NCBI GenBank assembly: GCA_016219175.1
Contig: JACRCD010000065.1
Location: 1-64,000, forward strand
Source: Deltaproteobacteria bacterium
GTDB lineage: Bacteria; Desulfobacterota; Desulfobulbia; Desulfobulbales; SURF-16
Length of the DNA: 64,000 nucleotides
Direction of reading: 5' to 3'
Part shown: in pieces, positions 1-64,000 of the stretch
Layout of the letters: the number at the start of each line of letters is the position of its first letter
Position numbering within the stretch: position 1 is the first letter of the stretch
Translations under genes and position numbers: made by a program
The notes under the pieces: generated by a model
What the model was told of the DNA's origin: nothing
What the model saw: the letters and a program-made list of their open reading frames with translations, nothing else
Database searches by the model: none

Positions 1-90
1 AAGTACTTAAAGTGAAAGGTTTTATCTGATCAGAAAGTACCACAACTTTAGGCACTTGAAGTATTTTAAGTACTTTAGGCACTTTTTTTG
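1..90. repeat. Short direct and palindromic repeats at the left edge
   Basis: The 13-mer ACTTTAGGCACTT occurs at 45-57 and 72-84, 27 bp apart, and the palindrome AAGTACTT occurs at 1-8 and 68-75. The stretch 1-156 is AT-rich and has no convincing gene. It looks like an intergenic short-repeat array, possibly continuing left of the window. Confidence 0.6.
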
Positions 91-156
91 ATCTTGTATT
101 TTGGTACCAGCGTTTAATCTGCCGAGATCAGGTTGTCTGAATTTATTGACAACGGC

Positions 157-369
157 TTAGTTTTTTGTTTCCCGCACCCCGATCCGTTTAAGGATGTAGC
201 CCAGGGGGCAGAATCCCGAAAAAGCGAACTGCAGCAGGTTGGCGCCGACCAAGGCGGTGAACCAGAGCCAGTATTTACTCATGAAAAGAGGGCTGGCCTC
301 AACTGCCAGGGCAAGGCTCAGCAGGATAAAAAAACCGGCAATTGCATGAATCCAGTCGGTGACAATCAT
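157..369 (-). CDS. DUF2892 (YgaP-like) small inner-membrane protein
   Basis: This 70-aa protein has two hydrophobic helices (about residues 5-25 and 33-52) followed by the short segment [14 protein letters not shown] Cys-Pro-Leu near the C-terminus of a two-helix protein is typical of the DUF2892/YgaP transmembrane family, which is often linked to rhodanese or sulfur handling. The ATG at 367-369 is preceded by AGGAG at good spacing. It lies 84 bp downstream of an ArsR-type regulator in the same orientation, so the two probably form an operon controlled by that regulator. The molecular function is unknown; the family assignment is fairly secure. Confidence 0.75.
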
Positions 370-453
370 GTTCCGCTCCTGTTTGATATTTCGTATCGCA
401 TCACGGCCTGGCCGCTGGGTTGTTTACGAAACCGCAATCCGAGGGTCAATTGC

Positions 454-747
454 CTATCCTTTTGACTCCTCACAGAACAACGACCGCAAGTTCTGGATCA
501 GCTTTAAAATGCGGGGGTCATTGATACTGTTATAAATAAAATTGGCATCTTTCCTGAAGGAAATAATCCCCTGGTTCCGCAGGATCGACAGATGCTGTGA
601 AACATTGGCATTGGTCGTCTTTACTTCCGTGCGGAGATCACCCACTGTCATTTCCCTGTCCTGCAGCAGGCAAAGAATTTTCAGGCGGATGGGATGGGAC
701 ATGGTTTTCAACAGTCCCGCGATGGATTCAATGTGTTCATTTTGCAT
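454..747 (-). CDS. ArsR-family winged-helix transcriptional regulator
   Basis: This 97-aa protein has the compact ArsR/SmtB architecture. The segment SHPIRLKILCLLQ (about 17-29) starts the wHTH, a recognition-helix region follows with TNANVSQHLSILRNQG (about 45-60), and the beta-wing contains FRKDANFIYNS. Only two cysteines are present (in ILCLL and LFCEE), so a classical CxC metal site is not visible and the inducer cannot be named. It may sense thiol/persulfide or redox state, but that is conjecture. It probably represses itself and the DUF2892 membrane gene downstream. No Shine-Dalgarno is obvious upstream of the ATG. Confidence 0.85.
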   Translation of the reverse strand: MQNEHIESIAGLLKTMSHPIRLKILCLLQDREMTVGDLRTEVKTTNANVSQHLSILRNQGIISFRKDANFIYNSINDPRILKLIQNLRSLFCEESKG

Positions 748-804
748 GGTCTGGCCGGTTTTTGGTTTTTGGTAGTTGTTGAGCTGTGTCGGTACAGTAA
801 ATTA

Positions 805-1599
805 CTATATACTTAAGCATATCGGGCTGTCCAGCCCAAGTCGCAGTTTTGTTGAGGCATTTCCCTGATTAATGCCGATCTCCAGCAGGTTGCGGCTGCC
901 AAAGAGCGCCAGGGGTTCATCCCGCCTCACCGCATTGTACGAGGACACAATGCCGTGAATCGTCAGAGCGCCGGCGTGTACTTTCAGCCTGTGAAAATCA
1001 TGGGAGCAGAAGCACCCAGCCCTCTCTTTGTCAATATTGGTGATGAGGTTGCCGAAGTGATCGATGTCAGTCACAATGCCGCGCATAATGTTGCCGCATA
1101 TCGATGGAACCGCAAAGTCAAGTCTGACAGGGGCATCGCGGGCAATTTCACTCCCTGCCGAATGGGGTGCGAGATGAGAGGCCAGATGGGCCGCGATTGG
1201 GGCAAAAATATCACGGCCATGAAAGGTGGGACTGACCGGATGGCGATAGAGAGTGGTGTTGTCTATCTCGTAAATTTTTTGAGTCCGCGGCAAGAGCAGG
1301 CTTGCCACCCCGTTGTCCGGGACCAGAAAAAGATGTCCGTCGGCCTCAAGCAGGATGATGCGACGGCTGGAGCCGACGTCCGGGTCAACCACCACGACGT
1401 GGATGGCGCCGGCGGGAAAATATCGGTAGGATGAAAAAATAATCCGGGCAGCCTGTCTCACATCCTGAGGCCTGATGTTGTGGCTGATGTCCACAATCCG
1501 TGCCGTCGGGCAGATGGTGTAGATAACCCCTTTCATCACCCCGACGTACTCGTCGCTTAAACCGAAATCAGTCGTTAACGTGATCAAGGGAAGATTCAT
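805..1599 (-). CDS. SAM hydroxide adenosyltransferase (DUF62 family)
   Basis: This 264-aa protein of the SAM_adeno_trans/DUF62 family hydrolyses S-adenosylmethionine to adenosine and methionine. Family hallmarks are LTTDFGLSDEYVGVMKG at the N-terminus, DPDVGSSRR (about 75), the pair VPDNG, and the C-terminal-domain motif DHFGNLITN. I chose the ATG at 1597-1599, so that the protein starts MNLPLITLTTDFG as relatives do. A GAAGG lies about 10 nt upstream. An in-frame ATG at 1618-1620 would add seven residues and overlap the upstream stop by 4 nt, but has no Shine-Dalgarno. It is the third gene of a tight operon behind the prenyl synthase and the polysaccharide deacetylase. Its physiological role in bacteria is unclear. 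Confidence 0.88.
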   Translation of the reverse strand: MNLPLITLTTDFGLSDEYVGVMKGVIYTICPTARIVDISHNIRPQDVRQAARIIFSSYRYFPAGAIHVVVVDPDVGSSRRIILLEADGHLFLVPDNGVASLLLPRTQKIYEIDNTTLYRHPVSPTFHGRDIFAPIAAHLASHLAPHSAGSEIARDAPVRLDFAVPSICGNIMRGIVTDIDHFGNLITNIDKERAGCFCSHDFHRLKVHAGALTIHGIVSSYNAVRRDEPLALFGSRNLLEIGINQGNASTKLRLGLDSPICLSI

Positions 1600-1616
1600 G
1601 TTTTTTTTGCCTTCGG

Positions 1617-2525
1617 TCATTTGACAAGCCGGCTTACGCCGACAAGCCGGGCTTTCTCGCGCAGCTCGGTTTGGTACTGTCTGAGGGCATCAAGGGTTGC
1701 CTGATGGGGATGGCCGATGCCAATGGCTGAGCCTCGTTTTTCGGCAAGCTCTATCAGGTTGCCCAACTGAGTTTTAATGTCTTCCGGGGTCTGGCTGTTG
1801 TCGATGAAAATATCACGTCTGGCCGTAGCCAATGCCATTTGCCGCGCCATGCCATAGCCGACGGAATCGGCGGATGTCACGCTGTCCAGAAAAAAAAGAT
1901 GACGTTGCTTGAGAAAGGTAAGACAGACCAGCATGCTGTCACGGTTTTCGGTGAAACGGGAGCCCATGTGGTTGTTGACCCCGACTGCATGGGGAACCGC
2001 GGCGATAGCCATGGCGACGGTTGTCTGGATATCCCTGTCGCTCATGGAGGTTGACAGGGCGCCGGGGCCGGGAGACCATTTGCTGTCGCGGGGTTCCATG
2101 GGCAGATGAAGCAGGATGTCTCTTTTCAGCCGGTGGGCCTGGTCAATCTGCCCTTTCGTGTTCGGGCCGGAGGGCAGGAAGGCGAAGCTCAGATTCAGGT
2201 CGAGGGCGATGAGATCCGTGCAGACCTTGTCTTTATATCCCATGTCGTCAATGACAATGCTCAGTCTGGCTTCTTTTACGGGAAGGGGAGGGCTTTTTAA
2301 GGGCGGGGGGGAAGGCGCCGGCGGCAGCATCGGTTCTTCAAAAAGAGTTGCAGGTTTGTCTGTAAGGGCGGCCAGCCGTGAAGATAAAGTCTTCACGGTG
2401 GCCGGACGCAGAAAACCAAGAAAAACCGCGGCCGCGAGGCTCAGCAGCAATAGGCCGCAAAGAAACCACCTGAAATAACGGGTCTTCCCGCCCTTTTTTT
2501 TACGGGCAGGTTTTTTGCCGGCCAT
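1617..2525 (-). CDS. Divergent polysaccharide deacetylase (YibQ-like)
   Basis: This 302-aa protein has a lysine-rich cytoplasmic start, one membrane anchor (about residues 20-40, WFLCGLLLLSLAAAVFLGF), a proline-rich linker and a periplasmic NodB-like domain. The domain begins at LSIVIDDMGY (about 88) and contains HLPMEP, VNNHMGSRFT and GIGHPHQATLDAL. These match the 'divergent polysaccharide deacetylase' family. The paired Asp and His residues typical of metal-dependent CE4 enzymes are partly retained. Its target (peptidoglycan or another envelope glycan) is unknown. The ATG directly follows the TAA of the prenyl synthase gene, so the two are translationally coupled. Confidence 0.85.
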   Translation of the reverse strand: MAGKKPARKKKGGKTRYFRWFLCGLLLLSLAAAVFLGFLRPATVKTLSSRLAALTDKPATLFEEPMLPPAPSPPPLKSPPLPVKEARLSIVIDDMGYKDKVCTDLIALDLNLSFAFLPSGPNTKGQIDQAHRLKRDILLHLPMEPRDSKWSPGPGALSTSMSDRDIQTTVAMAIAAVPHAVGVNNHMGSRFTENRDSMLVCLTFLKQRHLFFLDSVTSADSVGYGMARQMALATARRDIFIDNSQTPEDIKTQLGNLIELAEKRGSAIGIGHPHQATLDALRQYQTELREKARLVGVSRLVK

Positions 2526-3548
2526 TTATTTCTGCCGGGTCAATACGTAGTGGGCCAGTCCGGACAGAATTTTTCTTGACCGGCAGTCGGGAAAAACGGC
2601 AAGGGATTCAAATGCCGCTTCGACCAGCGCTTCAGCCCCCTCCCTGGCATAGGCAAAGCCCCCGTTTTCTTCAATAAACCCGTGGGCCTCGGGAAGGTGA
2701 TTCTCCCGGTCGGCTGGCTGGCCCTTGAGAAGATCCATAATGCGGTCGAAGTCTTTATTTTCACAGTTCTTCATGGCATGAATCAGGGGCAGGGTCAACT
2801 TGCCTTCGACAAAATCATTGCCGATGGCTTTGCCGGTTTTTTTGGGGTCACCCAGATAATCCAGCAGATCATCAACAACCTGGAAGGCAAGACCCAAGGC
2901 ATCTCCGTAAGTGCGCAAGGCTGCCTGATGTTCGGCGCTTCCTTCGGCAAAACAGGCCCCGACCTCGCAGGCCGCGGCGATGAGGACCCCTGTTTTGCCG
3001 CGCAGCACGGAAAAATAATTTTTTTCGGAAAGGTTGAACTCCTTCACCGTCAGCATCTGCTGGAATTCCGCCCTGATCATGGCTGATGTGGCGCCGCCGA
3101 TCAGATCAAGAGCGTGCAGCCCGCCGACTGTTCCCGCCATGGTCATGGCCCTGGTATGCAGGAAGTCTCCGGCCAGAATGACCTGACTATTGCCCCAGAC
3201 TTTGTTTGCCGCGGTCCTGCCTCTCCGTTTGCCGGCGTTATCAATCACATCGTCATGCAGCAGGCTTGCCCCGTGGAGAAACTCGAAAACCGCGGCCAGA
3301 CGGTAGAGGTTGACGGGCGGGTGCAGTTCATCCTCCTCCGCCAACCCCTCGGGCATCCTGGTAAAGGCGCACAGCCGGGCGGCAAGGATGGTCAACAGGG
3401 GGCGGATTCTTTTCCCTTCGTTTAACAGGGAATACTCAAGAATCTCTTCAAGCAGTGCATTGCCTGCCTGGGAAATTTCACTGCGCATGGTCTCATTGAT
3501 TTGTTCTATGTCGGGTTGCAACAAGGCAAGAAGTTCGGTTTTATCCAC
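2526..3548 (-). CDS. ispB: Polyprenyl diphosphate synthase (octaprenyl/heptaprenyl type)
   Basis: This is a trans-isoprenyl diphosphate synthase that extends farnesyl diphosphate with isopentenyl diphosphate to make the side chain of respiratory quinones. It has the first Asp-rich motif LLHDDVIDNAGKRRG (about 95-110) and the second motif VVDDLLDYLGD (about 225-235), preceded by the GKTGVLIAAACEVGA region. Its length of about 340 aa is normal. I chose the GTG at 3546-3548 because GGAG lies 6-7 nt upstream; a TTG four codons earlier is the alternative. The exact chain length cannot be read from sequence. It heads the operon with the deacetylase and the SAM hydrolase. Confidence 0.88.
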   Translation of the reverse strand: MDKTELLALLQPDIEQINETMRSEISQAGNALLEEILEYSLLNEGKRIRPLLTILAARLCAFTRMPEGLAEEDELHPPVNLYRLAAVFEFLHGASLLHDDVIDNAGKRRGRTAANKVWGNSQVILAGDFLHTRAMTMAGTVGGLHALDLIGGATSAMIRAEFQQMLTVKEFNLSEKNYFSVLRGKTGVLIAAACEVGACFAEGSAEHQAALRTYGDALGLAFQVVDDLLDYLGDPKKTGKAIGNDFVEGKLTLPLIHAMKNCENKDFDRIMDLLKGQPADRENHLPEAHGFIEENGGFAYAREGAEALVEAAFESLAVFPDCRSRKILSGLAHYVLTRQK

Positions 3549-3598
3549 ATTTTTCTCCAATAGTTCAATGGCTGATGGTCTAGATGCATTGTTGTATA

Positions 3599-5572
3599 CT
3601 ATAATTTGCTGTTTGCTGTCCCTGGTTTTTCCGCAAAAAAACGGTGGACATCCGCCAGTGTCCTGATAATCGGGCTGGCCGGCAGACTTTTCCGGAACAG
3701 CCGGCCATACTGTTTGCTGAACAGCCGGATGTCCAGAATGGCAAGCAGCCCGGAATCCGAGGCGGAGCGCATGAGCCGGCCAAGCCCCTGGCGCAGCGTC
3801 AGTATGGTTCTCGGGATCTGGAACTCGACAAAGGGATTGCCGCCCTCTTCCTTGATTTTATGAATACGCGCCATGATAACAGGATCGCTGGGAACCTCAA
3901 AGGGCAGCTTGTCAATAATCAGGCAACTTAAGCTCTCGCCGGGCACATCAATCCCTTCCCAGAAACTGGCAACCGCCAGCAGAACGGAATTGGTCTCCCG
4001 GCTGAAACGTTCCAGTAATGTTTGTTTGGGGGCGCTGCCCTGCATGAAAACGGGAAAGGGCAACCGTTCGGCAAGATAGTGATACAGGTGCTGCATGGCC
4101 TTGATGCTGGTGAAGAGCACCAGGGCCCGGCCATGGGAGGCCAGGAGGAGATCAAGGGTAACCTGCTGTAATTCCTTGAGGAAAGCGGGATCCGCCGGTT
4201 CAGGCATGTTGGCCGGCACAAAAAGAGCCGTGCGGCTTGCGTAATCAAAGGGAGAGGCAAGACGCAGGGCAGGGGTATCCGCGGGCAACCCCAGCCGGTC
4301 AAAAAAATAGGTGAAATTGCCCCCGGTGGTCAGGGTGGCGGAGGTGAAAACAATGGACCGGACCTCACTGAAAAATGACTCCTGCAGATCAGCGGCGATT
4401 TCAATGGGAGAGGCGGAAAGGGCAACCGTTTTATCGCGCCGCTCGTACCAGTAGACATAAGAGCTGCGCTGCCGGGCAATGACCGTGGTCAGGTTTGCCA
4501 GGAGTTCCTGGGCGCGGCGGTGCAGGCTGCTCCACAGTTCGCTGCCCTGGGCCTGGGGCTCCAGCCGGGAGATTAGTTTGGCCAGCGCCTCATCCAGCAA
4601 CAAACATTCCTCCTCCCAGTTGGCTATTTTCTCGACGGCCTCCTGTAAGGGGAAGCGGCCTCTTTCTTCAGGGAAGCTCTGCAGGAAGCGGACGGCGGTG
4701 CTGGCCAGACCCTTGGCAGCCAGCATGACCTTTTCCGGAGATTTCCCCGCACCGTGTTCCTGCCCCATTTTTTCAATATCCTGGGCCAGGTCGAGCAGCT
4801 GGAAATGGCTGACGCTGATGCCGAAATAGCGGGTGGCAATATTTTCAATGTGATGGGCTTCGTCGAAAATGACCGATTCGTAGCGGGGCAGAACCTCGGC
4901 AAAGCCGAAGCGCCGCAGGGCCAGGTCGGAGAAAAAGAGATGATGGTTGACAATGAGAAGCTGGGCGCGGGCCGCTTTTTTGCGCAGCAGGTTAATAAAA
5001 CAAAGGGCGCTGTCCGGACAGCTGGTTCCCAGACATTGGCTGGAGGTTGCGCTCACCTCCCGCCACAGACTGGAATGATCAGGCAGCCAGTCGAGTTCGG
5101 CGCGATCCCCCGTGGCGGTCGAGTTGAGCCAGCCGGCGATACCATCAAGCTGTTCGTTTGCAAACAGGGGCAGCTGCCCGGAATTGTAAAGCTGGTGCCA
5201 GCGATAGAGGCAGAGATAATTTTGCCTGCCCTTGACGCAGAGGGCGAAAAGGTTGGGGGCAATGTGCTCCTTGATAAAGGGGATTTCTTTGTTAAGAATT
5301 TGTTCTTGTAAATTCAGGGTGCCGGTTGAAATGACAACCTTTTGTCCGCTTAAAGCTGCCGGAACAAGATAGGCAAGGGTCTTGCCGATGCCGGTTTCCG
5401 CCTCAACGGCAAGCAGTTGCGGCCCTTGCCCGGCTTGATCACCACTGAGGCTCCGGGCCACGGCCAGCGCCATGTCGAGCTGGCCGGCACGGGCTTCAAA
5501 GCCGGCGAGCTTCTGGCTTAAAATCCCGCCGGCGGAAAAAATTTCTTTGGTTTTTTCGAGAAGTTCATCCAT
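3599..5572 (-). CDS. DinG/XPD-type ATP-dependent DNA helicase
   Basis: This superfamily 2 helicase of the DinG/Rad3 group has about 657 aa. It shows Walker A AETGIGKT (about 58-65) and a DEAH box as FDEAHHIE (about 260). A cluster of cysteines (LCVKGRQNYLC, then CLGTSCPDSALC) fits the 4Fe-4S domain between motifs Ia and II. C-terminal motifs include FWEGIDVPGE and QGLGRLMRS. It probably unwinds forked or R-loop DNA during replication stress. I chose the ATG at 5570-5572 (MDELLEK); an in-frame TTG 14 codons upstream is possible, but the extension does not look like the family. It is transcribed divergently from the uspA-like gene. Confidence 0.88.
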   Translation of the reverse strand: MDELLEKTKEIFSAGGILSQKLAGFEARAGQLDMALAVARSLSGDQAGQGPQLLAVEAETGIGKTLAYLVPAALSGQKVVISTGTLNLQEQILNKEIPFIKEHIAPNLFALCVKGRQNYLCLYRWHQLYNSGQLPLFANEQLDGIAGWLNSTATGDRAELDWLPDHSSLWREVSATSSQCLGTSCPDSALCFINLLRKKAARAQLLIVNHHLFFSDLALRRFGFAEVLPRYESVIFDEAHHIENIATRYFGISVSHFQLLDLAQDIEKMGQEHGAGKSPEKVMLAAKGLASTAVRFLQSFPEERGRFPLQEAVEKIANWEEECLLLDEALAKLISRLEPQAQGSELWSSLHRRAQELLANLTTVIARQRSSYVYWYERRDKTVALSASPIEIAADLQESFFSEVRSIVFTSATLTTGGNFTYFFDRLGLPADTPALRLASPFDYASRTALFVPANMPEPADPAFLKELQQVTLDLLLASHGRALVLFTSIKAMQHLYHYLAERLPFPVFMQGSAPKQTLLERFSRETNSVLLAVASFWEGIDVPGESLSCLIIDKLPFEVPSDPVIMARIHKIKEEGGNPFVEFQIPRTILTLRQGLGRLMRSASDSGLLAILDIRLFSKQYGRLFRKSLPASPIIRTLADVHRFFAEKPGTANSKL

Positions 5573-5688
5573 GATACTGTTAATCCCGTATGCTACATAC
5601 CCGTAATATGCCAAAGATACAAAGAAAAAAATTTGTATCTGCTCAGCCGAGGGAATACAATGAAAGAAAAAATGAAAAGGAGGGGATT

Positions 5689-6132
5689 ATGCAGGTAAAT
5701 AAGATTCTGGTGCCGGTTGATTTCTCGGAAAATTCAAAAAAAATTATTCAGTACGGGGCTTACGTGGCCAGACAGTTTGCCGCAAAAATGGAAGCAATTT
5801 TTGTGGCGCAGACCTTTCAGGATTATTCGGAATTTTTTGAACCCCATATGCCCATTTTGCAGTTTGAGGAGGATCTTGTGGCCAGCGCCAAGGAAAGAAT
5901 GAAATCCTTCCTGGCTGAAAGCCTTGAGCCCTCGGACGAATGTAACGGTACCGTCCTGGCCGGGGATGTGGCGGAGACAATTCTTGAATATGCCAGACAG
6001 CAGAAGATGGATCTGATCGTTATGGGCACCCATGGCTACAAGGGACTGGAAAAAATTCTTTTCGGCAGCATTGCCGAAAAAATTGTCAAAATGTCGCCAT
6101 GCCCGGTTTTAACGATTAACCCTTACAAGTAG
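5689..6132 (+). CDS. Universal stress protein (UspA family)
   Basis: This 147-aa single-domain Usp protein begins with the beta strand NKILVPVDFSENS. It carries the ATP-binding signature GTHGYKGLEKILFGSIAEKI, close to G-2x-G-9x-G-S/T, near residue 115-135, so it is probably an ATP-binding type. It ends with CPVLTINP. The ATG at 5689 is preceded by an excellent AAGGAGGGG ribosome-binding site; earlier in-frame starts give a charged extension unlike the family. Its last 17 bp overlap the convergent gene at 6116-7231. Its precise stress role is unknown. Confidence 0.92.
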   Translation: MQVNKILVPVDFSENSKKIIQYGAYVARQFAAKMEAIFVAQTFQDYSEFFEPHMPILQFEEDLVASAKERMKSFLAESLEPSDECNGTVLAGDVAETILEYARQQKMDLIVMGTHGYKGLEKILFGSIAEKIVKMSPCPVLTINPYK

Positions 6133-7231
6133 ATTTTTTTGAGGATTTCAGGGCGATAATTGCCGGTGAGCCAGGGGTGACGGCGGACTCAGCGGCAGCG
6201 CGGCAGAGATGGGCCATCAGGCTGGGCAGGCTCCGGTTGCAGAGGTAGACTTCCAGATGGGGCTCGCCCTGGCATTTGACCAGTTGTCCGGATGGGCCGG
6301 AAGCCGTTTCCCATGCCTTGCGGGTATGAAAATTTTTTGTCCATTCAGCCGCAAGAATAGTGAAACTTTTCAGGCTGTCCTGGGTGACGCCGCTGGCAAG
6401 CGTGGCGGATATGGCGGATTTGAAGCCGGCTATGATGTCACGGGCGCTCGCCCTGAATGCTGCCCTGTCGTTGATATAGGCAGCCATATCCATTGCCTCG
6501 CTGTCGGGCAGAGGGATACGGAAAAGTCTTACGGGCCGCTGTCCGCTCAGTGCTTCATTTGCCTCAAACAGTGCCTCCGCCGCCTGCTCCTGATTGCTGA
6601 CCAGGATCGCATGTTTGCCTTGCCGCGTGTCGGCCAGAAAAAGTTTTGCCCAGGCCTTCAGCAGTATCGCAGGCCTCACGGGAGGGCGGCTTTCCACGGC
6701 AAAGCCGGACAGGGCGAAGGGAATTTCCGGTTCACCCTTGAGGCTCTCGAAAAGTTCTCTTTCCTTGACGGCAATGGCGGAAAGCTCCTGTTGCAGTTCC
6801 TGCTCTTCCTGGTAAAGGATTTCCGCGAGTTTCAGCAGCAGACGGGCCTGCCACAGACCTTCCCTGGTGTCGGCCTCAGCCCCTGCTTTATCCGCAAGGG
6901 GTTTACCTCCTATCGTATTTATGAGACTCCGGACCGACAGTTCCTCCCGGTTCTTCGAATGACTCGCGGCAATGGAGGAAAGATGCCCGCTGTAAAATTC
7001 CGCTTCATTTCCTTTGAGCTCTCTGATAAGTTGGCGGAATCTGTTTAATTCGTCGGCAAAGGGAACCGGAGGATACCCTTCGCAGATTCCGGCAACTGCA
7101 ACGGAATCACTTGATCCGTCAGTTTCAGAAGGCAGGTAATGATATATTTTGTCAAAAAAAAGCAACTCCTGGCTCACTTGCCTGGCGCTGACGGATGTGT
7201 CGGGAAAATAAAGAGCGGTTAATGGTATCAT
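6116..7231 (-). CDS. Uncharacterised 371-aa protein
   Basis: I do not recognise a family. The protein has no signal peptide or membrane helix. It opens with MIPLTALYFPDTSV, and residues 140-170 are an acidic, glutamate-rich helical segment (YQEEQELQQELSAI) that may form a coiled coil. A central part (about 190-260) has hydrophobic strands such as HAILVSNQEQ. The C-terminus is Ser/Lys-rich. A plausible reading is a cytoplasmic conserved protein of this lineage. The gene is convergent with, and overlaps by 17 bp, the universal stress gene. Codon use looks like that of the neighbours, which supports a real gene. Confidence 0.65.
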   Translation of the reverse strand: MIPLTALYFPDTSVSARQVSQELLFFDKIYHYLPSETDGSSDSVAVAGICEGYPPVPFADELNRFRQLIRELKGNEAEFYSGHLSSIAASHSKNREELSVRSLINTIGGKPLADKAGAEADTREGLWQARLLLKLAEILYQEEQELQQELSAIAVKERELFESLKGEPEIPFALSGFAVESRPPVRPAILLKAWAKLFLADTRQGKHAILVSNQEQAAEALFEANEALSGQRPVRLFRIPLPDSEAMDMAAYINDRAAFRASARDIIAGFKSAISATLASGVTQDSLKSFTILAAEWTKNFHTRKAWETASGPSGQLVKCQGEPHLEVYLCNRSLPSLMAHLCRAAAESAVTPGSPAIIALKSSKKSTCKG

Positions 7232-7402
7232 CTTTTTTTACTGGTTCGGAGTTGTTCGTGTCAGGTCGCTAGACTGCGGACTGTAGGCTGAAAGAGAGGC
7301 GGCGCACCGCCATCATGCTAAGCCGGAATCGCACCCGCCGGTTTTATAATCATCAGCCTTAATCCCTGAGTATTTACTAACCTTTAAGCTGATTTGCTTC
7401 TT

Positions 7403-7693
7403 ATGTCCACAAAAGAAAAAATTTCCCTGCTTTTGCTTACCATCTGTTATCTGCTGGTTACAGTAAGATATTTCCCGAATCGGCCGCTGGATACTTTCCA
7501 GGCCACCATGCGCCACTGTCTGCAAGCTGTGCCGTTCATTATCGGGTTGACCATCCTGGCCGCCTCTTTATTGCAGAAGACGGCGGGAGTAAAATTGCCG
7601 AAAAACCGGATAGTCAGGATTTACTTGATGTTCGGGATGATAGTTGAATTTTTCTTTGGTCTCTACCATTATGCATATCTGGGGCAGTTGTAA
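7403..7693 (+). CDS. Small multi-spanning membrane protein, function unknown
   Basis: This ORF of about 96 aa, starting at the ATG at 7403 (MSTKEKISLLLL), has three hydrophobic stretches: residues about 6-22, 40-60 and 72-90. Basic residues (KLPKNR) separate the last two. It resembles small inner-membrane proteins but no family is recognised. No strong Shine-Dalgarno precedes the start, and an in-frame TTG lies three codons upstream. It stands alone between the divergent unknown gene and the convergent isomerase gene. The hydrophobic pattern supports expression, though weakly. Confidence 0.55.
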   Translation: MSTKEKISLLLLTICYLLVTVRYFPNRPLDTFQATMRHCLQAVPFIIGLTILAASLLQKTAGVKLPKNRIVRIYLMFGMIVEFFFGLYHYAYLGQL

Positions 7694-7799
7694 TAAGTTT
7701 GTAGTTGTTCAGGTAGATAGGCTGAAAGCTGAAGGAAAAGCGCCAAAAATAATATGTAATACGATAGTACCGACAGCCCTAAACAGCTGGATAGTTACA

Positions 7800-8669
7800 T
7801 TATTTGACGGTTACCGGGTACTTCGCCTTGAGCTCCTGCAGCAGCTTCTGTAAGGCTTTGTCATTCCGGTCGGCCTTGAGTTTGGCTTCAATTTCCTTGC
7901 AGACCTTGGCCAGGGGAAGTTTTTCCGGGGCTTTTCTGTCCAGCACGTGGATCAGATGCCAGCCGAAACTTGTTTGCACCGGGGGGCTGGTTTCTCCCGG
8001 CTTTATGGCAAAGCAGGCATCTTCAAATTCCTTGACCATCTGCCCCCTGCCGAAGTAACCCAGATTGCCGCCCTTGCTGTTTGAGCCCGGATCCTCGGAG
8101 TATTGCTGGGCGAGAGTTTCAAAGGATTCTCCTGCTTTGAGCTTTACGGCAATCTCGTCAATGGTTTTTCTGGCCTTGCTCTTTTGTTCATCGCCGGCAT
8201 TTGTATCAAGGCGGATGAGAATGTGCTGCGCCTGCACCTGTTCGCCCTGCTCGAATTCACGGCTGTTCTTTTCATAGTAGGCCGCGATTTCTTCCTGGGG
8301 AACAGGCGCCTGGGTGTCAAGGCGTCTGGCGAGCAGCGCCTCCACCAGCGTCCGGTTGCGCATTTCGTCGATTTTGAGGGCTACCAGGGGGTCCTGGTCA
8401 ATTTTTTCGGCCATGGCTTCCTGCATAATGACATTGATATCAACCCAGCGGTTGATGAGCTCTTTTTTCATCTGGTCATTGGATTGCACCATTGCCTGGA
8501 TCTGGGGGGGCATCAATTTAATCATCATGGCAAGCCGGGAGGAGGTGAGGCGAACATCGCCGACCTGGGCAAGAATTTCATCGCCCCCGGGCAGGGTTTC
8601 GGCACTGACCAGGCTGTTTGCCAACAGGATAAGGAAAGTGGTGAGAAACAGAGTTCTGATTTTTAACAT
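7800..8669 (-). CDS. Periplasmic parvulin-type peptidyl-prolyl isomerase (PrsA/SurA/PpiC-like)
   Basis: This 289-aa protein has a Sec signal peptide (about residues 1-23, ending near LVSA-ET). An N-terminal SurA-like helical chaperone region (about 30-120) is followed by a parvulin domain. Parvulin hallmarks are VQAQHILIR (about 145), FETLAQQYSEDPGS, GGNLGYFGRGQMVKEFEDACF, KPGETS and VQTSFGWHLIHVLDR. It should assist folding of exported or outer-membrane proteins by prolyl cis-trans isomerisation. It is monocistronic. The ATG at 8667-8669 gives a clean signal peptide. Confidence 0.92.
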   Translation of the reverse strand: MLKIRTLFLTTFLILLANSLVSAETLPGGDEILAQVGDVRLTSSRLAMMIKLMPPQIQAMVQSNDQMKKELINRWVDINVIMQEAMAEKIDQDPLVALKIDEMRNRTLVEALLARRLDTQAPVPQEEIAAYYEKNSREFEQGEQVQAQHILIRLDTNAGDEQKSKARKTIDEIAVKLKAGESFETLAQQYSEDPGSNSKGGNLGYFGRGQMVKEFEDACFAIKPGETSPPVQTSFGWHLIHVLDRKAPEKLPLAKVCKEIEAKLKADRNDKALQKLLQELKAKYPVTVK

Positions 8670-8783
8670 GAAGACCCCTTGCTTATTACCGGATTGAGTG
8701 CCTGAAATGCGATTAATATGTCAGTGTGCTGTCTGTTCCGCCCCGCAACTTGACAATCCGTTGTCTTGGCAAAGCGGTTCGAC

Positions 8784-9581
8784 TCACCGTATGATACTGT
8801 TTTTTTCATGAAACCCGGAGGGCGCCGTGGTGTTTGGCAGCAGCAGGCTCTTTTTGCCGAGCAGGGTCCCCGGGTTTGTCACGGAATTACAGCCTGTCTG
8901 GACTGAGTCTCCCATGATGGCTCCGAATTTTTTCAGTCCCGAATCAACGGATCCATTCTTGGTCCTGACTTGAACATTTCCCGGGGCAAAGCGCAGATTG
9001 GCAAGCTTTGTTCCGGCGCCAAGGTTGACATCATTGCCCAATATGCTGTCCCCGACATAGGCGAAATGTCCCGCCTTGGCCGAATCCAGAAAGATAGTGT
9101 GCTTTACCTCTGTAACATGGCCGACCACGCATTTCCGGCCGATCAGACAATAGCCGCGCAGGTATGCTCCCTGTCTGATTTCCGTCATGTCGCCGATAAT
9201 GGCCGGCGAGGCGATATAGGCGCCGCTTTCCACTTTGACGCCTTGGCCGAAGCGTATTTTGTCGCCGAGCAGGATGGCGCCTGCCATGATAACACTGGCT
9301 CCAGCCAGAATCTCCTCGCCCCGGTACACTTTCAAGTTGCCCTTGGTTGCGTCTCCATACTCAATGCGCAGCTCCCGGGCTTCGAGGAAGGTATTACCAT
9401 AAAAGACAAGGGTTTGCGTTAAAGGTTCGCATTTTTTTGCACAGCCGGGCAATTGAGGGTAGCTCTGGTTCTCCATATAGGATTTGAGTTTTTTAAGCCC
9501 GTCCCATACGAATTCGGCCGAGGAGAATATTTCGGGATGGGCAAAGAGGGTGAGATCAAAAAAAGAGTGAGGTTTCAACAT
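8784..9581 (-). CDS. Left-handed beta-helix (hexapeptide repeat) sugar-nucleotide/acyltransferase-like protein
   Basis: This 265-aa protein is dominated by hexapeptide repeats ([LIV]-G-x4), with runs such as ASVIMAGAILLGDKIRFGQG and AYIASPAIIGD from about residue 90 to 255. It resembles the C-terminal half of GlmU-type enzymes (GAGTKLANLRF resembles the GlmU acetyltransferase region), but there is no nucleotidyltransferase Rossmann domain. Instead it has an N-terminal segment of about 90 aa (FFDLTLFAHPEIFSSAEFVWDGLK) seen in stand-alone GlmU-like left-handed beta-helix proteins. The substrate is unknown; acyl transfer to a sugar nucleotide is the likeliest role. It is divergent from lon. Confidence 0.8.
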   Translation of the reverse strand: MLKPHSFFDLTLFAHPEIFSSAEFVWDGLKKLKSYMENQSYPQLPGCAKKCEPLTQTLVFYGNTFLEARELRIEYGDATKGNLKVYRGEEILAGASVIMAGAILLGDKIRFGQGVKVESGAYIASPAIIGDMTEIRQGAYLRGYCLIGRKCVVGHVTEVKHTIFLDSAKAGHFAYVGDSILGNDVNLGAGTKLANLRFAPGNVQVRTKNGSVDSGLKKFGAIMGDSVQTGCNSVTNPGTLLGKKSLLLPNTTAPSGFHEKNSIIR

Positions 9582-9699
9582 GGAATAACGTTTGCTCCTT
9601 CATTGGTTGGAAAGAATCGCTTACCAGGCAATATGGAGCAATTTACAATTTAGTTCAACAGATTTTCGTCGAAAAAGGGGTACCCATTTTTTCCTTTAC

Positions 9700-9728
9700 T
9701 TGACTTAACATTGTCCAATGTTTAGATT
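9700..9728 (+). promoter_or_regulatory. Putative sigma-70 promoter for lon
   Basis: TTGACT at 9700-9705 and TAGATT at 9723-9728 are separated by exactly 17 bp, about 90 bp ahead of the lon start. No clear heat-shock (sigma-32) box was seen. Confidence 0.4.
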
Positions 9729-9817
9729 ACAAACCTTGACCAAATTGGCATAATAGGGATGTTCCGTCCGCATTCCTCTGGCATCTTTTTTTATTATTAG
9801 TTGAATGGAGGTATCCT

Positions 9818-12187
9818 GTGCAAAGTGATGATCCGATCTATCCCGGCAAAGATGAAATGACAGACATTGAGGAGCCTGAAATTCCGGAGATCGTGCCGAT
9901 GATGGCTGTGCGGGATGTGGTCGTTTTCAATTATATGATAATTCCGCTCTTTGTCGGCCGCCCTGCATCCGTCAACGCCATTCAGGAAGCCCTTTCCGGG
10001 GACAAGCTTCTTATGCTGGTTACCCAGAAGGATTCGAGCATTGATGAGCCCGGGGCGGCGGATGTTTATAAGGTGGGAATGGTCTGCATGATCATGAGAA
10101 CCTTGAAGCTTCCTGACGGCAGGCTGAAGGTTCTGGTTCAGGCGCTGCACAAGGCGCGCGTGACGGAGATAGTCCAGGAGTCGCCTTTTTTCACTGCCAG
10201 GGTTGAGCTTTTTCCCGAAGAAAAAAGCAGCGAGCATTCCGTGGAAACAGAGGCGCTGATGCGCACGGTGCGGGAGCAGACCGAGAAGATTCTGTCGCTG
10301 AAGGGCATCGTTTCCTCGGAACTGATGGTGATTTTAAACGAAATCGAGGAGCCCGGCCGGCTGGCTGATCTGGTCGTTTCCAATCTGCGCCTGAAGACGG
10401 CGGAGTCCCAGCTGGTCCTTGAGACCGGTGATCCTGTTGATCGCCTGAAAAAGGTTGCTGAATTCCTCAATAAGGAGCTTGAAGTTTCCACCATGCAGGC
10501 CAAGATCCAGTCAGAGGCCAAGGAGGAAATGGGCAAGACCCAGCGTGAATATTTCTTGCGGGAGCAGCTGCAGGCCCTCAAGAAAGAGCTTGGCGACATC
10601 GATGACAAGTCTGAAGAAATCGAGGAGCTGCGGGTAAAAATCGAAAAGGCCAAGATGCCGTCAGGGGTCAAGAAAGAAAGCCTGAAGCAGTTAAAGCGGT
10701 TGGAAATGATGCATCCCGACGCCTCGGAAGCAACCATTGTCCGGACCTACCTTGACTGGATGCTGGATGTCCCCTGGCGCAAAAGCACCAAGGATCTGCT
10801 TGATCTGAAAATCGCCTGCCAGGTTCTTGACGAGGACCATCACGGGCTGGAAAAGGTCAAGGAGAGAATTCTTGAATATCTGGCGGTGCGCAAATTGAAC
10901 CGGACCACCAAGGGGCCGATCCTCTGCTTTGTCGGCCCTCCCGGTGTCGGCAAGACCTCGCTCGGCAAGTCGATCGCCAGGGCCATGGGCAGGAAATTTT
11001 ACCGGCTTTCTCTCGGCGGCATGCGTGATGAAGCGGAGATCCGCGGCCACCGGCGCACATACATAGGCTCCATGCCGGGCCGCATCATTCAGGGGCTCAA
11101 AATTGTCGGCTCCAATAACCCTGTTTTCATGATGGACGAGATAGACAAGGTCGGTTCCGATTACCGGGGTGATCCATCCTCCGCCCTGCTTGAGGTGCTT
11201 GATCCGGAACAAAATTTTGAGTTTTCCGATCATTATCTCAACCAGCCTTTTGATCTGTCCAAGGTGATGTTCATTACCACGGCCAACATGACGGATACCA
11301 TTCCCGGACCGCTGCTCGACCGCATGGAGGTCATCCGTCTTTCCGGCTACACCCTGGAGGAGAAGATGGTGATCGCCAAGCGCTATCTGGTGCCCCGGCA
11401 GCTGAAACAGAACGGCATCCAGGAGAAGCATTTCCAGCTTGATGATGAAACGTTAAGTCTCATCATCACCAATTACACCAAGGAGGCGGGCTTGCGTAAT
11501 CTGGAGCGGGAGATCGGCAAGGTCAGCCGCAAGATTGCCCGGCGGGTGGCAGAGGGGGGCAAGGGACCCTATTCCGTGAAGAAGCGGACCTTGAGCAAGT
11601 ATCTGGGGCCGCCCCGGTATCAGCCGGAAGCGGAAATTGATATCATCGACCAGCCGGGGCTGGCTACGGGTCTGGCCTGGACAGAGGTGGGCGGTGAGAT
11701 TCTCTATGTGGAGGTTTCCCTGCTCAAGGGCAAGGGCGGCCTCACCCTTACGGGTCAGCTTGGCGACGTCATGAAGGAGTCGGCCCAGGCGGCCATGACC
11801 GTTTGCCGCTCCCGCCTGGCAAAACTCGGCAAGGATGAGAACTATTTTGATGAAATAGATGTCCATGTCCATGTGCCCGCCGGAGCCATTCCAAAGGACG
11901 GCCCTTCCGCCGGGGTAACCATTGTTGTGGCGCTTTATTCCGCCTTGATCGGCAAGAAGGTCCGCCAGGACGTGGCCATGACCGGCGAGATAACCTTGCG
12001 GGGTCGTGTCCTGCCCATCGGGGGTTTAAAGGAGAAGGCCCTGGCTGCGCTGCGGGCTAAAATCACCACGGTCATCATACCTGATCAGAACGTCACTGAT
12101 CTGGTGGAAATCCCCAAGGACCTGCGTGACCAGATTAATTTTGTTCCCGTCAAAAATGTTGATCAGTTGCTGTCCAAGGTTTTTTGA
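9818..12187 (+). CDS. lon: ATP-dependent protease Lon
   Basis: This 789-aa LonA-type protease is complete. It has an N-terminal substrate-binding domain (about 25-220), a coiled-coil linker, an AAA+ module with Walker [10 protein letters not shown] (about 373-381) and Walker [10 protein letters not shown], and a C-terminal Ser-Lys peptidase. The catalytic serine lies in DGPSAG (about 693) and the lysine in [10 protein letters not shown] (about 738). It degrades misfolded and regulatory proteins in the cytoplasm. The start is GTG at 9818, with GGAGG about 7 nt upstream. mltG follows 30 bp downstream on the same strand. Confidence 0.97.
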
Positions 12188-12217
12188 AGTCAGCCAATCC
12201 GCTCATGCAGGAGTTAA

Positions 12218-13339
12218 GTGAAAGACGAAAACCAGGGAAAGCAGGCTCCTAAGGACGGACCGCAAGCGCCTTCAAGGTTGAGGCGCCATTTACGCAACTG
12301 GCTGATCCTGTCCGTGCTTGCCCTTGTGCTTCCCGCGGGCGGGCGCTGGTGGCTGTCGTCGTATGCCTCTTTTGTCCCGGGAAAGAGCTTTGCCGTGCCC
12401 ATGATTGTTTATATTCCGGCCGGGACCGGATTTGCCGGCATAAAGCAGACCCTGGTAGAGCATGAGGTCATTCGCGACGACCCGCGTTTCTATCTGCTGG
12501 CAAAATCCATGGGGGTTGTCGGCAAGATGCAGGCTGGGGAATATCTTTTCCCCCCCGCTCTTTCGCACCGGGAAATCATCGAAAAGCTTGCCAAGGGTGA
12601 TGTCTATTATCGTCCCCTGACCATTCCCGAAGGGTTCAACATCCTGCAGGTCGGCAATTTGCTCGCCGCGGATTTCGGCTTTGACGCCAATCTCTTCCTG
12701 CGGCAGGTGCGGGACCGGAAATTTATTAAAACGCTGGGGTTGGAAGCACCCTCGCTGGAGGGCTATCTCTATCCTGATACTTACTTTGTCACCAGGGGGC
12801 AGGGTCTTGAGGCCGTGATATCAATGATGGTGCTGCGTTTTCAGCGTGTTGCCTCGGAAATTGTCAGGCAATATCAACCTGATACCTCTTCGGGGGGGCA
12901 AGCGCTCTCGCTGCACGAAATTGTCATCCTGGCCTCCATCGTGGAAAAAGAGACTGCCGTGGCAGCGGAGCGTCCCCTTGTTGCCGCGGTTTATCTGAAC
13001 CGGCTGAAAAAAAGCATGAGGCTGCAGGCTGATCCGACGGTTATTTACGGCATTTCCGGTTTCAGCGGAAATCTTACCCGCCAGGATCTGCTGACTCCCT
13101 CTCCTTATAATACCTATGAAAAAAATGGCCTGCCAGCAGGTCCCATAGCCAATCCCGGCAGGGAATCGCTGGCAGCGGTAGTGCATCCGGCTGAGGTGGA
13201 TTATCTCTATTTCGTTGCTAAAAATGACGGCACGCATCATTTTTCCTCGAGTTTGCCGGAGCATAACAGGGCAGTGTCTCGTTTCCAGAAACAGGAGAAC
13301 GTCTCAGGAAATGAAGCTGGACTGGGAAAAAATCAGTAA
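12218..13339 (+). CDS. mltG: Endolytic murein transglycosylase MltG
   Basis: This 373-aa protein has one N-terminal membrane anchor (about residues 28-48) and a YceG domain. Signature segments are TIPEGFNILQVGNLLA, LEGYLYPDTYFV, ILASIVEKETAVAAERP (catalytic Glu about 244 within VEKET) and LQADPTVIYG. LTPSPYNTYEKNGLPAGPIANPG and FVAKNDGTHHFS complete the signature. It cleaves nascent glycan strands in the periplasm and sets their length. The start is GTG with GGAG upstream. It lies directly after lon and 60 bp before gspG. Confidence 0.95.
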   Translation: MKDENQGKQAPKDGPQAPSRLRRHLRNWLILSVLALVLPAGGRWWLSSYASFVPGKSFAVPMIVYIPAGTGFAGIKQTLVEHEVIRDDPRFYLLAKSMGVVGKMQAGEYLFPPALSHREIIEKLAKGDVYYRPLTIPEGFNILQVGNLLAADFGFDANLFLRQVRDRKFIKTLGLEAPSLEGYLYPDTYFVTRGQGLEAVISMMVLRFQRVASEIVRQYQPDTSSGGQALSLHEIVILASIVEKETAVAAERPLVAAVYLNRLKKSMRLQADPTVIYGISGFSGNLTRQDLLTPSPYNTYEKNGLPAGPIANPGRESLAAVVHPAEVDYLYFVAKNDGTHHFSSSLPEHNRAVSRFQKQENVSGNEAGLGKNQ

Positions 13340-13398
13340 AGCAAGGATTTCTCTTAACATCGTGTTCATGTTGTCAATAGTTTGAGCGGAGGCTTATC

Positions 13399-13857
13399 AT
13401 GTCGAAGGTAGAATCAGGAAGGAAAGGAGCAATTGATACCGGCGAAAAGCTGCGCAACCAGCGTGGTTTTTCCCTTATGGAGCTTATGATTGTCATGGTC
13501 ATCCTGGGGCTTCTGGCCTCCCTGGTTGGTCCGGCCATGTTTAAGAAGCTCGGCACGGCAAAACAGAAGACGGCAAAAACCCAGATCGGCATGTTGATGA
13601 CGGCGTTGGATGCCTACCGTCTGGACATTGGCCATTATCCTTCCCAGCAGGAAGGCATGGAGGCCCTGGTGGTGAATCCGGGTGAAGAAAAATGGGACGG
13701 GCCTTATCTGAAAAAAGGCGTTCCCGCTGACCCGTGGGACAACGAATATCACTACCAGTATCCCGGTGAACATGGCGAGGTGGACATTTTCACTTTGGGC
13801 GCTGACAACAGGGAAGGCGGGGAAAAGGAAAATGGTGATGTGGGCAGCTGGGAATAA
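13399..13857 (+). CDS. gspG: Type II secretion major pseudopilin GspG
   Basis: This 152-aa protein has a prepilin cleavage site NQRG|FSLMELM, with Glu at +5, followed by a hydrophobic helix (MIVMVILGLLASLVGPAMF). The leader before the cleavage site is 23 aa, longer than usual. The C-terminal domain contains YPSQQEGMEALVV, WDGPYLKKG, PADPWDNEYHYQYPGEHGEVDIFTLGADN and the GspG-typical calcium-site region. The ATG is preceded by GGAGG. No other type II secretion genes flank it, so the remaining gsp genes must lie elsewhere or this is an orphan. A strong terminator follows. Confidence 0.93.
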   Translation: MSKVESGRKGAIDTGEKLRNQRGFSLMELMIVMVILGLLASLVGPAMFKKLGTAKQKTAKTQIGMLMTALDAYRLDIGHYPSQQEGMEALVVNPGEEKWDGPYLKKGVPADPWDNEYHYQYPGEHGEVDIFTLGADNREGGEKENGDVGSWE

Positions 13858-13895
13858 CGCCGCAAGCACTATCCGGGAATTTTTCAAAAGCGCCC

Positions 13896-13944
13896 CACCC
13901 TGGGCGGAGTTGCGCGCCGCCAGGGTGTGAGCACCCCTTTTTTT
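13896..13944 (+). terminator. Rho-independent terminator after gspG
   Basis: CACCCTGGGCGG (13896-13907) pairs with CCGCCAGGGTG (13917-13927) with one bulged G. A T run follows at 13938-13944. It ends the lon-mltG-gspG direction of transcription before the convergent RNase gene. Confidence 0.7.
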
Positions 13945-13986
13945 AAGAAGGGGGCGGCAGTAAATGGCCGCGCCCCGCAAAGCAGG

Positions 13987-15657
13987 TCACTGTTCTTCGC
14001 TGCCCTTGTGGAAATCAATCTGCGCCTGGGTGGGATTCATGTCCGGATCGGCGATAATATTGATGACAACATTGTATTTCTGTTCGAGTTCCACCAGATC
14101 AGCCCTCTTCTGGTTCAGCATGTACTGGGCGATGGCCAGGGGAAAACGGCAGGTGATCTTCTCCGTTGTCCTTTTGACGGCGCCGGTATGAATACGGCGA
14201 AGCTGGGCCAGGGCCATGGTTTCAACAGAGCGCACCATGCCGAGGCCCTGGCAATGATCGCAGACGGTATAGCTTCCTTTCTGCACGGGGGGGCCAAGCC
14301 GCTGGCGTGAAATCTGCATCAGGCCGAATTTGGAGACGCGGCTGATATCCGCCTTGGCCTTGTCGTGTTTCATGCAGGTTTTGACCTTTTTTTCAAGTTC
14401 CCGTATGTGCTTTTTGTCGCGCATATCGATGAAGTCAATGACGATAAGGCCGCCAAGGTCTCTGAGCCGCAGCTGTCTGGTAACTTCTTCGGCGGCCTCC
14501 ATGTTGGCCAGGAAAATTGTCTCCTCGAAATTCTTATCCTTGGAGGTGCGACCGGAATTGACGTCGACCGCGACCAGCGCCTCGGTGGGGCTGATAACGA
14601 TGGAACCGCCTGATGGCAGGCTGACTGTAGGCTGGTAGATCTGCTCAATCTGCTCTTCAATCTGATAGAGATTGAAAATGGGCCGCGCCCCTTTATGAAG
14701 TCGCACCTTGGCCAGCCGTTGCCGGGCCGGCAGCAGATTGAGAAAGTTGACGACCTGCTCATAGGTGATTTGGTTGTCAACCAGTATTTCCTGGATGTCA
14801 TTGGTAAAATGATCACGCAGGAAGCGGGCTGTCACGTCCTGCTCTTTATAGACCAGGGCTGGGGCCGGCATGGTTTGTCCGCGTTTTTTAATCTCTTTCC
14901 ACAGGTTGAGCTGATAGCGGATATCCTGCATCAGGGAGGTCTTGGTCACATCCTTGCTGGCGGTACGCATGATGTAGCCGATCTCCTCGGGAAGATTGGC
15001 CGAATTGACAAGCTCTCTCAGTTTGCCGCGCAGGGACTCGTCTTCAATTTTTCTGGAGATGCCATGGCTGTCACTGCCGGGCATAAGAACCACGTAGCGG
15101 CCAGGCATGGAAAGATAGGTGGTAACACTCGCGCCTTTATTGCCCGTGGCCTCCTTGACCACTTCCACCAGCACCTCCTGCCCCTTTCTGATCACTTCCT
15201 GGATCTTCAGATCTTTCCAGTGGGTTGAGGCTGGGACATCCTTGCAGTAATACTCGGGATGAACATCCCCAAAGGGGAGAAACCCGTTGCGTTCAATGCC
15301 CATATCGACAAAAACGGCCTGCAGGTTGGGCTCGATGGCCGTGATGATGCCCTTGTAAATATTGCCTTTGGTCTGGGCGCTGGAGACGGTTTCCACATGG
15401 AATGACGTCAGTTTGCCGTTTTCAAGCAGGGCAATGCGGGCCTCTTCCGGTTCGTCGGAGTTGATGAGGAGTTTCAGGGCCGCGCCGCTACCGGTCTTCT
15501 CCTCTTCGTCCCTGTCTTCCTCTTGGTCAATATTTTTGGGAGCGGGTTTTGCTTTTTTTGCGGCTGCTCGTCTGGGCCGGGATTTTGGTTTTTTGGGACT
15601 TGGCTGTTTTTGGGCCTTTTCTTCCGGACCGTTCTCTATGTTTTTTTCTTCGCTCAT
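13987..15657 (-). CDS. rng: Ribonuclease E/G
   Basis: This RNase E/G family protein has about 556 aa. After a Lys/Pro-rich N-terminal tail (about 1-65) come an S1 domain (GNIYKGIITAIEPNLQAVFVDMG), an RNase H-like core and a catalytic DNase I-like domain. Magnesium ligands sit in LVAVDVNSGR and IVIDFIDM, and the zinc link is CDHC. The C-terminus lacks the long scaffold of RNase E, so it is closer to RNase G plus a basic N-tail. It would process rRNA ends and decay mRNA. I prefer the ATG at 15655-15657 because AGAAGGA precedes it; an upstream in-frame ATG adds seven residues. Confidence 0.93.
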   Translation of the reverse strand: MSEEKNIENGPEEKAQKQPSPKKPKSRPRRAAAKKAKPAPKNIDQEEDRDEEEKTGSGAALKLLINSDEPEEARIALLENGKLTSFHVETVSSAQTKGNIYKGIITAIEPNLQAVFVDMGIERNGFLPFGDVHPEYYCKDVPASTHWKDLKIQEVIRKGQEVLVEVVKEATGNKGASVTTYLSMPGRYVVLMPGSDSHGISRKIEDESLRGKLRELVNSANLPEEIGYIMRTASKDVTKTSLMQDIRYQLNLWKEIKKRGQTMPAPALVYKEQDVTARFLRDHFTNDIQEILVDNQITYEQVVNFLNLLPARQRLAKVRLHKGARPIFNLYQIEEQIEQIYQPTVSLPSGGSIVISPTEALVAVDVNSGRTSKDKNFEETIFLANMEAAEEVTRQLRLRDLGGLIVIDFIDMRDKKHIRELEKKVKTCMKHDKAKADISRVSKFGLMQISRQRLGPPVQKGSYTVCDHCQGLGMVRSVETMALAQLRRIHTGAVKRTTEKITCRFPLAIAQYMLNQKRADLVELEQKYNVVINIIADPDMNPTQAQIDFHKGSEEQ

Positions 15658-15776
15658 GTTTTTCCTTCTGTTGTGCATAAACCGCCGGAAAGCGCTATCT
15701 GCCGTGGTGGTGGCAGGCTGTCCAAAAAATACAGAAAATTCGTCCCTGTTTTTTCGGACCTGGGAATAGGCGCTGT

Positions 15777-16715
15777 TTAAGCAGTATGCAATGTCTGATA
15801 ATAAATTTTTCCCCTGTGCACCGAGCGGGCAATATCACCCCTTGCCGCCAGCTCTTCAAGGAGCCGGCCGGTTGAGTCACTGTCAAGATTTAAGGCCTCG
15901 CAGATATCTGTTTCAGTGCACGGTCGTCTTTGCAGCATTTCTAGTAATTCGTTTTTTTTGGCGGATCGCGCGTTCTCTCTCTTTCTTCGGAGGAAATCCG
16001 CTATAATCTCTACACTCCCCGGAAGCTGCCGGGCAATTTCCTGCAATTCCGCCTCCGGCAAGGGGTTGGCAAACTCTTCCAAAGGCGGGCGATCCACCGT
16101 GTTCAGCTGGATTTTCTCCGGTTTGATAAGGGCAAGGGCTTTTTTCAAGGCGGCAACGTCCGGCGCTGCATCGTTGATGCCTTTGGCGAGAAGGATCTCA
16201 AGCCACAGATGCCCTGTGAAACTTCCGGCAAACTCAATGAGCCCGTCTATGATATCTTGCAGACGAGCACATTGGGCCGGCCGGTTTATTTTACGAAAAC
16301 TCTCTTCTCTGGCCGCATCAAGGGAAGGGATGACGATATCGGCACGTTGCAGATCCCGTCGCACATCTTCCTGAAACAGCAGGGAGCCGTTGCTGAGCAC
16401 GGCAACCGGCACGGCGGTGACCGCCTTCAGATGATTGATGATTTCCCCGAGGCCGCTGTGCAGTGTCGGTTCCCCGCTTGCGGTAATGGTAAACACGTCA
16501 ATGGGTTTCGCCTGCTGGGATGCGGCCAGAAAGGTATCGATTTCGGCGATGATGTCCGCTGTCGGCGTATATTCCTTTCTTTCACAGGTGAAAACCGTGG
16601 TCGGACCAACCTCGCAGTAAATGCAGTTGAAGTTGCAGATTTTTGCCGGAAGAAGATCGATGCCGAGTGACAGCCCCAGGCGACGGGAGTTGACAGGACC
16701 AAACAGATATTTCAT
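15777..16715 (-). CDS. Radical SAM protein with C-terminal winged helix
   Basis: This 312-aa protein carries the 4Fe-4S motif CNFNCIYC (about 29-36) and the downstream radical SAM elements TITASGEPTLHSG and VAVLSNGSLL. The opening KYLFGPVNSRRLGLSLGIDLLP is typical of the COG0731-type stand-alone family. The last 60 residues (RRKRENARSAKKNELLEML to the end) look like a helix-turn-helix or winged-helix module. The reaction is unknown. It lies 119 bp downstream of the RNase gene start, in the same orientation. Confidence 0.85.
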   Translation of the reverse strand: MKYLFGPVNSRRLGLSLGIDLLPAKICNFNCIYCEVGPTTVFTCERKEYTPTADIIAEIDTFLAASQQAKPIDVFTITASGEPTLHSGLGEIINHLKAVTAVPVAVLSNGSLLFQEDVRRDLQRADIVIPSLDAAREESFRKINRPAQCARLQDIIDGLIEFAGSFTGHLWLEILLAKGINDAAPDVAALKKALALIKPEKIQLNTVDRPPLEEFANPLPEAELQEIARQLPGSVEIIADFLRRKRENARSAKKNELLEMLQRRPCTETDICEALNLDSDSTGRLLEELAARGDIARSVHRGKIYYQTLHTA

Positions 16716-16882
16716 TAAGAGAGAAACGTGTTCATGTTAACTTGATCTTAAATGCTAACGATTATGTATCCGCTGAAGTGAAGAGAGTGAAGAGCGACAG
16801 CCGCCTGTTACCTCAATACCTGAGCATTTACATAATTACACTTAAAAACAATCGGCACTTCTTGGCAAGAGAAAGTTTTGCC

Positions 16883-16912
16883 TTGACACGCTTTATTGCG
16901 AAACGGTAGTTT
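16883..16912 (+). promoter_or_regulatory. Putative promoter of the ilvD operon
   Basis: TTGACA at 16883-16888 is followed after 17-18 bp by a weak -10 (GTAGTT/TAGTTT). The ilvD start lies 71 bp further on, with GAAGGA as ribosome-binding site. Confidence 0.4.
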
Positions 16913-16983
16913 CAATAGTTTCATTAAACCAGGGCGGAAATTTTTTAAACAACACTAATGGTCTCGTAAAGAAGGAATCACCT

Positions 16984-18645
16984 ATGCGAAGCGATGCTGT
17001 TAAAAAAGGATTGGCCAGAGCGCCACACAGGTCTCTGTTCAAGGCCATGGGTTATACAAACGAGGAGCTGCAGAGACCGCTGATCGGTATCGGTCATGCC
17101 CACAATGAGATTATCCCCGGCCATATTCATCTGGATAAAATAGTGGATGCGGTCAAGGCCGGGGTGCGCATGGCCGGCGGCACGCCGATTGCCTTTGCCA
17201 CCATAGGGGTCTGCGATGGCATTGCCATGAGTCATACGGGCATGAAATATTCCCTGGCCAGCAGGGAGATTATTGCTGATTCCGTGGAGATTATGGGGCA
17301 GGCCCATCCTTTTGACGCCATGGTTCTTGTGCCGAACTGCGACAAGGTTGTACCGGGCATGCTCATGGCCATGCTGCGCTTGAATATTCCCGCCCTGATG
17401 GTGAGCGGCGGACCGATGCTCACCGGCCGCTTCCAGGGAAAGGACGTTCATCTGATCAGCGTTTTTGAAGGGGTGGGCCGGGTCAAGGCCAATACCATGA
17501 CCATCGAGGAGTTAAATGAGCTTGAAGATGCAGCCTGCCCAAGCTGCGGTTCCTGTGCCGGCATGTTCACCGCCAACTCCATGAATTGCCTGACTGAAGC
17601 CCTGGGGCTTGCCCTGCCCGGCAACGGCACCATCCCGGCCGTGGCCGCGGCCCGGATTCGTCTGGCCAAGATGGCCGGCATGGCGGTCATGAATCTCTTT
17701 CATGAAGAGATCAGGCCAAGGGATATCGCCACCAAGGAGGCCTTTGAAAATGCCATGGCCGTTGATATGGCCCTGGGTTGCTCAACCAACACCGTGCTGC
17801 ATGTGCCGGCCATTGCCTGGGAGGCGGGGGTTGAACTGCCGCTCGCGACCTTTAATGAGGTAAGCGGCAGGGTCCCCCATATCTGCAGCCTGATTCCGGG
17901 CGGACCCCATAGCCTGCAACAGCTTAACGAGGCCGGTGGGGTGCAGGCGGTCATGCGGGAGTTGTTGAATACCGAATCCGGTCTGCACCAGAATGTGAAG
18001 ACCGTCACCGGCCATACCCTGGGAGAGAATCTGAACAGGGCAACGGTCAGGGATCGGGAGATCATCAGAAGCGTGGACAATCCCTATCATCAACAGGGTG
18101 GTATTGCCGTGCTCTATGGTAATCTGGCGCCGGAGGGCGCGGTGGTGAAACAGTCAGCCGTGGCCCCCGAGATGATGTGTCATCAAGGACCGGCCCGGAT
18201 TTTTGATTCCGAGGAAGAGGCGCAGTCGGCTATTCTGGCCGGCAGAATCAACCCCGGGGATGTTGTGGTCATCCGCTACTGCGGGCCGAAAGGCGGGCCC
18301 GGCATGCCTGAGATGCTGTCGCCCACCTCGGCGATCATCGGCATGGGACTGGGCAAAAGCGTCGCCCTCATTACCGACGGACGCTTCAGCGGCGGCACCC
18401 AGGGCGCCTGCGTCGGCCATGTGTCGCCTGAAGCCGCGGACGGCGGCCCCATCGGCTTGATCAGGGAAGGGGAGACGATTGTCGTGGATATTACCGGTAA
18501 AACCCTGCACTGCGAAATTGATGAGGCGGAGATGTCCAGACGCAGGGAATCATGGCAGCCTCCACCCCCGAAAATCACCACTGGCTATATCGCCCGCTAT
18601 GCCAGGATGGTTGGCTCCGGCAGTTCCGGGGCGATTCTCAAGTGA
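16984..18645 (+). CDS. ilvD: Dihydroxy-acid dehydratase
   Basis: This 553-aa enzyme dehydrates 2,3-dihydroxy-isovalerate and its methylvalerate analogue in branched-chain amino acid synthesis. Fe-S ligands and signatures are present: [13 protein letters not shown] (about 115-127), the [18 protein letters not shown] segment and the C-terminal [20 protein letters not shown]. All cluster cysteines (C118, and the CGSC region near 185-190) are conserved. It is the first gene of a run with lptD, a DHH phosphoesterase and mltB; the spacing to lptD is 4 bp. Confidence 0.97.
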
Positions 18646-18649
18646 TGGC

Positions 18650-20929
18650 ATGAGAAAGCGACCCAGCAAGAAAAAAACAGCCACCCTGTTTGCAGTTTTG
18701 CTCTGTCTCTGGGCAGGGCAAGGCGAGGCGCGTGATCTGACGGCCGAGCCCTGGGAAATTACCGCGGACAGAATCACCCGCTTTACCAAGCCTGAAAGCG
18801 TTGAGGCCGAGGGGAATGTGGTGATGCGGCGTATTGACGACGATAGCCCGACCCCGCTTGTTATCAAGGCGGACTGGATGCGTTACAACGTTGAGGAAGG
18901 GCAGGTCCACGCCAGGGGCAATCTCTCCATGCAGTCGGCGGACCAGGATGTGGAAGCCCTTGAGGCTGTTTTTAATCTGAACAATGAAACCGCAAACCTC
19001 ACGGACAGCACGCTTTTCGTGCCGGACTCCAATCTCCATTTTTCCGGCCATAAGGTGGAAAAGACAGGACCCATCACCTATCGTTTTGAAGGTGGCAATT
19101 TCACGACCTGCAAGGTGGAGGAGGGGAAAAGCCCACCCTGGAAATTCCAATCCGCCGAGGCTGTTTTTAAGGTGGAAAAGGTTGTTGTTCTGAAACATAC
19201 GGTGCTGCGGGTCAAGGATGTCCCTGTTTTGTACCTGCCCTACATGGCTATTCCCGGAAACACCAAACGCAAGACAGGTTTTCTGCTGCCGGAGCTGTCC
19301 CAGTCGCGCCTGAGCGGTTCCGGTCTCATCACCCCTTATTTTATTGATCTGTCCCCCAGCAGCGATATGACCCTCTACCCCGGCTATCTGTCGAAACGCG
19401 GGGTGGTCGGCGGCCTGGAGTTCCGGTATGTCGCGGACGAGGATTCCAGCACCACCATCGCCACCACCTATATCCACGACAAAACCGCGGACACGGCCGC
19501 AGATGATTATAAGTCGGACGACTATCTGCGCACCGAGCATCACCGCTACTGGGTGCGCGGCAAGCTGGATCATGATTTTGGCGGAAGTCTTGTGGCCCGG
19601 GCTGATCTTGATCTGGCCTCCGACCGGGATTATCTGCAGGAATTCGGCAGGTTTGCCAATGGCTTTGACGACAGTGACAGCAGTTTTTTACGTAATTACA
19701 ACCGCGGCCTGGAAGAGGAAACGCTGCCCCACCGCACCAGTCAGATGCAGCTGAGCAAATCATGGTCGTCCGCTTTTTTGGGCGGGCAGTTTGTCGGCAT
19801 AAACGATTTGGCGGATAACCGGTCAGTGCCCAGTCAGGTGCAGACCTTACCGCGTCTTCTTTACAGCGGCGTGACGGAACTGGAAAAGTTGCCTCTCAGT
19901 TTGAGCTGGGACTCGGGCTATGTGCATTACTGGCGCGAGGACGGCGTCGGTGAGCAGCGGCTTGACCTGTATCCTCGCCTGACCGCCCCGCTTCCCCTGG
20001 GCCGGCTGGTCGAGGGCACCATAGGCAGCGGTCTGCGGGAGACGGTTTACAATATCGACTCCAATGGGGCATCCCGGTTTGACTGGGATTATGACAGTGA
20101 AAAGAACCGCGCGGCCTGGGATATCAACGCCAATATCGCCACCACCCTGGCCAGGGATTTTGCCTTCAACGCCGGCTCGGTTTCCCGCATAAACCATGCA
20201 ATCCGGCCCGAGATCGATTATACCTTTATTTCCGTGGATAAGGAGGAGGTGCTGCCGGATATCGACGAGATTGACCTCTTCAAACGGTCCAATCTCCTGT
20301 CTTACGGCCTGAACAACTATTTCCGGGTGGCAGGCCTCAAGGATGACATGCCTTACAGCCGGTATATAGGCTATGTGAAGATTGAGCAGGGCTTTGATCT
20401 TCATGAAAATCAGCGGGATCTTTCCTCCCCTGATGACGAAAACCGCCCCTTTACCGATGTGCTCCTGAAGGTGAATGTCTATCCGTTGCCCCGCTGGCAG
20501 GCCAGATATGAGACGGCCTGGAGTGTCTACGGGGAAGGGGTGACCAAATATGATCTCTATTCGCGCTATATCTCGGAGGCCGGCGACAGCGTCGGCCTTG
20601 ACTATCGCTATACAAAAGGCTCGGCGGTCAATCAGCTGAATGCGGAGCTGATAACCAGGCTCAGCGATACCCTTTTTCTGGAGAGCGATTTGAAACAGTC
20701 CCTGTCTGAAAACAGCATCACCGGCGCCTCGCTTGGCCTCATTTACCACCCGCAATGCTGGGCGGTGAAGTTTCTGGCCGAGAAGAATTCAGATGATGAG
20801 CGGCTGGCGGTCATGTTTTCGCTGGTTGGCCTGGGGCAGTCGCTTGGCTTTGGCTTTTCCGGGGATCTGGAGGGGGGGATGGACCTGGATACCGGCAGCG
20901 GTAGTTTTGATTTTGAACAGAAAAGGTAG
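18650..20929 (+). CDS. lptD: LPS-assembly outer-membrane protein LptD
   Basis: This 759-aa protein starts at the ATG at 18650, which gives a basic start and a signal peptide (about residues 10-30, TLFAVLLCLWAGQGEA). An OstA/LptA-like beta-jellyroll follows (WEITADRITRFTKPESVEAEGNVVM, about 35-160). The C-terminal beta-barrel includes the LptD motif YLPYMAIPGNTKRKTGFLLPE and YYRV-like strand repeats. It inserts lipopolysaccharide into the outer leaflet, which shows that this is a diderm with LPS. Earlier in-frame starts lie inside ilvD and are rejected. The lptE partner is not visible nearby. Confidence 0.93.
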   Translation: MRKRPSKKKTATLFAVLLCLWAGQGEARDLTAEPWEITADRITRFTKPESVEAEGNVVMRRIDDDSPTPLVIKADWMRYNVEEGQVHARGNLSMQSADQDVEALEAVFNLNNETANLTDSTLFVPDSNLHFSGHKVEKTGPITYRFEGGNFTTCKVEEGKSPPWKFQSAEAVFKVEKVVVLKHTVLRVKDVPVLYLPYMAIPGNTKRKTGFLLPELSQSRLSGSGLITPYFIDLSPSSDMTLYPGYLSKRGVVGGLEFRYVADEDSSTTIATTYIHDKTADTAADDYKSDDYLRTEHHRYWVRGKLDHDFGGSLVARADLDLASDRDYLQEFGRFANGFDDSDSSFLRNYNRGLEEETLPHRTSQMQLSKSWSSAFLGGQFVGINDLADNRSVPSQVQTLPRLLYSGVTELEKLPLSLSWDSGYVHYWREDGVGEQRLDLYPRLTAPLPLGRLVEGTIGSGLRETVYNIDSNGASRFDWDYDSEKNRAAWDINANIATTLARDFAFNAGSVSRINHAIRPEIDYTFISVDKEEVLPDIDEIDLFKRSNLLSYGLNNYFRVAGLKDDMPYSRYIGYVKIEQGFDLHENQRDLSSPDDENRPFTDVLLKVNVYPLPRWQARYETAWSVYGEGVTKYDLYSRYISEAGDSVGLDYRYTKGSAVNQLNAELITRLSDTLFLESDLKQSLSENSITGASLGLIYHPQCWAVKFLAEKNSDDERLAVMFSLVGLGQSLGFGFSGDLEGGMDLDTGSGSFDFEQKR

Positions 20930-20945
20930 GCTTTTGAGGCGTGAT

Positions 20946-21905
20946 ATGAACTACGATGTCTTTAATGGCGATGCCGACGGGATATGCGCCCTGCATCAGC
21001 TCCGTCTGGCCGAGCCCCGGCAGGCGACGCTCATTTCCGGGGTGAAACGGGACATCAGGCTGCTTGATAAACTGGCAGCCGACCCCGCCGTGCAGGGAGC
21101 GGCTATCACGGTGCTCGACATTTCCATGGACAGCAACAGGGAGCCGTTAACTGTTCTGCTGCGGAGAGAGAATAGTATAGTCTATGTTGATCATCATTTT
21201 GCCGGGGAGATTCCGGGGGTGAACAATCTCCGGGCGACCATCGATGCCGATCCCGATATCTGCACGGGGCTGATTGTTGACAGGCTGCTGGGTGGCAGGT
21301 TCCGGGCCTGGGGGGTGGTGGCGGCTTACGGCGACAACCTGCACGGGGCGGCGCAACGCGCTGCCGCGCCCCTTGGCCTTGCGGCGGGCGAGCCTGAGAT
21401 ACTACGGGAACTGGGGGAGTTGATGAATTATAATGGCTATGGCCGTGAGCCCGCCGACCTGCACCTTACTCCCCAGGAACTTTATCTGGCGGTCGCGCCC
21501 TACGAAAATCCTCTTGTTTTTTGCCGGGAATCCGGGGTGCTGCTCCGGCTGCGCAATGGCTATGCCGAGGATATGGAACGGGCCCGTTCCGTGGCTCCCG
21601 TGGCTGAAAGCGGGGGCGGGCGGATCTTCAACTTTCCCGACGTTGCCTGGTCCCGCAGGGTCGCGGGGGTGTTCAGCAATGAAAAAGCCCGGGAAATGGC
21701 GAACAAAGCCCATGCCTTGCTGGTCGACAATGGTGATCATACTTTTATGGTCAGCGTCAGGGCGCCTCTGGCCAATAAACAGGGGGCGGCCGCTCTGTGC
21801 CGGCAATTTCCCACCGGAGGCGGACGGGAAGCGGCGGCGGGCATCAACGCCCTGCCGGCGGCACAGCTTGACGACTTTGTCGATGCCTTTCGCCGAACCT
21901 GGTGA
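20946..21905 (+). CDS. DHH-family phosphoesterase
   Basis: This 319-aa protein has motif I FNGDADGICALHQL at the N-terminus, a following DISMDSNR and the DHH triad as VDHHFAG (about 80). A C-terminal DHHA1-like segment FPTGGGREAAAGINALP stands where GGGH is usual. Such enzymes cleave phosphodiesters (nanoRNA, cyclic dinucleotides or single-strand DNA); the substrate here cannot be assigned. The real start is the ATG at 20946, 16 bp after the lptD stop. It has no DHH-associated CBS or GGDEF domain. Confidence 0.88.
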   Translation: MNYDVFNGDADGICALHQLRLAEPRQATLISGVKRDIRLLDKLAADPAVQGAAITVLDISMDSNREPLTVLLRRENSIVYVDHHFAGEIPGVNNLRATIDADPDICTGLIVDRLLGGRFRAWGVVAAYGDNLHGAAQRAAAPLGLAAGEPEILRELGELMNYNGYGREPADLHLTPQELYLAVAPYENPLVFCRESGVLLRLRNGYAEDMERARSVAPVAESGGGRIFNFPDVAWSRRVAGVFSNEKAREMANKAHALLVDNGDHTFMVSVRAPLANKQGAAALCRQFPTGGGREAAAGINALPAAQLDDFVDAFRRTW

Positions 21906-21931
21906 TTTAAAAGAAAAAGGAGGCCTGCTCT

Positions 21932-22960
21932 ATGGCTAAAACCATTTTTTCGCTGCTCATTGTTATGTTGTTGGCAATACCCCATGCCCCTGCCCTGGCG
22001 GAGGATGCCCAGCCGAAAGCCGCTGATCTTGTCAAGGACGGGCAGTTGATCGACCTGAGATCGGAGCGATACAAGGCCTTGTTTGACGAGCTGCGCAACA
22101 GCTATAATTTCAACCAGGAGGAGATTGACCGGCTCTTTGCCGGGCTCACCATCAAACAGCGGGTGCTGGAGCTCATGGACACCCAATGGGAAGCAAAGCC
22201 TTATTATCAGTATTATCCCCGCTTTATCACGCCGGAAGTGATTGCCGAAGGACGGGAAAAGCTGGCTCTCTACAAGAATCTACTCGATAAGGTTGAAAAG
22301 GAAATCGGGGTTGAGCGGGAAATCGTGGTGGCGATCTGGGGAGTGGAAACCCGTTTCGGCCAGCACAAAGGGTCTTTTAATCTTTTTCAGACCTTGAATA
22401 CCATGTTTGACGCTTACCCCAGAAGGAGCAGCTTTTATCGCGAACAGCTTGTCCATTTCCTGCTGCTCTGCCGGGAAAATCATGTGGACCCGCTGACTGT
22501 TACCGGCTCCTATGGCGGCGCCTTCGGGCAGACCCAGTTTATTCCCTCAAGTTTCCGGGACTATGCCGTGGATTTTGATCAGGACGGCAATCGGGATGTG
22601 TGGAATTCCACCCCGGATATCCTGGCCAGTATTGCCAACTATCTGCACCGCTTCGGCTGGGTTTTTCGCGCCCCCATCTATTACGAGATCGGCCTCGGCC
22701 TGAAAAGCCCCCGGCTGGAAGAAGCCCTGCAAAAGGGGAGAAAGGGGTTTGTGCCCGTGCAGGATGTCGCTCAGCTGCAGGGGCTCACCCTGCCGGCATC
22801 GCCTGCCGGCAAAGAGGTGACCATTGTCGGTCTGGAGCTTGAAAACGGCGGGATGCGGTATGTGGCCGGCTATCCGAACTTTCAGGCCATCACGGCGTGG
22901 AACAATTCAAACCGCTACGCCATGGCGGTAACGGAGCTGGCCGAGAGATTTCGCAAGTAA
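21932..22960 (+). CDS. mltB: Membrane-bound lytic murein transglycosylase B
   Basis: This 342-aa protein has a signal peptide (about 1-23, ending PALAE) and an SLT/MltB domain. The catalytic Glu is in IWGVETRFGQHKG (about 135), followed by LQTLNTMFDAYPRRSSFYREQL-like residues, GSYGGAFGQTQFIPSSF, DGNRDVWNSTPDILASIANYLHRFGW and a closing ITAWNNSNRYAMAVTELAERF. There is no lipobox Cys, so it is probably soluble periplasmic. GGAGG precedes the ATG. It cleaves peptidoglycan to 1,6-anhydro-muropeptides. Confidence 0.94.
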   Translation: MAKTIFSLLIVMLLAIPHAPALAEDAQPKAADLVKDGQLIDLRSERYKALFDELRNSYNFNQEEIDRLFAGLTIKQRVLELMDTQWEAKPYYQYYPRFITPEVIAEGREKLALYKNLLDKVEKEIGVEREIVVAIWGVETRFGQHKGSFNLFQTLNTMFDAYPRRSSFYREQLVHFLLLCRENHVDPLTVTGSYGGAFGQTQFIPSSFRDYAVDFDQDGNRDVWNSTPDILASIANYLHRFGWVFRAPIYYEIGLGLKSPRLEEALQKGRKGFVPVQDVAQLQGLTLPASPAGKEVTIVGLELENGGMRYVAGYPNFQAITAWNNSNRYAMAVTELAERFRK

Positions 22961-23001
22961 GCCTGTTAAGCGACCACAAGCTACAGGCAGTCACCAAGGG
23001 A

Positions 23002-23027
23002 TGGGCATGATGGATTCACCATGCCCA
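23002..23027 (+). other. Hairpin between mltB and the small membrane ORF
   Basis: TGGGCATG (23002-23009) and CATGCCCA (23020-23027) form a perfect 8-bp stem with a 10-nt loop. There is no T tract, so it is more likely a processing or stability element than a terminator. Confidence 0.5.
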
Positions 23028-23061
23028 CCGCCAGGACAGAGGGGCAAGGCCGAAGGACGTT

Positions 23062-23217
23062 GTGAAAGATAACAGACGTTACAAGACGGCGGCAGGATGT
23101 TTTGCCCTGCTCGCCGTGGGAACCCTGCCCACCCTGTTTGCCAATCCCGCTGAGTATTTCATGGGGCTCGGCTTCTGTCTCATCTTTTCCATCGGCATCG
23201 CCATGGCGCTGGTTTAG
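23062..23217 (+). CDS. 51-aa two-helix membrane miniprotein
   Basis: This GTG-started ORF is preceded by GAAGGA at 6 nt spacing. It encodes 51 residues beginning MKDNRRYK, with hydrophobic helices at about 11-27 and 32-51 and the intervening NPAEYF. It ends with AMALV and a TAG at 23215-23217. The basic N-terminus, two helices, good Shine-Dalgarno and operon position after mltB (about 100 bp) argue for a real gene. No family is recognised and no function is proposed. Confidence 0.6.
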   Translation: MKDNRRYKTAAGCFALLAVGTLPTLFANPAEYFMGLGFCLIFSIGIAMALV

Positions 23218-23226
23218 GTATTTAGA

Positions 23227-23297
23227 GGGTTAGGCTGTAGGGGTTTAGGGTGCGGAAAGGCCAGTACCTGTACCTAACAGCCTACAGCCTAATAACC
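23227..23297. repeat. Imperfect inverted repeat of GGCTGTAGG-type words
   Basis: GGGTTAGGCTGTAGG near 23227 is mirrored by CCTACAGCCTAATAACCC near 23281, with a GTACCTGTACC core between. It lies between the mini-ORF and the convergent acs end, and may act as a bidirectional transcription barrier. It belongs to the family of tandem words seen in many gaps of this window. Confidence 0.55.
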
Positions 23298-23302
23298 CCC
23301 CC

Positions 23303-25291
<1,989 letters not shown>

Positions 25292-25429
25292 AGTGTCTCC
25301 CTGAAAAATTGCTTTGATTTGATGCTAAGGAAAAAATCTCCACCTGTTTATTTTTTTTACGGTTCATCATGATATGAAAAATACCGGTAAACTTACCGAA
25401 GGTAGAGGTACCTAGGAATTGCTTCCGTT

Positions 25430-25458
25430 TGATAACCAATGGCGTTACGTGAGGTCAA
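25430..25458 (-). promoter_or_regulatory. Putative acs promoter
   Basis: On the minus strand TTGACC (25458-25453) and TTATCA (25435-25430) are separated by 17 bp, about 140 bp upstream of the acs start. Confidence 0.4.
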
Positions 25459-25539
25459 GCTAAAAAAGAGATAAAGCGGTCTTTTTCCGTTTTTTTTTGA
25501 ATTTGTCCGATTGTTTTATGCTGAATGAAGTGATTTCCG

Positions 25540-25567
25540 CTGTCAAGGGGAAAATTTCTGATATACT
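25540..25567 (+). promoter_or_regulatory. Putative mltA promoter
   Basis: CTGTCA at 25540-25545 and TATACT at 25562-25567 have a 16-bp spacer, ahead of the GTG start at 25612. Confidence 0.4.
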
Positions 25568-25611
25568 GACTGGTGAGTAGGGGGGGAGATTTTGGAGCTG
25601 GGAGTGTGGAT

Positions 25612-26868
25612 GTGAAATTTTTAGGCAGCCGGGCAATTATGTGGTGTGCCGCCGTTAACCTTTGCCTTGCGGGGGTATTGTGGCCATGGCCGGCGTCCCG
25701 CGCCGGGAGCCAGGGATCGGCAGTCTGTGACGGGGCCCTGGCGCCGGTGGCGGAGAACGCCATTCCTCTGTTTGCCGATGATACAAACCTGGATGATCTG
25801 CAAGGAAGTGTGAACAGAAGTATAGCCGTTCTGGCGCAAATCGACAGCGAGAAACGTTTTGCCGTGTGCGGCCGGCTTTATTCCGCCGGCTGGCTGCGGA
25901 AATCCATGGAAACAGTTGCGCAGGGAGCGGTAACGCACACGGATCAGGGAAATTTTCAGAAATTTCTTGTTGAAAATTTCCGGATCTGCCGGGCAACAGG
26001 CAGTGATGGCGACGGGCGCATGCTTGTGACCGGCTACTATGAACCGTTAATGAAGGGCAGCCTTGTCAAGGAACCTCCTTTCCTTTATCCTCTTTATCAG
26101 GTGCCGGCTGATCTGATCGTTCAGACCGGGCAATCCGGGGGAGAAGAGGTGGGGCGCCTGGAGGATGGCCGGTTTGTCCCTTACCGGACAAGGGCGGAGA
26201 TTGAGAACAGCCATCTGCTGCAAGGTCAGGAGCTGCTCTATCTTGCCGATCCCCTGGACGTTTTTATTCTGCATGTGCAGGGTTCAGGGACAATCATGCT
26301 CCCTGACGGCTCTGCCAGGAAAGTGCATTATGGCGCCAGCAACGGCAGGAAGTACCGGAGCATCGGCCGTTTGCTGGCGGACCGCGGCGCCATACCCCTG
26401 GAAGAGGTGACCCTGCCGGGGATAATCTCCTATCTGCGCGCCCATCCTGATGAAATGCAATCCGTCCTTCATCATAATGAAAGATATGTCTTTTTTTCCC
26501 TTCTGCCTGAGGCCGGAGGGGCGGAGCAGCAAAACAGCGGTCCGGCGGGCAGCATGGGGCAGCCTTTGACCGCCGGGCGATCGCTGGCCGTGGACCGCGC
26601 TTGTTTTCCCGCGCCTCTGCTGGGCTATCTGCGGACGGATAGCCCTCTGTTTGACCAGCAGGGCCGGCTGACGGGATGGAAGCCGTTGCGCCGTTTTGTG
26701 GTGAATCAGGACAGCGGCGCCGCAATTCAAGGGCCGGCGCGGGTAGATCTCTTCCTGGGCGGCGATGAGTATGCGGCCAGGGCCGCGGGTTTGATGAAGC
26801 AGCAGGGTGAATTGTATTTTTTTATTTTAAAAGAAAGGCAGGAGGCAGAAGGAAGAGGGCTGGAGTAA
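25612..26868 (+). CDS. mltA: Membrane-bound lytic murein transglycosylase A
   Basis: This 418-aa protein has a signal segment (about 1-32, FLGSRAIMWCAAVNLCLAG). An MltA domain (FQKFLVENF, MLVTGYYEPLMKGS, PYRTRAEIEN, PLDVFILHVQGSG, VHYGASNGRKYRSIG) is followed by the C-terminal 3D domain with NQDSGAAIQGPARVDLFLG and DEYAARAAG. The catalytic Asp is expected in the 3D/MltA interface (the D of PLDVF or VDLF). I chose the GTG at 25612, with GGAG upstream; another GTG in frame lies 13 codons earlier. It works on periplasmic peptidoglycan. A linker around residue 300 (EAGGAEQQNSGPAGS) is longer than usual. Confidence 0.92.
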   Translation: MKFLGSRAIMWCAAVNLCLAGVLWPWPASRAGSQGSAVCDGALAPVAENAIPLFADDTNLDDLQGSVNRSIAVLAQIDSEKRFAVCGRLYSAGWLRKSMETVAQGAVTHTDQGNFQKFLVENFRICRATGSDGDGRMLVTGYYEPLMKGSLVKEPPFLYPLYQVPADLIVQTGQSGGEEVGRLEDGRFVPYRTRAEIENSHLLQGQELLYLADPLDVFILHVQGSGTIMLPDGSARKVHYGASNGRKYRSIGRLLADRGAIPLEEVTLPGIISYLRAHPDEMQSVLHHNERYVFFSLLPEAGGAEQQNSGPAGSMGQPLTAGRSLAVDRACFPAPLLGYLRTDSPLFDQQGRLTGWKPLRRFVVNQDSGAAIQGPARVDLFLGGDEYAARAAGLMKQQGELYFFILKERQEAEGRGLE

Positions 26869-26912
26869 GGCGGCGGATAGCGAACAACGTGAGGCTTCGA
26901 ACCATTGCCGCC
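26866..26912. repeat. Dispersed hairpin repeat, copy 1
   Basis: TAAGGCGGCGGATAGCGAA begins on the mltA stop codon and continues to ACAAC. GCCGCC at 26907-26912 closes a GGCGGC/GCCGCC stem. The same sequence recurs at 41219-41252 with a shorter loop. Confidence 0.6.
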
Positions 26913-26965
26913 GATTTACCCACAGCTGAACCCCTTCAGCCTGCAGCCTGTATTGCGAGGCCAGC

Positions 26966-28150
26966 ATGAAACAGCCGGAAATTGATTACTGGATTGCCTG
27001 TATGCTCGAAACCTATACCAATGTTTCGGATCTTAATGTGACGGTGGGTAAGCCCCTGCAGGTGGAAACCTCGGGGGTGCTTGCTCCTGTGAGGGTAACG
27101 CCGGATGTGCCGGAAATCACCCCTTTTCAGGCCGAGGTTTTTGCCTTGAATATCATAAGCGGCAACAAAAGGTTGCTTAAGGACCTGGCCGCAACCGGCT
27201 CCTGCGATCTTTCATACTGGCTGGGGAAAAAGGCCAGGTTCAGGGTCAATGTCTTCTCCCAGAAGACCAATCTTTCCACGGTGCTGAGAAAGCTGCCCAC
27301 CGTGATCCCGACCATCGAGAGTCTGAACCTGCCGCCGGTCATGAACAGCATGTCCGATGAGTTGAACGGCCTCATTCTGGTGACCGGGGCCACCGGCTCC
27401 GGTAAATCAACGACCCTGGCGGCCCTGCTCAATAAGATCAACCATGAGCGGGCGGTGCACACGGTCACCCTTGAGGACCCCATCGAGTTTGTCCATCCGC
27501 ACTTGAAGGCCACCTTCAACCAGCGGGAGCAGGGCAATGATTTCGACACCTTTGCCAACGGCCTGCGGGCCGCCTTGCGTCAGGCGCCCAAGGTCATCCT
27601 GGTTGGCGAGATGCGCGACCGGGAAACCATGGAGATCGGCCTTACCGCCTCCGAGACCGGCCATCTGGTGCTCAGCACCCTGCATACGGTGGACGCCGGG
27701 TCCACCATCAACCGCTGTCTGGGCATGTTCGAACATGATGAACAGCCCCAGATCAGAAACAGGCTGGTTGACACCATCCGCTGGATTATCTGCCAGAGGC
27801 TGCTGCCCAAGGTAGGGGGCGGGCGGGTTGCCGCCTTTGAGATCCTGGGCATGAACCTGCGGGTGCGGGAAGTCGTTTTGAACGGGGAGTCGGAAGGAAA
27901 GACTTTTTATGAGATTATTACCGACGGAACGGCCATGGGCATGACCACCTTTGACCAGTATATCCTGCAGCTTTATGAAAAGGGGTTGGTGACGGAAGAA
28001 ACAGCCATGGGCTATTGTTCACGCCGGAGCGCCATGGGCCGGGGGCTGGATATGATCAAGTCAGCCAAGGGAGAAATCACCTCGGGTATTACCGGCCTCA
28101 GTATGGAGGAAGAGGAAAAAAATAAATATGACGCTTTTTCAGGTAGATAG
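26966..28150 (+). CDS. PilT/PilU-like type IV pilus retraction ATPase
   Basis: This 394-aa protein carries the GspE/PilT secretion-ATPase set: Walker A VTGATGSGKSTT (about 140), the Asp box TVTLEDPIEF, Walker B KVILVGEMRDRETM and the His box STLHTVDAGSTINR. The segment IRNRLVDTIRWIICQRLLP stands in the PilT 'AIRNLIRE' region. It should power pilus depolymerisation at the inner face of the cytoplasmic membrane. The C-terminal 40 aa are Gly/Ser/Glu-rich. No pilin or assembly gene lies beside it. It could be the PilU-type accessory motor rather than PilT itself. Confidence 0.88.
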   Translation: MKQPEIDYWIACMLETYTNVSDLNVTVGKPLQVETSGVLAPVRVTPDVPEITPFQAEVFALNIISGNKRLLKDLAATGSCDLSYWLGKKARFRVNVFSQKTNLSTVLRKLPTVIPTIESLNLPPVMNSMSDELNGLILVTGATGSGKSTTLAALLNKINHERAVHTVTLEDPIEFVHPHLKATFNQREQGNDFDTFANGLRAALRQAPKVILVGEMRDRETMEIGLTASETGHLVLSTLHTVDAGSTINRCLGMFEHDEQPQIRNRLVDTIRWIICQRLLPKVGGGRVAAFEILGMNLRVREVVLNGESEGKTFYEIITDGTAMGMTTFDQYILQLYEKGLVTEETAMGYCSRRSAMGRGLDMIKSAKGEITSGITGLSMEEEEKNKYDAFSGR

Positions 28151-28169
28151 ACTGTAGCCTTTTAGGTTG

Positions 28170-28188
28170 TTGGCATGCTCCATGCCAA
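28170..28188 (+). other. Hairpin downstream of the PilT-like gene
   Basis: TTGGCATG-CTC-CATGCCAA is a perfect 8-bp stem, flanked by AGGTTGT/ACAACCT arms at 28164 and 28220. There is no T tract. It is probably a transcript-stabilising or repeat-derived structure. Confidence 0.5.
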
Positions 28189-28262
28189 ACATGCCACGCT
28201 CGGAGCGTTTACGGCAGCCTACAACCTAAAGACCTATGCGGCTAAAATGAAAGAGGAAAAAA

Positions 28263-28982
28263 ATGATCTCTGCATGTCCCAACTGTGGGAAACCATTCAA
28301 TCTGACCGAAAGCCAGCAGCAGAAAATTGAGTCCGCCCTGGCCGCTCTGCCCGCGGGCAAGTCTCTCAAGTTTAACTGCCCCCACTGCCAGCAGCCGGTT
28401 GAGGTGCATCGGCAGGGGCAGCCCGAGGGAGCCAAGACCCAGGCTCCGGCAAAACAGGGCGGCGCGGGACGCCACAAACATCCGGACCCGCCCGGTCCTC
28501 CGGACCGTACCTGGCTTGAGCGAGGGGATCTGGGCAGCGCCGAGGTGCTGGAGGATGTGCCCCAGGTCATGATTCTCATTAAGGATGAGGCGCTGCAGGC
28601 CGACATCCGCCAGATTTTTGATGACATGGGCTATAAGGCCGTGGTGCCGCGCAGCGCTGAAGACGCCTTGGAGCGGATGCGTTTCGTTAATTTTTCCGCT
28701 GTCGTCATGCACTCCGCCTTTGAGGGCAGCCTGGCTGCTTCGACCATTCACGCCCATCTCCAGACCATGGCCATGCCGAGAAGAAGATATATCTTCTATG
28801 TGTTGATCGGGCCGGAGTTCCATACCCTTTATAATCTGGAGGCCCTGACGAGCAGCGCCAACCTGGTGGTAAACGAAGCCGACCTCTCCGCCTTTCCGCT
28901 CATATTAAAGAAAGGATTCCGGGATTATGACGAGCTGTTCGGCCCCTATCTTGCGGCCTTGGAGGCCTTGGGGAAGAAGTAG
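28263..28982 (+). CDS. Zinc-ribbon protein with C-terminal receiver-like domain
   Basis: This 239-aa protein has an N-terminal zinc ribbon with CPNCGKPF (about 5-12) and FNCPHCQQPV (about 38-47), close to the MJ0042-type finger. A Pro/Gly-rich linker (about 50-85) follows. The C-terminal segment from VPQVMILIKDEALQADIRQIFDDMGYKAV resembles a CheY-like receiver, but the phosphoacceptor Asp is not evident: the strand AVVMHSAFEG has no Asp at the expected place. It is therefore a degenerate receiver, perhaps a protein-binding module. It lies just behind the PilT-like gene with its own GAGG, which suggests a role in motility or pilus control. Confidence 0.7.
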   Translation: MISACPNCGKPFNLTESQQQKIESALAALPAGKSLKFNCPHCQQPVEVHRQGQPEGAKTQAPAKQGGAGRHKHPDPPGPPDRTWLERGDLGSAEVLEDVPQVMILIKDEALQADIRQIFDDMGYKAVVPRSAEDALERMRFVNFSAVVMHSAFEGSLAASTIHAHLQTMAMPRRRYIFYVLIGPEFHTLYNLEALTSSANLVVNEADLSAFPLILKKGFRDYDELFGPYLAALEALGKK

Positions 28983-29020
28983 GGGAAGGGGTTGATGGGG
29001 AGTGGCTGATGGCTGATGGC

Positions 29021-29051
29021 AAAAAAAGGCAGGCGGGTTGCCCCGCCTGCC
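29021..29051 (-). terminator. Strong rho-independent terminator after the ten-haem cytochrome
   Basis: GGCAGGCGGG (29028-29037) and CCCGCCTGCC (29042-29051) form a perfect 10-bp stem with a 4-nt loop. On the minus strand it is followed by seven Ts (29027-29021). It serves the cytochrome gene and may also stop the converging transcript. Confidence 0.85.
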
Positions 29052-29084
29052 CTTGTTGTTTCAGAGTTTTGCAACCCCGATTAT

Positions 29085-32000
29085 TTACGGAAGAGTGACA
29101 CTCAGATCCGCATCTTCAGCAGGTGTGAAGCTGGTGCTGATATGAGCGGAATCTACAATCTCAACACGGATACTGTAGTTGCCGCTTTTTGTGTAGGTAT
29201 GCTCTACGCCTGCGGTGAGAGCCATCGCATCGTTCACTGCGGTGCGTTTTCTGTCGCCCCAGTAAATGTAGGCCTTGACAGGAGTGGGGTTCTCAGGAAT
29301 CGCAATCGGCGGAATTGCAGCCGTCAGTGTCACGGTTTTGGTTGCAGCGTTAACCGTCTTGGTAAAGTCGGCTTGAACTGAAGGATTCTCGACGATGATG
29401 GCTTTAGCCGTCACCGCTTCAGCTCTGGTTTCGCCGGTTACGCTGTTTGTCACCCGTGCCACGGCCGGATAGTCGCCCTCTGTAGCATACTCAACGACCA
29501 CGGTGCCGGTGCCGTTGCCGCCAACAATCCCTTGTGCGGCGTCGTCACCAAAGGTGCCGTCGTTGTTGACATCCCATGAGAAAGTACAGGGGTCGGTAAC
29601 CGTCACGTCAGGTTCGCTTTCGATCGCGGCCGGCTCCATGTGGGTACAGGTAGAACGGCTGGCGTCCAGTGTAACCGTCAGGTCTGTATTCGCGCTGGAC
29701 AGGGCGCTGAGCTGAGCGGTAACGCTCACTTCGCTGGCCAGCTCGGCCTTGTTGGTGGTGGAGAAGCCGTAGGAGCCGTGGCAGGTGTTGGCTGAACAGG
29801 TGCCGGGGTTGCCCAGCGGATCCGGGGTGTAGGTAAAGGCTACCTGCACGCCGTTTTTGTCCAGCAGACCGGTTGCCGCGGAGACCAGGTTGTAGTCGAT
29901 GCCGCCGCTGCCGTTATCATGACAGTTGGTGCACTTGCCGAAGCCGGTACTCACGTGGCGGTTATGAACCGCATCGACACGGTTGTTCAGGTAGTCCACA
30001 TACTGGGTCCGGGTGGTAACCACGCCACCCTGGGTGGTCTGGATCGGCACCCGCAGAGTGGTTTCCCACAGGGCCTCGGAAAGATCGATGTTCCGCAGTG
30101 AGCTCGCGCCCCTGGCGACGAGAGCGATGGAGCGATTGTCGCCTTGCGACGGCTTGGCATACAGGGTCGGATGGAAGTCGCTCGGCTGCGTGCCGTTCAC
30201 CATGGTTAATGGTACGACATCGCTGGCTGCGTAGGTAAAGTTCAGGTCGCGCCCCTTCAGCTCGTAGGGGCCGTTGTAAAAGCCCTTGTCCGCGCCGTGG
30301 CAGTCGGTACAGCCGCCCGCGCCCCAGGCAGAACTGGCCGGGTTGACGTTGTGGTTGACCTTGAACATGACGCCCATGAAATTGAGCTTCAGGGTGGCGC
30401 CGGTGACGTTGATGCCGACGGTGGGCAGGTAAGACATCATCGCCTGCCGCTGGGCTTCAATTTCGGCTGCCGTAATGGTGCCGTCCTCGGTCAAGGCATG
30501 CAGTCCCACCGTCTTATTGGCGTCACGGATATGGGACGGGTTAACCGCGTCCATGCCGCCGGCCTGGCCGTCGGCATTGATGTCAACGCCGGTGTCGGTC
30601 TTGTCGCGCCAGAACATGGTGGTCAGGGCATTGGCCTTGATCAGCTTGCCACCCTGCCAGGCCAGGGCCAGGTTGTCCTCCATGGTCCGTTCCACATAGA
30701 GATTCTCGTGATCGGTGAGGCGGCCTTCCTCGTCAGCGCCGGTGCCGTCAACCATGGCGCCGCCGGTGCCCCACTCGTACAGGCTGTGATTACCCGAGCC
30801 CGCGGCCGGGGCCGGGCCGTGGCCCAGTTTGCGCACATGGCAGCCGGAGCACTCGATTATGTCGAGATGGCTCTTGTCTTTCACTCCAGCCACACCGGAC
30901 TGCAGAATCACGGAGGTCAGGCCCAGGGCCTCGTGCTTGGCAGTCGGGTCAACCGCGCCGTATCTATCGTAGGTTTCAGTGGCGGGTGCGGGCTTATGGC
31001 AGCCGGCGCAATTCTTGGTTGCTGTCCCGTCATTGTTATTCCACAGGGAACTGTAGGGGGCAACACCCTTGGCCGGGTCATGGCCGAGGGCGGTATTGGC
31101 CGCGCCGGTCCAAGTGCCGGGCACGGTACCTTCGCCCAGAATAGCGGTCATGTTTTGACCGTCATTTCTTTCGTGGCAGCCCATGCAGCCGATGGCGCCG
31201 TGGACGTCGGCCTCGTAGGGCACGCCCCAGTAATCGCCGCGTTTCTTCCAGTCAACGGCGTGCATATCCATATGACAGGTAGAACAATTTTCGCTTGGTG
31301 GAGCGCCCATGATGCGGCTTGAGACAAAACCGCTGAGTACGAGACGGTCATCGGCGGGATTGCCGGCTGTGCCGTTGTCATCGACAACCACCGCAGTCGG
31401 GTCATAAGCGACGACGGTACCGCTTGTGGCGGTTCCCAGGCCGGCGCCGGTTACGCGGGAGGCATCAAACTTGCCTTTGCGTATGGCCTCGGTTCTCGCT
31501 TCCCAGGAGAAACCTTCCATGTGGCACATGAGGCAATCCATCTCCAGAACGCCGGTTTGGCTATAGTCCTGGCTCAGAACCTCGCCGGTTACGCCATCCT
31601 CATTCTCATCATACTGATCGATGAAGTTGTTCCAGACGTTGTACCCGCTGAATGTCGCATCGCGCAGTTCGGTGCGTGGGGTCGTGGCGAGATTGGTGCC
31701 CGGCACTTTCGGCAGATACTCCATGGCGCCGCCGCCGACATGGCACTCGGCGCAATCGCGCATCATGCCGGCCATGGAGAGGTCAACTCCGGCCTTGAAG
31801 GATGCTTCGCTGCCGTAATCGTAAGGCGCGCTGAAGTCAACCGGATTGACGTTCTGTGCCCTGATGGTTCCTGTGGACTTGATGTAGAGATTGGTCGTGC
31901 CATCCGTCAGACTCAGTCTGTTGCCTGCGTCGTTAACCAGGTAGTCGACGCCTGCGTCATAGGCGCTGTTGCTGTTTGTGTCTTCATAAAAACCGGGAGA

Positions 32001-32393
32001 AGCCGGGGTAGCGCCTACGTTCGGGTAAAGTCTCGCCAACTGACGAGAGGAAGGCGGTCACCATTTTCCCACATGGCCCGGGGACGACACCCAGGGTTTG
32101 CCATTGGCTGCCTCGGCGTTCCAGGTGCCGTTTTTGTAGGGGTTAAAGCCAAAATGCTGATTGGCGCCGAGCTGGGCATGGTAGGAATGCCGCTCAATGG
32201 CGTTGTAGTCATGGCATGTCCCGCAGGTCTGTTTGGCGCTGTAGGCAGCGGTGCTTCCCGGCGCTAAAGCAGCGCCGTCCGCATCTTTTAGGACGATGGG
32301 ATCTGTGTGAGCTGCAAAAGCCTGGCTAGCCATCATCAGGGCCGCGGCGGCTATAGCGCTTGTCACCAGAGCGTTTTTATAGCATTTTTTCAT
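29085..32393 (-). CDS. Secreted ten-haem c-type cytochrome with in-frame UGA, probable selenocysteine
   Basis: The single reading frame of 1102 residues is broken only by TGA at 32058-32060 (codon 112). It begins with an AAGGAG site and a signal peptide (residues about 1-28, ending SQAFA). Haem-binding motifs are CGTCH (near 57), then after the UGA CAECH, CLMCH, CSTCH, CMGCH, CAGCH, CSGCH, CTDCH, CTNCH and CSANTCH (a CX4CH type), ten in all. The C-terminus (about 950-1100) holds PKD-like beta domains (YIYWGDRKRTAVND, HTYTKSGNYSIRVEI). It is likely periplasmic or extracellular and works in electron transfer. Immediately after the UGA is a SECIS-like hairpin (32031-32048). Read-through as selenocysteine would join signal peptide, first haem and nine others; the alternative is a nonsense mutation. 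Confidence 0.75.
32031..32048 (-). promoter_or_regulatory. Candidate bacterial SECIS element
   Basis: On the minus strand UCUCGUC-AGUU-GGCGAGA folds into a 7-bp stem (one G-U pair) with a 4-nt loop whose second base is G. Nine nt separate it from the in-frame UGA, and the loop starts 16 nt after the UGA. That fits the known bacterial SECIS placement of about 16-37 nt to the loop and a G in the first two loop bases. Confidence 0.6.
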
Positions 32394-32833
32394 TTTTCCA
32401 CTCCTTAGCTAACTATTGTTAACTTCTTCATTGGTCTCATTCTTGCCGGGCTGTGCACAACGGCTTGGGGAAACCGTCAAACTCAACACGAACAGCCGGC
32501 AAAAATTTCATTCTTGTAACACGCGTTAAAAGTTGGGGAAACTTTGCCAGATGCTACAGCAAAGGGTGTGCCGTGGTGGAAAAGTAATTGGATAATAGTG
32601 CTCAATGGAAAATTTTTGGCTAAATATATTTAGCAGATCGGCAGGTTAGATGATCATAATTTTTTTACGGATTTTTGACGTAAGCTCGGGTGGTTACAAC
32701 GTGGTATAGCCGGCAAGGGTGGCGAGATGGGGGAAATCGCCCGCTTGAGTGGGTCGTGTTACCCAATCAGGGGTTGTTTGGGTGAACTGCCCAATTTATT
32801 GGGGGAGGGATTTTGGCTAAAACCTAAAGACAT
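32394..32833. other. 440-bp intergenic region upstream of the cytochrome
   Basis: No gene was seen. It holds the 16-bp palindrome listed at 32619-32634 and several TGGGT/CCCAAT words, including the hairpin CCCAAT-TT-ATTGGG at 32790-32803. I found no convincing sigma-54 or sigma-70 boxes. Confidence 0.5.
32619..32634. promoter_or_regulatory. Perfect 16-bp palindrome, putative operator
   Basis: GCTAAATATATTTAGC is self-complementary over all 16 bases and lies about 225 bp ahead of the cytochrome start. A dimeric regulator site is the simplest reading; the regulator is unknown. Confidence 0.4.
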
Positions 32834-33493
32834 TTAGTTTTTCACGAAAATTACCAGATTTCGCGTGGCCCCGCTAAACGGCAGGGTAAGCGGGACAAGC
32901 CTTTGCAGGGTATAGGGGCTGGCCGGGTCAGCCCGCCACCGGCTGATTTCCTCCTCTGCTTTCGGCCCCTTCATGCAGATAACGATGCCGCCGGTGGGGC
33001 TTAAGGGAGCGGTGAGTTCAAGAAATTCCCCGATGGTGGTCAGCGCCCGGCTGGTGATACAGGGAAAGGTTGCCGGCTGGCTGCCCTTCGAGGGCTCAAG
33101 GCGTTCTTCGCGGATGTCGACCTGCCCAAGTCCCAATGTTCTGACCATATGCCGGAGAAAGGCGGCCCGCTTGGCCCGGGGCTCGATCAGGGTCAGGCGG
33201 AGCTCGGGCAGGACGGACTTGACAACGAGGCCGGGAAAACCGGCGCCGCTGCCCACGTCAAGCAATTCACTTTTTTCTCCGCCAGGCAGGTGGGGCAGCA
33301 GGGTGAGGGAATCGAGAAAGTGGCTTTCGATGATTTCCTGCTCCGAAGCCTGGGCGATGAGATTCATCTTCCGGTTCCATTTGCCGAGTTCCGTGCAGTA
33401 GCGAGCCAGCCGGTCTAAGCCCTCCCCGCTGACCCGGAGGTTCAGTGTCGCGCAGCCCTGCTCCAGGATCTCTCTGAAATTTGTGGGTCTCAT
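32834..33493 (-). CDS. rsmG: 16S rRNA (guanine-527-N7)-methyltransferase RsmG
   Basis: This protein of about 219 aa has the SAM-binding motif ELLDVGSGAGFPG (about 72-84), the upstream NLIAQASEQEIIESHFLDSL and the downstream ITSRALTTIGEFL, all typical of RsmG/GidB. It methylates N7 of G527 in 16S rRNA. I chose the ATG at 33491-33493, with GGAG 5 nt upstream; a GTG one codon earlier is possible. It follows hisD by 12 bp in the same orientation. Confidence 0.95.
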   Translation of the reverse strand: MRPTNFREILEQGCATLNLRVSGEGLDRLARYCTELGKWNRKMNLIAQASEQEIIESHFLDSLTLLPHLPGGEKSELLDVGSGAGFPGLVVKSVLPELRLTLIEPRAKRAAFLRHMVRTLGLGQVDIREERLEPSKGSQPATFPCITSRALTTIGEFLELTAPLSPTGGIVICMKGPKAEEEISRWRADPASPYTLQRLVPLTLPFSGATRNLVIFVKN

Positions 33494-33505
33494 CACTGCT
33501 CCAGG

Positions 33506-34855
33506 TCAAGTCCGGGGCGGCAAGGGTTTGCCGCCCTGCTTCCGGCTTTCCTTTTCAAGCCGCACCGAAACGGAACGGGCATGGGCGGTGAGTCCCTCAA
33601 GATTGGCCAGGTTGACGATGTGCGGGGCGTCGGCCAGAAAGGCCGCCCGCGAACAGGAAATCAGGCTGCTTTTCTTGAGAAAGGTCTCCACGCCCAGGGC
33701 GGACGAGATGCGGGCCGTACCCATGGTGGGCAGCACATGATTGGGGCCGGCTACGTAATCGCCGCAGGCCTCGGGGGAATAATCCCCAAGGAAGATGGCC
33801 CCGGCATGCTGGATCCTCGGCAGCCAGGAAAAGGGGTCGGCAACCATCAGTTCCAGGTGTTCGATGGCAATGTCGTTGGCGATATCCATGGCCTCATCCA
33901 GGCTGGCGCAGACCAGAATCGTGCCGCGTTCGGCAAGGGAGCGGCGGGCGATATCGGCCCGGCTGAGCAGCACAAGCTGTTTTTCCAGTTCGACCACGGT
34001 CTGCAGGGCGATGTCCTGGTCCGTGGTGACAAGAATGGCCAGGGCCTGGGGATCATGCTCGGCCTGGGCCAGCATGTCGGCGGCGATAAAGGCTGGTTTG
34101 GCCGTGTGATCGGCGACAATGAGCACCTCGCTTGGTCCGGCGATCATATCGATCCCCACCTTGCCTGAAACCTGACGTTTGGCCTCGGCCACATACTGGT
34201 TGCCGGGCCCGACGATGACATCCACCGCAGGAATGATCTCGGTGCCGAAGGCCAGGGCGCCGATGGCCCAGGCGCTGCCTGTCTTGTAAATCTCCGTGAT
34301 GCCGGTTTCCTGGGCCGCCACCAGCAGGGCCGGGTTTACCTTGCCCTCGGCGTTGGGAGGCGTGACCATGACCCGCTGACTAACCCCGGCAATGGCAGCG
34401 GGAATGCCGTTCATCAGCACCGAGGAGACCAGGGGCGTTTTCCCTCCCTGACCACCCGGCACGTACAGACCAGCCGAGGCCACCGGCCGCACCAGCCTGC
34501 CGGTGATGGTGCCGTCGTCGCGGGTCATGATCCAGGACTGCTCCATTTCCCGCGCATGGAAGGCCCATATCCGTTCCTTGGCCAGCCGCAAACTTTTCAT
34601 CAGATCCGCGTCCATATTCCGGTAGGCATCTTCCAGTTCGGCGGGGGAGACCTGGAGCTGTTCCCTGGTCATGTTTGGTGCGTCGAATCTGCGGGTGTAC
34701 TCAAGCAGGGCCTCGTCGCCTCGCTCCCTGATGGCGTCAAGGATGGCGGTCACGGCCTGACGGCAGGCCGGATCAGCCAGCTGAAAACGATAGGCCAGCT
34801 CTCCCAGCCGCTTCCTGCCCGGAGCGGAAGTTGTAGCTGCAGGGGTAATAATCAT
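33506..34855 (-). CDS. hisD: Histidinol dehydrogenase
   Basis: This 449-aa enzyme catalyses the last two steps of histidine synthesis, L-histidinol to L-histidine with two NAD+. Signatures are YVPGGQGGKTPLVSSVLM-like residues, the metal/NAD region GPGNQYVAEAKRQV, DMIAGPSEVLIVAD, LAQAEHDPQA (His/Asp ligands) and GDYSPEACGDYVAGPNHVLPT (proton-acceptor Glu/His context). Length is normal. Other his genes are not in the window. rsmG is its partner downstream. Confidence 0.97.
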   Translation of the reverse strand: MIITPAATTSAPGRKRLGELAYRFQLADPACRQAVTAILDAIRERGDEALLEYTRRFDAPNMTREQLQVSPAELEDAYRNMDADLMKSLRLAKERIWAFHAREMEQSWIMTRDDGTITGRLVRPVASAGLYVPGGQGGKTPLVSSVLMNGIPAAIAGVSQRVMVTPPNAEGKVNPALLVAAQETGITEIYKTGSAWAIGALAFGTEIIPAVDVIVGPGNQYVAEAKRQVSGKVGIDMIAGPSEVLIVADHTAKPAFIAADMLAQAEHDPQALAILVTTDQDIALQTVVELEKQLVLLSRADIARRSLAERGTILVCASLDEAMDIANDIAIEHLELMVADPFSWLPRIQHAGAIFLGDYSPEACGDYVAGPNHVLPTMGTARISSALGVETFLKKSSLISCSRAAFLADAPHIVNLANLEGLTAHARSVSVRLEKESRKQGGKPLPPRT

Positions 34856-34871
34856 TTGTCACCTCAAAGTT

Positions 34872-35019
34872 GATGGCTAAGCACAAAAATACCCTGAAGG
34901 GCATAAATCCGATCTACTGCGTTGCGGCGGGATCGCGAAATGCTCGACGTATCATTTGTACGCCTCCGCTTTCGCGACACCACCGCGCCTTGTCTATCGA
35001 ACTTTTGTGCTTAGCCATC
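34872..35019. repeat. 148-bp MITE/REP-like inverted-repeat element
   Basis: Terminal arms GATGGCTAAGCACAAAA (34872-34888) and TTTTGTGCTTAGCCATC (35003-35019) are perfect 17-bp complements. Inside, GATCGCGAAA and TTTCGCGAC form a second partial stem, so the whole could fold into a long hairpin. No ORF is inside. It occupies most of the 302-bp gap between hisD and the twelve-haem cytochrome, where I see no gene. Confidence 0.65.
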
Positions 35020-35157
35020 CAGATACTTTTTACGAGTTCATCAAAGTTAAAAAAAAGCTGTAGCTGTTAAGGCAGTCGTGAAAAGCCAACATCATTTATC
35101 TATACCTTATGCCGTTGCGGGCGGCAAGGGGTTGCCGTAGCTACTTTAGCCATCAGC

Positions 35158-36894
35158 CTACTCCCTTTTGCCTTCTCCCTTCCTTTTGCATTCAACATCC
35201 TTGCTGTAATTCCGGTAAGCCGGATCATTATATTCCTGATGGCATTCCAGGCAGAGGCCGACGCGCAGAATGCGGGCCAGCTCCTCCTGGTTAAAGGGGC
35301 GAAGCTCTGGCCGGGAGCTCTTCTGCAGCGCTGTGCCGTCAATGGTCACAAAACCGTCCAGGGGCGGGGTTTGGCCGGCCTCGGTGCCGAGGCCCTGATC
35401 CGTCCCGGCAAAATGCCAGGTCCCGTTTTCCAGCCAGGCCGTGCCCTCGCCCAGACCAAGCACCTTGGTGGACTGGTGGCATTCCCGGCAGCCGCGACCC
35501 TTGGTCTGGGTGGTATGGGGGTTGATGGCCGCCATGGTCAGGCTGTTGAACTGCTTATCAGGTTTGCCCTTTTCGTCGGTCAAGGTGACAATGTCCTGGC
35601 AGCCAGGCGTGACAATGACCACCTTATCATTCCAGAGGGCCAGCATCGGTCTTTCATAGCGCAGATAGGAACGTCCCTCGTTCCACCAGCCCGGCGTCTC
35701 CTTCAGGGTCAGCTTGTCCAGATGGGTTTCGGTCATGTCGCGTTTGACGTGGCAGCCGTAACACTGGGGAACCCAGGGGGAATGGCAGGCCTCGCATCCC
35801 ACCCGCTTATGTCCGCTGAAATCGCAGACCCCTGCTTTCAGAGGTTTCAAGGGGTGTTTTTTGGCGGTGAGTTTGTTGACAAGCAGCCATGACTCACCTT
35901 CCTGCTTGATATTGTTCAGCTGTTCGTTCTTGCGGGTCCGTCCCGGTGGAAGCGGGAACTCGCTGCTCTGGGCCGAGCCGCCATGGCAGGTGGAGCAGCT
36001 GATTTCCAGCTGCTGCTCGTAATGGGCATAATTTGTGCCGTCGCCCATGATCTCGTTTCTGGTGTGGCAGTCGATGCAGGCCATGCCGCGCTGGTAATGG
36101 ATGTCCGGTGGCAGATCAAGATAAAAGCGGTCGCCCGGCAGTCTTTTTTCCGACATGTCGCCGTTTTTGTAAGGGGTGCCGTAGTTTTCGGACTCGTAAA
36201 CGCCGGTGTAGGAGATGCCGATCCTGCCGCTGCGGTTATGGCAGCGGACACAGTGGGCCACCGGAATTTTTTTGATGATCAGCGGGTGAATTTTCTTTGC
36301 CGCCTCCTCGGAGAGATTGGGGTCCCTGATAAAGTGGCAGGCGGTGCAGCCCCCGCCTTTTTCCCCGAAAAATCCGGGCAGATCCCCTTTCTGCTTCCAG
36401 AGATGACAGGTAGCGCACAGCTTGCGGTAATAGTCCAGGGCGAGCGAGGTCTGGCCGCTGTTCAGGAGTTGCTCCACCGAATAGTCGCCGTTCTGGTCCG
36501 GGGCCTCGCCCCAGTAATAAAGCAGGGTGGCCAGGATGCCGCGGTTGGTGGCCATCAGGGAGTTCTTCACCTTTTTTACGTCTGCGGCATGGCAGCCCTC
36601 GATGCCGCAGGTTTTCTCAACGAGCCGCAGATCGCCCGGGTTTTTGACAATCCCCGCATGCGCCTTTTCTTTGTCAATGGCCAGGGAGTCGCCCAGATGG
36701 CAGGGAGAGCAGCCGATCACCAACCGGTCATGGGCGCTATCGAGCTTTTCCGTGGTGTGGCAGGAGAGGCACATTTCCACCCGGCCCGAGGTAGTCTGGA
36801 AAAGCCTGTCGGGGCGTGTGGTCATGTTTTCCCGGATGACCAGCAGCAGAACGGTGAGCAGGAGAAAGAGAAGGGCAAGCCTGGAAGAGGACAT
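35158..36894 (-). CDS. Membrane-anchored twelve-haem c-type cytochrome
   Basis: This protein of about 578 aa starts at the ATG at 36892-36894, one nt after the nadE stop. An N-terminal hydrophobic segment (about 5-22, LALLFLLLTVLLLVI) is a signal anchor. Haem motifs in order: CLSCH, CSPCH, CGIEGCH (a CX4CH type), CATCH, CTACH, CVRCH, CIDCH, CSTCH, CEACH, CYGCH, CRECH and CLECH, twelve in all. The C-terminus is Lys/Glu-rich. It should sit on the periplasmic face and relay electrons, but partner and substrate are unknown. No haem-free catalytic domain is seen. Confidence 0.88.
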   Translation of the reverse strand: MSSSRLALLFLLLTVLLLVIRENMTTRPDRLFQTTSGRVEMCLSCHTTEKLDSAHDRLVIGCSPCHLGDSLAIDKEKAHAGIVKNPGDLRLVEKTCGIEGCHAADVKKVKNSLMATNRGILATLLYYWGEAPDQNGDYSVEQLLNSGQTSLALDYYRKLCATCHLWKQKGDLPGFFGEKGGGCTACHFIRDPNLSEEAAKKIHPLIIKKIPVAHCVRCHNRSGRIGISYTGVYESENYGTPYKNGDMSEKRLPGDRFYLDLPPDIHYQRGMACIDCHTRNEIMGDGTNYAHYEQQLEISCSTCHGGSAQSSEFPLPPGRTRKNEQLNNIKQEGESWLLVNKLTAKKHPLKPLKAGVCDFSGHKRVGCEACHSPWVPQCYGCHVKRDMTETHLDKLTLKETPGWWNEGRSYLRYERPMLALWNDKVVIVTPGCQDIVTLTDEKGKPDKQFNSLTMAAINPHTTQTKGRGCRECHQSTKVLGLGEGTAWLENGTWHFAGTDQGLGTEAGQTPPLDGFVTIDGTALQKSSRPELRPFNQEELARILRVGLCLECHQEYNDPAYRNYSKDVECKRKGEGKRE

Positions 36895-36895
36895 G

Positions 36896-38533
36896 TTATT
36901 CCCTGAATTTCTGGGCAATGGGATAGCGGCGGCCGAAGCCGAAGGCCTTGGAGGTGACTTTCAACCCCATGGCGGCCTGGTGCCGCTTATATTCATTGCG
37001 CTTGATGCGGCGGACGATATCCTCCACCATGTCTCGAGCATACCCCCGGGCGACGATGTCTTGAATGGTGGCATGTTCCTCCAGGTAGGCCCGCAGGATG
37101 GGATCGAGCATTTCGTAAGGAGGCAGGTCATCCTGGTCTTTCTGGTCCGGGGCCAGCTCGGCGCTGGGGGCTCTCGTGATGGTCCGCCAGGGAATGATTT
37201 CCTTTTCCCGGTTGATAAAACGGGCCAGGGCATACACCATCTGCTTGGGGACATCGGCAAGCAGCGACAGGGCGCCGGCCATATCGCCGTACAGGGTGCA
37301 GTAGCCCACCGCCATTTCCGATTTGTTGCCGGTGGAGAGCAGCAGGGCGCCGAACTTGTTGGCCAGGGCCATGAGCAGGGTGCCGCGGATGCGGGCCTGG
37401 ATGTTCTGCTCGGTCACATCCTCGGCAAGACCGCTAAAAAGGGGGGACAGGGTGTGAAGGCAGGAGGTGAAGATGCCCGTGATGGGGACGGTTTCAAGCC
37501 GGATGCCCAGGTTTCCGGCCAGCGTTGCCGCGTCTTCAATGCTTTCCCTGGAGGTGTATGGCGAAGGCAGGGCGATGCCCATGACGTTTTCAGGGCCCAG
37601 GGCCTGGCAGGCGATGGCGCAGGTCAGGGCCGAATCGATGCCGCCGCTCAGTCCCAGCAGAACCCTGGAAAAACCGCATTTTCTGATGTAATCCCGGCAG
37701 CCCATGGCCAGGGCCTGATGGATGAGGCCTGTTTCATCCTCAAGTTCAGTGGTTCCGGCCGGGCAGAGATTTTCCGTGTCAACAACCAGCATGTCCTCGA
37801 CAAATGAGCCGGCCTGATGGCAGAGCTGCCCGTTTTTGCCAAGCACCAGGCTCGCGCCGTCAAAAAGCACCGAATCCTGGCCGCCGACCTGATTGACATA
37901 GACAAGTGGTACGGCATATTTGCGGCAGAGCTGGGAAAAAACTGTCCGCCGCAGCTGTTGTTTGCCCTGGGTAAAAGGGGAGGCGGCAATATTGATGAGC
38001 AGATCGAGCCCGGCAAGGTTCAGGTCAGCCACCGGATTGGCCTGATAAAGGGGGTGGGGAAAACTGTCCTCATCGTTGAAGATATCTTCGCAGATGGTGA
38101 TCCCCAGGCGCAATCCCTTATAAAAGAAGGGCTCACTGGCCAGACCAGGTTCAAAATAACGGGATTCGTCAAAAACATCATAGGTGGGCAGGAGACGTTT
38201 ATGGGCGCGAAACAGGATCCGGCCATCCTCAAAGAGCAGGGCGCTGTTGTGCAGGGGTTTGCCGGTGTCGCCGCTATGCCGGGTGATCGCCCCGCAAAGC
38301 ACGGTGATGCCTTTCGTCTCGGCGACAAGGGCGGCAATGGCGCTCTCCTGTTGGGACAGGAAGGCTTCGTGTTCCAGGTAATCCTGGGGCGGGTAGCCGC
38401 TGACGGCCAGCTCCGGAAAAACGGCCAGCCCGCATCCGGCGGTTCTGGCCGTTTCGATGCCGGCGGTAATCCGCCGGATATTGCCGGTAAAATCGCCGAT
38501 TACAGGATTTATTTGCACCAGGGCAAGTTTCAT
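36896..38533 (-). CDS. nadE: Glutamine-dependent NAD+ synthetase
   Basis: This 545-aa two-domain enzyme has an N-terminal nitrilase-type glutaminase and a C-terminal NAD synthetase. The glutaminase has Glu in [16 protein letters not shown], Lys near [12 protein letters not shown] and the nucleophile Cys in [11 protein letters not shown]. The synthetase has the P-loop [13 protein letters not shown] and [20 protein letters not shown]. It converts deamido-NAD to NAD using glutamine. It shares an operon with the cytochrome downstream, with stop and start one nt apart. A 223-bp gap precedes it and contains CATGAG/CCATGAG tandem words at 38575-38602. Confidence 0.96.
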
Positions 38534-38574
38534 GGATGATGGTTATTGGTTGATAGAGTTCTTAATTCATTACT

Positions 38575-38602
38575 CATGAGCCATGAGCCACAAGCCATGA
38601 GC
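38575..38602. repeat. Tandem CATGAGC-type words
   Basis: CATGAGCCATGAGCC followed by ACAAGCCATGAGC are near-identical 7-8-bp units in the gap between nadE and the PhoH gene. They resemble other short tandem words of this window. Confidence 0.5.
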
Positions 38603-38756
38603 TTTCCACGCAGGCCTTCTTTATAGCATAATCAGGATGCGCATGCCGCATCAATTTTTGGGCAAGTTTTGCTTGCAGGATCAGGGGGTTTCGTACTACT
38701 TTGTTCACATATTAGAAAATACCTTCAATCACCGAGCCACCACGAGGCCCCCATTA

Positions 38757-40076
38757 ATGAGAAAATATTTCGTCCTGGATACCAACGTTCTGCTGCATAA
38801 CGCGGACTCCATCACCTCATTTTCCGACAACTATGTTGTTCTGCCCATGTCGGTCATAGAGGAACTGGACAAGTTCAAATCCCGCAGCGATGAACTGGGC
38901 CGCAACGCCCGCAAGGTTATCAGGGATCTGGACCATCTCCGCTGCCGCGGCAGGCTGGCGGATGGCGTGGAAATGGAAAACGGCGGCATATTGAAGATTT
39001 TTACCGAGGGCGAGGATATTATCTGTCCGGGGCTCAACATGAAGGTGCCGGATAACCGCATCCTGGCCGTGGCCCATACCCTGTTCAAAAAAGGGGAAAA
39101 GGTCATTTTCGTCTCCAAGGACATCAACGCCCGGTTGAAAGCGGATGCCCTGGGCATAGACGTCATGGATTTCGAAAAACAGAAGGTCAATTTCGACGAA
39201 CTGTATAGCGGTTACCGGGAAATACAGGTGCCGGGGGCACTGATCGATACCTTGTATGAAAAGCGTGAGGTGGAGACGGAGGGGTTGAATCTGCTTCCCA
39301 ATGAATTTGTGCTGCTGCAGGACGAGGCGGATGCCAAACATACCGCCCTGACCCGGGCTGTGAATGACAAAAAACTGATCAGGATGAATCCCCAGTACGA
39401 TTCCGCCTGGCATATCCGCTCCCGCAGCAAGGAGCAGCGAATGTGTCTGGAACTTTTGCTCGATCCGGGTGTCGAAATTGTAACGCTGGTCGGACAGGCC
39501 GGCACCGGCAAGACCCTGCTTGCCCTTGCCGCGGCGCTGGAAGAGGTGCTCATCAACAAACGCTATGAAAAAATTCTTGTCTCCCGGCCGATTATTCCCC
39601 TGGGCAAGGATCTTGGCTACATGCCCGGGGACAAGGACGAAAAACTGGCCCATTGGATGCAGCCGATTTTTGACAACCTCAATTTCCTCATGGGTACCGG
39701 GCTGCCTACAAAAAATCGGCATGAAGATGAGTCGCTGCGCCACAAAACGGAAAAACTGCTGCGGGATCATGTGGTGGAAATGGAGGCGTTGACCTATATA
39801 CGGGGACGTTCCATTTCCGGACAGTTTGTCATTGTCGATGAGGCGCAGAACCTTACCCCCCATGAGGTGAAGACCATTATCAGCCGGGCGGGCGAGGGAA
39901 CCAAAATGGTGCTGACCGGCGATCCCTATCAGATTGACAACCCGTACCTCGATTCCAGCAGTAACGGCTTGACCTATACGGTGGAGCGGCTTAAGGAACT
40001 GGCGATTCACGGCCATATTACCCTGAGGAAAAGCGAACGGAGTCAGCTGGCCGGCGTGGCGGCGGATTATCTGTAG
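38757..40076 (+). CDS. PIN-PhoH fusion protein (PhoH2 type)
   Basis: This 439-aa protein starts at the ATG at 38757 with GAGG upstream. An N-terminal PIN ribonuclease-like domain (KYFVLDTNVLLHN at 3-15, then LPMSVIEELDKFKS) is joined to a C-terminal PhoH ATPase with Walker A VGQAGTGKTLLALAAAL (about 245-260) and FVIVDEAQNLTPHEVK. This layout is the PhoH2/YlaK group, which couples helicase and RNase activities. Its cellular target is unknown. Acidic Asp residues of the PIN site are present. Confidence 0.9.
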   Translation: MRKYFVLDTNVLLHNADSITSFSDNYVVLPMSVIEELDKFKSRSDELGRNARKVIRDLDHLRCRGRLADGVEMENGGILKIFTEGEDIICPGLNMKVPDNRILAVAHTLFKKGEKVIFVSKDINARLKADALGIDVMDFEKQKVNFDELYSGYREIQVPGALIDTLYEKREVETEGLNLLPNEFVLLQDEADAKHTALTRAVNDKKLIRMNPQYDSAWHIRSRSKEQRMCLELLLDPGVEIVTLVGQAGTGKTLLALAAALEEVLINKRYEKILVSRPIIPLGKDLGYMPGDKDEKLAHWMQPIFDNLNFLMGTGLPTKNRHEDESLRHKTEKLLRDHVVEMEALTYIRGRSISGQFVIVDEAQNLTPHEVKTIISRAGEGTKMVLTGDPYQIDNPYLDSSSNGLTYTVERLKELAIHGHITLRKSERSQLAGVAADYL

Positions 40077-40139
40077 GGTTCCCTGTAAAAAGGTTGACAG
40101 GCTGAAGCAGTTAGACAACATGAAAAGGACCGGAACAAT

Positions 40140-41210
40140 ATGGAATTCATACCGAAATGGATAGCCTGGGAGATTACCAGACGCTGCAATCTTAAATGTG
40201 TGCACTGCCGTTCCTCATCGACGCTTGAGGTCATGGGCCATCCGGATTTTTCCCTTGATGAGGCCAAAAGGGTGCTGGATGACATCAGTTCATATGGCAA
40301 CCCGGTCATGGTTCTTTCCGGCGGGGAGCCCCTGCTGCGCCCGGATGTTTTTGATATTGCCGCCTACGGGACCGGCAAGGGCTTGCGCATGTGTCTTGCC
40401 ACCAACGGCACCCTGGTCACGGAAGAGACCTGCGCCAAGATCAAGGAAGCCGGCCTCAAGATGGTGTCGCTTAGTCTGGATGGCTCCTCCGCCAAGGTTC
40501 ATGATAATTTCCGCAATCAGGAGGGGGCCTTTGCCGGCACCTTAAACGCCGCGGCCCTGTTCAAGAAACACGACATTCCCTTTCTGATCAACTCCTCCTT
40601 TACCAAGAGAAACCAGGAGGACATCCCCCGGATTTACCGGCTGGCCAAGGAACTTGGCGCCACGGCCTGGTACATGTTCATGATCGTCCCCACCGGACGG
40701 GGCGAGGAGATCATGCAGGAGTTGATTTCCAGGGAGGATTATGAGAAAATGCTCGAATGGCATTATGATATGGAAAAGGAGGAGGATGATATCCTGGTCC
40801 GTCCCACCTGCGCGCCCAGCTATTACCGTATCGTGCTGCAGAAAAAAAAGGAAACCGGAGACGATTTCCAGCGCCGCAGCCTGAAGTTTTCCACCGGCGG
40901 TTCCAAAGGATGCCTGGCCGGGCAGCTCATCTGTCTGATTGATGTGGACGGCAACGTGCTGCCCTGCAGCTATTTTCCGATGAGCGCCGGCAATATACGG
41001 GAGAAATCCTTCAAGGACATCTGGGAGAACTCCAAGCTTTTCCACGACATGCGTGATTTCAAGGCCTACAAGGGCCGTTGCGGCTCCTGTGAATACGTCA
41101 GCGTCTGCGGCGGCTGCCGGGCCCGGGCCTACGCCATTCATGGCGATTACATGGGTGAAGAGCCTTTCTGCTCGCATGTCCCGGCGAAATTGCTGAAGGC
41201 TGAAGGCTGA
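40140..41210 (+). CDS. ahbD: AhbD-like radical SAM haem synthase (SPASM)
   Basis: This 356-aa protein has the radical SAM motif CNLKCVHC (about 16-23) after [13 protein letters not shown]. Its C-terminal SPASM-type cysteines lie in [34 protein letters not shown] and EPFC. It closely resembles AhbD, which converts iron-coproporphyrin III to haem b by two oxidative decarboxylations. The final residues LKAEG are encoded by a GCTGAAGGCTGAAGGCTGA tandem word at 41192-41210, so the C-terminal tail is repeat-derived. Its neighbours are hemE, an HD protein and hemH. Assignment to AhbC or another SPASM enzyme is less likely because the AhbC N-terminus is absent. Confidence 0.78.
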
Positions 41211-41218
41211 GGCAGGAA

Positions 41219-41252
41219 TAAGGCGGCGGATAGCGAAAACAACCTTGCCGCC
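41219..41252. repeat. Dispersed hairpin repeat, copy 2
   Basis: TAAGGCGGCGGATAGCGAA continues with AACAACCTT and closes at GCCGCC (41247-41252). It shares the first 19 bases with the copy at 26866-26912. Confidence 0.6.
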
Positions 41253-41302
41253 CATTCACCAGATCCACCACATAACCCACCAAGGAATCTAAGGAAAAAA
41301 GA

Positions 41303-42331
41303 ATGAATACAAATTTTCTCAAGGCATGCAGAGGAGAAGCGGTCAGCCATACCCCCATCTGGATTATGCGGCAGGCCGGGCGCTATCTCCCCGATTATCA
41401 CAAGGTCCGTGGCAAGGTTACCTTCCTGGAGCTGTGCAAGACTCCGGAACTGGCGGCGGAAGTGACTCTGCAGCCGGTGGATATTCTTGGCGTTGACGCG
41501 GCCATTCTCTTTTCGGATATCCTGGTTGTCCTCGATGCCATGGGCATGCCTCTTGAGTTCAGGGAAAAACAGGGGCCGGTGCTGCCCAAGCCCATCCGCA
41601 GCCGGGCCGATGTTGATAAACTGATCGTGCCTGATCCGGTGGAGGGCCTTGGCTATGTCATGGACACCATCCGGCTGCTGCGCAAGGAACTGGCCCAGAA
41701 GGTGCCGCTCATCGGTTTTTGCGGCGCGCCCTTTACCCTGGCGACCTACATGGTGGAAGGCGGTTCCTCGAAGAGCTTTTTCCAGACCAAGAAGATGATG
41801 TACTCGGAGCCGGAACTTTACGGGGCCATGCTTGACAAGGTGACCGAATGCACCATTTCCTATCTGCAGGCCCAGGTGGAGGCAGGCGCCCAGGCCCTGC
41901 AGGTTTTTGATTCCTGGGCCGGGGCCCTTGCCCCCTGCGACTTTGAGGAGTTTGCCCTGCCCTATGTCAAGAAAATCATGGCGGCCTTGAAGCCCGCCGG
42001 CGTGCCGCTGATCTATTTCGCCAATAACGGCGCCACCCTGATGGAGTTGTCAAAAACCAGCGGCGCTGATGTCCAGGGGTTGGACTGGCGGGTCAATATC
42101 TCCGACGCCGTCAAGGTCTTCGGCCCGGACATTGCCGTGCAGGGCAATCTTGATCCCTGCGCCCTGCTTCTGCCCGAGGATAAGCTGGAAAAGAGAATCG
42201 CCCGCATCCTTGAGGAGGGCAAGGGGGCTAAAGGCCATATCTTTAATCTCGGCCACGGCATCCTGCCGGAGACCCCCCCGGAAAAGGCCAAGTTCGTGGT
42301 TGATACGGTGCATCGTCTGTCAGCCAGGTAA
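41303..42331 (+). CDS. hemE: Uroporphyrinogen decarboxylase
   Basis: This 342-aa HemE carries the N-terminal signature PIWIMRQAGRYLPDYHKVR and the mid-domain GFCGAPFTLATYMVEGG. FSDILVVLDAMGMPLEF and NLGHGILPETPPE match the substrate pocket. It converts uroporphyrinogen III to coproporphyrinogen III. The ATG has AAGGA upstream. The HD gene begins 6 bp downstream. Confidence 0.97.
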   Translation: MNTNFLKACRGEAVSHTPIWIMRQAGRYLPDYHKVRGKVTFLELCKTPELAAEVTLQPVDILGVDAAILFSDILVVLDAMGMPLEFREKQGPVLPKPIRSRADVDKLIVPDPVEGLGYVMDTIRLLRKELAQKVPLIGFCGAPFTLATYMVEGGSSKSFFQTKKMMYSEPELYGAMLDKVTECTISYLQAQVEAGAQALQVFDSWAGALAPCDFEEFALPYVKKIMAALKPAGVPLIYFANNGATLMELSKTSGADVQGLDWRVNISDAVKVFGPDIAVQGNLDPCALLLPEDKLEKRIARILEEGKGAKGHIFNLGHGILPETPPEKAKFVVDTVHRLSAR

Positions 42332-42337
42332 GGCCGG

Positions 42338-42913
42338 GTGGCTAGTGGCGTGAAGATACCGACGGTGGAAGTCTGCCTGCAACATATGGCGGACTTCGGG
42401 ATGCTGGAAAATATCAAGGCCCATTCCAGGGTAGTGGCCAGGGTGGCTGAATTGCTCACCGCAAGCATTGCGCGGGAAGGCGAGCCATTGAATATGGAGC
42501 TGGTCATCGGCGCCGCTCTTTTACATGATATCGCTAAAACCCAGTGCCTTGAGAGCCGCTGTGACCACGCCCGGGTCGGGAGTGAAATCTGCCGGGATCT
42601 CGGCTATGCCGAGATCGCTGCCATTGTGGCGGAGCATGTGCTGCTGACGGGTAACGGCTGCGGCCGCATCACGGAAAAGGAGATTGTCTATTACGCCGAC
42701 AAACGTGTCAATCATGACCGGATTGTCAGCCTCCATGACCGGCTCGACTATATCCTGGATCGGTATGGCCGCAACGATGAGGCGCGCCATGAGTCGATCC
42801 AGCGGAATTTTGACAAGTGCCTTAAAATGGAAAAGCATATTTTTGCCAACCTCGTTTTTTCCCCGGATCAGGTGGCGACACTCGTCATGTCCAGAAACGA
42901 TTGGAGGGTGTGA
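42338..42913 (+). CDS. HD-domain phosphohydrolase
   Basis: This 191-aa protein has an HD-type core: HSRVVARVAELL (about 31), ALLHDIAKTQC (about 65; the HD motif) and CDHARVGSEICRDL. The substrate is unknown and the protein has no partner domain. The start is GTG; a second GTG four codons later is equally possible. It lies 6 bp after hemE and 3 bp before hemH, so it is co-expressed with the haem genes. YqeK-like nucleotide hydrolysis is one guess. Confidence 0.8.
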   Translation: MASGVKIPTVEVCLQHMADFGMLENIKAHSRVVARVAELLTASIAREGEPLNMELVIGAALLHDIAKTQCLESRCDHARVGSEICRDLGYAEIAAIVAEHVLLTGNGCGRITEKEIVYYADKRVNHDRIVSLHDRLDYILDRYGRNDEARHESIQRNFDKCLKMEKHIFANLVFSPDQVATLVMSRNDWRV

Positions 42914-42916
42914 GTT

Positions 42917-43894
42917 TTGGCGGATCAGACGCAGTCCATCGCTGTTATCCTGCTCAATCTGGGCGGACCGGAACGGCTCCAGGATGTGGAGCCGTTTTTG
43001 TATAATCTTTTTTCCGACCGGCAGATCATCCGGCTCGGTCCCGCCTTTCTGCAGAAACCCATCGCCTGGCTGATCGCCAGACGCCGCGCCCCGAAAAGCC
43101 GGCAGTGCTATGCCCTGATCGGCGGGGGCTCTCCCCTGAAGAGTCTGACCAGGCAGCAGGCTGCGGCCCTGGAGAAAGAGCTGGCCGATGCCGGCCCCTT
43201 TCAGGCGGAGATGGCCATGCGCTACTGGCCGCCCTTTGCCGGGGAGACCCTGGGTAAACTGGCGGACCGGAATATCTCCAGAATCATCGCCCTCACCCTC
43301 TATCCCCACTATTCCAAGGCGACCACCGGATCCTCTCTTGATGATCTGCGCAAGGCGGCCGCTTCCTTTCCGGACTTTTTTGATATTGCGGAAATCAGGG
43401 ACTGGCCCGATCAGCCCGATTACGTGCAATGTCTGGCCGACACCATTCTCACCGGCCTGCGGCAATGGGAGAATGACAAGGTTGAGCTGGTCTACAGCGC
43501 CCACAGCCTGCCGGTGCGGTTTGTCCAGGAAGGCGATCCCTACCTTGATGACCTTAAGAAAACCATTGCCGCGGTGGAAAAGATCACTAACGTGACGGGA
43601 ACGCTCTGTTTTCAGAGCAGAAGCGGCCCGGTTGAATGGCTTGCCCCGTCAACCCCAGACACCCTGGAAAAACTGGCTGGCCAGGGCTGCAAAAACGTGC
43701 TCATGGTGCCCATCAGCTTTGTTTCCGATCATGTGGAAACCCTGTATGAGATTGATATCCAGTACCGGGAGTTGGCGGAAGGGCTGGGTATGTCACTGAA
43801 ACGGACCTCTTCCTTAAACATCATGCCCCGGTTCATAAACGGCCTTGCCAACCTTGTAGTGGCGGCGGCGCGGCGGAAAAACTGGCTCAAATGA
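42917..43894 (+). CDS. hemH: Ferrochelatase
   Basis: This 325-aa protein has the features ILLNLGGPERLQDV, YPHYSKATTGSS and LVYSAHSLPVRFVQEGDPY (catalytic His), together with TGTLCFQSRSGPVEWLAPST and VPISFVSDHVETLYEID. It inserts Fe2+ into a porphyrin. Whether the substrate is protoporphyrin IX or coproporphyrin III cannot be decided from this view. The start is TTG with GGAGG upstream. It is the last gene of the haem operon and ends convergently 11 bp from rodA. Confidence 0.95.
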   Translation: MADQTQSIAVILLNLGGPERLQDVEPFLYNLFSDRQIIRLGPAFLQKPIAWLIARRRAPKSRQCYALIGGGSPLKSLTRQQAAALEKELADAGPFQAEMAMRYWPPFAGETLGKLADRNISRIIALTLYPHYSKATTGSSLDDLRKAAASFPDFFDIAEIRDWPDQPDYVQCLADTILTGLRQWENDKVELVYSAHSLPVRFVQEGDPYLDDLKKTIAAVEKITNVTGTLCFQSRSGPVEWLAPSTPDTLEKLAGQGCKNVLMVPISFVSDHVETLYEIDIQYRELAEGLGMSLKRTSSLNIMPRFINGLANLVVAAARRKNWLK

Positions 43895-43905
43895 TGGCCG
43901 CGTTC

Positions 43906-45018
43906 CTAAGCAGGCATCTGGTAGCGCCGCATGCGGACGCTGATGAGGATGCCGATGCCGGCCATGGTGGTAAGAAGCGATGAGCCCCCATAGCTGAAAA
44001 GGGGCAGCGGCATGCCGACCACGGGCAGCATGCCGGTGACCATGGCCAGATTGATAAAGGCCTGCCAGAAGATAAGCGATACCACGCCGATACAGAGCAG
44101 GGTGCCGAATTTGTCCCGGGAAGAAACCGCACTGTTTAATCCCCAGAGGATGAGGAAAAAATAAACCGACAAAAACAGGGTTGAGCCGGCAAAACCGAAC
44201 TCCTCGGCCCAGATGGAAAAGGCGAAATCCGTATGCCGTTCGGGAAGAAAATCCAGATGCCCCTGGGTGCCTTCCAGATACCCTTTGCCGAAGGTCAATC
44301 CGCTGCCCACCGCGATCTTGGACTGCATGATATGATAGCCGCTTTTTAAAGGGTCTGCTTCCGGGTTGAGAAAGGTCTCAATGCGCTGGCGCTGGTAGGG
44401 TTTGAGGATGAACTTCCAGGCAATGGGAATCAGCGAGGCGCAAACCCCCAGCAGGATGCTTAATGTCTGCCATTTGAGTTTGACAAAAAGGGTCATGGAA
44501 ACAAAGATAAAGCCAAGCATGAGGGCCGTGCCCAGATCCGGCTGTTTGAGGATGAGAAGGAAGGGCAGCAGGGTCAGGGCGATGGGGATGGCGAGCTCCT
44601 GCAGGGTAAAACCCTTGCCTGTGTCCTTGCGGGCGTAATAACTTGCCAGGGTGATGACGAGCATGAGCTTGGCCGGTTCCGACGGTTGCAGGTTGAAAAA
44701 ACCGAGATTGATCCAGCGCTGGGCGCCATACATTGTTTTGCCGAGGATGTCGGCATAGAGCAGCAGCAGGCAAATCCCCCCGTATAAAGGGTAATTCCAG
44801 GTCATGAGAATGCGGTAGTCAACACTGATAATGGCCAGGACGAGCCCCATGCCCATGATGAAATAGTAGAGCTGCTTGATATAAATCGGGGTGCCAGCCG
44901 GTTTATCCGGATAGATCGCGCTATAGAGATTCATCAAGCACATGGTGGTGATCAGCGCCAGCCAGAGCAGGATGACCCAGTCAAAATGCTGGAGAAGTCG
45001 TCGGTCAAAACGTAACAT
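43906..45018 (-). CDS. rodA: Rod-shape peptidoglycan polymerase RodA
   Basis: This 370-aa SEDS-family membrane protein has about ten hydrophobic spans. Signatures are QRWINLGFFNLQPSEPAKLMLV, LKQPDLGTALMLG, TQGHLDFLPERHTDFAFSIWAEEFGF and LPLFSYGGSSLLTTM. It polymerises glycan strands with PBP2 during lateral growth. The ATG gives a short cytoplasmic start. It is the last gene of the mreBCD-mrdA-rodA run. Confidence 0.95.
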   Translation of the reverse strand: MLRFDRRLLQHFDWVILLWLALITTMCLMNLYSAIYPDKPAGTPIYIKQLYYFIMGMGLVLAIISVDYRILMTWNYPLYGGICLLLLYADILGKTMYGAQRWINLGFFNLQPSEPAKLMLVITLASYYARKDTGKGFTLQELAIPIALTLLPFLLILKQPDLGTALMLGFIFVSMTLFVKLKWQTLSILLGVCASLIPIAWKFILKPYQRQRIETFLNPEADPLKSGYHIMQSKIAVGSGLTFGKGYLEGTQGHLDFLPERHTDFAFSIWAEEFGFAGSTLFLSVYFFLILWGLNSAVSSRDKFGTLLCIGVVSLIFWQAFINLAMVTGMLPVVGMPLPLFSYGGSSLLTTMAGIGILISVRMRRYQMPA

Positions 45019-45098
45019 GGTATAAAAATCCTTGGGGGATAGTGACTGTTCAGGGGTTAAGGCTTACGGACATGGGCCGCTGGTCGGTCAGGGTCGGC

Positions 45099-47024
45099 TC
45101 AGTCCGATGTGTCACTCTGCGCCTCCTGGCCTTCGCTCTGCAGGATATTCTTCAGCTTATCCACCTGAGCCTCCGTTTTTTCTTTAAAATATTCTTCAAG
45201 CACCTTTCGGGCAATGGGCGCGGCCACGGAACCGCCATGGCCGCTGTGCTCCACCAGCACGGTAACGGCAATTTCCGGTTTGTCAGCCGGAGCAAAGCAG
45301 GTAAACCAGGCGTGATCCTTGTATTTACGCGGCAGGAGTGACTCCGGCAAGCTCTTGAACTTTTCCATGCGCACCACCTGGGCGGTTCCTGTTTTGCCGC
45401 CAACGATGACATTGGACATTCTCCCGCCGTTGTAAGCCGTGCCGTGGGGGGTGTTCACCGCATCAATCATGCCCTTCATGATCAAATTCCTATCCTGGGC
45501 GGAGCCGTATGCCGTGCCGAGAAGATCCGGCTCAATTTTTTTCAGGGTAGAACCGTCCGTGGCTTTGATCTCCTCAATGATTTGCGGCTTGTAAAGCTTG
45601 CCGCCATTGACCATGGCTGCTGTCAAGCGGCAGATCTGCAAGGGGGTGGCAAGATTGAAACCCTGGCCGATGGCAATGGACAGGGTTTCACCATCCTGCC
45701 ACTTTTCCTTTTTTTTCTGTTTTTTCCAGACAGAGGTTGGGATGAGTCCCGGTTTTTCATTTTCCAGCTCAATGCCGGTCTTCTGGTTCAGCCCGAGGCT
45801 TTCCGCGTAGGCTGCCAGCTTGTCCACCCCGACCTTCATGCCGACCTGGTAAAAATAGACATCGCAGGATTCTGACAGCGCCCTCTGCAAAGTGATTGAG
45901 CCGTGTCCGGTTTTTTTCCAGCAGCCGTAACGCCGGTTATAGATATGAAGGCCGCCGTTGCAGAAAAAAGGGGTGTCTGGGGTAATTACTTTTTCCGCCA
46001 GGCCAGCCAGGGCGGTAACGATTTTGTATGTTGAGCCCGGGGGGTACTGGCCCTGGATCGTTTTGTCCACCAGGGGGTGCATGGGGTCGTTCAGCATATC
46101 CTTCCAGAGTTTTGAGGGAATTCCGCCTATGAACTCGTCGAGTTTCAGGGGGGGTGAGCTGGCCAGCGCCAGAAGTCTGCCGGTGTTGACATCCATGGCC
46201 ACTACCGCCCCGCCGAGACCGGTAAGGGCCTCTTCCGCGGTTTTCTGCAGGTCTATGTCGATGGTCAGCTGCAGATCATTGCCCGGCAAGGGATCCTGGT
46301 GCTGGAGTATCTGCTGTTCAAAGCCGAGCACATCCACCTCAAGATACCGGTGCCCTTTTTCTCCGTGCAGCTCCCGTTCATAGACCTTTTCAATGCCCAT
46401 CTTGCCGATGGGATCACCACCCTGATACTTGTCGTACTTCAGCCTTTCCAGTTCATCCTTGTTGATCTGGCCCAGATAGCCGATCAGATGCGAGGCCATG
46501 TTGCCATACAGATAATCGCGGCTGGGGACCGGCTCAACGCGGACACCAGGCAGATCGAAGTGGTGATTTTCAATATAGACGAGGGTCTTCCAGTCAATGT
46601 CTTCCTTGATCAGGATGGGCATATAGCGCGGCTGGCCGGAGGCTTCGCGGATGCGGGTCAGCAGGGTGGTAATATCTTCCTGGAGAACATGAGAGAGACG
46701 TTTTATCACCTCATCCGGGTTTGGAGCGTCTTCCTTGGTCCAGACCAGATTGAAATAGGGCCGGTTGGTAATGATGACCCGTCCGAAGCGATCAAGGATA
46801 TTGCCGCGCGGGGCCTGGATCTGTTGAACCCGTATGCGGTTGTTTTCCGCGAGCTTGGCGTATTCATCACCTTTCTTGATCTGCAGAAACCAGAGGCGGG
46901 CAATGAGCAGGGAAATAAAAACAATGACAATCGCCGTGGCGATATCAACCCGCTTTTTGAGGATGAGGAGCTCTTCCTCGTCAATCTTGTGTATTTTTTC
47001 GACTGCTCTCCGAATTCTGGGCAT
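45099..47024 (-). CDS. mrdA: Penicillin-binding protein 2 (transpeptidase)
   Basis: This 641-aa class B PBP has one membrane anchor (about 27-48, ATAIVIVFISLLIARLWFL), a dimerisation domain and a transpeptidase domain. The active site is PPGSTYKIVTALAG (SxxK, Ser about 325), SESCDVYFYQVG (SxN-type) and GGKTGTAQV (KTG). It crosslinks peptidoglycan during elongation with RodA. It follows mreD by 21 bp. Confidence 0.96.
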   Translation of the reverse strand: MPRIRRAVEKIHKIDEEELLILKKRVDIATAIVIVFISLLIARLWFLQIKKGDEYAKLAENNRIRVQQIQAPRGNILDRFGRVIITNRPYFNLVWTKEDAPNPDEVIKRLSHVLQEDITTLLTRIREASGQPRYMPILIKEDIDWKTLVYIENHHFDLPGVRVEPVPSRDYLYGNMASHLIGYLGQINKDELERLKYDKYQGGDPIGKMGIEKVYERELHGEKGHRYLEVDVLGFEQQILQHQDPLPGNDLQLTIDIDLQKTAEEALTGLGGAVVAMDVNTGRLLALASSPPLKLDEFIGGIPSKLWKDMLNDPMHPLVDKTIQGQYPPGSTYKIVTALAGLAEKVITPDTPFFCNGGLHIYNRRYGCWKKTGHGSITLQRALSESCDVYFYQVGMKVGVDKLAAYAESLGLNQKTGIELENEKPGLIPTSVWKKQKKKEKWQDGETLSIAIGQGFNLATPLQICRLTAAMVNGGKLYKPQIIEEIKATDGSTLKKIEPDLLGTAYGSAQDRNLIMKGMIDAVNTPHGTAYNGGRMSNVIVGGKTGTAQVVRMEKFKSLPESLLPRKYKDHAWFTCFAPADKPEIAVTVLVEHSGHGGSVAAPIARKVLEEYFKEKTEAQVDKLKNILQSEGQEAQSDTSD

Positions 47025-47045
47025 AGTATAATAAAAGAGATCGGC

Positions 47046-47582
47046 TTAATCCCGGAAGGTGTTTTTGTGTTTCGTGCGGAGAAAAAACATGGCGGCTTTT
47101 CTTGGGGCGAGCCAGGTGTCAATGGACTCGAACAGATTGAACAGGGGAAAGGTCAGCAAGCCGAGCAGCAGCACCTGCAGGAGCATATTTTTCCAGTTCC
47201 ACAGCAGGTCATTTTCCGGGGCCAGAAACGTGGCGAATGAAAAGAGCAGGCCATTGACAAAAAGATAGCTGGCCAGCACTAAGGGAATGCGATGCACCTC
47301 TTCCTGGATCGCCAGTTTTTTTGCCAGACTGTGGAGTAAAAAGAGGAGCAGCAGGTAGGTGATCGGGTAGATACCCAGAAAAATCCCTGAAAAAATATCC
47401 ATGATAAGGCCAAGCAGCAGCAGCAGCATGGCGCCTTTGATCAGTTCAAGCCGTATGGCGACAAAGACAATGAGCACGAAAAAAGGATCAGGAGTGCCGA
47501 TCCACGCGGGCAGTATGTTCAGCAGAGAGGTCTGCACCAGCAGCAGCAGGATGCCGAGGAAAAAATAGGAAATTACTGGCAT
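47046..47582 (-). CDS. mreD: Rod-shape protein MreD
   Basis: This 178-aa polytopic protein has about five or six helices (YFFLGILLLLVQTSLLNILP and further Leu-rich runs). The context between mreC (2 bp apart) and mrdA makes the assignment. It is a scaffold of the elongasome. Motif conservation in this family is low, so the position carries most weight. Confidence 0.88.
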   Translation of the reverse strand: MPVISYFFLGILLLLVQTSLLNILPAWIGTPDPFFVLIVFVAIRLELIKGAMLLLLLGLIMDIFSGIFLGIYPITYLLLLFLLHSLAKKLAIQEEVHRIPLVLASYLFVNGLLFSFATFLAPENDLLWNWKNMLLQVLLLGLLTFPLFNLFESIDTWLAPRKAAMFFLRTKHKNTFRD

Positions 47583-47584
47583 AA

Positions 47585-48445
47585 TTAATGATACTGCTTG
47601 TCAACGCCCTGATCTGCCAATGAATTTTCGTGCATGATAATAAGCAAATATTCAAGCTGCGAAAAATCAACCGCCGGTTCAACTTCAATTTTCTGAAACA
47701 TGCCTCTTTTACTCTTGGTAACCTCTGTGACTTTCCCCACCGGCAGTCCCGTGGGGAAAATATCGCCAAGACCCGAGGTGACGATGTCGTCGCCTTTCTC
47801 CACATCGGCGTTCTTCAATACATAAAGAATATTGAAACCGGTACTGCCGTTGCCCTTGAGAATGCCCTGCACCCTGTTCTTCTGGACAAAGACATCAATG
47901 GCGCTGTTCGGGTCATTGGCCAGGAGGACTTTCGAATAATTGGGCGAGGAATCCAGTATCTGGCCCACCACGCCTTCCAAGGTGACCACCGGCATACCCT
48001 TCTCCACCCCCTCGCTGCTGCCCCGGTCGATGATGATGGTGCGGAACCAGAGGGACGGATCACGGCCCACGACCTGGGCCGTGAGGGTGGGAGGCGGCAG
48101 TGTCTCCTTGATCTGCAGCAGTTTGCTTAAACGGACATTGGTGGCGACCGCTTCCCGATGCTTGATATTGGCCGCCTGGAATTTATCCAGTTCTTCCTGG
48201 AGTCGCTTGTTTTCCTCCCTGACGTGCAGAAGACCGACATAATCCGACCAGACATTCAGTATGCCGCTTGTCATCCGGGTAATGACATACTGTCCCTTGC
48301 CTATCAGGTCGAGGGCGAGTCTTTGCGGGCCGTTTAATTCTTGACGGCCAACGGTGGAGGCAATCAGGATGAGGATGAAGGTCAGGATGGAGCCAAAAAG
48401 GAAAAAAATCTTGATGTGCTGGGATTTTTTATTTTTTTTTCTCAT
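47585..48445 (-). CDS. mreC: Rod-shape protein MreC
   Basis: This 286-aa protein has one N-terminal anchor (about 9-29), a coiled coil (VREENKRLQEELDKFQAANI) and beta-barrel domains with VVGRDPSLWFRTIIIDRGSSEGV and GMPVV. NDPNSAIDVFVQKNRVQGIL and GDDIVTSGLGDIFPTGLPVG follow. It links cytoplasmic MreB to periplasmic synthases. It lies 10 bp after mreB. Confidence 0.94.
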   Translation of the reverse strand: MRKKNKKSQHIKIFFLFGSILTFILILIASTVGRQELNGPQRLALDLIGKGQYVITRMTSGILNVWSDYVGLLHVREENKRLQEELDKFQAANIKHREAVATNVRLSKLLQIKETLPPPTLTAQVVGRDPSLWFRTIIIDRGSSEGVEKGMPVVTLEGVVGQILDSSPNYSKVLLANDPNSAIDVFVQKNRVQGILKGNGSTGFNILYVLKNADVEKGDDIVTSGLGDIFPTGLPVGKVTEVTKSKRGMFQKIEVEPAVDFSQLEYLLIIMHENSLADQGVDKQYH

Positions 48446-48454
48446 CGGGTTCGG

Positions 48455-49814
<1,360 letters not shown>

Positions 49815-49890
49815 GGGGCTATAGCTCAGCTGGGAGAGCGCTTGAATGGCATTCAAGAGGCCAGCGGTTCGATCCCGCTTAGCTCCACCA
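49815..49890 (+). tRNA. tRNA-Ala (anticodon GGC)
   Basis: A 76-nt cloverleaf: acceptor GGGGCTA pairs with TAGCTCC (one G-T), D-arm AGCTCAGCTGGGAGAGC, and the anticodon stem-loop CTTGA-ATGGCAT-TCAAG places GGC at 49848-49850, exactly position 34-36. The T-arm contains GGTTCGATCC. CCA is encoded (49888-49890). Confidence 0.96.
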
Positions 49891-49925
49891 TTTGATAGTT
49901 CCGGGGCGTTTGATATCGTCCATTT

Positions 49926-49960
49926 AACCCGCTGGCCGCAAGGCTTAGCGGGTTTTTTTA
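49926..49960 (+). terminator. Rho-independent terminator after tRNA-Ala
   Basis: AACCCGCT (49926-49933) pairs with AGCGGGTT (49947-49954), followed by seven Ts. Confidence 0.8.
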
Positions 49961-50430
49961 TTGCCCGGAAAAGGTTTGTCTGGTACGGCGGAAATCCGTA
50001 TTGTTTGGGGGCCGGTTGATGGGCAGGATGGCCTGGCTTTCGTTGTAAGGCCCCCAAAAAAGCCGAGCCCCGCACCATGCCTATGCGCATTGTCTCCCCT
50101 TGACCGATACAAAAATCAAACTCGCTCTTTTCTCTGAATTCTTCGATCACTCATTCCGCTTGTTATTTTTCTTGCCGCATCGCGCCAAAAGTGTTACTCC
50201 TTTTTTAATAAGGGCAAGGCAAGGCAAAAAAAAATCCGCCGCAGCCATGACGAGCGATCCCGCAAAAACAGCAGGTGAGGGTCTTGAACCGGAAATTGAT
50301 ACGTGTTTTGCGCGGAGAGGAATCAATTTGCCGTATTTTTTTAAACGAATTAGCAGGTTAACGGAAATAAGATCAGCGATGCCAGGCGGAAAAATAATAT
50401 CACGGTATTAATTTTTCTGTCTATTATGCG
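49961..50430 (+). other. 470-bp AT-rich gap before the cassette array
   Basis: No convincing gene and no integrase are present. The gap ends at the core site GCGTTATGT. It could be the remains of an integron platform, but I see no attI-like direct repeats. Confidence 0.5.
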
Positions 50431-50482
50431 TTATGTGCCCCAGCGCCCATGCATCAGTTGTCATATATAGTAAGCAAGATCA

Positions 50483-51361
50483 ATGGAACAATCAGAGTAC
50501 GAAAAACGATTTAGAAAAATGGAAAAATGGTGGGAGCCACTCAGGGCTGAGTTGGCAGCCATTATTTCTGATAGCCCTCCGATGGTCATTTACCACTACA
50601 CAGATATAGATGGCCTCCTTGGCATGTTTGAGACGGGCAAAATATGGGCTACACATGTTTCAAGACTAAATGACTCTAGCGAGCACCATCATGGAATAAA
50701 GGTCGTGGCAGATTGCGTTCGTGATGCTATACCGGCCTCCTCAAAGCCTTTAGTTGAAAAGATTCTTTCTGAATTCAAGCGAGTCGAAACATACGTGGCC
50801 AGCTATTCAACAAAACACGACTTGCTTAGCCAGTGGAGAAGCTATTCGGGAGGAAAGGTAGGATACTGCTTGGGGTTAGCTACAAATGGAATTGCCACTT
50901 TAGATGATTCAACACCGCTGCTTGAGCCTGTGATTTACAAGGACAGTCTGGCACAGCAAGTAATTTTAAGGATGCTTAGCGGTGTTGACGAATATCTGCA
51001 AAATAATCAGTTTGGAGAAGTGGAGGTTGGATTTCTATTAGGAATGGTTGGTGGTACGCTTGCAAACCTTGCATGTACGATAAAACACCCAACGTTTGAA
51101 GAAGAAAACGAATACAGGCAGTTTTATCAACCAGGAGCCACTTCTTTGCAGCTTGAGAAAAAATTCCGCAACGGCCGGTTTGGGTTAACACCTTATGTGG
51201 AAGTTCCTTTCATAGAAGAGAGCAGGCTTCCTTTAAAATCCGTAACAATTGGCCCCTGTCAAGATGCAGAACTGGAAATGTACGCCGTCAAAACGCTTCT
51301 TGAGAAACACTCGTATATGGATGTTGAAGTCCTTATATCTGAAATTCCTCTCAGGTTTTAG
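50483..51361 (+). CDS. DUF2971 domain protein (integron cassette 1)
   Basis: This 292-aa protein contains the DUF2971 hallmark IYHYTDIDGLLGMFETGKIWATHVSRLNDSSE, here at about 35-65, and LLSQWRSYSGGKVGYCLGL. DUF2971 proteins are of unknown function and are frequent in cassettes and defence-like islands. No signal peptide or membrane span is present. The codon use is AT-richer than the core genes around it, which fits horizontal transfer. The ATG has only a weak Shine-Dalgarno, so the cassette may be read from an upstream promoter. Confidence 0.85.
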   Translation: MEQSEYEKRFRKMEKWWEPLRAELAAIISDSPPMVIYHYTDIDGLLGMFETGKIWATHVSRLNDSSEHHHGIKVVADCVRDAIPASSKPLVEKILSEFKRVETYVASYSTKHDLLSQWRSYSGGKVGYCLGLATNGIATLDDSTPLLEPVIYKDSLAQQVILRMLSGVDEYLQNNQFGEVEVGFLLGMVGGTLANLACTIKHPTFEEENEYRQFYQPGATSLQLEKKFRNGRFGLTPYVEVPFIEESRLPLKSVTIGPCQDAELEMYAVKTLLEKHSYMDVEVLISEIPLRF

Positions 51362-51377
51362 GAATAGGGAGGAAAGC

Positions 51378-51466
51378 ACATAACAAAAAGGTCGAGCTGA
51401 CCGGGGGGCTCGGCGGCGCTTCCGGCAAGTTTGGGCGGCCCGGTCAGCTCACCTTTAGCGTTAGAT
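51378..51466 (+). mobile_element. Integron attC site 1
   Basis: R'' is ACATAAC (51378-51384) and R' is GTTAGAT (51460-51466), 89 bp in all. The inner arms AAAGGTCGAGCTGACCGG and CCGGTCAGCTCACCTTT pair with a single unpaired C, the usual extrahelical base of an attC bottom strand. Confidence 0.85.
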
Positions 51467-51480
51467 TACAGGAATAAATA

Positions 51481-52281
51481 GTGCCAAGAATCTTGAGTAA
51501 CAGAATCCAAACCTTCACCCACAAACTCGAATTATCAGCATTTGCAATTTTCGAGCAAGAAGGAATGAACTTAAACGTAACTAAAATTGATGAAGATAGT
51601 TTTACTTTAGAAATCTCAGATGTGCTCGATCCGAAACAAAACGACAACGAATTCGCTAAAAAATCTCATGCTGTTTTCAACCTTTATTTAGTCGCCCTGA
51701 ATGTATGCACATTTGGTCTATTTTTGGATCAAGACAAAAAACATCTTTCACCAACCTATCGACTTGAAGACACCGACAAAAAAATAGTTTCAGGAGGGAC
51801 AATCGTTCATGAAATTTTTGGAGAAGATTTATCAGGTCAAATTATCGACAAACACCAAATAGAAAATTCCTTATGGCTTTATGGAGCCTTAGCTAAAGAA
51901 AAAAATAACGAAATAGTATCGGAATACTTAAAAGGGTTAATACATTTAAGCCTGAATTATCCGGGAGCACATTTTGAGAAAGATGCCTTTGTAAATTTCT
52001 ATCGAACATTCGAACACTTAGTCACAGGCAGATTGTTACACAAAAAGAAGTTGCAAAACGAATTCAAAGAAATTTCAAATGCCTTGAATTCTCTCGGTTT
52101 AGGCTCTGAATTAATTGAAGAATTTAGAAAATTATATGCCCTAAGAGGTTCTCAGGCTATGCACTCACAACTAGCACCAGTTAAAATTTCACGGGAAGAT
52201 ACAATGAAAATGAAAGTATTTACTGATGGTGTAATTTTCAGGGTGTACAAACCAACTTGGGAAGCGTTTATAAATAAATAA
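51481..52281 (+). CDS. Uncharacterised cassette protein with HEPN-like motif (cassette 2)
   Basis: This 266-aa protein has a GTG start at 51481. The N-terminal half is beta-rich (about 1-120). The C-terminal half is helical and includes HFEKDAFVNFYRTFEHLVTG and LYALRGSQAMHSQ. The latter holds R-x5-H, the spacing of the HEPN RNase motif, so an ApeA/HEPN-like RNase is possible. This is only inference; I recognise no family with certainty. It is the only gene of its cassette and is AT-rich. Confidence 0.7.
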   Translation: MPRILSNRIQTFTHKLELSAFAIFEQEGMNLNVTKIDEDSFTLEISDVLDPKQNDNEFAKKSHAVFNLYLVALNVCTFGLFLDQDKKHLSPTYRLEDTDKKIVSGGTIVHEIFGEDLSGQIIDKHQIENSLWLYGALAKEKNNEIVSEYLKGLIHLSLNYPGAHFEKDAFVNFYRTFEHLVTGRLLHKKKLQNEFKEISNALNSLGLGSELIEEFRKLYALRGSQAMHSQLAPVKISREDTMKMKVFTDGVIFRVYKPTWEAFINK

Positions 52282-52382
52282 ATCTAACTATCGCATTAAC
52301 GCAGACGGGGAGAACGTTCGCGGCGCTGACGCGGCAACTCCGGTGGCTCTATGGTTATACAAAACGTTAGGCCCTGACGGAA
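52282..52382 (+). mobile_element. Integron attC site 2
   Basis: R'' is ATCTAAC (52282-52288) and R' is GTTAGGC (52376-52382), 101 bp in all. The R'' complements the start of cassette 2. The inner arms are less well paired than in site 1. Confidence 0.7.
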
Positions 52383-52413
52383 TCTATTCACACCCGTAAG
52401 GAAATTTTTCACA

Positions 52414-53160
52414 ATGGACATCCCACGGATATTCAACATCACTGAAAGTGCTCACCGCATCCACAACCCGATCACACCCGAAAAGCTCGCCACTCTCGGC
52501 GCGGCGCTGCGTCTGGAATCGGAGGCCCGAGTGCTCGACCTCGGCAGCGGTTCGGGGGAGATGCTGTGCACCTGGGCACGCGATCACGGCGTCATCGGCA
52601 CCGGCATCGACATGAGCCAGTTGTTCACCGAGCAAGCGAAACTACGTGCTGAAGAACTCGGCGTCGCCGATCAAGTCAAGTTCATCCATGGCGATGCTGC
52701 GGGCTACGTCTCTGACGAGAAGGTCGATGTGGCAGCCTGTGTCGGTGCCACTTGGATCGCCGGGGGAGTCGCCGGCACTATCGAGCTTCTGGCGCGGAGC
52801 CTGCGCACCGGAGGGGTCATCCTCATTGGCGAGCCCTACTGGCGGCAGTTACCGTCGACGGAAGATGTTGCCAAGGGGTGTCTTGCCAACTCAATCTCCG
52901 ACTTTCTCATGCTTCCAGAACTTCTCGCGTCTTTCGGTCACCTTGGCTACGACGTTGTTGAAATGGTTCTGGCTGACCAAGACGGCTGGGACAGATACGA
53001 GGCGGCCAAATGGCTCACCATGCGTCGATGGCTTGAAGCCAATCCCGGCGACGAGTTCGCGAAAGATGTTCGAGCCAAACTGACCTCGGAACCCGAGCGC
53101 TACGCCGCTTACACGCGTGAATATCTCGGCTGGGGTGTGTTCGCGCTGATGCCGCGGTGA
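52414..53160 (+). CDS. SAM-dependent methyltransferase (third cassette gene)
   Basis: This 248-aa class I methyltransferase has motif I RVLDLGSGSGEMLC (about 38-51), the acidic end of strand 2 in GIDMSQLF, motif II-like VDVAACVGATWIAGG and LRTGGVILIGEPYW. It probably methylates a small molecule; the substrate is unknown. It is GC-richer than cassettes 1 and 2. It follows attC site 2 directly, but no clear attC ends it (a candidate core GTTGAGC lies at 53164-53170). The cassette is therefore truncated or its attC is decayed. Confidence 0.85.
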   Translation: MDIPRIFNITESAHRIHNPITPEKLATLGAALRLESEARVLDLGSGSGEMLCTWARDHGVIGTGIDMSQLFTEQAKLRAEELGVADQVKFIHGDAAGYVSDEKVDVAACVGATWIAGGVAGTIELLARSLRTGGVILIGEPYWRQLPSTEDVAKGCLANSISDFLMLPELLASFGHLGYDVVEMVLADQDGWDRYEAAKWLTMRRWLEANPGDEFAKDVRAKLTSEPERYAAYTREYLGWGVFALMPR

Positions 53161-53434
53161 TGCGTTGAGCCTGTAGAACAAGGTGAAAAGATTGATGAAT
53201 TACGGGCAATTCCTGCTGATTTGTCGTAACCTTGCAATAGGTTAGTAAGGAGAGGCAAGGGACGTACTTCAGGTTATAAGTTTTTCGCCTTCCTGTTTTG
53301 TTTGGCTGGGCGGCAAGAAGGTAACGTGCATGAATTGCTGGAGCAGACCGGTAAGCTGGGTGAGGCAGATAGCAACTCCGAGTTTGGATAGAATTGACTA
53401 TGATTTTCAAAGGAACTGACCCGAAGGTAAGGCG
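53161..53434 (+). other. Remnant-rich gap after the methyltransferase
   Basis: No full gene is present. Short reading frames of about 20-25 codons suggest decayed sequence. I could not link them to any transposase or integrase. Confidence 0.4.
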
Positions 53435-54532
53435 GTGATGATCTCTGGCGTGTCGATAAAATTGTGGCTCATTGGGCTGGCTCTCCTTGGGGTCGCTTTG
53501 TTCGGCATCGCCCAAGTGGCCTTGAGACCATAAGCTGACATCGTCTATTCAGCCCGATATTACAAGCCGGGTGATGAACCCAGCTCTTACAATATATGGC
53601 GTATCAGTTCAGCCGGTTCGGGGCTCGTGCAACTGACTGCGGATAGCAGTAACGATCATTCACCTGTCTGGCTGGCTGATGGGAAGACGATTCTGTTCGT
53701 CCGGGAGAGTGCAAATTCCCGCACACTGTGTACGGTTGGTGAGCACGGCGGTCCGGTATCCGAGCTTGCTATCCTTCCTGACGGGTTCATTCACATAGAG
53801 TGCGTGGCTCCAAATCGCCGAAGCCTGGTCTATCTGGTGCGGGATCCGGAATGGAAGCTCATCCTCTTTGAAATAGCGGCAAAGCAGCAACGCGATCTCG
53901 GTATAGGGAGCGCTACCGCTTGGTCACCTGACAGTCAAAGGCTTTATGTGTCAATGTGGGGTGAGTCGGAACAATCCGCGCGGATCCTCAATCTTGCCAC
54001 TGGGAGTCAGCTGCCGTTAACCGGTGATTTGCGGGCTGCGGCATGGCTGGACGACAATACGCTGGTTGCGGATAAGTTTACCAAGGTCGGCTCGGAACAA
54101 GCTCGGCTCGTTGTCATGCATGCTGATGGCGTAATAGAGCGTGAAGTCCTTTTGCCATTTAGCTGGGATGATGAAAACGATGAGCTTTCTCCGTTTGCTG
54201 ACAAGCTGGTCGCCATTCCGGGAAACTCCGGCAGCATTCTCTATGGGCGTCATGCCGGCAACAGCACTGAGGGGGACGCTCAGGTGTTCTATCTGGTGAG
54301 CCTGAAAGGGGGACAACCGGCCGTGACGGCAAGTGGACGTGACTTGGCTTGGTCTTCGGATAATAAGTTCTTTGTCACGGGAGAAGGCCGTCACCTTGAA
54401 ACACTCGACCCAAAAGGGAACGTGTGGGTATCATCTCTGTCTGTTGTTTCACTTGCAAATGGAGAAACCCGCAAGCTTGTTCATGGGTTGGTCAGCGTAG
54501 GGGGCTTCGATTGGCAACAGCGCCCCCGATAG
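53435..54532 (+). pseudogene. TolB/WD40-like protein gene broken by an in-frame stop
   Basis: From the GTG at 53435 (GAAGG upstream) one frame runs 365 codons to 54532, broken only by TAA at 53531-53533. The N-terminal fragment is an exported-type segment (SIKLWLIGLALLGVALFG). After the stop it reads ADIVYSARYYKPG and then repeated beta-propeller blades (NDHSPVWLADGKTILFV, TAWSPDSQRLYVS, DLAWSSDNKFFVTG). The stop removes the signal peptide from the propeller, so the gene is probably dead. A start at 53627 could still make a cytoplasmic fragment. Confidence 0.75.
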
Positions 54533-54885
54533 GCGCCGGAGAGCCCAACGATATCATGTGCCGGATACGAAACGGCTGGAAGCAATCGAACTGAAACAGT
54601 CGAACAAAGTGGTGGAGAGGGACGCGGTTCGAGGCCGATTTTGCAAGGCTCCCTCATGTTTTGCAGGGCTCCGGGACAAGAGAATCCCCCGTCTTTACTT
54701 TTCGGGAGTCATTGGGTATAGTCGTTTGCTTTCATGTCTGTTATATTGATAAGATCTTTAATCGGGAGGGGCTCTTTCAAGTTTTTCCTCATATTGAAGA
54801 TAGCCTCTGCAGGTACTCAAGAATTGGCCTTCTTTTCACCGCAGAGGCTTTTTTTATTCCGCCGTCCATGCACTCGGAGTTTTTT
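54533..54885 (+). other. 353-bp gap with a long-stem terminator and no gene
   Basis: No convincing ORF is present. GCCCAAC at 54543-54549 resembles an attC R'' box, but no matching R' follows. The right part may specify a small leader transcript that ends at the terminator at 54802-54855. Confidence 0.45.
54802..54855 (+). terminator. Terminator or attenuator upstream of the 63-aa gene
   Basis: AGCCTCTGC (54802-54810) and GCAGAGGCT (54841-54849) form a perfect 9-bp stem with a 30-nt loop and a seven-T run. It lies 30 bp before the next start, so it could end the accessory region or act as an attenuator. Confidence 0.65.
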
Positions 54886-55077
54886 ATGTCTGCTGAAAAA
54901 AATCAAACCGACACCCAGGGGAAAATTCAGGAGAAGCCGGTTACCGATGAGGCGATTTTGAAAGTCACCAAAGAGATCATCGTCAAATTTATCGAGGTGG
55001 GCCGTCTTTCCCCGGCTAATTTTGACGAAACGTTTGAGCAGGTATACAAGACGGTTACGGGCACTGTCAGATCATGA
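54886..55077 (+). CDS. Conserved 63-aa protein upstream of mpl
   Basis: This small, charged protein has the core DEAILKVTKEIIVKFIEVGRLSPANFDETFEQVYKTV (in pieces). It is predicted to be soluble and helical. It starts at the ATG at 54886 with CGGAG upstream, and its stop overlaps the mpl start by 4 nt (ATGA), so they are co-translated. A function is not known; the tight coupling suggests a link to murein recycling. Confidence 0.75.
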   Translation: MSAEKNQTDTQGKIQEKPVTDEAILKVTKEIIVKFIEVGRLSPANFDETFEQVYKTVTGTVRS

Positions 55078-56543
55078 CGGATTTGGGCGGCGAGGCCGTG
55101 CTTGACCCGTCATTGAACATCTTTCCCGAGCCGGTCCGCCATATTCACCTGATGGGGGTCTGCGGCACCGCCATGGCTGCCATGGCCGGCATGCTGAAAA
55201 GCCAAGGGTTTCATGTCTCCGGGTCCGACGGCCATGTCTACCCGCCCATGAGTGATTTTCTGGCCCGCACCGGCATCCCGATTCTGGAAGGGTATTGCGC
55301 GGAAAATCTTGCCCCGCGTCCCGATCTGGTCATCGTCGGCAATGTCATCACCCGCAAGAACCCCGAGGCCGTCGCCTTGGCCAGACTGCGCATTCCCTAT
55401 CTTTCTTTCCCGCAGGCCCTACGCCACCGGTTTCTGGCCGGGAAAAAATCCCTGGTGGTGGCCGGCACCCACGGCAAAACCACAACCTCCTCGCTGCTTG
55501 CCACCATGCTGCACGGGGCAGGCTGTGAGCCGGGATTCATGATCGGTGGTATTGTCCAGGCCTTTGCCAGGAATTTCAGGATCGGCGAGGGGCCGTTTTT
55601 TGTGGTGGAAGGGGATGAGTATGATACGGCCTTTTTTGACAAGGGCCCGAAATTTCTTCATTATCAGCCCCATATCGCCATTATCACCAGCATTGAATTT
55701 GACCATGCCGATATTTACGCGGATCTGGAAGCGGTGAAGAATTCCTTCCGCAAGCTGATCGCCATCATGCCCCCTGACGGGTGCCTGGTTGCCCATGTCG
55801 ATGACCCCGTGGTGCGGGAGCTGGTGGCGTCCGCCCCTTGCCCGGTTGTCGGCTACGGCCGGACCCCTGGAAATGACTGGAGTCTGTCTGATGTGCAGTG
55901 TACCCGGAGCGGCAGTGCCTTTACGGCCCTGCATAACGGTGAGGCTTTCGGCGCCTTCACCACGGTCATGCCGGGGAACCATAACTGTTTGAACAGCCTG
56001 GCCGTCATCGCCGTGCTCCAGCGTCTGGGGCTTGACCCTGCCATCATTGCCAGGGAGCTCAGCCGGTTTGAGGGGGTGAAGCGGCGCCAGGAGGTGCGGG
56101 GGGTGGTAAACAACATTACGGTTATTGATGATTTTGCCCATCATCCCACGGCGGTGCGGGAAACCCTGGCGGCCTTGAAGTGTGCCTACCAGGGCCAGCG
56201 GCTGGTGGCGGTGTTTGAGCCGCGCACCAATTCCAGCAGAAGGCGGGTTTTTCAGCAGGACTATGTGCAGGCCTTTGATGCGGCGGATGAGGTTCTGGTT
56301 AAGGAGCCGGATACACTGGCGGCCGTGCCCGAAGATCAGCGTTTTTCCGCAGCGGAGCTGGCCGGCGGCCTGCAAAAAAGGGGAGTGAGCAGTCACTGTT
56401 TCCCCGGTACCGATCAGATCCTTGACTATCTTGCCCGCCACCTGCTCCCGCGGGATGTGGTTGCCATTCTCTCCAACGGCGGCTTTGATAATATTCATAC
56501 CCGACTCCTGCATCAGCTGGAGCAGCAGCTTGTCGCAAAATAA
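55074..56543 (+). CDS. mpl: UDP-MurNAc:L-Ala-gamma-D-Glu-meso-DAP ligase (Mpl)
   Basis: This 489-aa Mur ligase starts with the Rossmann-like GVCGTAMAAMAGMLKSQGFHVSGSDGHVYPPMS. The ATP loop is VVAGTHGKTTTSSLL and the central site is EGDEYDTAFFDKGPKFLHYQP. The C-terminal domain has VIDDFAHHPTAVRETLAAL and FEPRTNSSRRRVFQ. The EGDEYDTAFFD motif separates Mpl from MurC. It reattaches recycled murein tripeptide to UDP-MurNAc. Confidence 0.93.
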   Translation: MTDLGGEAVLDPSLNIFPEPVRHIHLMGVCGTAMAAMAGMLKSQGFHVSGSDGHVYPPMSDFLARTGIPILEGYCAENLAPRPDLVIVGNVITRKNPEAVALARLRIPYLSFPQALRHRFLAGKKSLVVAGTHGKTTTSSLLATMLHGAGCEPGFMIGGIVQAFARNFRIGEGPFFVVEGDEYDTAFFDKGPKFLHYQPHIAIITSIEFDHADIYADLEAVKNSFRKLIAIMPPDGCLVAHVDDPVVRELVASAPCPVVGYGRTPGNDWSLSDVQCTRSGSAFTALHNGEAFGAFTTVMPGNHNCLNSLAVIAVLQRLGLDPAIIARELSRFEGVKRRQEVRGVVNNITVIDDFAHHPTAVRETLAALKCAYQGQRLVAVFEPRTNSSRRRVFQQDYVQAFDAADEVLVKEPDTLAAVPEDQRFSAAELAGGLQKRGVSSHCFPGTDQILDYLARHLLPRDVVAILSNGGFDNIHTRLLHQLEQQLVAK

Positions 56544-56912
56544 CACGCCATCATCCTTGTGTTTCTACGGGATTTCCCTTTGAAGGCCCATGGTGTATTT
56601 TGTACTTAAGCACACAATGTGCCATGCGTCGCCCGGCAAATTACCAAATAAAATTGTAGTGATACCCACTTGTCTTTTGTGCGGGGAAAACAATGAGACG
56701 CTATTCATATTTGTGTGAATAGTCATTCATTTTTTGCTTGACATAGAATAGGCTATGGGATAAAAACGCCTGGAAGTGTGCATCGTAAATTGTACGCGGT
56801 CATGAGCAGGCTTTATAGGTCACAACAACTATTAATTAAGATGCTGGTCAGCCTTAAGCTGCTGGGTGTCTTAACGTCCGGATGGTTTACTGCCGGACAA
56901 AGGAGCTGAACC
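56544..56912 (+). other. Leader and promoter region of the nuo operon
   Basis: This 369-bp region has no gene. It contains the inverted repeats CTATTCA/TGAATAG (56701-56722) and GCACACAATGTGC (near 56610), the promoter below, and a hairpin GTCCGG/CCGGAC (56876-56898) directly before the nuoA ribosome-binding site. Confidence 0.55.
56738..56766 (+). promoter_or_regulatory. Putative nuo operon promoter
   Basis: TTGACA (56738-56743) and TAAAAA (56761-56766) are 17 bp apart. CTATTCA-N8-TGAATAG ends 15 bp upstream of the -35 and may be an operator. Confidence 0.5.
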
Positions 56913-57314
56913 GTGGAACAGCAAGCTCTCCTTGATCTACTTTATATTGCCGCTTTTACACTTTGCGGCCTCGCCTTCGGCTTCGGCCCCCTCCTCATTG
57001 TTTATCTCTTTTCGCCGCGCGGAACCCGCCAACTCGTCAACAAGACAAGAATTCCCATTGAGTGCGGCATGCTGACCATTGGTCCTGCCTGGATTCGCTA
57101 CGGAATTCTCTATTATCTTTATGCCTTGATGTTTCTGGCCTTTGATGTGGATGTGCTGTTTCTTTTCCCGGTGGCCGCGGCTTATAACGATTTCCCGGGT
57201 TATCGGGGATTTGTCGAGATTGTCTTGTTTGTCGCGATTCTTTCGTTGGCGATTGTTTATGCATGGAATAAGGGAGTGTTCAAGTGGGAACGGAAAGTAT
57301 ACCAACAACAGTAG
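56913..57314 (+). CDS. nuoA: NADH:quinone oxidoreductase-like subunit A
   Basis: This 133-aa membrane subunit has three helices (about 7-33, 65-90 and 97-117) and the loop signature [41 protein letters not shown]. The start is GTG with AAAGGAG. Its 3' end overlaps nuoB by 31 bp. It is the first of eight consecutive nuo genes. Confidence 0.93.
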
Positions 57315-57820
57315 AGAGTGTTATCCCCCCGGCATTAGTGCAGTTTCATCAACTGGATAAATTGCGCATGTTGGCCAGGGCGAACTCATTGTGGCCCATG
57401 ACCTTCGGTTTGGCCTGCTGTGCCATCGAAATGCTTTCAAGCGGTTGCGCCCGTTTTGACCTGTCGCGTTTTGGGGCGGAGGTCTTCCGTCCGTCACCGC
57501 GTCAAAGTGATGTGATGATCGTTGCCGGTACAATCAATAAAAAGATGATGCCAGCCGTTAAAATTCTCTATGACCAGATGCCGGAACCCAAGTGGGTTAT
57601 CGCCATGGGAAACTGTGCTATTTCCGGTGGTCCCTTTGTCTATCCGGGCCAATATAATGTGGTTGAAGGAGCGGACACTTTTTTGCCGGTTGATGTCTAT
57701 ATTCCCGGTTGTCCCCCTCGTCCAGAGGCCCTGATAGAGGGATTGCTGGAACTTGAGGAAAAAATTACCGGTAATCGGCGCTGGCCGCGGGTTAAACCGG
57801 AAACTATGGTCAAGGGTTAA
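57284..57820 (+). CDS. nuoB: NADH:quinone oxidoreductase-like subunit B
   Basis: This 178-aa N2-cluster subunit has the tandem Cys pair in GLACCAIEM and later Cys in GNCAISGG and [10 protein letters not shown], together the four ligands of cluster N2. The start is GTG, inside the nuoA gene. It receives electrons at the quinone end of the arm. Confidence 0.95.
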
Positions 57821-57838
57821 GCCAGGCCGGAATTTACC

Positions 57839-57882
57839 ACTCACAAATCCGGGAATGTCTTGTCCTGCCGGTTTTTGTGAGT
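57839..57882 (+). other. Intercistronic hairpin between nuoB and nuoC
   Basis: ACTCACAAATCCGG (57839-57852) pairs with CCGGTTTTTGTGAGT (57868-57882), almost fully, around a 15-nt loop. There is no terminal T run outside the stem. It may set relative mRNA stability of the two halves. Confidence 0.6.
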
Positions 57883-57901
57883 CCACCTTCATGGTAACGT
57901 T

Positions 57902-58456
57902 ATGGATCGAGCTAAAATAAAAAGAGAACTGGAAAATTTGGCTGCTGCAGGTCTTCCTGCTGAACCAGTGCAGGAAAAGGCCCCGGTGGAAGTCCAAGCT
58001 GAAGGAGAGGCTGGGGGCAAGGAAAAGGCCAAGAAAGCAGAGGAAGCCCCGCGGAAAAACGGCCTGATAGAAACGGAATATGCAAAACGGGGCGCTCATC
58101 TTGATGTGCAGATCAACCCGGATCAGGTTGTCAGGGCAGCGGAAATTCTTGATGGTGAAGGAATGACCCTGGAGATGGTGACCGGCGTCGACTGGATCAA
58201 GGACGGTCAGCTGGAGGTCATCTATGATTATTCCCATGCCGGTGGTCAGTTGTTCCGGGTGGTGGTGAGAGCCAGGGTTGACCGGAACAAGCCTGATATT
58301 CCCACGGTTTGCCATATCTATGGTGGCGCGAACTGGCATGAGAGGGAGACTTGGGAAATGCTGGGCATCAATTTTGCCGGTCATCCGCAGCTTGAACACT
58401 TCCTGCTGCCGGAAGATGCTGATTTCTATCCATTACGTAAGGATTTCAAGCCATGA
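57902..58456 (+). CDS. nuoC: NADH:quinone oxidoreductase-like subunit C
   Basis: This 184-aa NuoC has the 30-kDa subunit signature HIYGGANWHERETWEMLGINFAGHP. A charged N-terminal extension of about 60 aa (Glu/Lys/Ala-rich) is unusual and may be disordered. It is separate from NuoD, not fused. Its stop overlaps the nuoD start by 4 nt. Confidence 0.92.
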   Translation: MDRAKIKRELENLAAAGLPAEPVQEKAPVEVQAEGEAGGKEKAKKAEEAPRKNGLIETEYAKRGAHLDVQINPDQVVRAAEILDGEGMTLEMVTGVDWIKDGQLEVIYDYSHAGGQLFRVVVRARVDRNKPDIPTVCHIYGGANWHERETWEMLGINFAGHPQLEHFLLPEDADFYPLRKDFKP

Positions 58457-59571
58457 GTTCATTAGCCCAAAGCCATTTGCGTGAGACCTTTGAGCTGAAT
58501 ATAGGTCCCCAACATCCCGCCACCCACGGCGTACTGCGCATCAAGGTCGTCATGGATGGTGAATATATCGATCGGGCGGAGCCCATCCTTGGCTATATTC
58601 ACCGCATGCACGAGAAAATGGGTGAAAATAGAACCTGGAACCAGTTCTGGCCAAATATGGGCCGCCTCGATTATCTGTCCGCCATAGCATACAATCATTG
58701 CTATGCCGGTCTTGTCGAACGGGCCATGGAGATTGTGGTGCCGGAGAGGGCGGAATATATTCGCGTCATTACCGCGGAATTGAACCGGATACAAAGCCAC
58801 CTGCTGGGATTTGGCGCCTATATCATGGATCTTGGCGGTTTTACCCCGCTGATGTACGCCATGGATGAGCGCGAACAGATCCTTGATCTGCTGGAGTCGG
58901 TCACCGGCTCCCGGCTCACCTACTGTTATTTTCGTTTTGGCGGGGTGTACAACGATATAGATGATGACTTCATCACCGGAACACGCGCCTTTATCAAGCG
59001 GTTTCGACCCCAGATCCCCATCTATCATAAGCTGGTTACCGGCAACGTCATCTTGATGGACCGGCTGATTGGGGTCGGCCCTGTTTCAGCGGAAATGTGC
59101 CGCAAATACGGAGCGACCGGACCGGTTCTGCGTGGCTCGGGCGTTAATTATGATATTCGCAGAAATGAACCGTACAGCGTTTATCCTGAATTGGATTTTG
59201 ACATTCCGGTGTACAAGGAATGCGATTCAATGGCGCGCTACATGGTGAGAATGGATGAGATGGTGCAGTCCTGCCGGATTATCGAACAAGCCCTGGATAA
59301 ACTTCCGGAAGGGCCGGTGATGGCTGAGAAGGTGCCCAAGGCCCTGAAACCTCCTAAAGGTGATTTTCATTTTGCGGTCGAAGCTGCCCGGGGTACGTTT
59401 TCAATGAGGACAGTCAGTGACGGCACCAATACCTCGTACCGCATGAGGTTGAGGTCTCCAACCTATTCCAATGTCAGCCTGTTCGAGGAGGCAAGTCGCG
59501 GCATGCTGCTATCCGACGCCCTGGCGTTTTTGGGAAGTCTTGATCCCGTTATACCCGAGATGGACCGGTAA
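58453..59571 (+). CDS. nuoD: NADH:quinone oxidoreductase-like subunit D
   Basis: This 372-aa 49-kDa subunit has NIGPQHPATHGVLRIKV at the N-terminus, HRMHEKMGENRTWNQFWP, YIRVITAELNRIQSHLL and YFRFGGVYNDIDDDF. It is related to [NiFe]-hydrogenase large subunits but lacks the metal-binding CxxC pairs. It makes the quinone site together with NuoB. Confidence 0.95.
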   Translation: MSSLAQSHLRETFELNIGPQHPATHGVLRIKVVMDGEYIDRAEPILGYIHRMHEKMGENRTWNQFWPNMGRLDYLSAIAYNHCYAGLVERAMEIVVPERAEYIRVITAELNRIQSHLLGFGAYIMDLGGFTPLMYAMDEREQILDLLESVTGSRLTYCYFRFGGVYNDIDDDFITGTRAFIKRFRPQIPIYHKLVTGNVILMDRLIGVGPVSAEMCRKYGATGPVLRGSGVNYDIRRNEPYSVYPELDFDIPVYKECDSMARYMVRMDEMVQSCRIIEQALDKLPEGPVMAEKVPKALKPPKGDFHFAVEAARGTFSMRTVSDGTNTSYRMRLRSPTYSNVSLFEEASRGMLLSDALAFLGSLDPVIPEMDR

Positions 59572-59583
59572 GGAGCAAGCACG

Positions 59584-60567
59584 ATGAATGAACTGATCCG
59601 ATTACTTAGTTACATGATAGGAATCGCTGCATTTCTTGGACTGAATCTCGCCTATCTGGGCTGGGTTGAGAGAAAAGGCGCCGGGCATTTTCAGCGGCGG
59701 ACCGGACCGAAAGAGGTTGGCCCTTATGGTTTGCTGCAGCCCCTGGCCGACGGGCTCAAGCTGATGTCAAAACAGCTGATTATCCCGGCCAATGCAGACA
59801 AAGCGCTCTATATGTGTGCTCCGATTCTCATCATGGTTCCCGCTGTCCTGCTGTTTGTGGCGATTCCTTTTGGTGAGCATCTGGTGCCCAGGGAATTTAA
59901 TTTCGGGCTGATAATGATGTTTGCCTTTGCGTCGGTGGGGGGATTATCAATCCTGATCGGCGGCTGGGGTTCCGGGAACAAATATTCACTTATAGCCGGA
60001 GCCAGGGCTGTTTCACAGAATGTTGCCTATGAAATACCCATGCTGCTCACGGCCATCAACATTGTTATGATCACCGGCTCCATGGATCTCAATGAAATTA
60101 TCCGGCAGCAGGGTTCATATTTCTGGAACTGGAATATATTCCGGCTGGATAAATCCGTACTCATGCCAGTATCATTTCTGGTTTTCTTTATCTGTTCCCT
60201 GGCTGAGACGAATCGTACACCATTCGATATGGGAGAGTGCGAAGGCGAGCTGGTGGCCGGTTATCATACTGAGTATGGTGGCATGGGCTTCGGTCTTTTC
60301 ATGATGGCTGAGTATGCCAACCTTGTTATCGGCTGCAGCTTGACCACCATCCTCTTTCTTGGGGGCTGGCAGTCGCCCATCGGCATCTGGCCCGGGCCGC
60401 ACTGGTTTCTGCTTAAGATGTATTTTCTGGTCTGGTGTTTTGTCTGGATTCGCTGGACCTATCCTCGCACGACATTCTGGGGATTACTGAATCTTTCCTG
60501 GAAATACCTCATTCCGTTTTCCTTGGTTAACTTGTTGCTAACAGCCCTATTTATAAAGGTATTTTGA
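59584..60567 (+). CDS. nuoH: NADH:quinone oxidoreductase-like subunit H
   Basis: This 327-aa membrane subunit has about eight helices and the motifs ERKGAGHFQRRTGPKEVGPYGLLQPLADGLK and ETNRTPFDMGECEGELVAGYHTEYGG, with GARAVSQNVAYEIPM in between. It lines the quinone channel. GGAG precedes the ATG. Confidence 0.95.
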   Translation: MNELIRLLSYMIGIAAFLGLNLAYLGWVERKGAGHFQRRTGPKEVGPYGLLQPLADGLKLMSKQLIIPANADKALYMCAPILIMVPAVLLFVAIPFGEHLVPREFNFGLIMMFAFASVGGLSILIGGWGSGNKYSLIAGARAVSQNVAYEIPMLLTAINIVMITGSMDLNEIIRQQGSYFWNWNIFRLDKSVLMPVSFLVFFICSLAETNRTPFDMGECEGELVAGYHTEYGGMGFGLFMMAEYANLVIGCSLTTILFLGGWQSPIGIWPGPHWFLLKMYFLVWCFVWIRWTYPRTTFWGLLNLSWKYLIPFSLVNLLLTALFIKVF

Positions 60568-60569
60568 TT

Positions 60570-61157
60570 ATGTCCGGATACTTTACAGATATTATCACGG
60601 GATTGAAGAGTCTCGCCGTCGGGTTGCAGATCACCAATAAAGAATTTCTGACGAAACCCATCACTCTGCAGTACCCCCACGAGGCGGTAAAAATGACGCC
60701 CCGTTACCGGGGGCATATTGAACTGATCAAGGATCCCGAGACCGGGATGAATAAGTGCATATCCTGCGGCATGTGTGAGAAGGGATGCCCGTCCGGCTGT
60801 ATTACCGTCAAATCCGAAAAACGTCCGGGGGTGAAGGGCAAGGTGCTGACGGCCTATATCCTTAACTTTACTACCTGCAGCCTTTGCGGGCAGTGTGTGG
60901 AGAACTGCAAACCCGGAGCCATTGGCTTTTCCAATGAGTACAACCTGGCCAGCACCAGGCGTGAGGATTACATTTTTGATCTGCTGCGGAAGCTTCATCC
61001 TGAAGGGATTCCGGAACCCGAGGTAGATCCCGAATTATTAAAGAAAGAACTCGAAAAGCAAGAAGCTGCAAAGCAAGCAGCCGCGGCAAAGAAAGAACCC
61101 GCAAAAAAAGCACCTGCTGCGGAAGGCGGGGAATTAAAAGCTGAGGAAAAAAGCTGA
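60570..61157 (+). CDS. nuoI: NADH:quinone oxidoreductase-like subunit I
   Basis: This protein of about 195 aa has two 4Fe-4S motifs, CISCGMCEKGCPSG and CSLCGQCVENCKPG, for clusters N6a and N6b. After about residue 140 it continues with a Lys/Ala/Glu-rich tail (EKQEAAKQAAAAKKEPAKK) longer than in most relatives. The ATG is at 60570, two bp after the nuoH stop. The tail may be a partner-binding or disordered segment. Confidence 0.93.
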   Translation: MSGYFTDIITGLKSLAVGLQITNKEFLTKPITLQYPHEAVKMTPRYRGHIELIKDPETGMNKCISCGMCEKGCPSGCITVKSEKRPGVKGKVLTAYILNFTTCSLCGQCVENCKPGAIGFSNEYNLASTRREDYIFDLLRKLHPEGIPEPEVDPELLKKELEKQEAAKQAAAAKKEPAKKAPAAEGGELKAEEKS

Positions 61158-61690
61158 TGAATCCTTCACTGTTTTCACCCGAAGGTTTAGCCGGAGTTAT
61201 TTTCCTGATCCTAATTTGTGTCACAATGATCGGGGCGATAATTGCAACGTGTACCACAAGATTGATCAGAAGCGTCAGTGGTCTTGCCGTTTGCTTCGTG
61301 GGGGTTGCCGGTCTCTATTATTTCCTGAACAGTCCTTTTGTGGCCATGATGGAGCTCCTTATCTATGTCGGCGCGGTTTGTGTCACCATAGCCTTTGCCA
61401 TCATGCTCGCCGAGCCCGATGAGGCGAAACAGGCAAGAAAAATTACCGGTCTGAGCGGGGGGCTTGCCGCGATTTGCGGTGGTTTTTTTGCCTATGCCCT
61501 GGCCTATGCCGCGGTCAATGGCAAATGGATGACACCGGCCGTCAAGCGGGTTAATGACGGGTCGTTAAAGGAAATCGGCCTAAGCCTGCTGACCAGATAC
61601 AGCATGGTGTTTGAGCTTGTCTCCATTGTCCTGTTGATCGCCATAGTTGGGGCCTTGGTTCTGGCTCAGTCCGGGAGGGATAAAGCATAA
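61157..61690 (+). CDS. nuoJ: NADH:quinone oxidoreductase-like subunit J
   Basis: This 177-aa membrane subunit has about five helices. Signatures are FVGVAGLYYFLNSPFVAMMELLIYVGAVCVTIAFAIML (conserved pi-bulge region) and MVFELVSIVLLIAIVGALVLAQSGR at the end. Its ATG overlaps the nuoI stop and its stop overlaps the nuoK start. Confidence 0.94.
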   Translation: MNPSLFSPEGLAGVIFLILICVTMIGAIIATCTTRLIRSVSGLAVCFVGVAGLYYFLNSPFVAMMELLIYVGAVCVTIAFAIMLAEPDEAKQARKITGLSGGLAAICGGFFAYALAYAAVNGKWMTPAVKRVNDGSLKEIGLSLLTRYSMVFELVSIVLLIAIVGALVLAQSGRDKA

Positions 61691-62010
61691 TGTTAACTTT
61701 AAGCACGCATTTGAATACGTATCTCGTAATCGGCGCGGTTCTCTTTGGTTTTGGCATATTCGGCCTGGTAAGAAGGCCCAGTCTCATAGGTATGCTGATC
61801 TCCGTTGAGCTTGTTCTAAGCGGGGCATCGGTGAATTTTATGGCCTTTAATCATTTTCTGGCGCCAGACCCTACCGTGGGGCAGATTATTACCTTGTTCA
61901 TCATGGCGATTGCCGCGGCAGAGGCTGCCATAGCCTTAAGTATTGTGCTTGCCGTGTATAGAAATTACAAATCTATCGAAACTGAAGACCTGGTAGAACT
62001 TAAAGGGTAG
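61690..62010 (+). CDS. nuoK: NADH:quinone oxidoreductase-like subunit K
   Basis: This 106-aa three-helix subunit has LIGMLISVELVLSGASVNFMAFNHF and FIMAIAAAEAAIALSIVLAVYRN, with the two key Glu residues conserved (in SVELVLSG and AAAEAAI). It is co-translated with nuoJ. Confidence 0.95.
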   Translation: MLTLSTHLNTYLVIGAVLFGFGIFGLVRRPSLIGMLISVELVLSGASVNFMAFNHFLAPDPTVGQIITLFIMAIAAAEAAIALSIVLAVYRNYKSIETEDLVELKG

Positions 62011-62024
62011 TATTGAGGATTATC

Positions 62025-63524
62025 ATGGAAATTGTCAAGGCCGCGAACGTCGAACTCCTGACCACAACGAAATTAGTCTGGGCGCTGATTGTCCCCCTGC
62101 TAGGCTCTTTTTTGGTATCGTTGTCCGGGAAAAAACCGAATTTAAGGGAGAGCTGGTCCATTATTTCAGCTGTCATCCTGTTTTCCATTGTTTTGACAAT
62201 GGTTTCCCCTGTCCTTGCCGGGCAGACCCTGTATTACCAGCTTTTTCAAATTTTGCCGGGCATTACCGTCACCCTGCGGGCCGATGGTCTTTCCATGATT
62301 TTCGCGCTGGTCGCTTCCTCGCTGTGGATTGCCGCCGCCTTTTACTCGATGGGCTATATGCGGGGGCTGCATGAGCATGCCCAGACGCGGTTCAATACCT
62401 GTTTCGCCATCGCTATTTTCGGAGCCATCGGCGTCGCCTTTTCCGACAATCTTTTCACCATGTATCTGTTCTATGAAATCGTCAGCGTCTGTACCTACCC
62501 CCTGGTTGCTCATCATCAGGATGAAGAGGCTTATGAAGGCGCAAAAAAATATATTGTCTACCTGACGACCACGGCCAAGGGTTTTTTGTTGCCGGCCATG
62601 GCCCTTATCTATGTGCTCACCGGCACCCTGGATTTTCCCCATAACATTCAGACCGGCATGCTGTCAGGCGGGACCGATTCGGCCCTGGTCATCATGCTCT
62701 TTATCTTCTGTCTCTTCGGTTTTGCCAAAAACGGCGTCATGCCTTTCCATCACTGGCTCCCCGGCGCCATGGTGGCCCCCACCCCGGTCAGCGCCCTTCT
62801 CCACGCGGTTGCCGTTGTCAAGGTCGGTGTGTTCTGCACCGCCAGAATGATGCTGTACGGTTTCGGGGTGGACATCATGACCAAGTTGAACCTTGGCATC
62901 CCGACCGCCTACTTTGTCGGCTTCACCATTGTCATGGCCTCGGTGATCGCCCTGACCAAAGACAATCTCAAGGCCAGGCTGGCCTATTCCACAGTTAGTC
63001 AGCTCTCCTATATCATCCTCGGCGTCTGTCTGCTGACGCCGCATGGTCTTGCCGGCGGTCTCGTTCATATCGCCAATCACGCCTTTTCGAAAATTACCCT
63101 CTTCTTTTGCGCCGGCGCCATATACGTTGCCACCCATAAGAAGAACATCTCCGAGATGAGCGGGTTGGCCAAAAGCATGCCCTTCACCTTCGGCGCCTTT
63201 GCCATCGCCTCGCTCAGCATGATCGGCGCCCCGCCGGTGGCTGGTTTCGTGACGAAATGGGAGCTGCTGGTCGGCACCATTGAATCGGGGTCACTGGGCA
63301 TTCTGTTGGTGCTGCTGGCCAGTACCCTGCTCAATGTCGGCTACTTTGCCCCGGTCGCCTATAAGGCCTTTTTCGGCAAGCGGCCTCCCGGCGAGCCCTA
63401 TGAGGGGATCAAAGAGGCGCCGTTAAGCATGGTTATTCCTCTGTGCACGGCGTCCTTAATATCGGTCATCATTGGTATCTATCCTAATTTCTTCATGAGT
63501 TTTGTTAAGGCGGTGACAGGATGA
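62025..63524 (+). CDS. Mrp/MnhD-type proton/cation antiporter-like subunit in the NuoL/M/N position
   Basis: This 499-aa polytopic protein of the proton-antiporter family (about 14 helices) has the key Glu in NLFTMYLFYEIVSVCTYPLVAHHQDE. The lysine helix is GFAKNGVMPFHHWLPGAMVAPTPVSALLHAVAVVKVGVF, and FVTKWELLVG follows. It replaces the usual nuoL and resembles MrpD/MnhD-like subunits more than true NuoL, as the C-terminal horizontal-helix arm is lacking. I chose the ATG at 62025, with GAGG upstream. Confidence 0.87.
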   Translation: MEIVKAANVELLTTTKLVWALIVPLLGSFLVSLSGKKPNLRESWSIISAVILFSIVLTMVSPVLAGQTLYYQLFQILPGITVTLRADGLSMIFALVASSLWIAAAFYSMGYMRGLHEHAQTRFNTCFAIAIFGAIGVAFSDNLFTMYLFYEIVSVCTYPLVAHHQDEEAYEGAKKYIVYLTTTAKGFLLPAMALIYVLTGTLDFPHNIQTGMLSGGTDSALVIMLFIFCLFGFAKNGVMPFHHWLPGAMVAPTPVSALLHAVAVVKVGVFCTARMMLYGFGVDIMTKLNLGIPTAYFVGFTIVMASVIALTKDNLKARLAYSTVSQLSYIILGVCLLTPHGLAGGLVHIANHAFSKITLFFCAGAIYVATHKKNISEMSGLAKSMPFTFGAFAIASLSMIGAPPVAGFVTKWELLVGTIESGSLGILLVLLASTLLNVGYFAPVAYKAFFGKRPPGEPYEGIKEAPLSMVIPLCTASLISVIIGIYPNFFMSFVKAVTG

Positions 63525-63769
63525 TAAGCTTGATAGAATTCTTCCGCACACGATTGAAGGCCACGATGATGGCCTGTCTGGCAATGATCGGCCTGATCGC
63601 TCTTTGGGGCTCATTTATGGTTGATACGAGCCATGCCCATACCAGCATGGAAAAATTTCCTTTCTTCTGGAGTATTTTCGGCCTGCTCGGCGGTGCTCTG
63701 CTCATTCTCCTGTCCCGCTTTCTCGGTAGCTTGGGCATCATGACCCGTGAGGATTATTACGATGAATAA
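63521..63769 (+). CDS. Small membrane protein within the nuo/antiporter cluster
   Basis: This 82-aa protein has two hydrophobic helices (about 15-32 and 49-70) and a charged C-terminus MTREDYYDE. Its start overlaps the previous stop (ATGA) and its end overlaps the next start by 8 bp. Tight coupling suggests an accessory subunit of the membrane arm. No family was recognised. Confidence 0.75.
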   Translation: MISLIEFFRTRLKATMMACLAMIGLIALWGSFMVDTSHAHTSMEKFPFFWSIFGLLGGALLILLSRFLGSLGIMTREDYYDE

Positions 63770-64000
63770 TTTCTGGCTGCATCCCGCACTCATACTGATA
63801 GTCGGCGGACTGATCCTGCCCTTGATGAAGGGGGCGCTGAGAAAACCTTTTCTCCTTATCGTGCCGACCTTGACATTCATTACCGTATTATCCCTGGATA
63901 ATGGGGTGCATGGGGTTGTGCAGTTTCTTGACTGGCAGCTCATCTTCGGCCGGGTTGACAGTCTGAGCCGTATTTTCGGCTACATCATGTCCCTCATGTG
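63762..64000 (+). CDS. Antiporter-like subunit, truncated by the window end
   Basis: The visible 79 residues begin MNNFWLHPALILIVGG and continue LILPLMKGALRKPFLLIVPTL. A WQLIFGRVDSLSRIFGYIM segment follows, which resembles the start of MrpD/NuoL-M-type antiporter subunits. It presumably continues past 64000. Start and coupling are clear; the exact family needs the rest of the gene. Confidence 0.75.
   Translation, partial: MNNFWLHPALILIVGGLILPLMKGALRKPFLLIVPTLTFITVLSLDNGVHGVVQFLDWQLIFGRVDSLSRIFGYIMSLM

Follow-up and report, generated by a model that had tools for sequence, protein, structure and literature searches.

The window (the whole 64,000-nt stretch of DNA analysed) carries on its minus strand a gene for a predicted secreted multihaem c-type cytochrome, which starts with ATG at 32393 and ends with TAA at 29087-29085 (Table 1). 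In a first-pass annotation, the TGA at codon 112 had been described as the only interruption of this frame, preceded by a signal peptide and the first CxxCH. Rereading of the frame confirmed the single stop, and both upstream features were seen, with the CxxCH at residue 57. Downstream of the TGA there are eight CxxCH motifs and one CX4CH (CSANTCH, residue 866). The ten haems counted in the first-pass annotation hold if the CX4CH is included (nine CxxCH plus one CX4CH) but not on CxxCH motifs alone. Read through codon 112 as Sec, the frame encodes 1102 residues, and the product would be one secreted protein in which a core of eight haems is followed by a C-terminal haem pair and PKD-like domains.

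Table 1. Features of the predicted selenoprotein gene and its surroundings in the window
Feature	Position	Strand	Basis
Predicted selenoprotein gene, secreted multihaem c-type cytochrome	29085..32393	minus	lone TGA in open frame; TGA at this codon also in full-length relatives
Ribosome-binding site AAGGAG ahead of ATG 32393	32401..32406	minus	sequence
Signal peptide, residues 1-27 (MKKCYKNALVTSAIAAAALMMASQAFA), without lipobox	32313..32393	minus	read from the sequence by eye
UGA codon 112, very probably read as selenocysteine	32058..32060	minus	TGA shared by 58 distinct homologous genes
Bacterial SECIS hairpin TCTCGTC-AGTT-GGCGAGA, loop AGUU at 32038-32041	32031..32048	minus	fold; inner 5 bp kept in the family; frozen codons, compensatory pairs
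Haem 1 motif CGTCH (residues 57-61)	32211..32225	minus	sequence
Haem 2 motif CAECH (residues 214-218), followed by VGGG	31740..31754	minus	first family alignment, in which Cys, His and GGG are invariant
Lys384 (VDWKKRG), aligned with OTR Lys153	31242..31244	minus	profile alignments and column table
Eight-haem core, haems 1-8, residues 57-699	30297..32225	minus	profile matches to eight-haem and OTR families
C-terminal haem pair CTNCH and CSANTCH	29778..29933	minus	sequence
PKD-like beta-sandwich region, residues 1012-1087	29133..29360	minus	Pfam PKD hits weak and below cut-off; collagenase PKD domains matched by profile
Intrinsic terminator: G+C-rich inverted repeat GGCAGGCGGG/CCCGCCTGCC, then T run	29021..29051	minus	read from the sequence by eye
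ExtM-like multihaem cytochrome, between nadE and hisD	35158..36918	minus	309.6 bits to NF040943, cut-off 800

The gene stands apart from its neighbours, with 440 bp to rsmG upstream and the terminator downstream. The ExtM-like cytochrome gene is located three genes upstream on the same strand, with hisD and rsmG in between. The gene neighbourhood implies no function. In three relatives, an eight-haem cytochrome partly similar to hydrazine dehydrogenase (67-80 bits, cut-off 900) is encoded near the Sec gene (L003:257-1531, L105:130-1368 and L124:8157-9494).

The source genome possesses the machinery for selenocysteine, for which the first-pass annotation had proposed a search. All four genes are present: selA (540.6 bits), selB (364.9 bits), selD (375.6 bits, with an in-frame TGA of its own) and selC encoding tRNA-Sec (score 68.9, anticodon TCA, that is UCA).

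By searching 97 related genomes, we found homologues with one TGA at the position of codon 112. Among 395 genomes of the phylum Desulfobacterota, a profile of the Sec region matched 76, which belong to 48 of 246 genera; every homologue comes from this phylum because only this phylum was searched. Reading out the loci, we obtained 58 distinct homologous genes with TGA in the motif G..G.[WYF]-U-PPS.RQ[LF] (hereafter the UPPS family). Sec sites are classically recognised by Cys being the most frequent of the sense codons found there. At this site, the 77 rows used for the tree comprised 54 Sec, 11 Cys, 6 Ser and 6 others, so that both residues by which the first-pass annotation had proposed to judge the codon, Cys and Sec, occur there. 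Sec and Cys rows were interleaved within one well supported clade, and the tree requires at least 9 changes of state. Gln, Leu and Trp were also found at the site among homologues; as these and the Ser forms demonstrate, some lineages can dispense with the chalcogen. Purifying selection was evident on both sides of the TGA (dN/dS about 0.15-0.33), with dN of about 0.25-0.48 against dS of about 0.8-2.6 in the downstream part. Because the TGA occurs at the same place in genera across the phylum and the flanking sequences on both sides show such low dN/dS, it is far beyond chance.

The Cys and Ser homologues have one unbroken frame across the Sec site, which bears on the question of whether the TGA separates two translationally coupled genes, a possibility left open for the cytochrome ExtKL by Fujita et al. 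2007 (PMC1914089). A separate downstream gene would have to begin at a TTG within RQLA, and its product would lack a signal peptide even though the haems it carries have to be exported. On account of the single-frame Cys and Ser homologues and the headless downstream part, we rejected the two-gene arrangement, which we consider very improbable.

As pointed out in the first-pass annotation, a 7-bp hairpin with an AGUU loop begins 9 nt 3' of the UGA; folding reproduced it, and its codons and pairing proved to be conserved in the family. Folded as a single sequence, the hairpin of the window is unremarkable (z about -1) and not decisive alone. In Sec genes with RQLA, however, QLA was encoded by CAG-TTG-GCG in 39 of 39 cases, versus 5.4 TTG and 6.1 GCG expected from the codon usage of the same genes. 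In the Cys genes with RQLA (two tallied), Leu was encoded by CTT and CTG, and Ala by GCC and GCA; the Leu codon of the remaining Cys and Ser genes was mostly CTG, CTC or CTT. A stem with an AGNU loop was found in all 58 TGA genes, its closing pair positioned 15 nt after the UGA in 51 and 21 nt in 7. Stem pair 3 (CG, AT or GC) was paired in 55 of the 58 and stem pair 4 (TA, GC or CG) in 53, counts that carry no combined P value because related genes are not independent. The variation at these two pairs is compensatory change. The hairpin is thus constrained in TGA genes and unconstrained in Cys genes. It lies right after the UGA, has a G in the apical loop and is under selection, as a bacterial SECIS should.

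These data also bear on two other interpretations of the TGA. If it were a true stop, generated by a recent nonsense mutation or an assembly error or residing in a pseudogene, one stop would be left in an otherwise open frame, as in the window; but the TGA is shared by 58 homologous genes, the sequence past it is under purifying selection, and a synonymous constraint is tied to it. We therefore rejected a true stop or pseudogene as extremely improbable. Equally improbable is decoding of the UGA as Trp or by general read-through. One homologue does have TGG at the aligned place, but the common replacements are Cys and Ser, the genome contains the Sec machinery, and constraint on the hairpin is seen in TGA genes but absent from Cys genes; read-through as Trp was rejected for these reasons.

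We conclude, with a probability of roughly 96%, that UGA codon 112 is read as selenocysteine, because the machinery, the recurrence of TGA with Cys as a replacement, the constraint on the SECIS and the purifying selection all indicate this. SelB and tRNA-Sec would decode the UGA at the hairpin just downstream. The first-pass annotation had called selenocysteine probable, and each of the tests listed there that ran came out in its favour.

In profile comparisons, the match of the window family to a wider family with eight haems spanned 512 columns (E 2.5e-74) and brought the U columns of the two into register. The eight-haem family in turn matched the family of octahaem tetrathionate reductase (OTR, TIGR04315) with a probability of 99.6% over haems 4-8, and the window family matched it with 97.5% over haems 4-7, with Lys384 placed on the OTR Lys. 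Against TIGR04315 itself (cut-off 375 bits), the window protein gave no match and the relatives gave 110 bits at most. Since neither family reached the cut-off, the window core is a distant relative of the OTR family rather than a member. In the N-terminal parts of the two octahaem families, the C/U columns were unpaired in both local and global profile alignments. The first-pass annotation had put the Sec at the base of the first haem region; its position can now be given more precisely as between haems 1 and 2 of an OTR-like eight-haem core.

The window protein had no match in PDB by sequence, profile searches returned only NrfA-type haem stretches or PKD domains, and tblastn against plasmids gave no match. 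Structure models had a mean pLDDT of 43 for the window core and 61 for an eight-haem relative (about 36 in the Sec loop of the latter); a fold search of PDB with this poor eight-haem model returned proteasome chains and other unrelated proteins at Z of 4 or less and was uninformative.

In OTR, counting on 1sp3_A places the active-site Lys at Lys153 in GGGGDAVKHGD, reportedly the residue given in the structure paper. This residue is invariant in the OTR alignment, and both profile alignments set it on the second Lys of D.KKRG, which is Lys384 of the window protein. In the eight-haem alignment, all 17 rows whose Sec site holds C, U or S retain the Lys, and all 4 rows with Q, L or W there have R or N instead. 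That Lys and Sec/Cys are lost together hints at a catalytic haem, but this is only suggestive because the four Q/L/W rows fall in about two lineages. OTR has Cys64 (counted on 1sp3_A) between haems 1 and 2, and Sec112 occupies the same place in the order of the window core. From the chain order and the aligned Lys, with the N-terminal profiles unaligned, Sec112 may be the equivalent of OTR Cys64, a residue that is reportedly close to the active-site haem in the 2004 structure paper. The fusion of one eight-haem relative with a cytochrome b of the formate-dehydrogenase-gamma type (125.8 bits, cut-off 115.85) points to quinone-linked respiration in the branch of that relative.

The active-site haem of OTR is ligated by a Lys outside the CXXCH motifs (PMC12285233). 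The Sec selenolate of the window protein would most likely be situated on the open side of a Lys-ligated haem, where it could bind or attack the substrate. The substrate would most plausibly be an S-S bond or the sulfane of a sulfur compound, which we favour because TsdA forms a covalent sulfur adduct on a Cys located at its haem (PMC5146829), and the haem chain might act as a wire that supplies or takes up electrons. TsdA and SoxAX, sulfur enzymes with Cys-ligated haems, resemble the proposed site in having a chalcogen residue at a catalytic haem; TsdA, however, is a dihaem protein with no sequence relation found to the window protein, and the analogy is mechanistic only. For the window protein, we infer geometry, catalysis, substrate, direction and location. 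The balance tips slightly towards an OTR-like catalytic role of Sec112 beside the Lys-ligated haem.

If the Sec is real, it could instead be a structural or electron-transfer ligand, such as an axial selenolate tuning one haem, in a protein that is an extracellular electron conduit and no enzyme. The protein is secreted and has two extra haems and PKD-like domains; with its ten-haem architecture and size, it could be a pure electron carrier. It shows a weak match to the MtrC/MtrF domain (PF22113, 32.7 bits, cut-off 30), and the Sec site is occupied by Ser, Gln, Leu or Trp in some homologues. Against such a role, the resemblance of the core to OTR and the co-occurrence of the Lys with C/U/S argue for a catalytic haem, and the relative fused to a quinone-type cytochrome b looks as a respiratory reductase would. 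We regard this main alternative, with the Sec in a non-catalytic role, as rather unlikely. Taken as a whole, selenocysteine with an OTR-like catalytic role is our best explanation and is likely to hold, the selenocysteine part weighing most.

The OTR family shares with the window family the eight-haem order, a Cys/Sec between haems 1 and 2, the aligned active-site Lys and the profile match (Shewanella OTR, 1SP3). Its motif NNF-[C/U]-I..RCTSCH differs from GKW-U-PPS.RQL of the window protein, as do the SECIS sequences, and the window protein has two extra haems and PKD-like domains beyond OTR. In many TIGR04315 octahaem genes of the phylum (L135, L138, L141, L142, L144, L146-L150 and L152), a TGA stands in place of the Cys codon seen in others (NNF-[U/C]-I), at the position corresponding to Cys64 of 1SP3; a near-perfect hairpin, TGGTGC-AGGT-GCACCA, often follows it. 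The Sec form of TIGR04315 was entered as GenBank-annotated in a 2026 inventory of prokaryotic selenoproteins (PMC13188914). As a tentative proposal, to which we give somewhat less than even odds, a family of haem enzymes across the phylum may have an encoded Sec that works directly at a Lys-ligated c-type haem, where the selenolate would either ligate the haem or attack the substrate as a nucleophile to give a covalent adduct, and this selenium-haem catalytic site may have been reached separately in the UPPS and OTR families.

Sec cytochromes as a kind are already known. ExtKL (GSU2937-2936; NF040886), found in Geobacter and relatives, has been known as a predicted Sec cytochrome since 2007 (PMC1914089). 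Like the window family, it is a multihaem c-type cytochrome with one in-frame UGA in the same phylum; unlike it, ExtKL has five haems, with the U past the last haem in AGHxIPDG-U-PxxNR. The window protein showed no match to NF040886 up to E 0.1, and the source genome has a separate ExtKL gene (G000:C37:12840-14126, L126; 578 bits) with its own TGA. The OmcA/MtrC decahaem cytochromes of the outer surface resemble the window protein in having about ten haems and probably being exported, but the window protein exceeds the PF22113 cut-off only barely, lacks a lipobox and gave no match to TIGR03507 (OmcA/MtrC decahaem). To our knowledge, no Sec has been reported in OmcA/MtrC cytochromes. The GSU2204 family (NF041027), known here from its inventory entry alone, also consists of Sec proteins tied to extracellular electron transfer, but has an outer-membrane barrel of the MtrB/PioB type and no multihaem core.

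The UPPS family is absent from the 2026 inventory (PMC13188914), no NCBIfam model scored above cut-off for the window protein or for the c-type cores scanned, and no paper describing the family was found in the part of the literature searched. The family thus appears to be uncatalogued, although individual members may already stand annotated as selenoproteins in protein databases, outside this search. Automatic annotation would yield two pieces from each such gene, a short fragment and a headless cytochrome, and the UPPS family is therefore probably mis-annotated. If our interpretation is right, one family would be added to the 119 selenoprotein families and subfamilies of the inventory (PMC13188914), and selenium supply would be tied to multihaem respiration in Desulfobacterota. 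With Sec, Cys, Ser and chalcogen-free forms, nature would then provide versions of a single active site on which the role of selenium beside haem could be tested.

The C-terminal module of the window protein (29085-29969, residues 809-1102; haem pair and PKD-like part) is found again, at about 38-49% identity, in a number of further genes of the source and related genomes (for example, in G000:C17, C28 and C70). Large proteins with 15-16 haems are encoded at L109 and L118; in that of L109, a Sec-bearing eight-haem module is joined to a second module closer to OTR (TIGR04315, 110 bits). A Cys-bearing relative with 5-13 haem motifs ahead of the Cys was found at L100, L105:5037-7853, L106 and L107, and at L105 it directly adjoins a Sec-bearing one.
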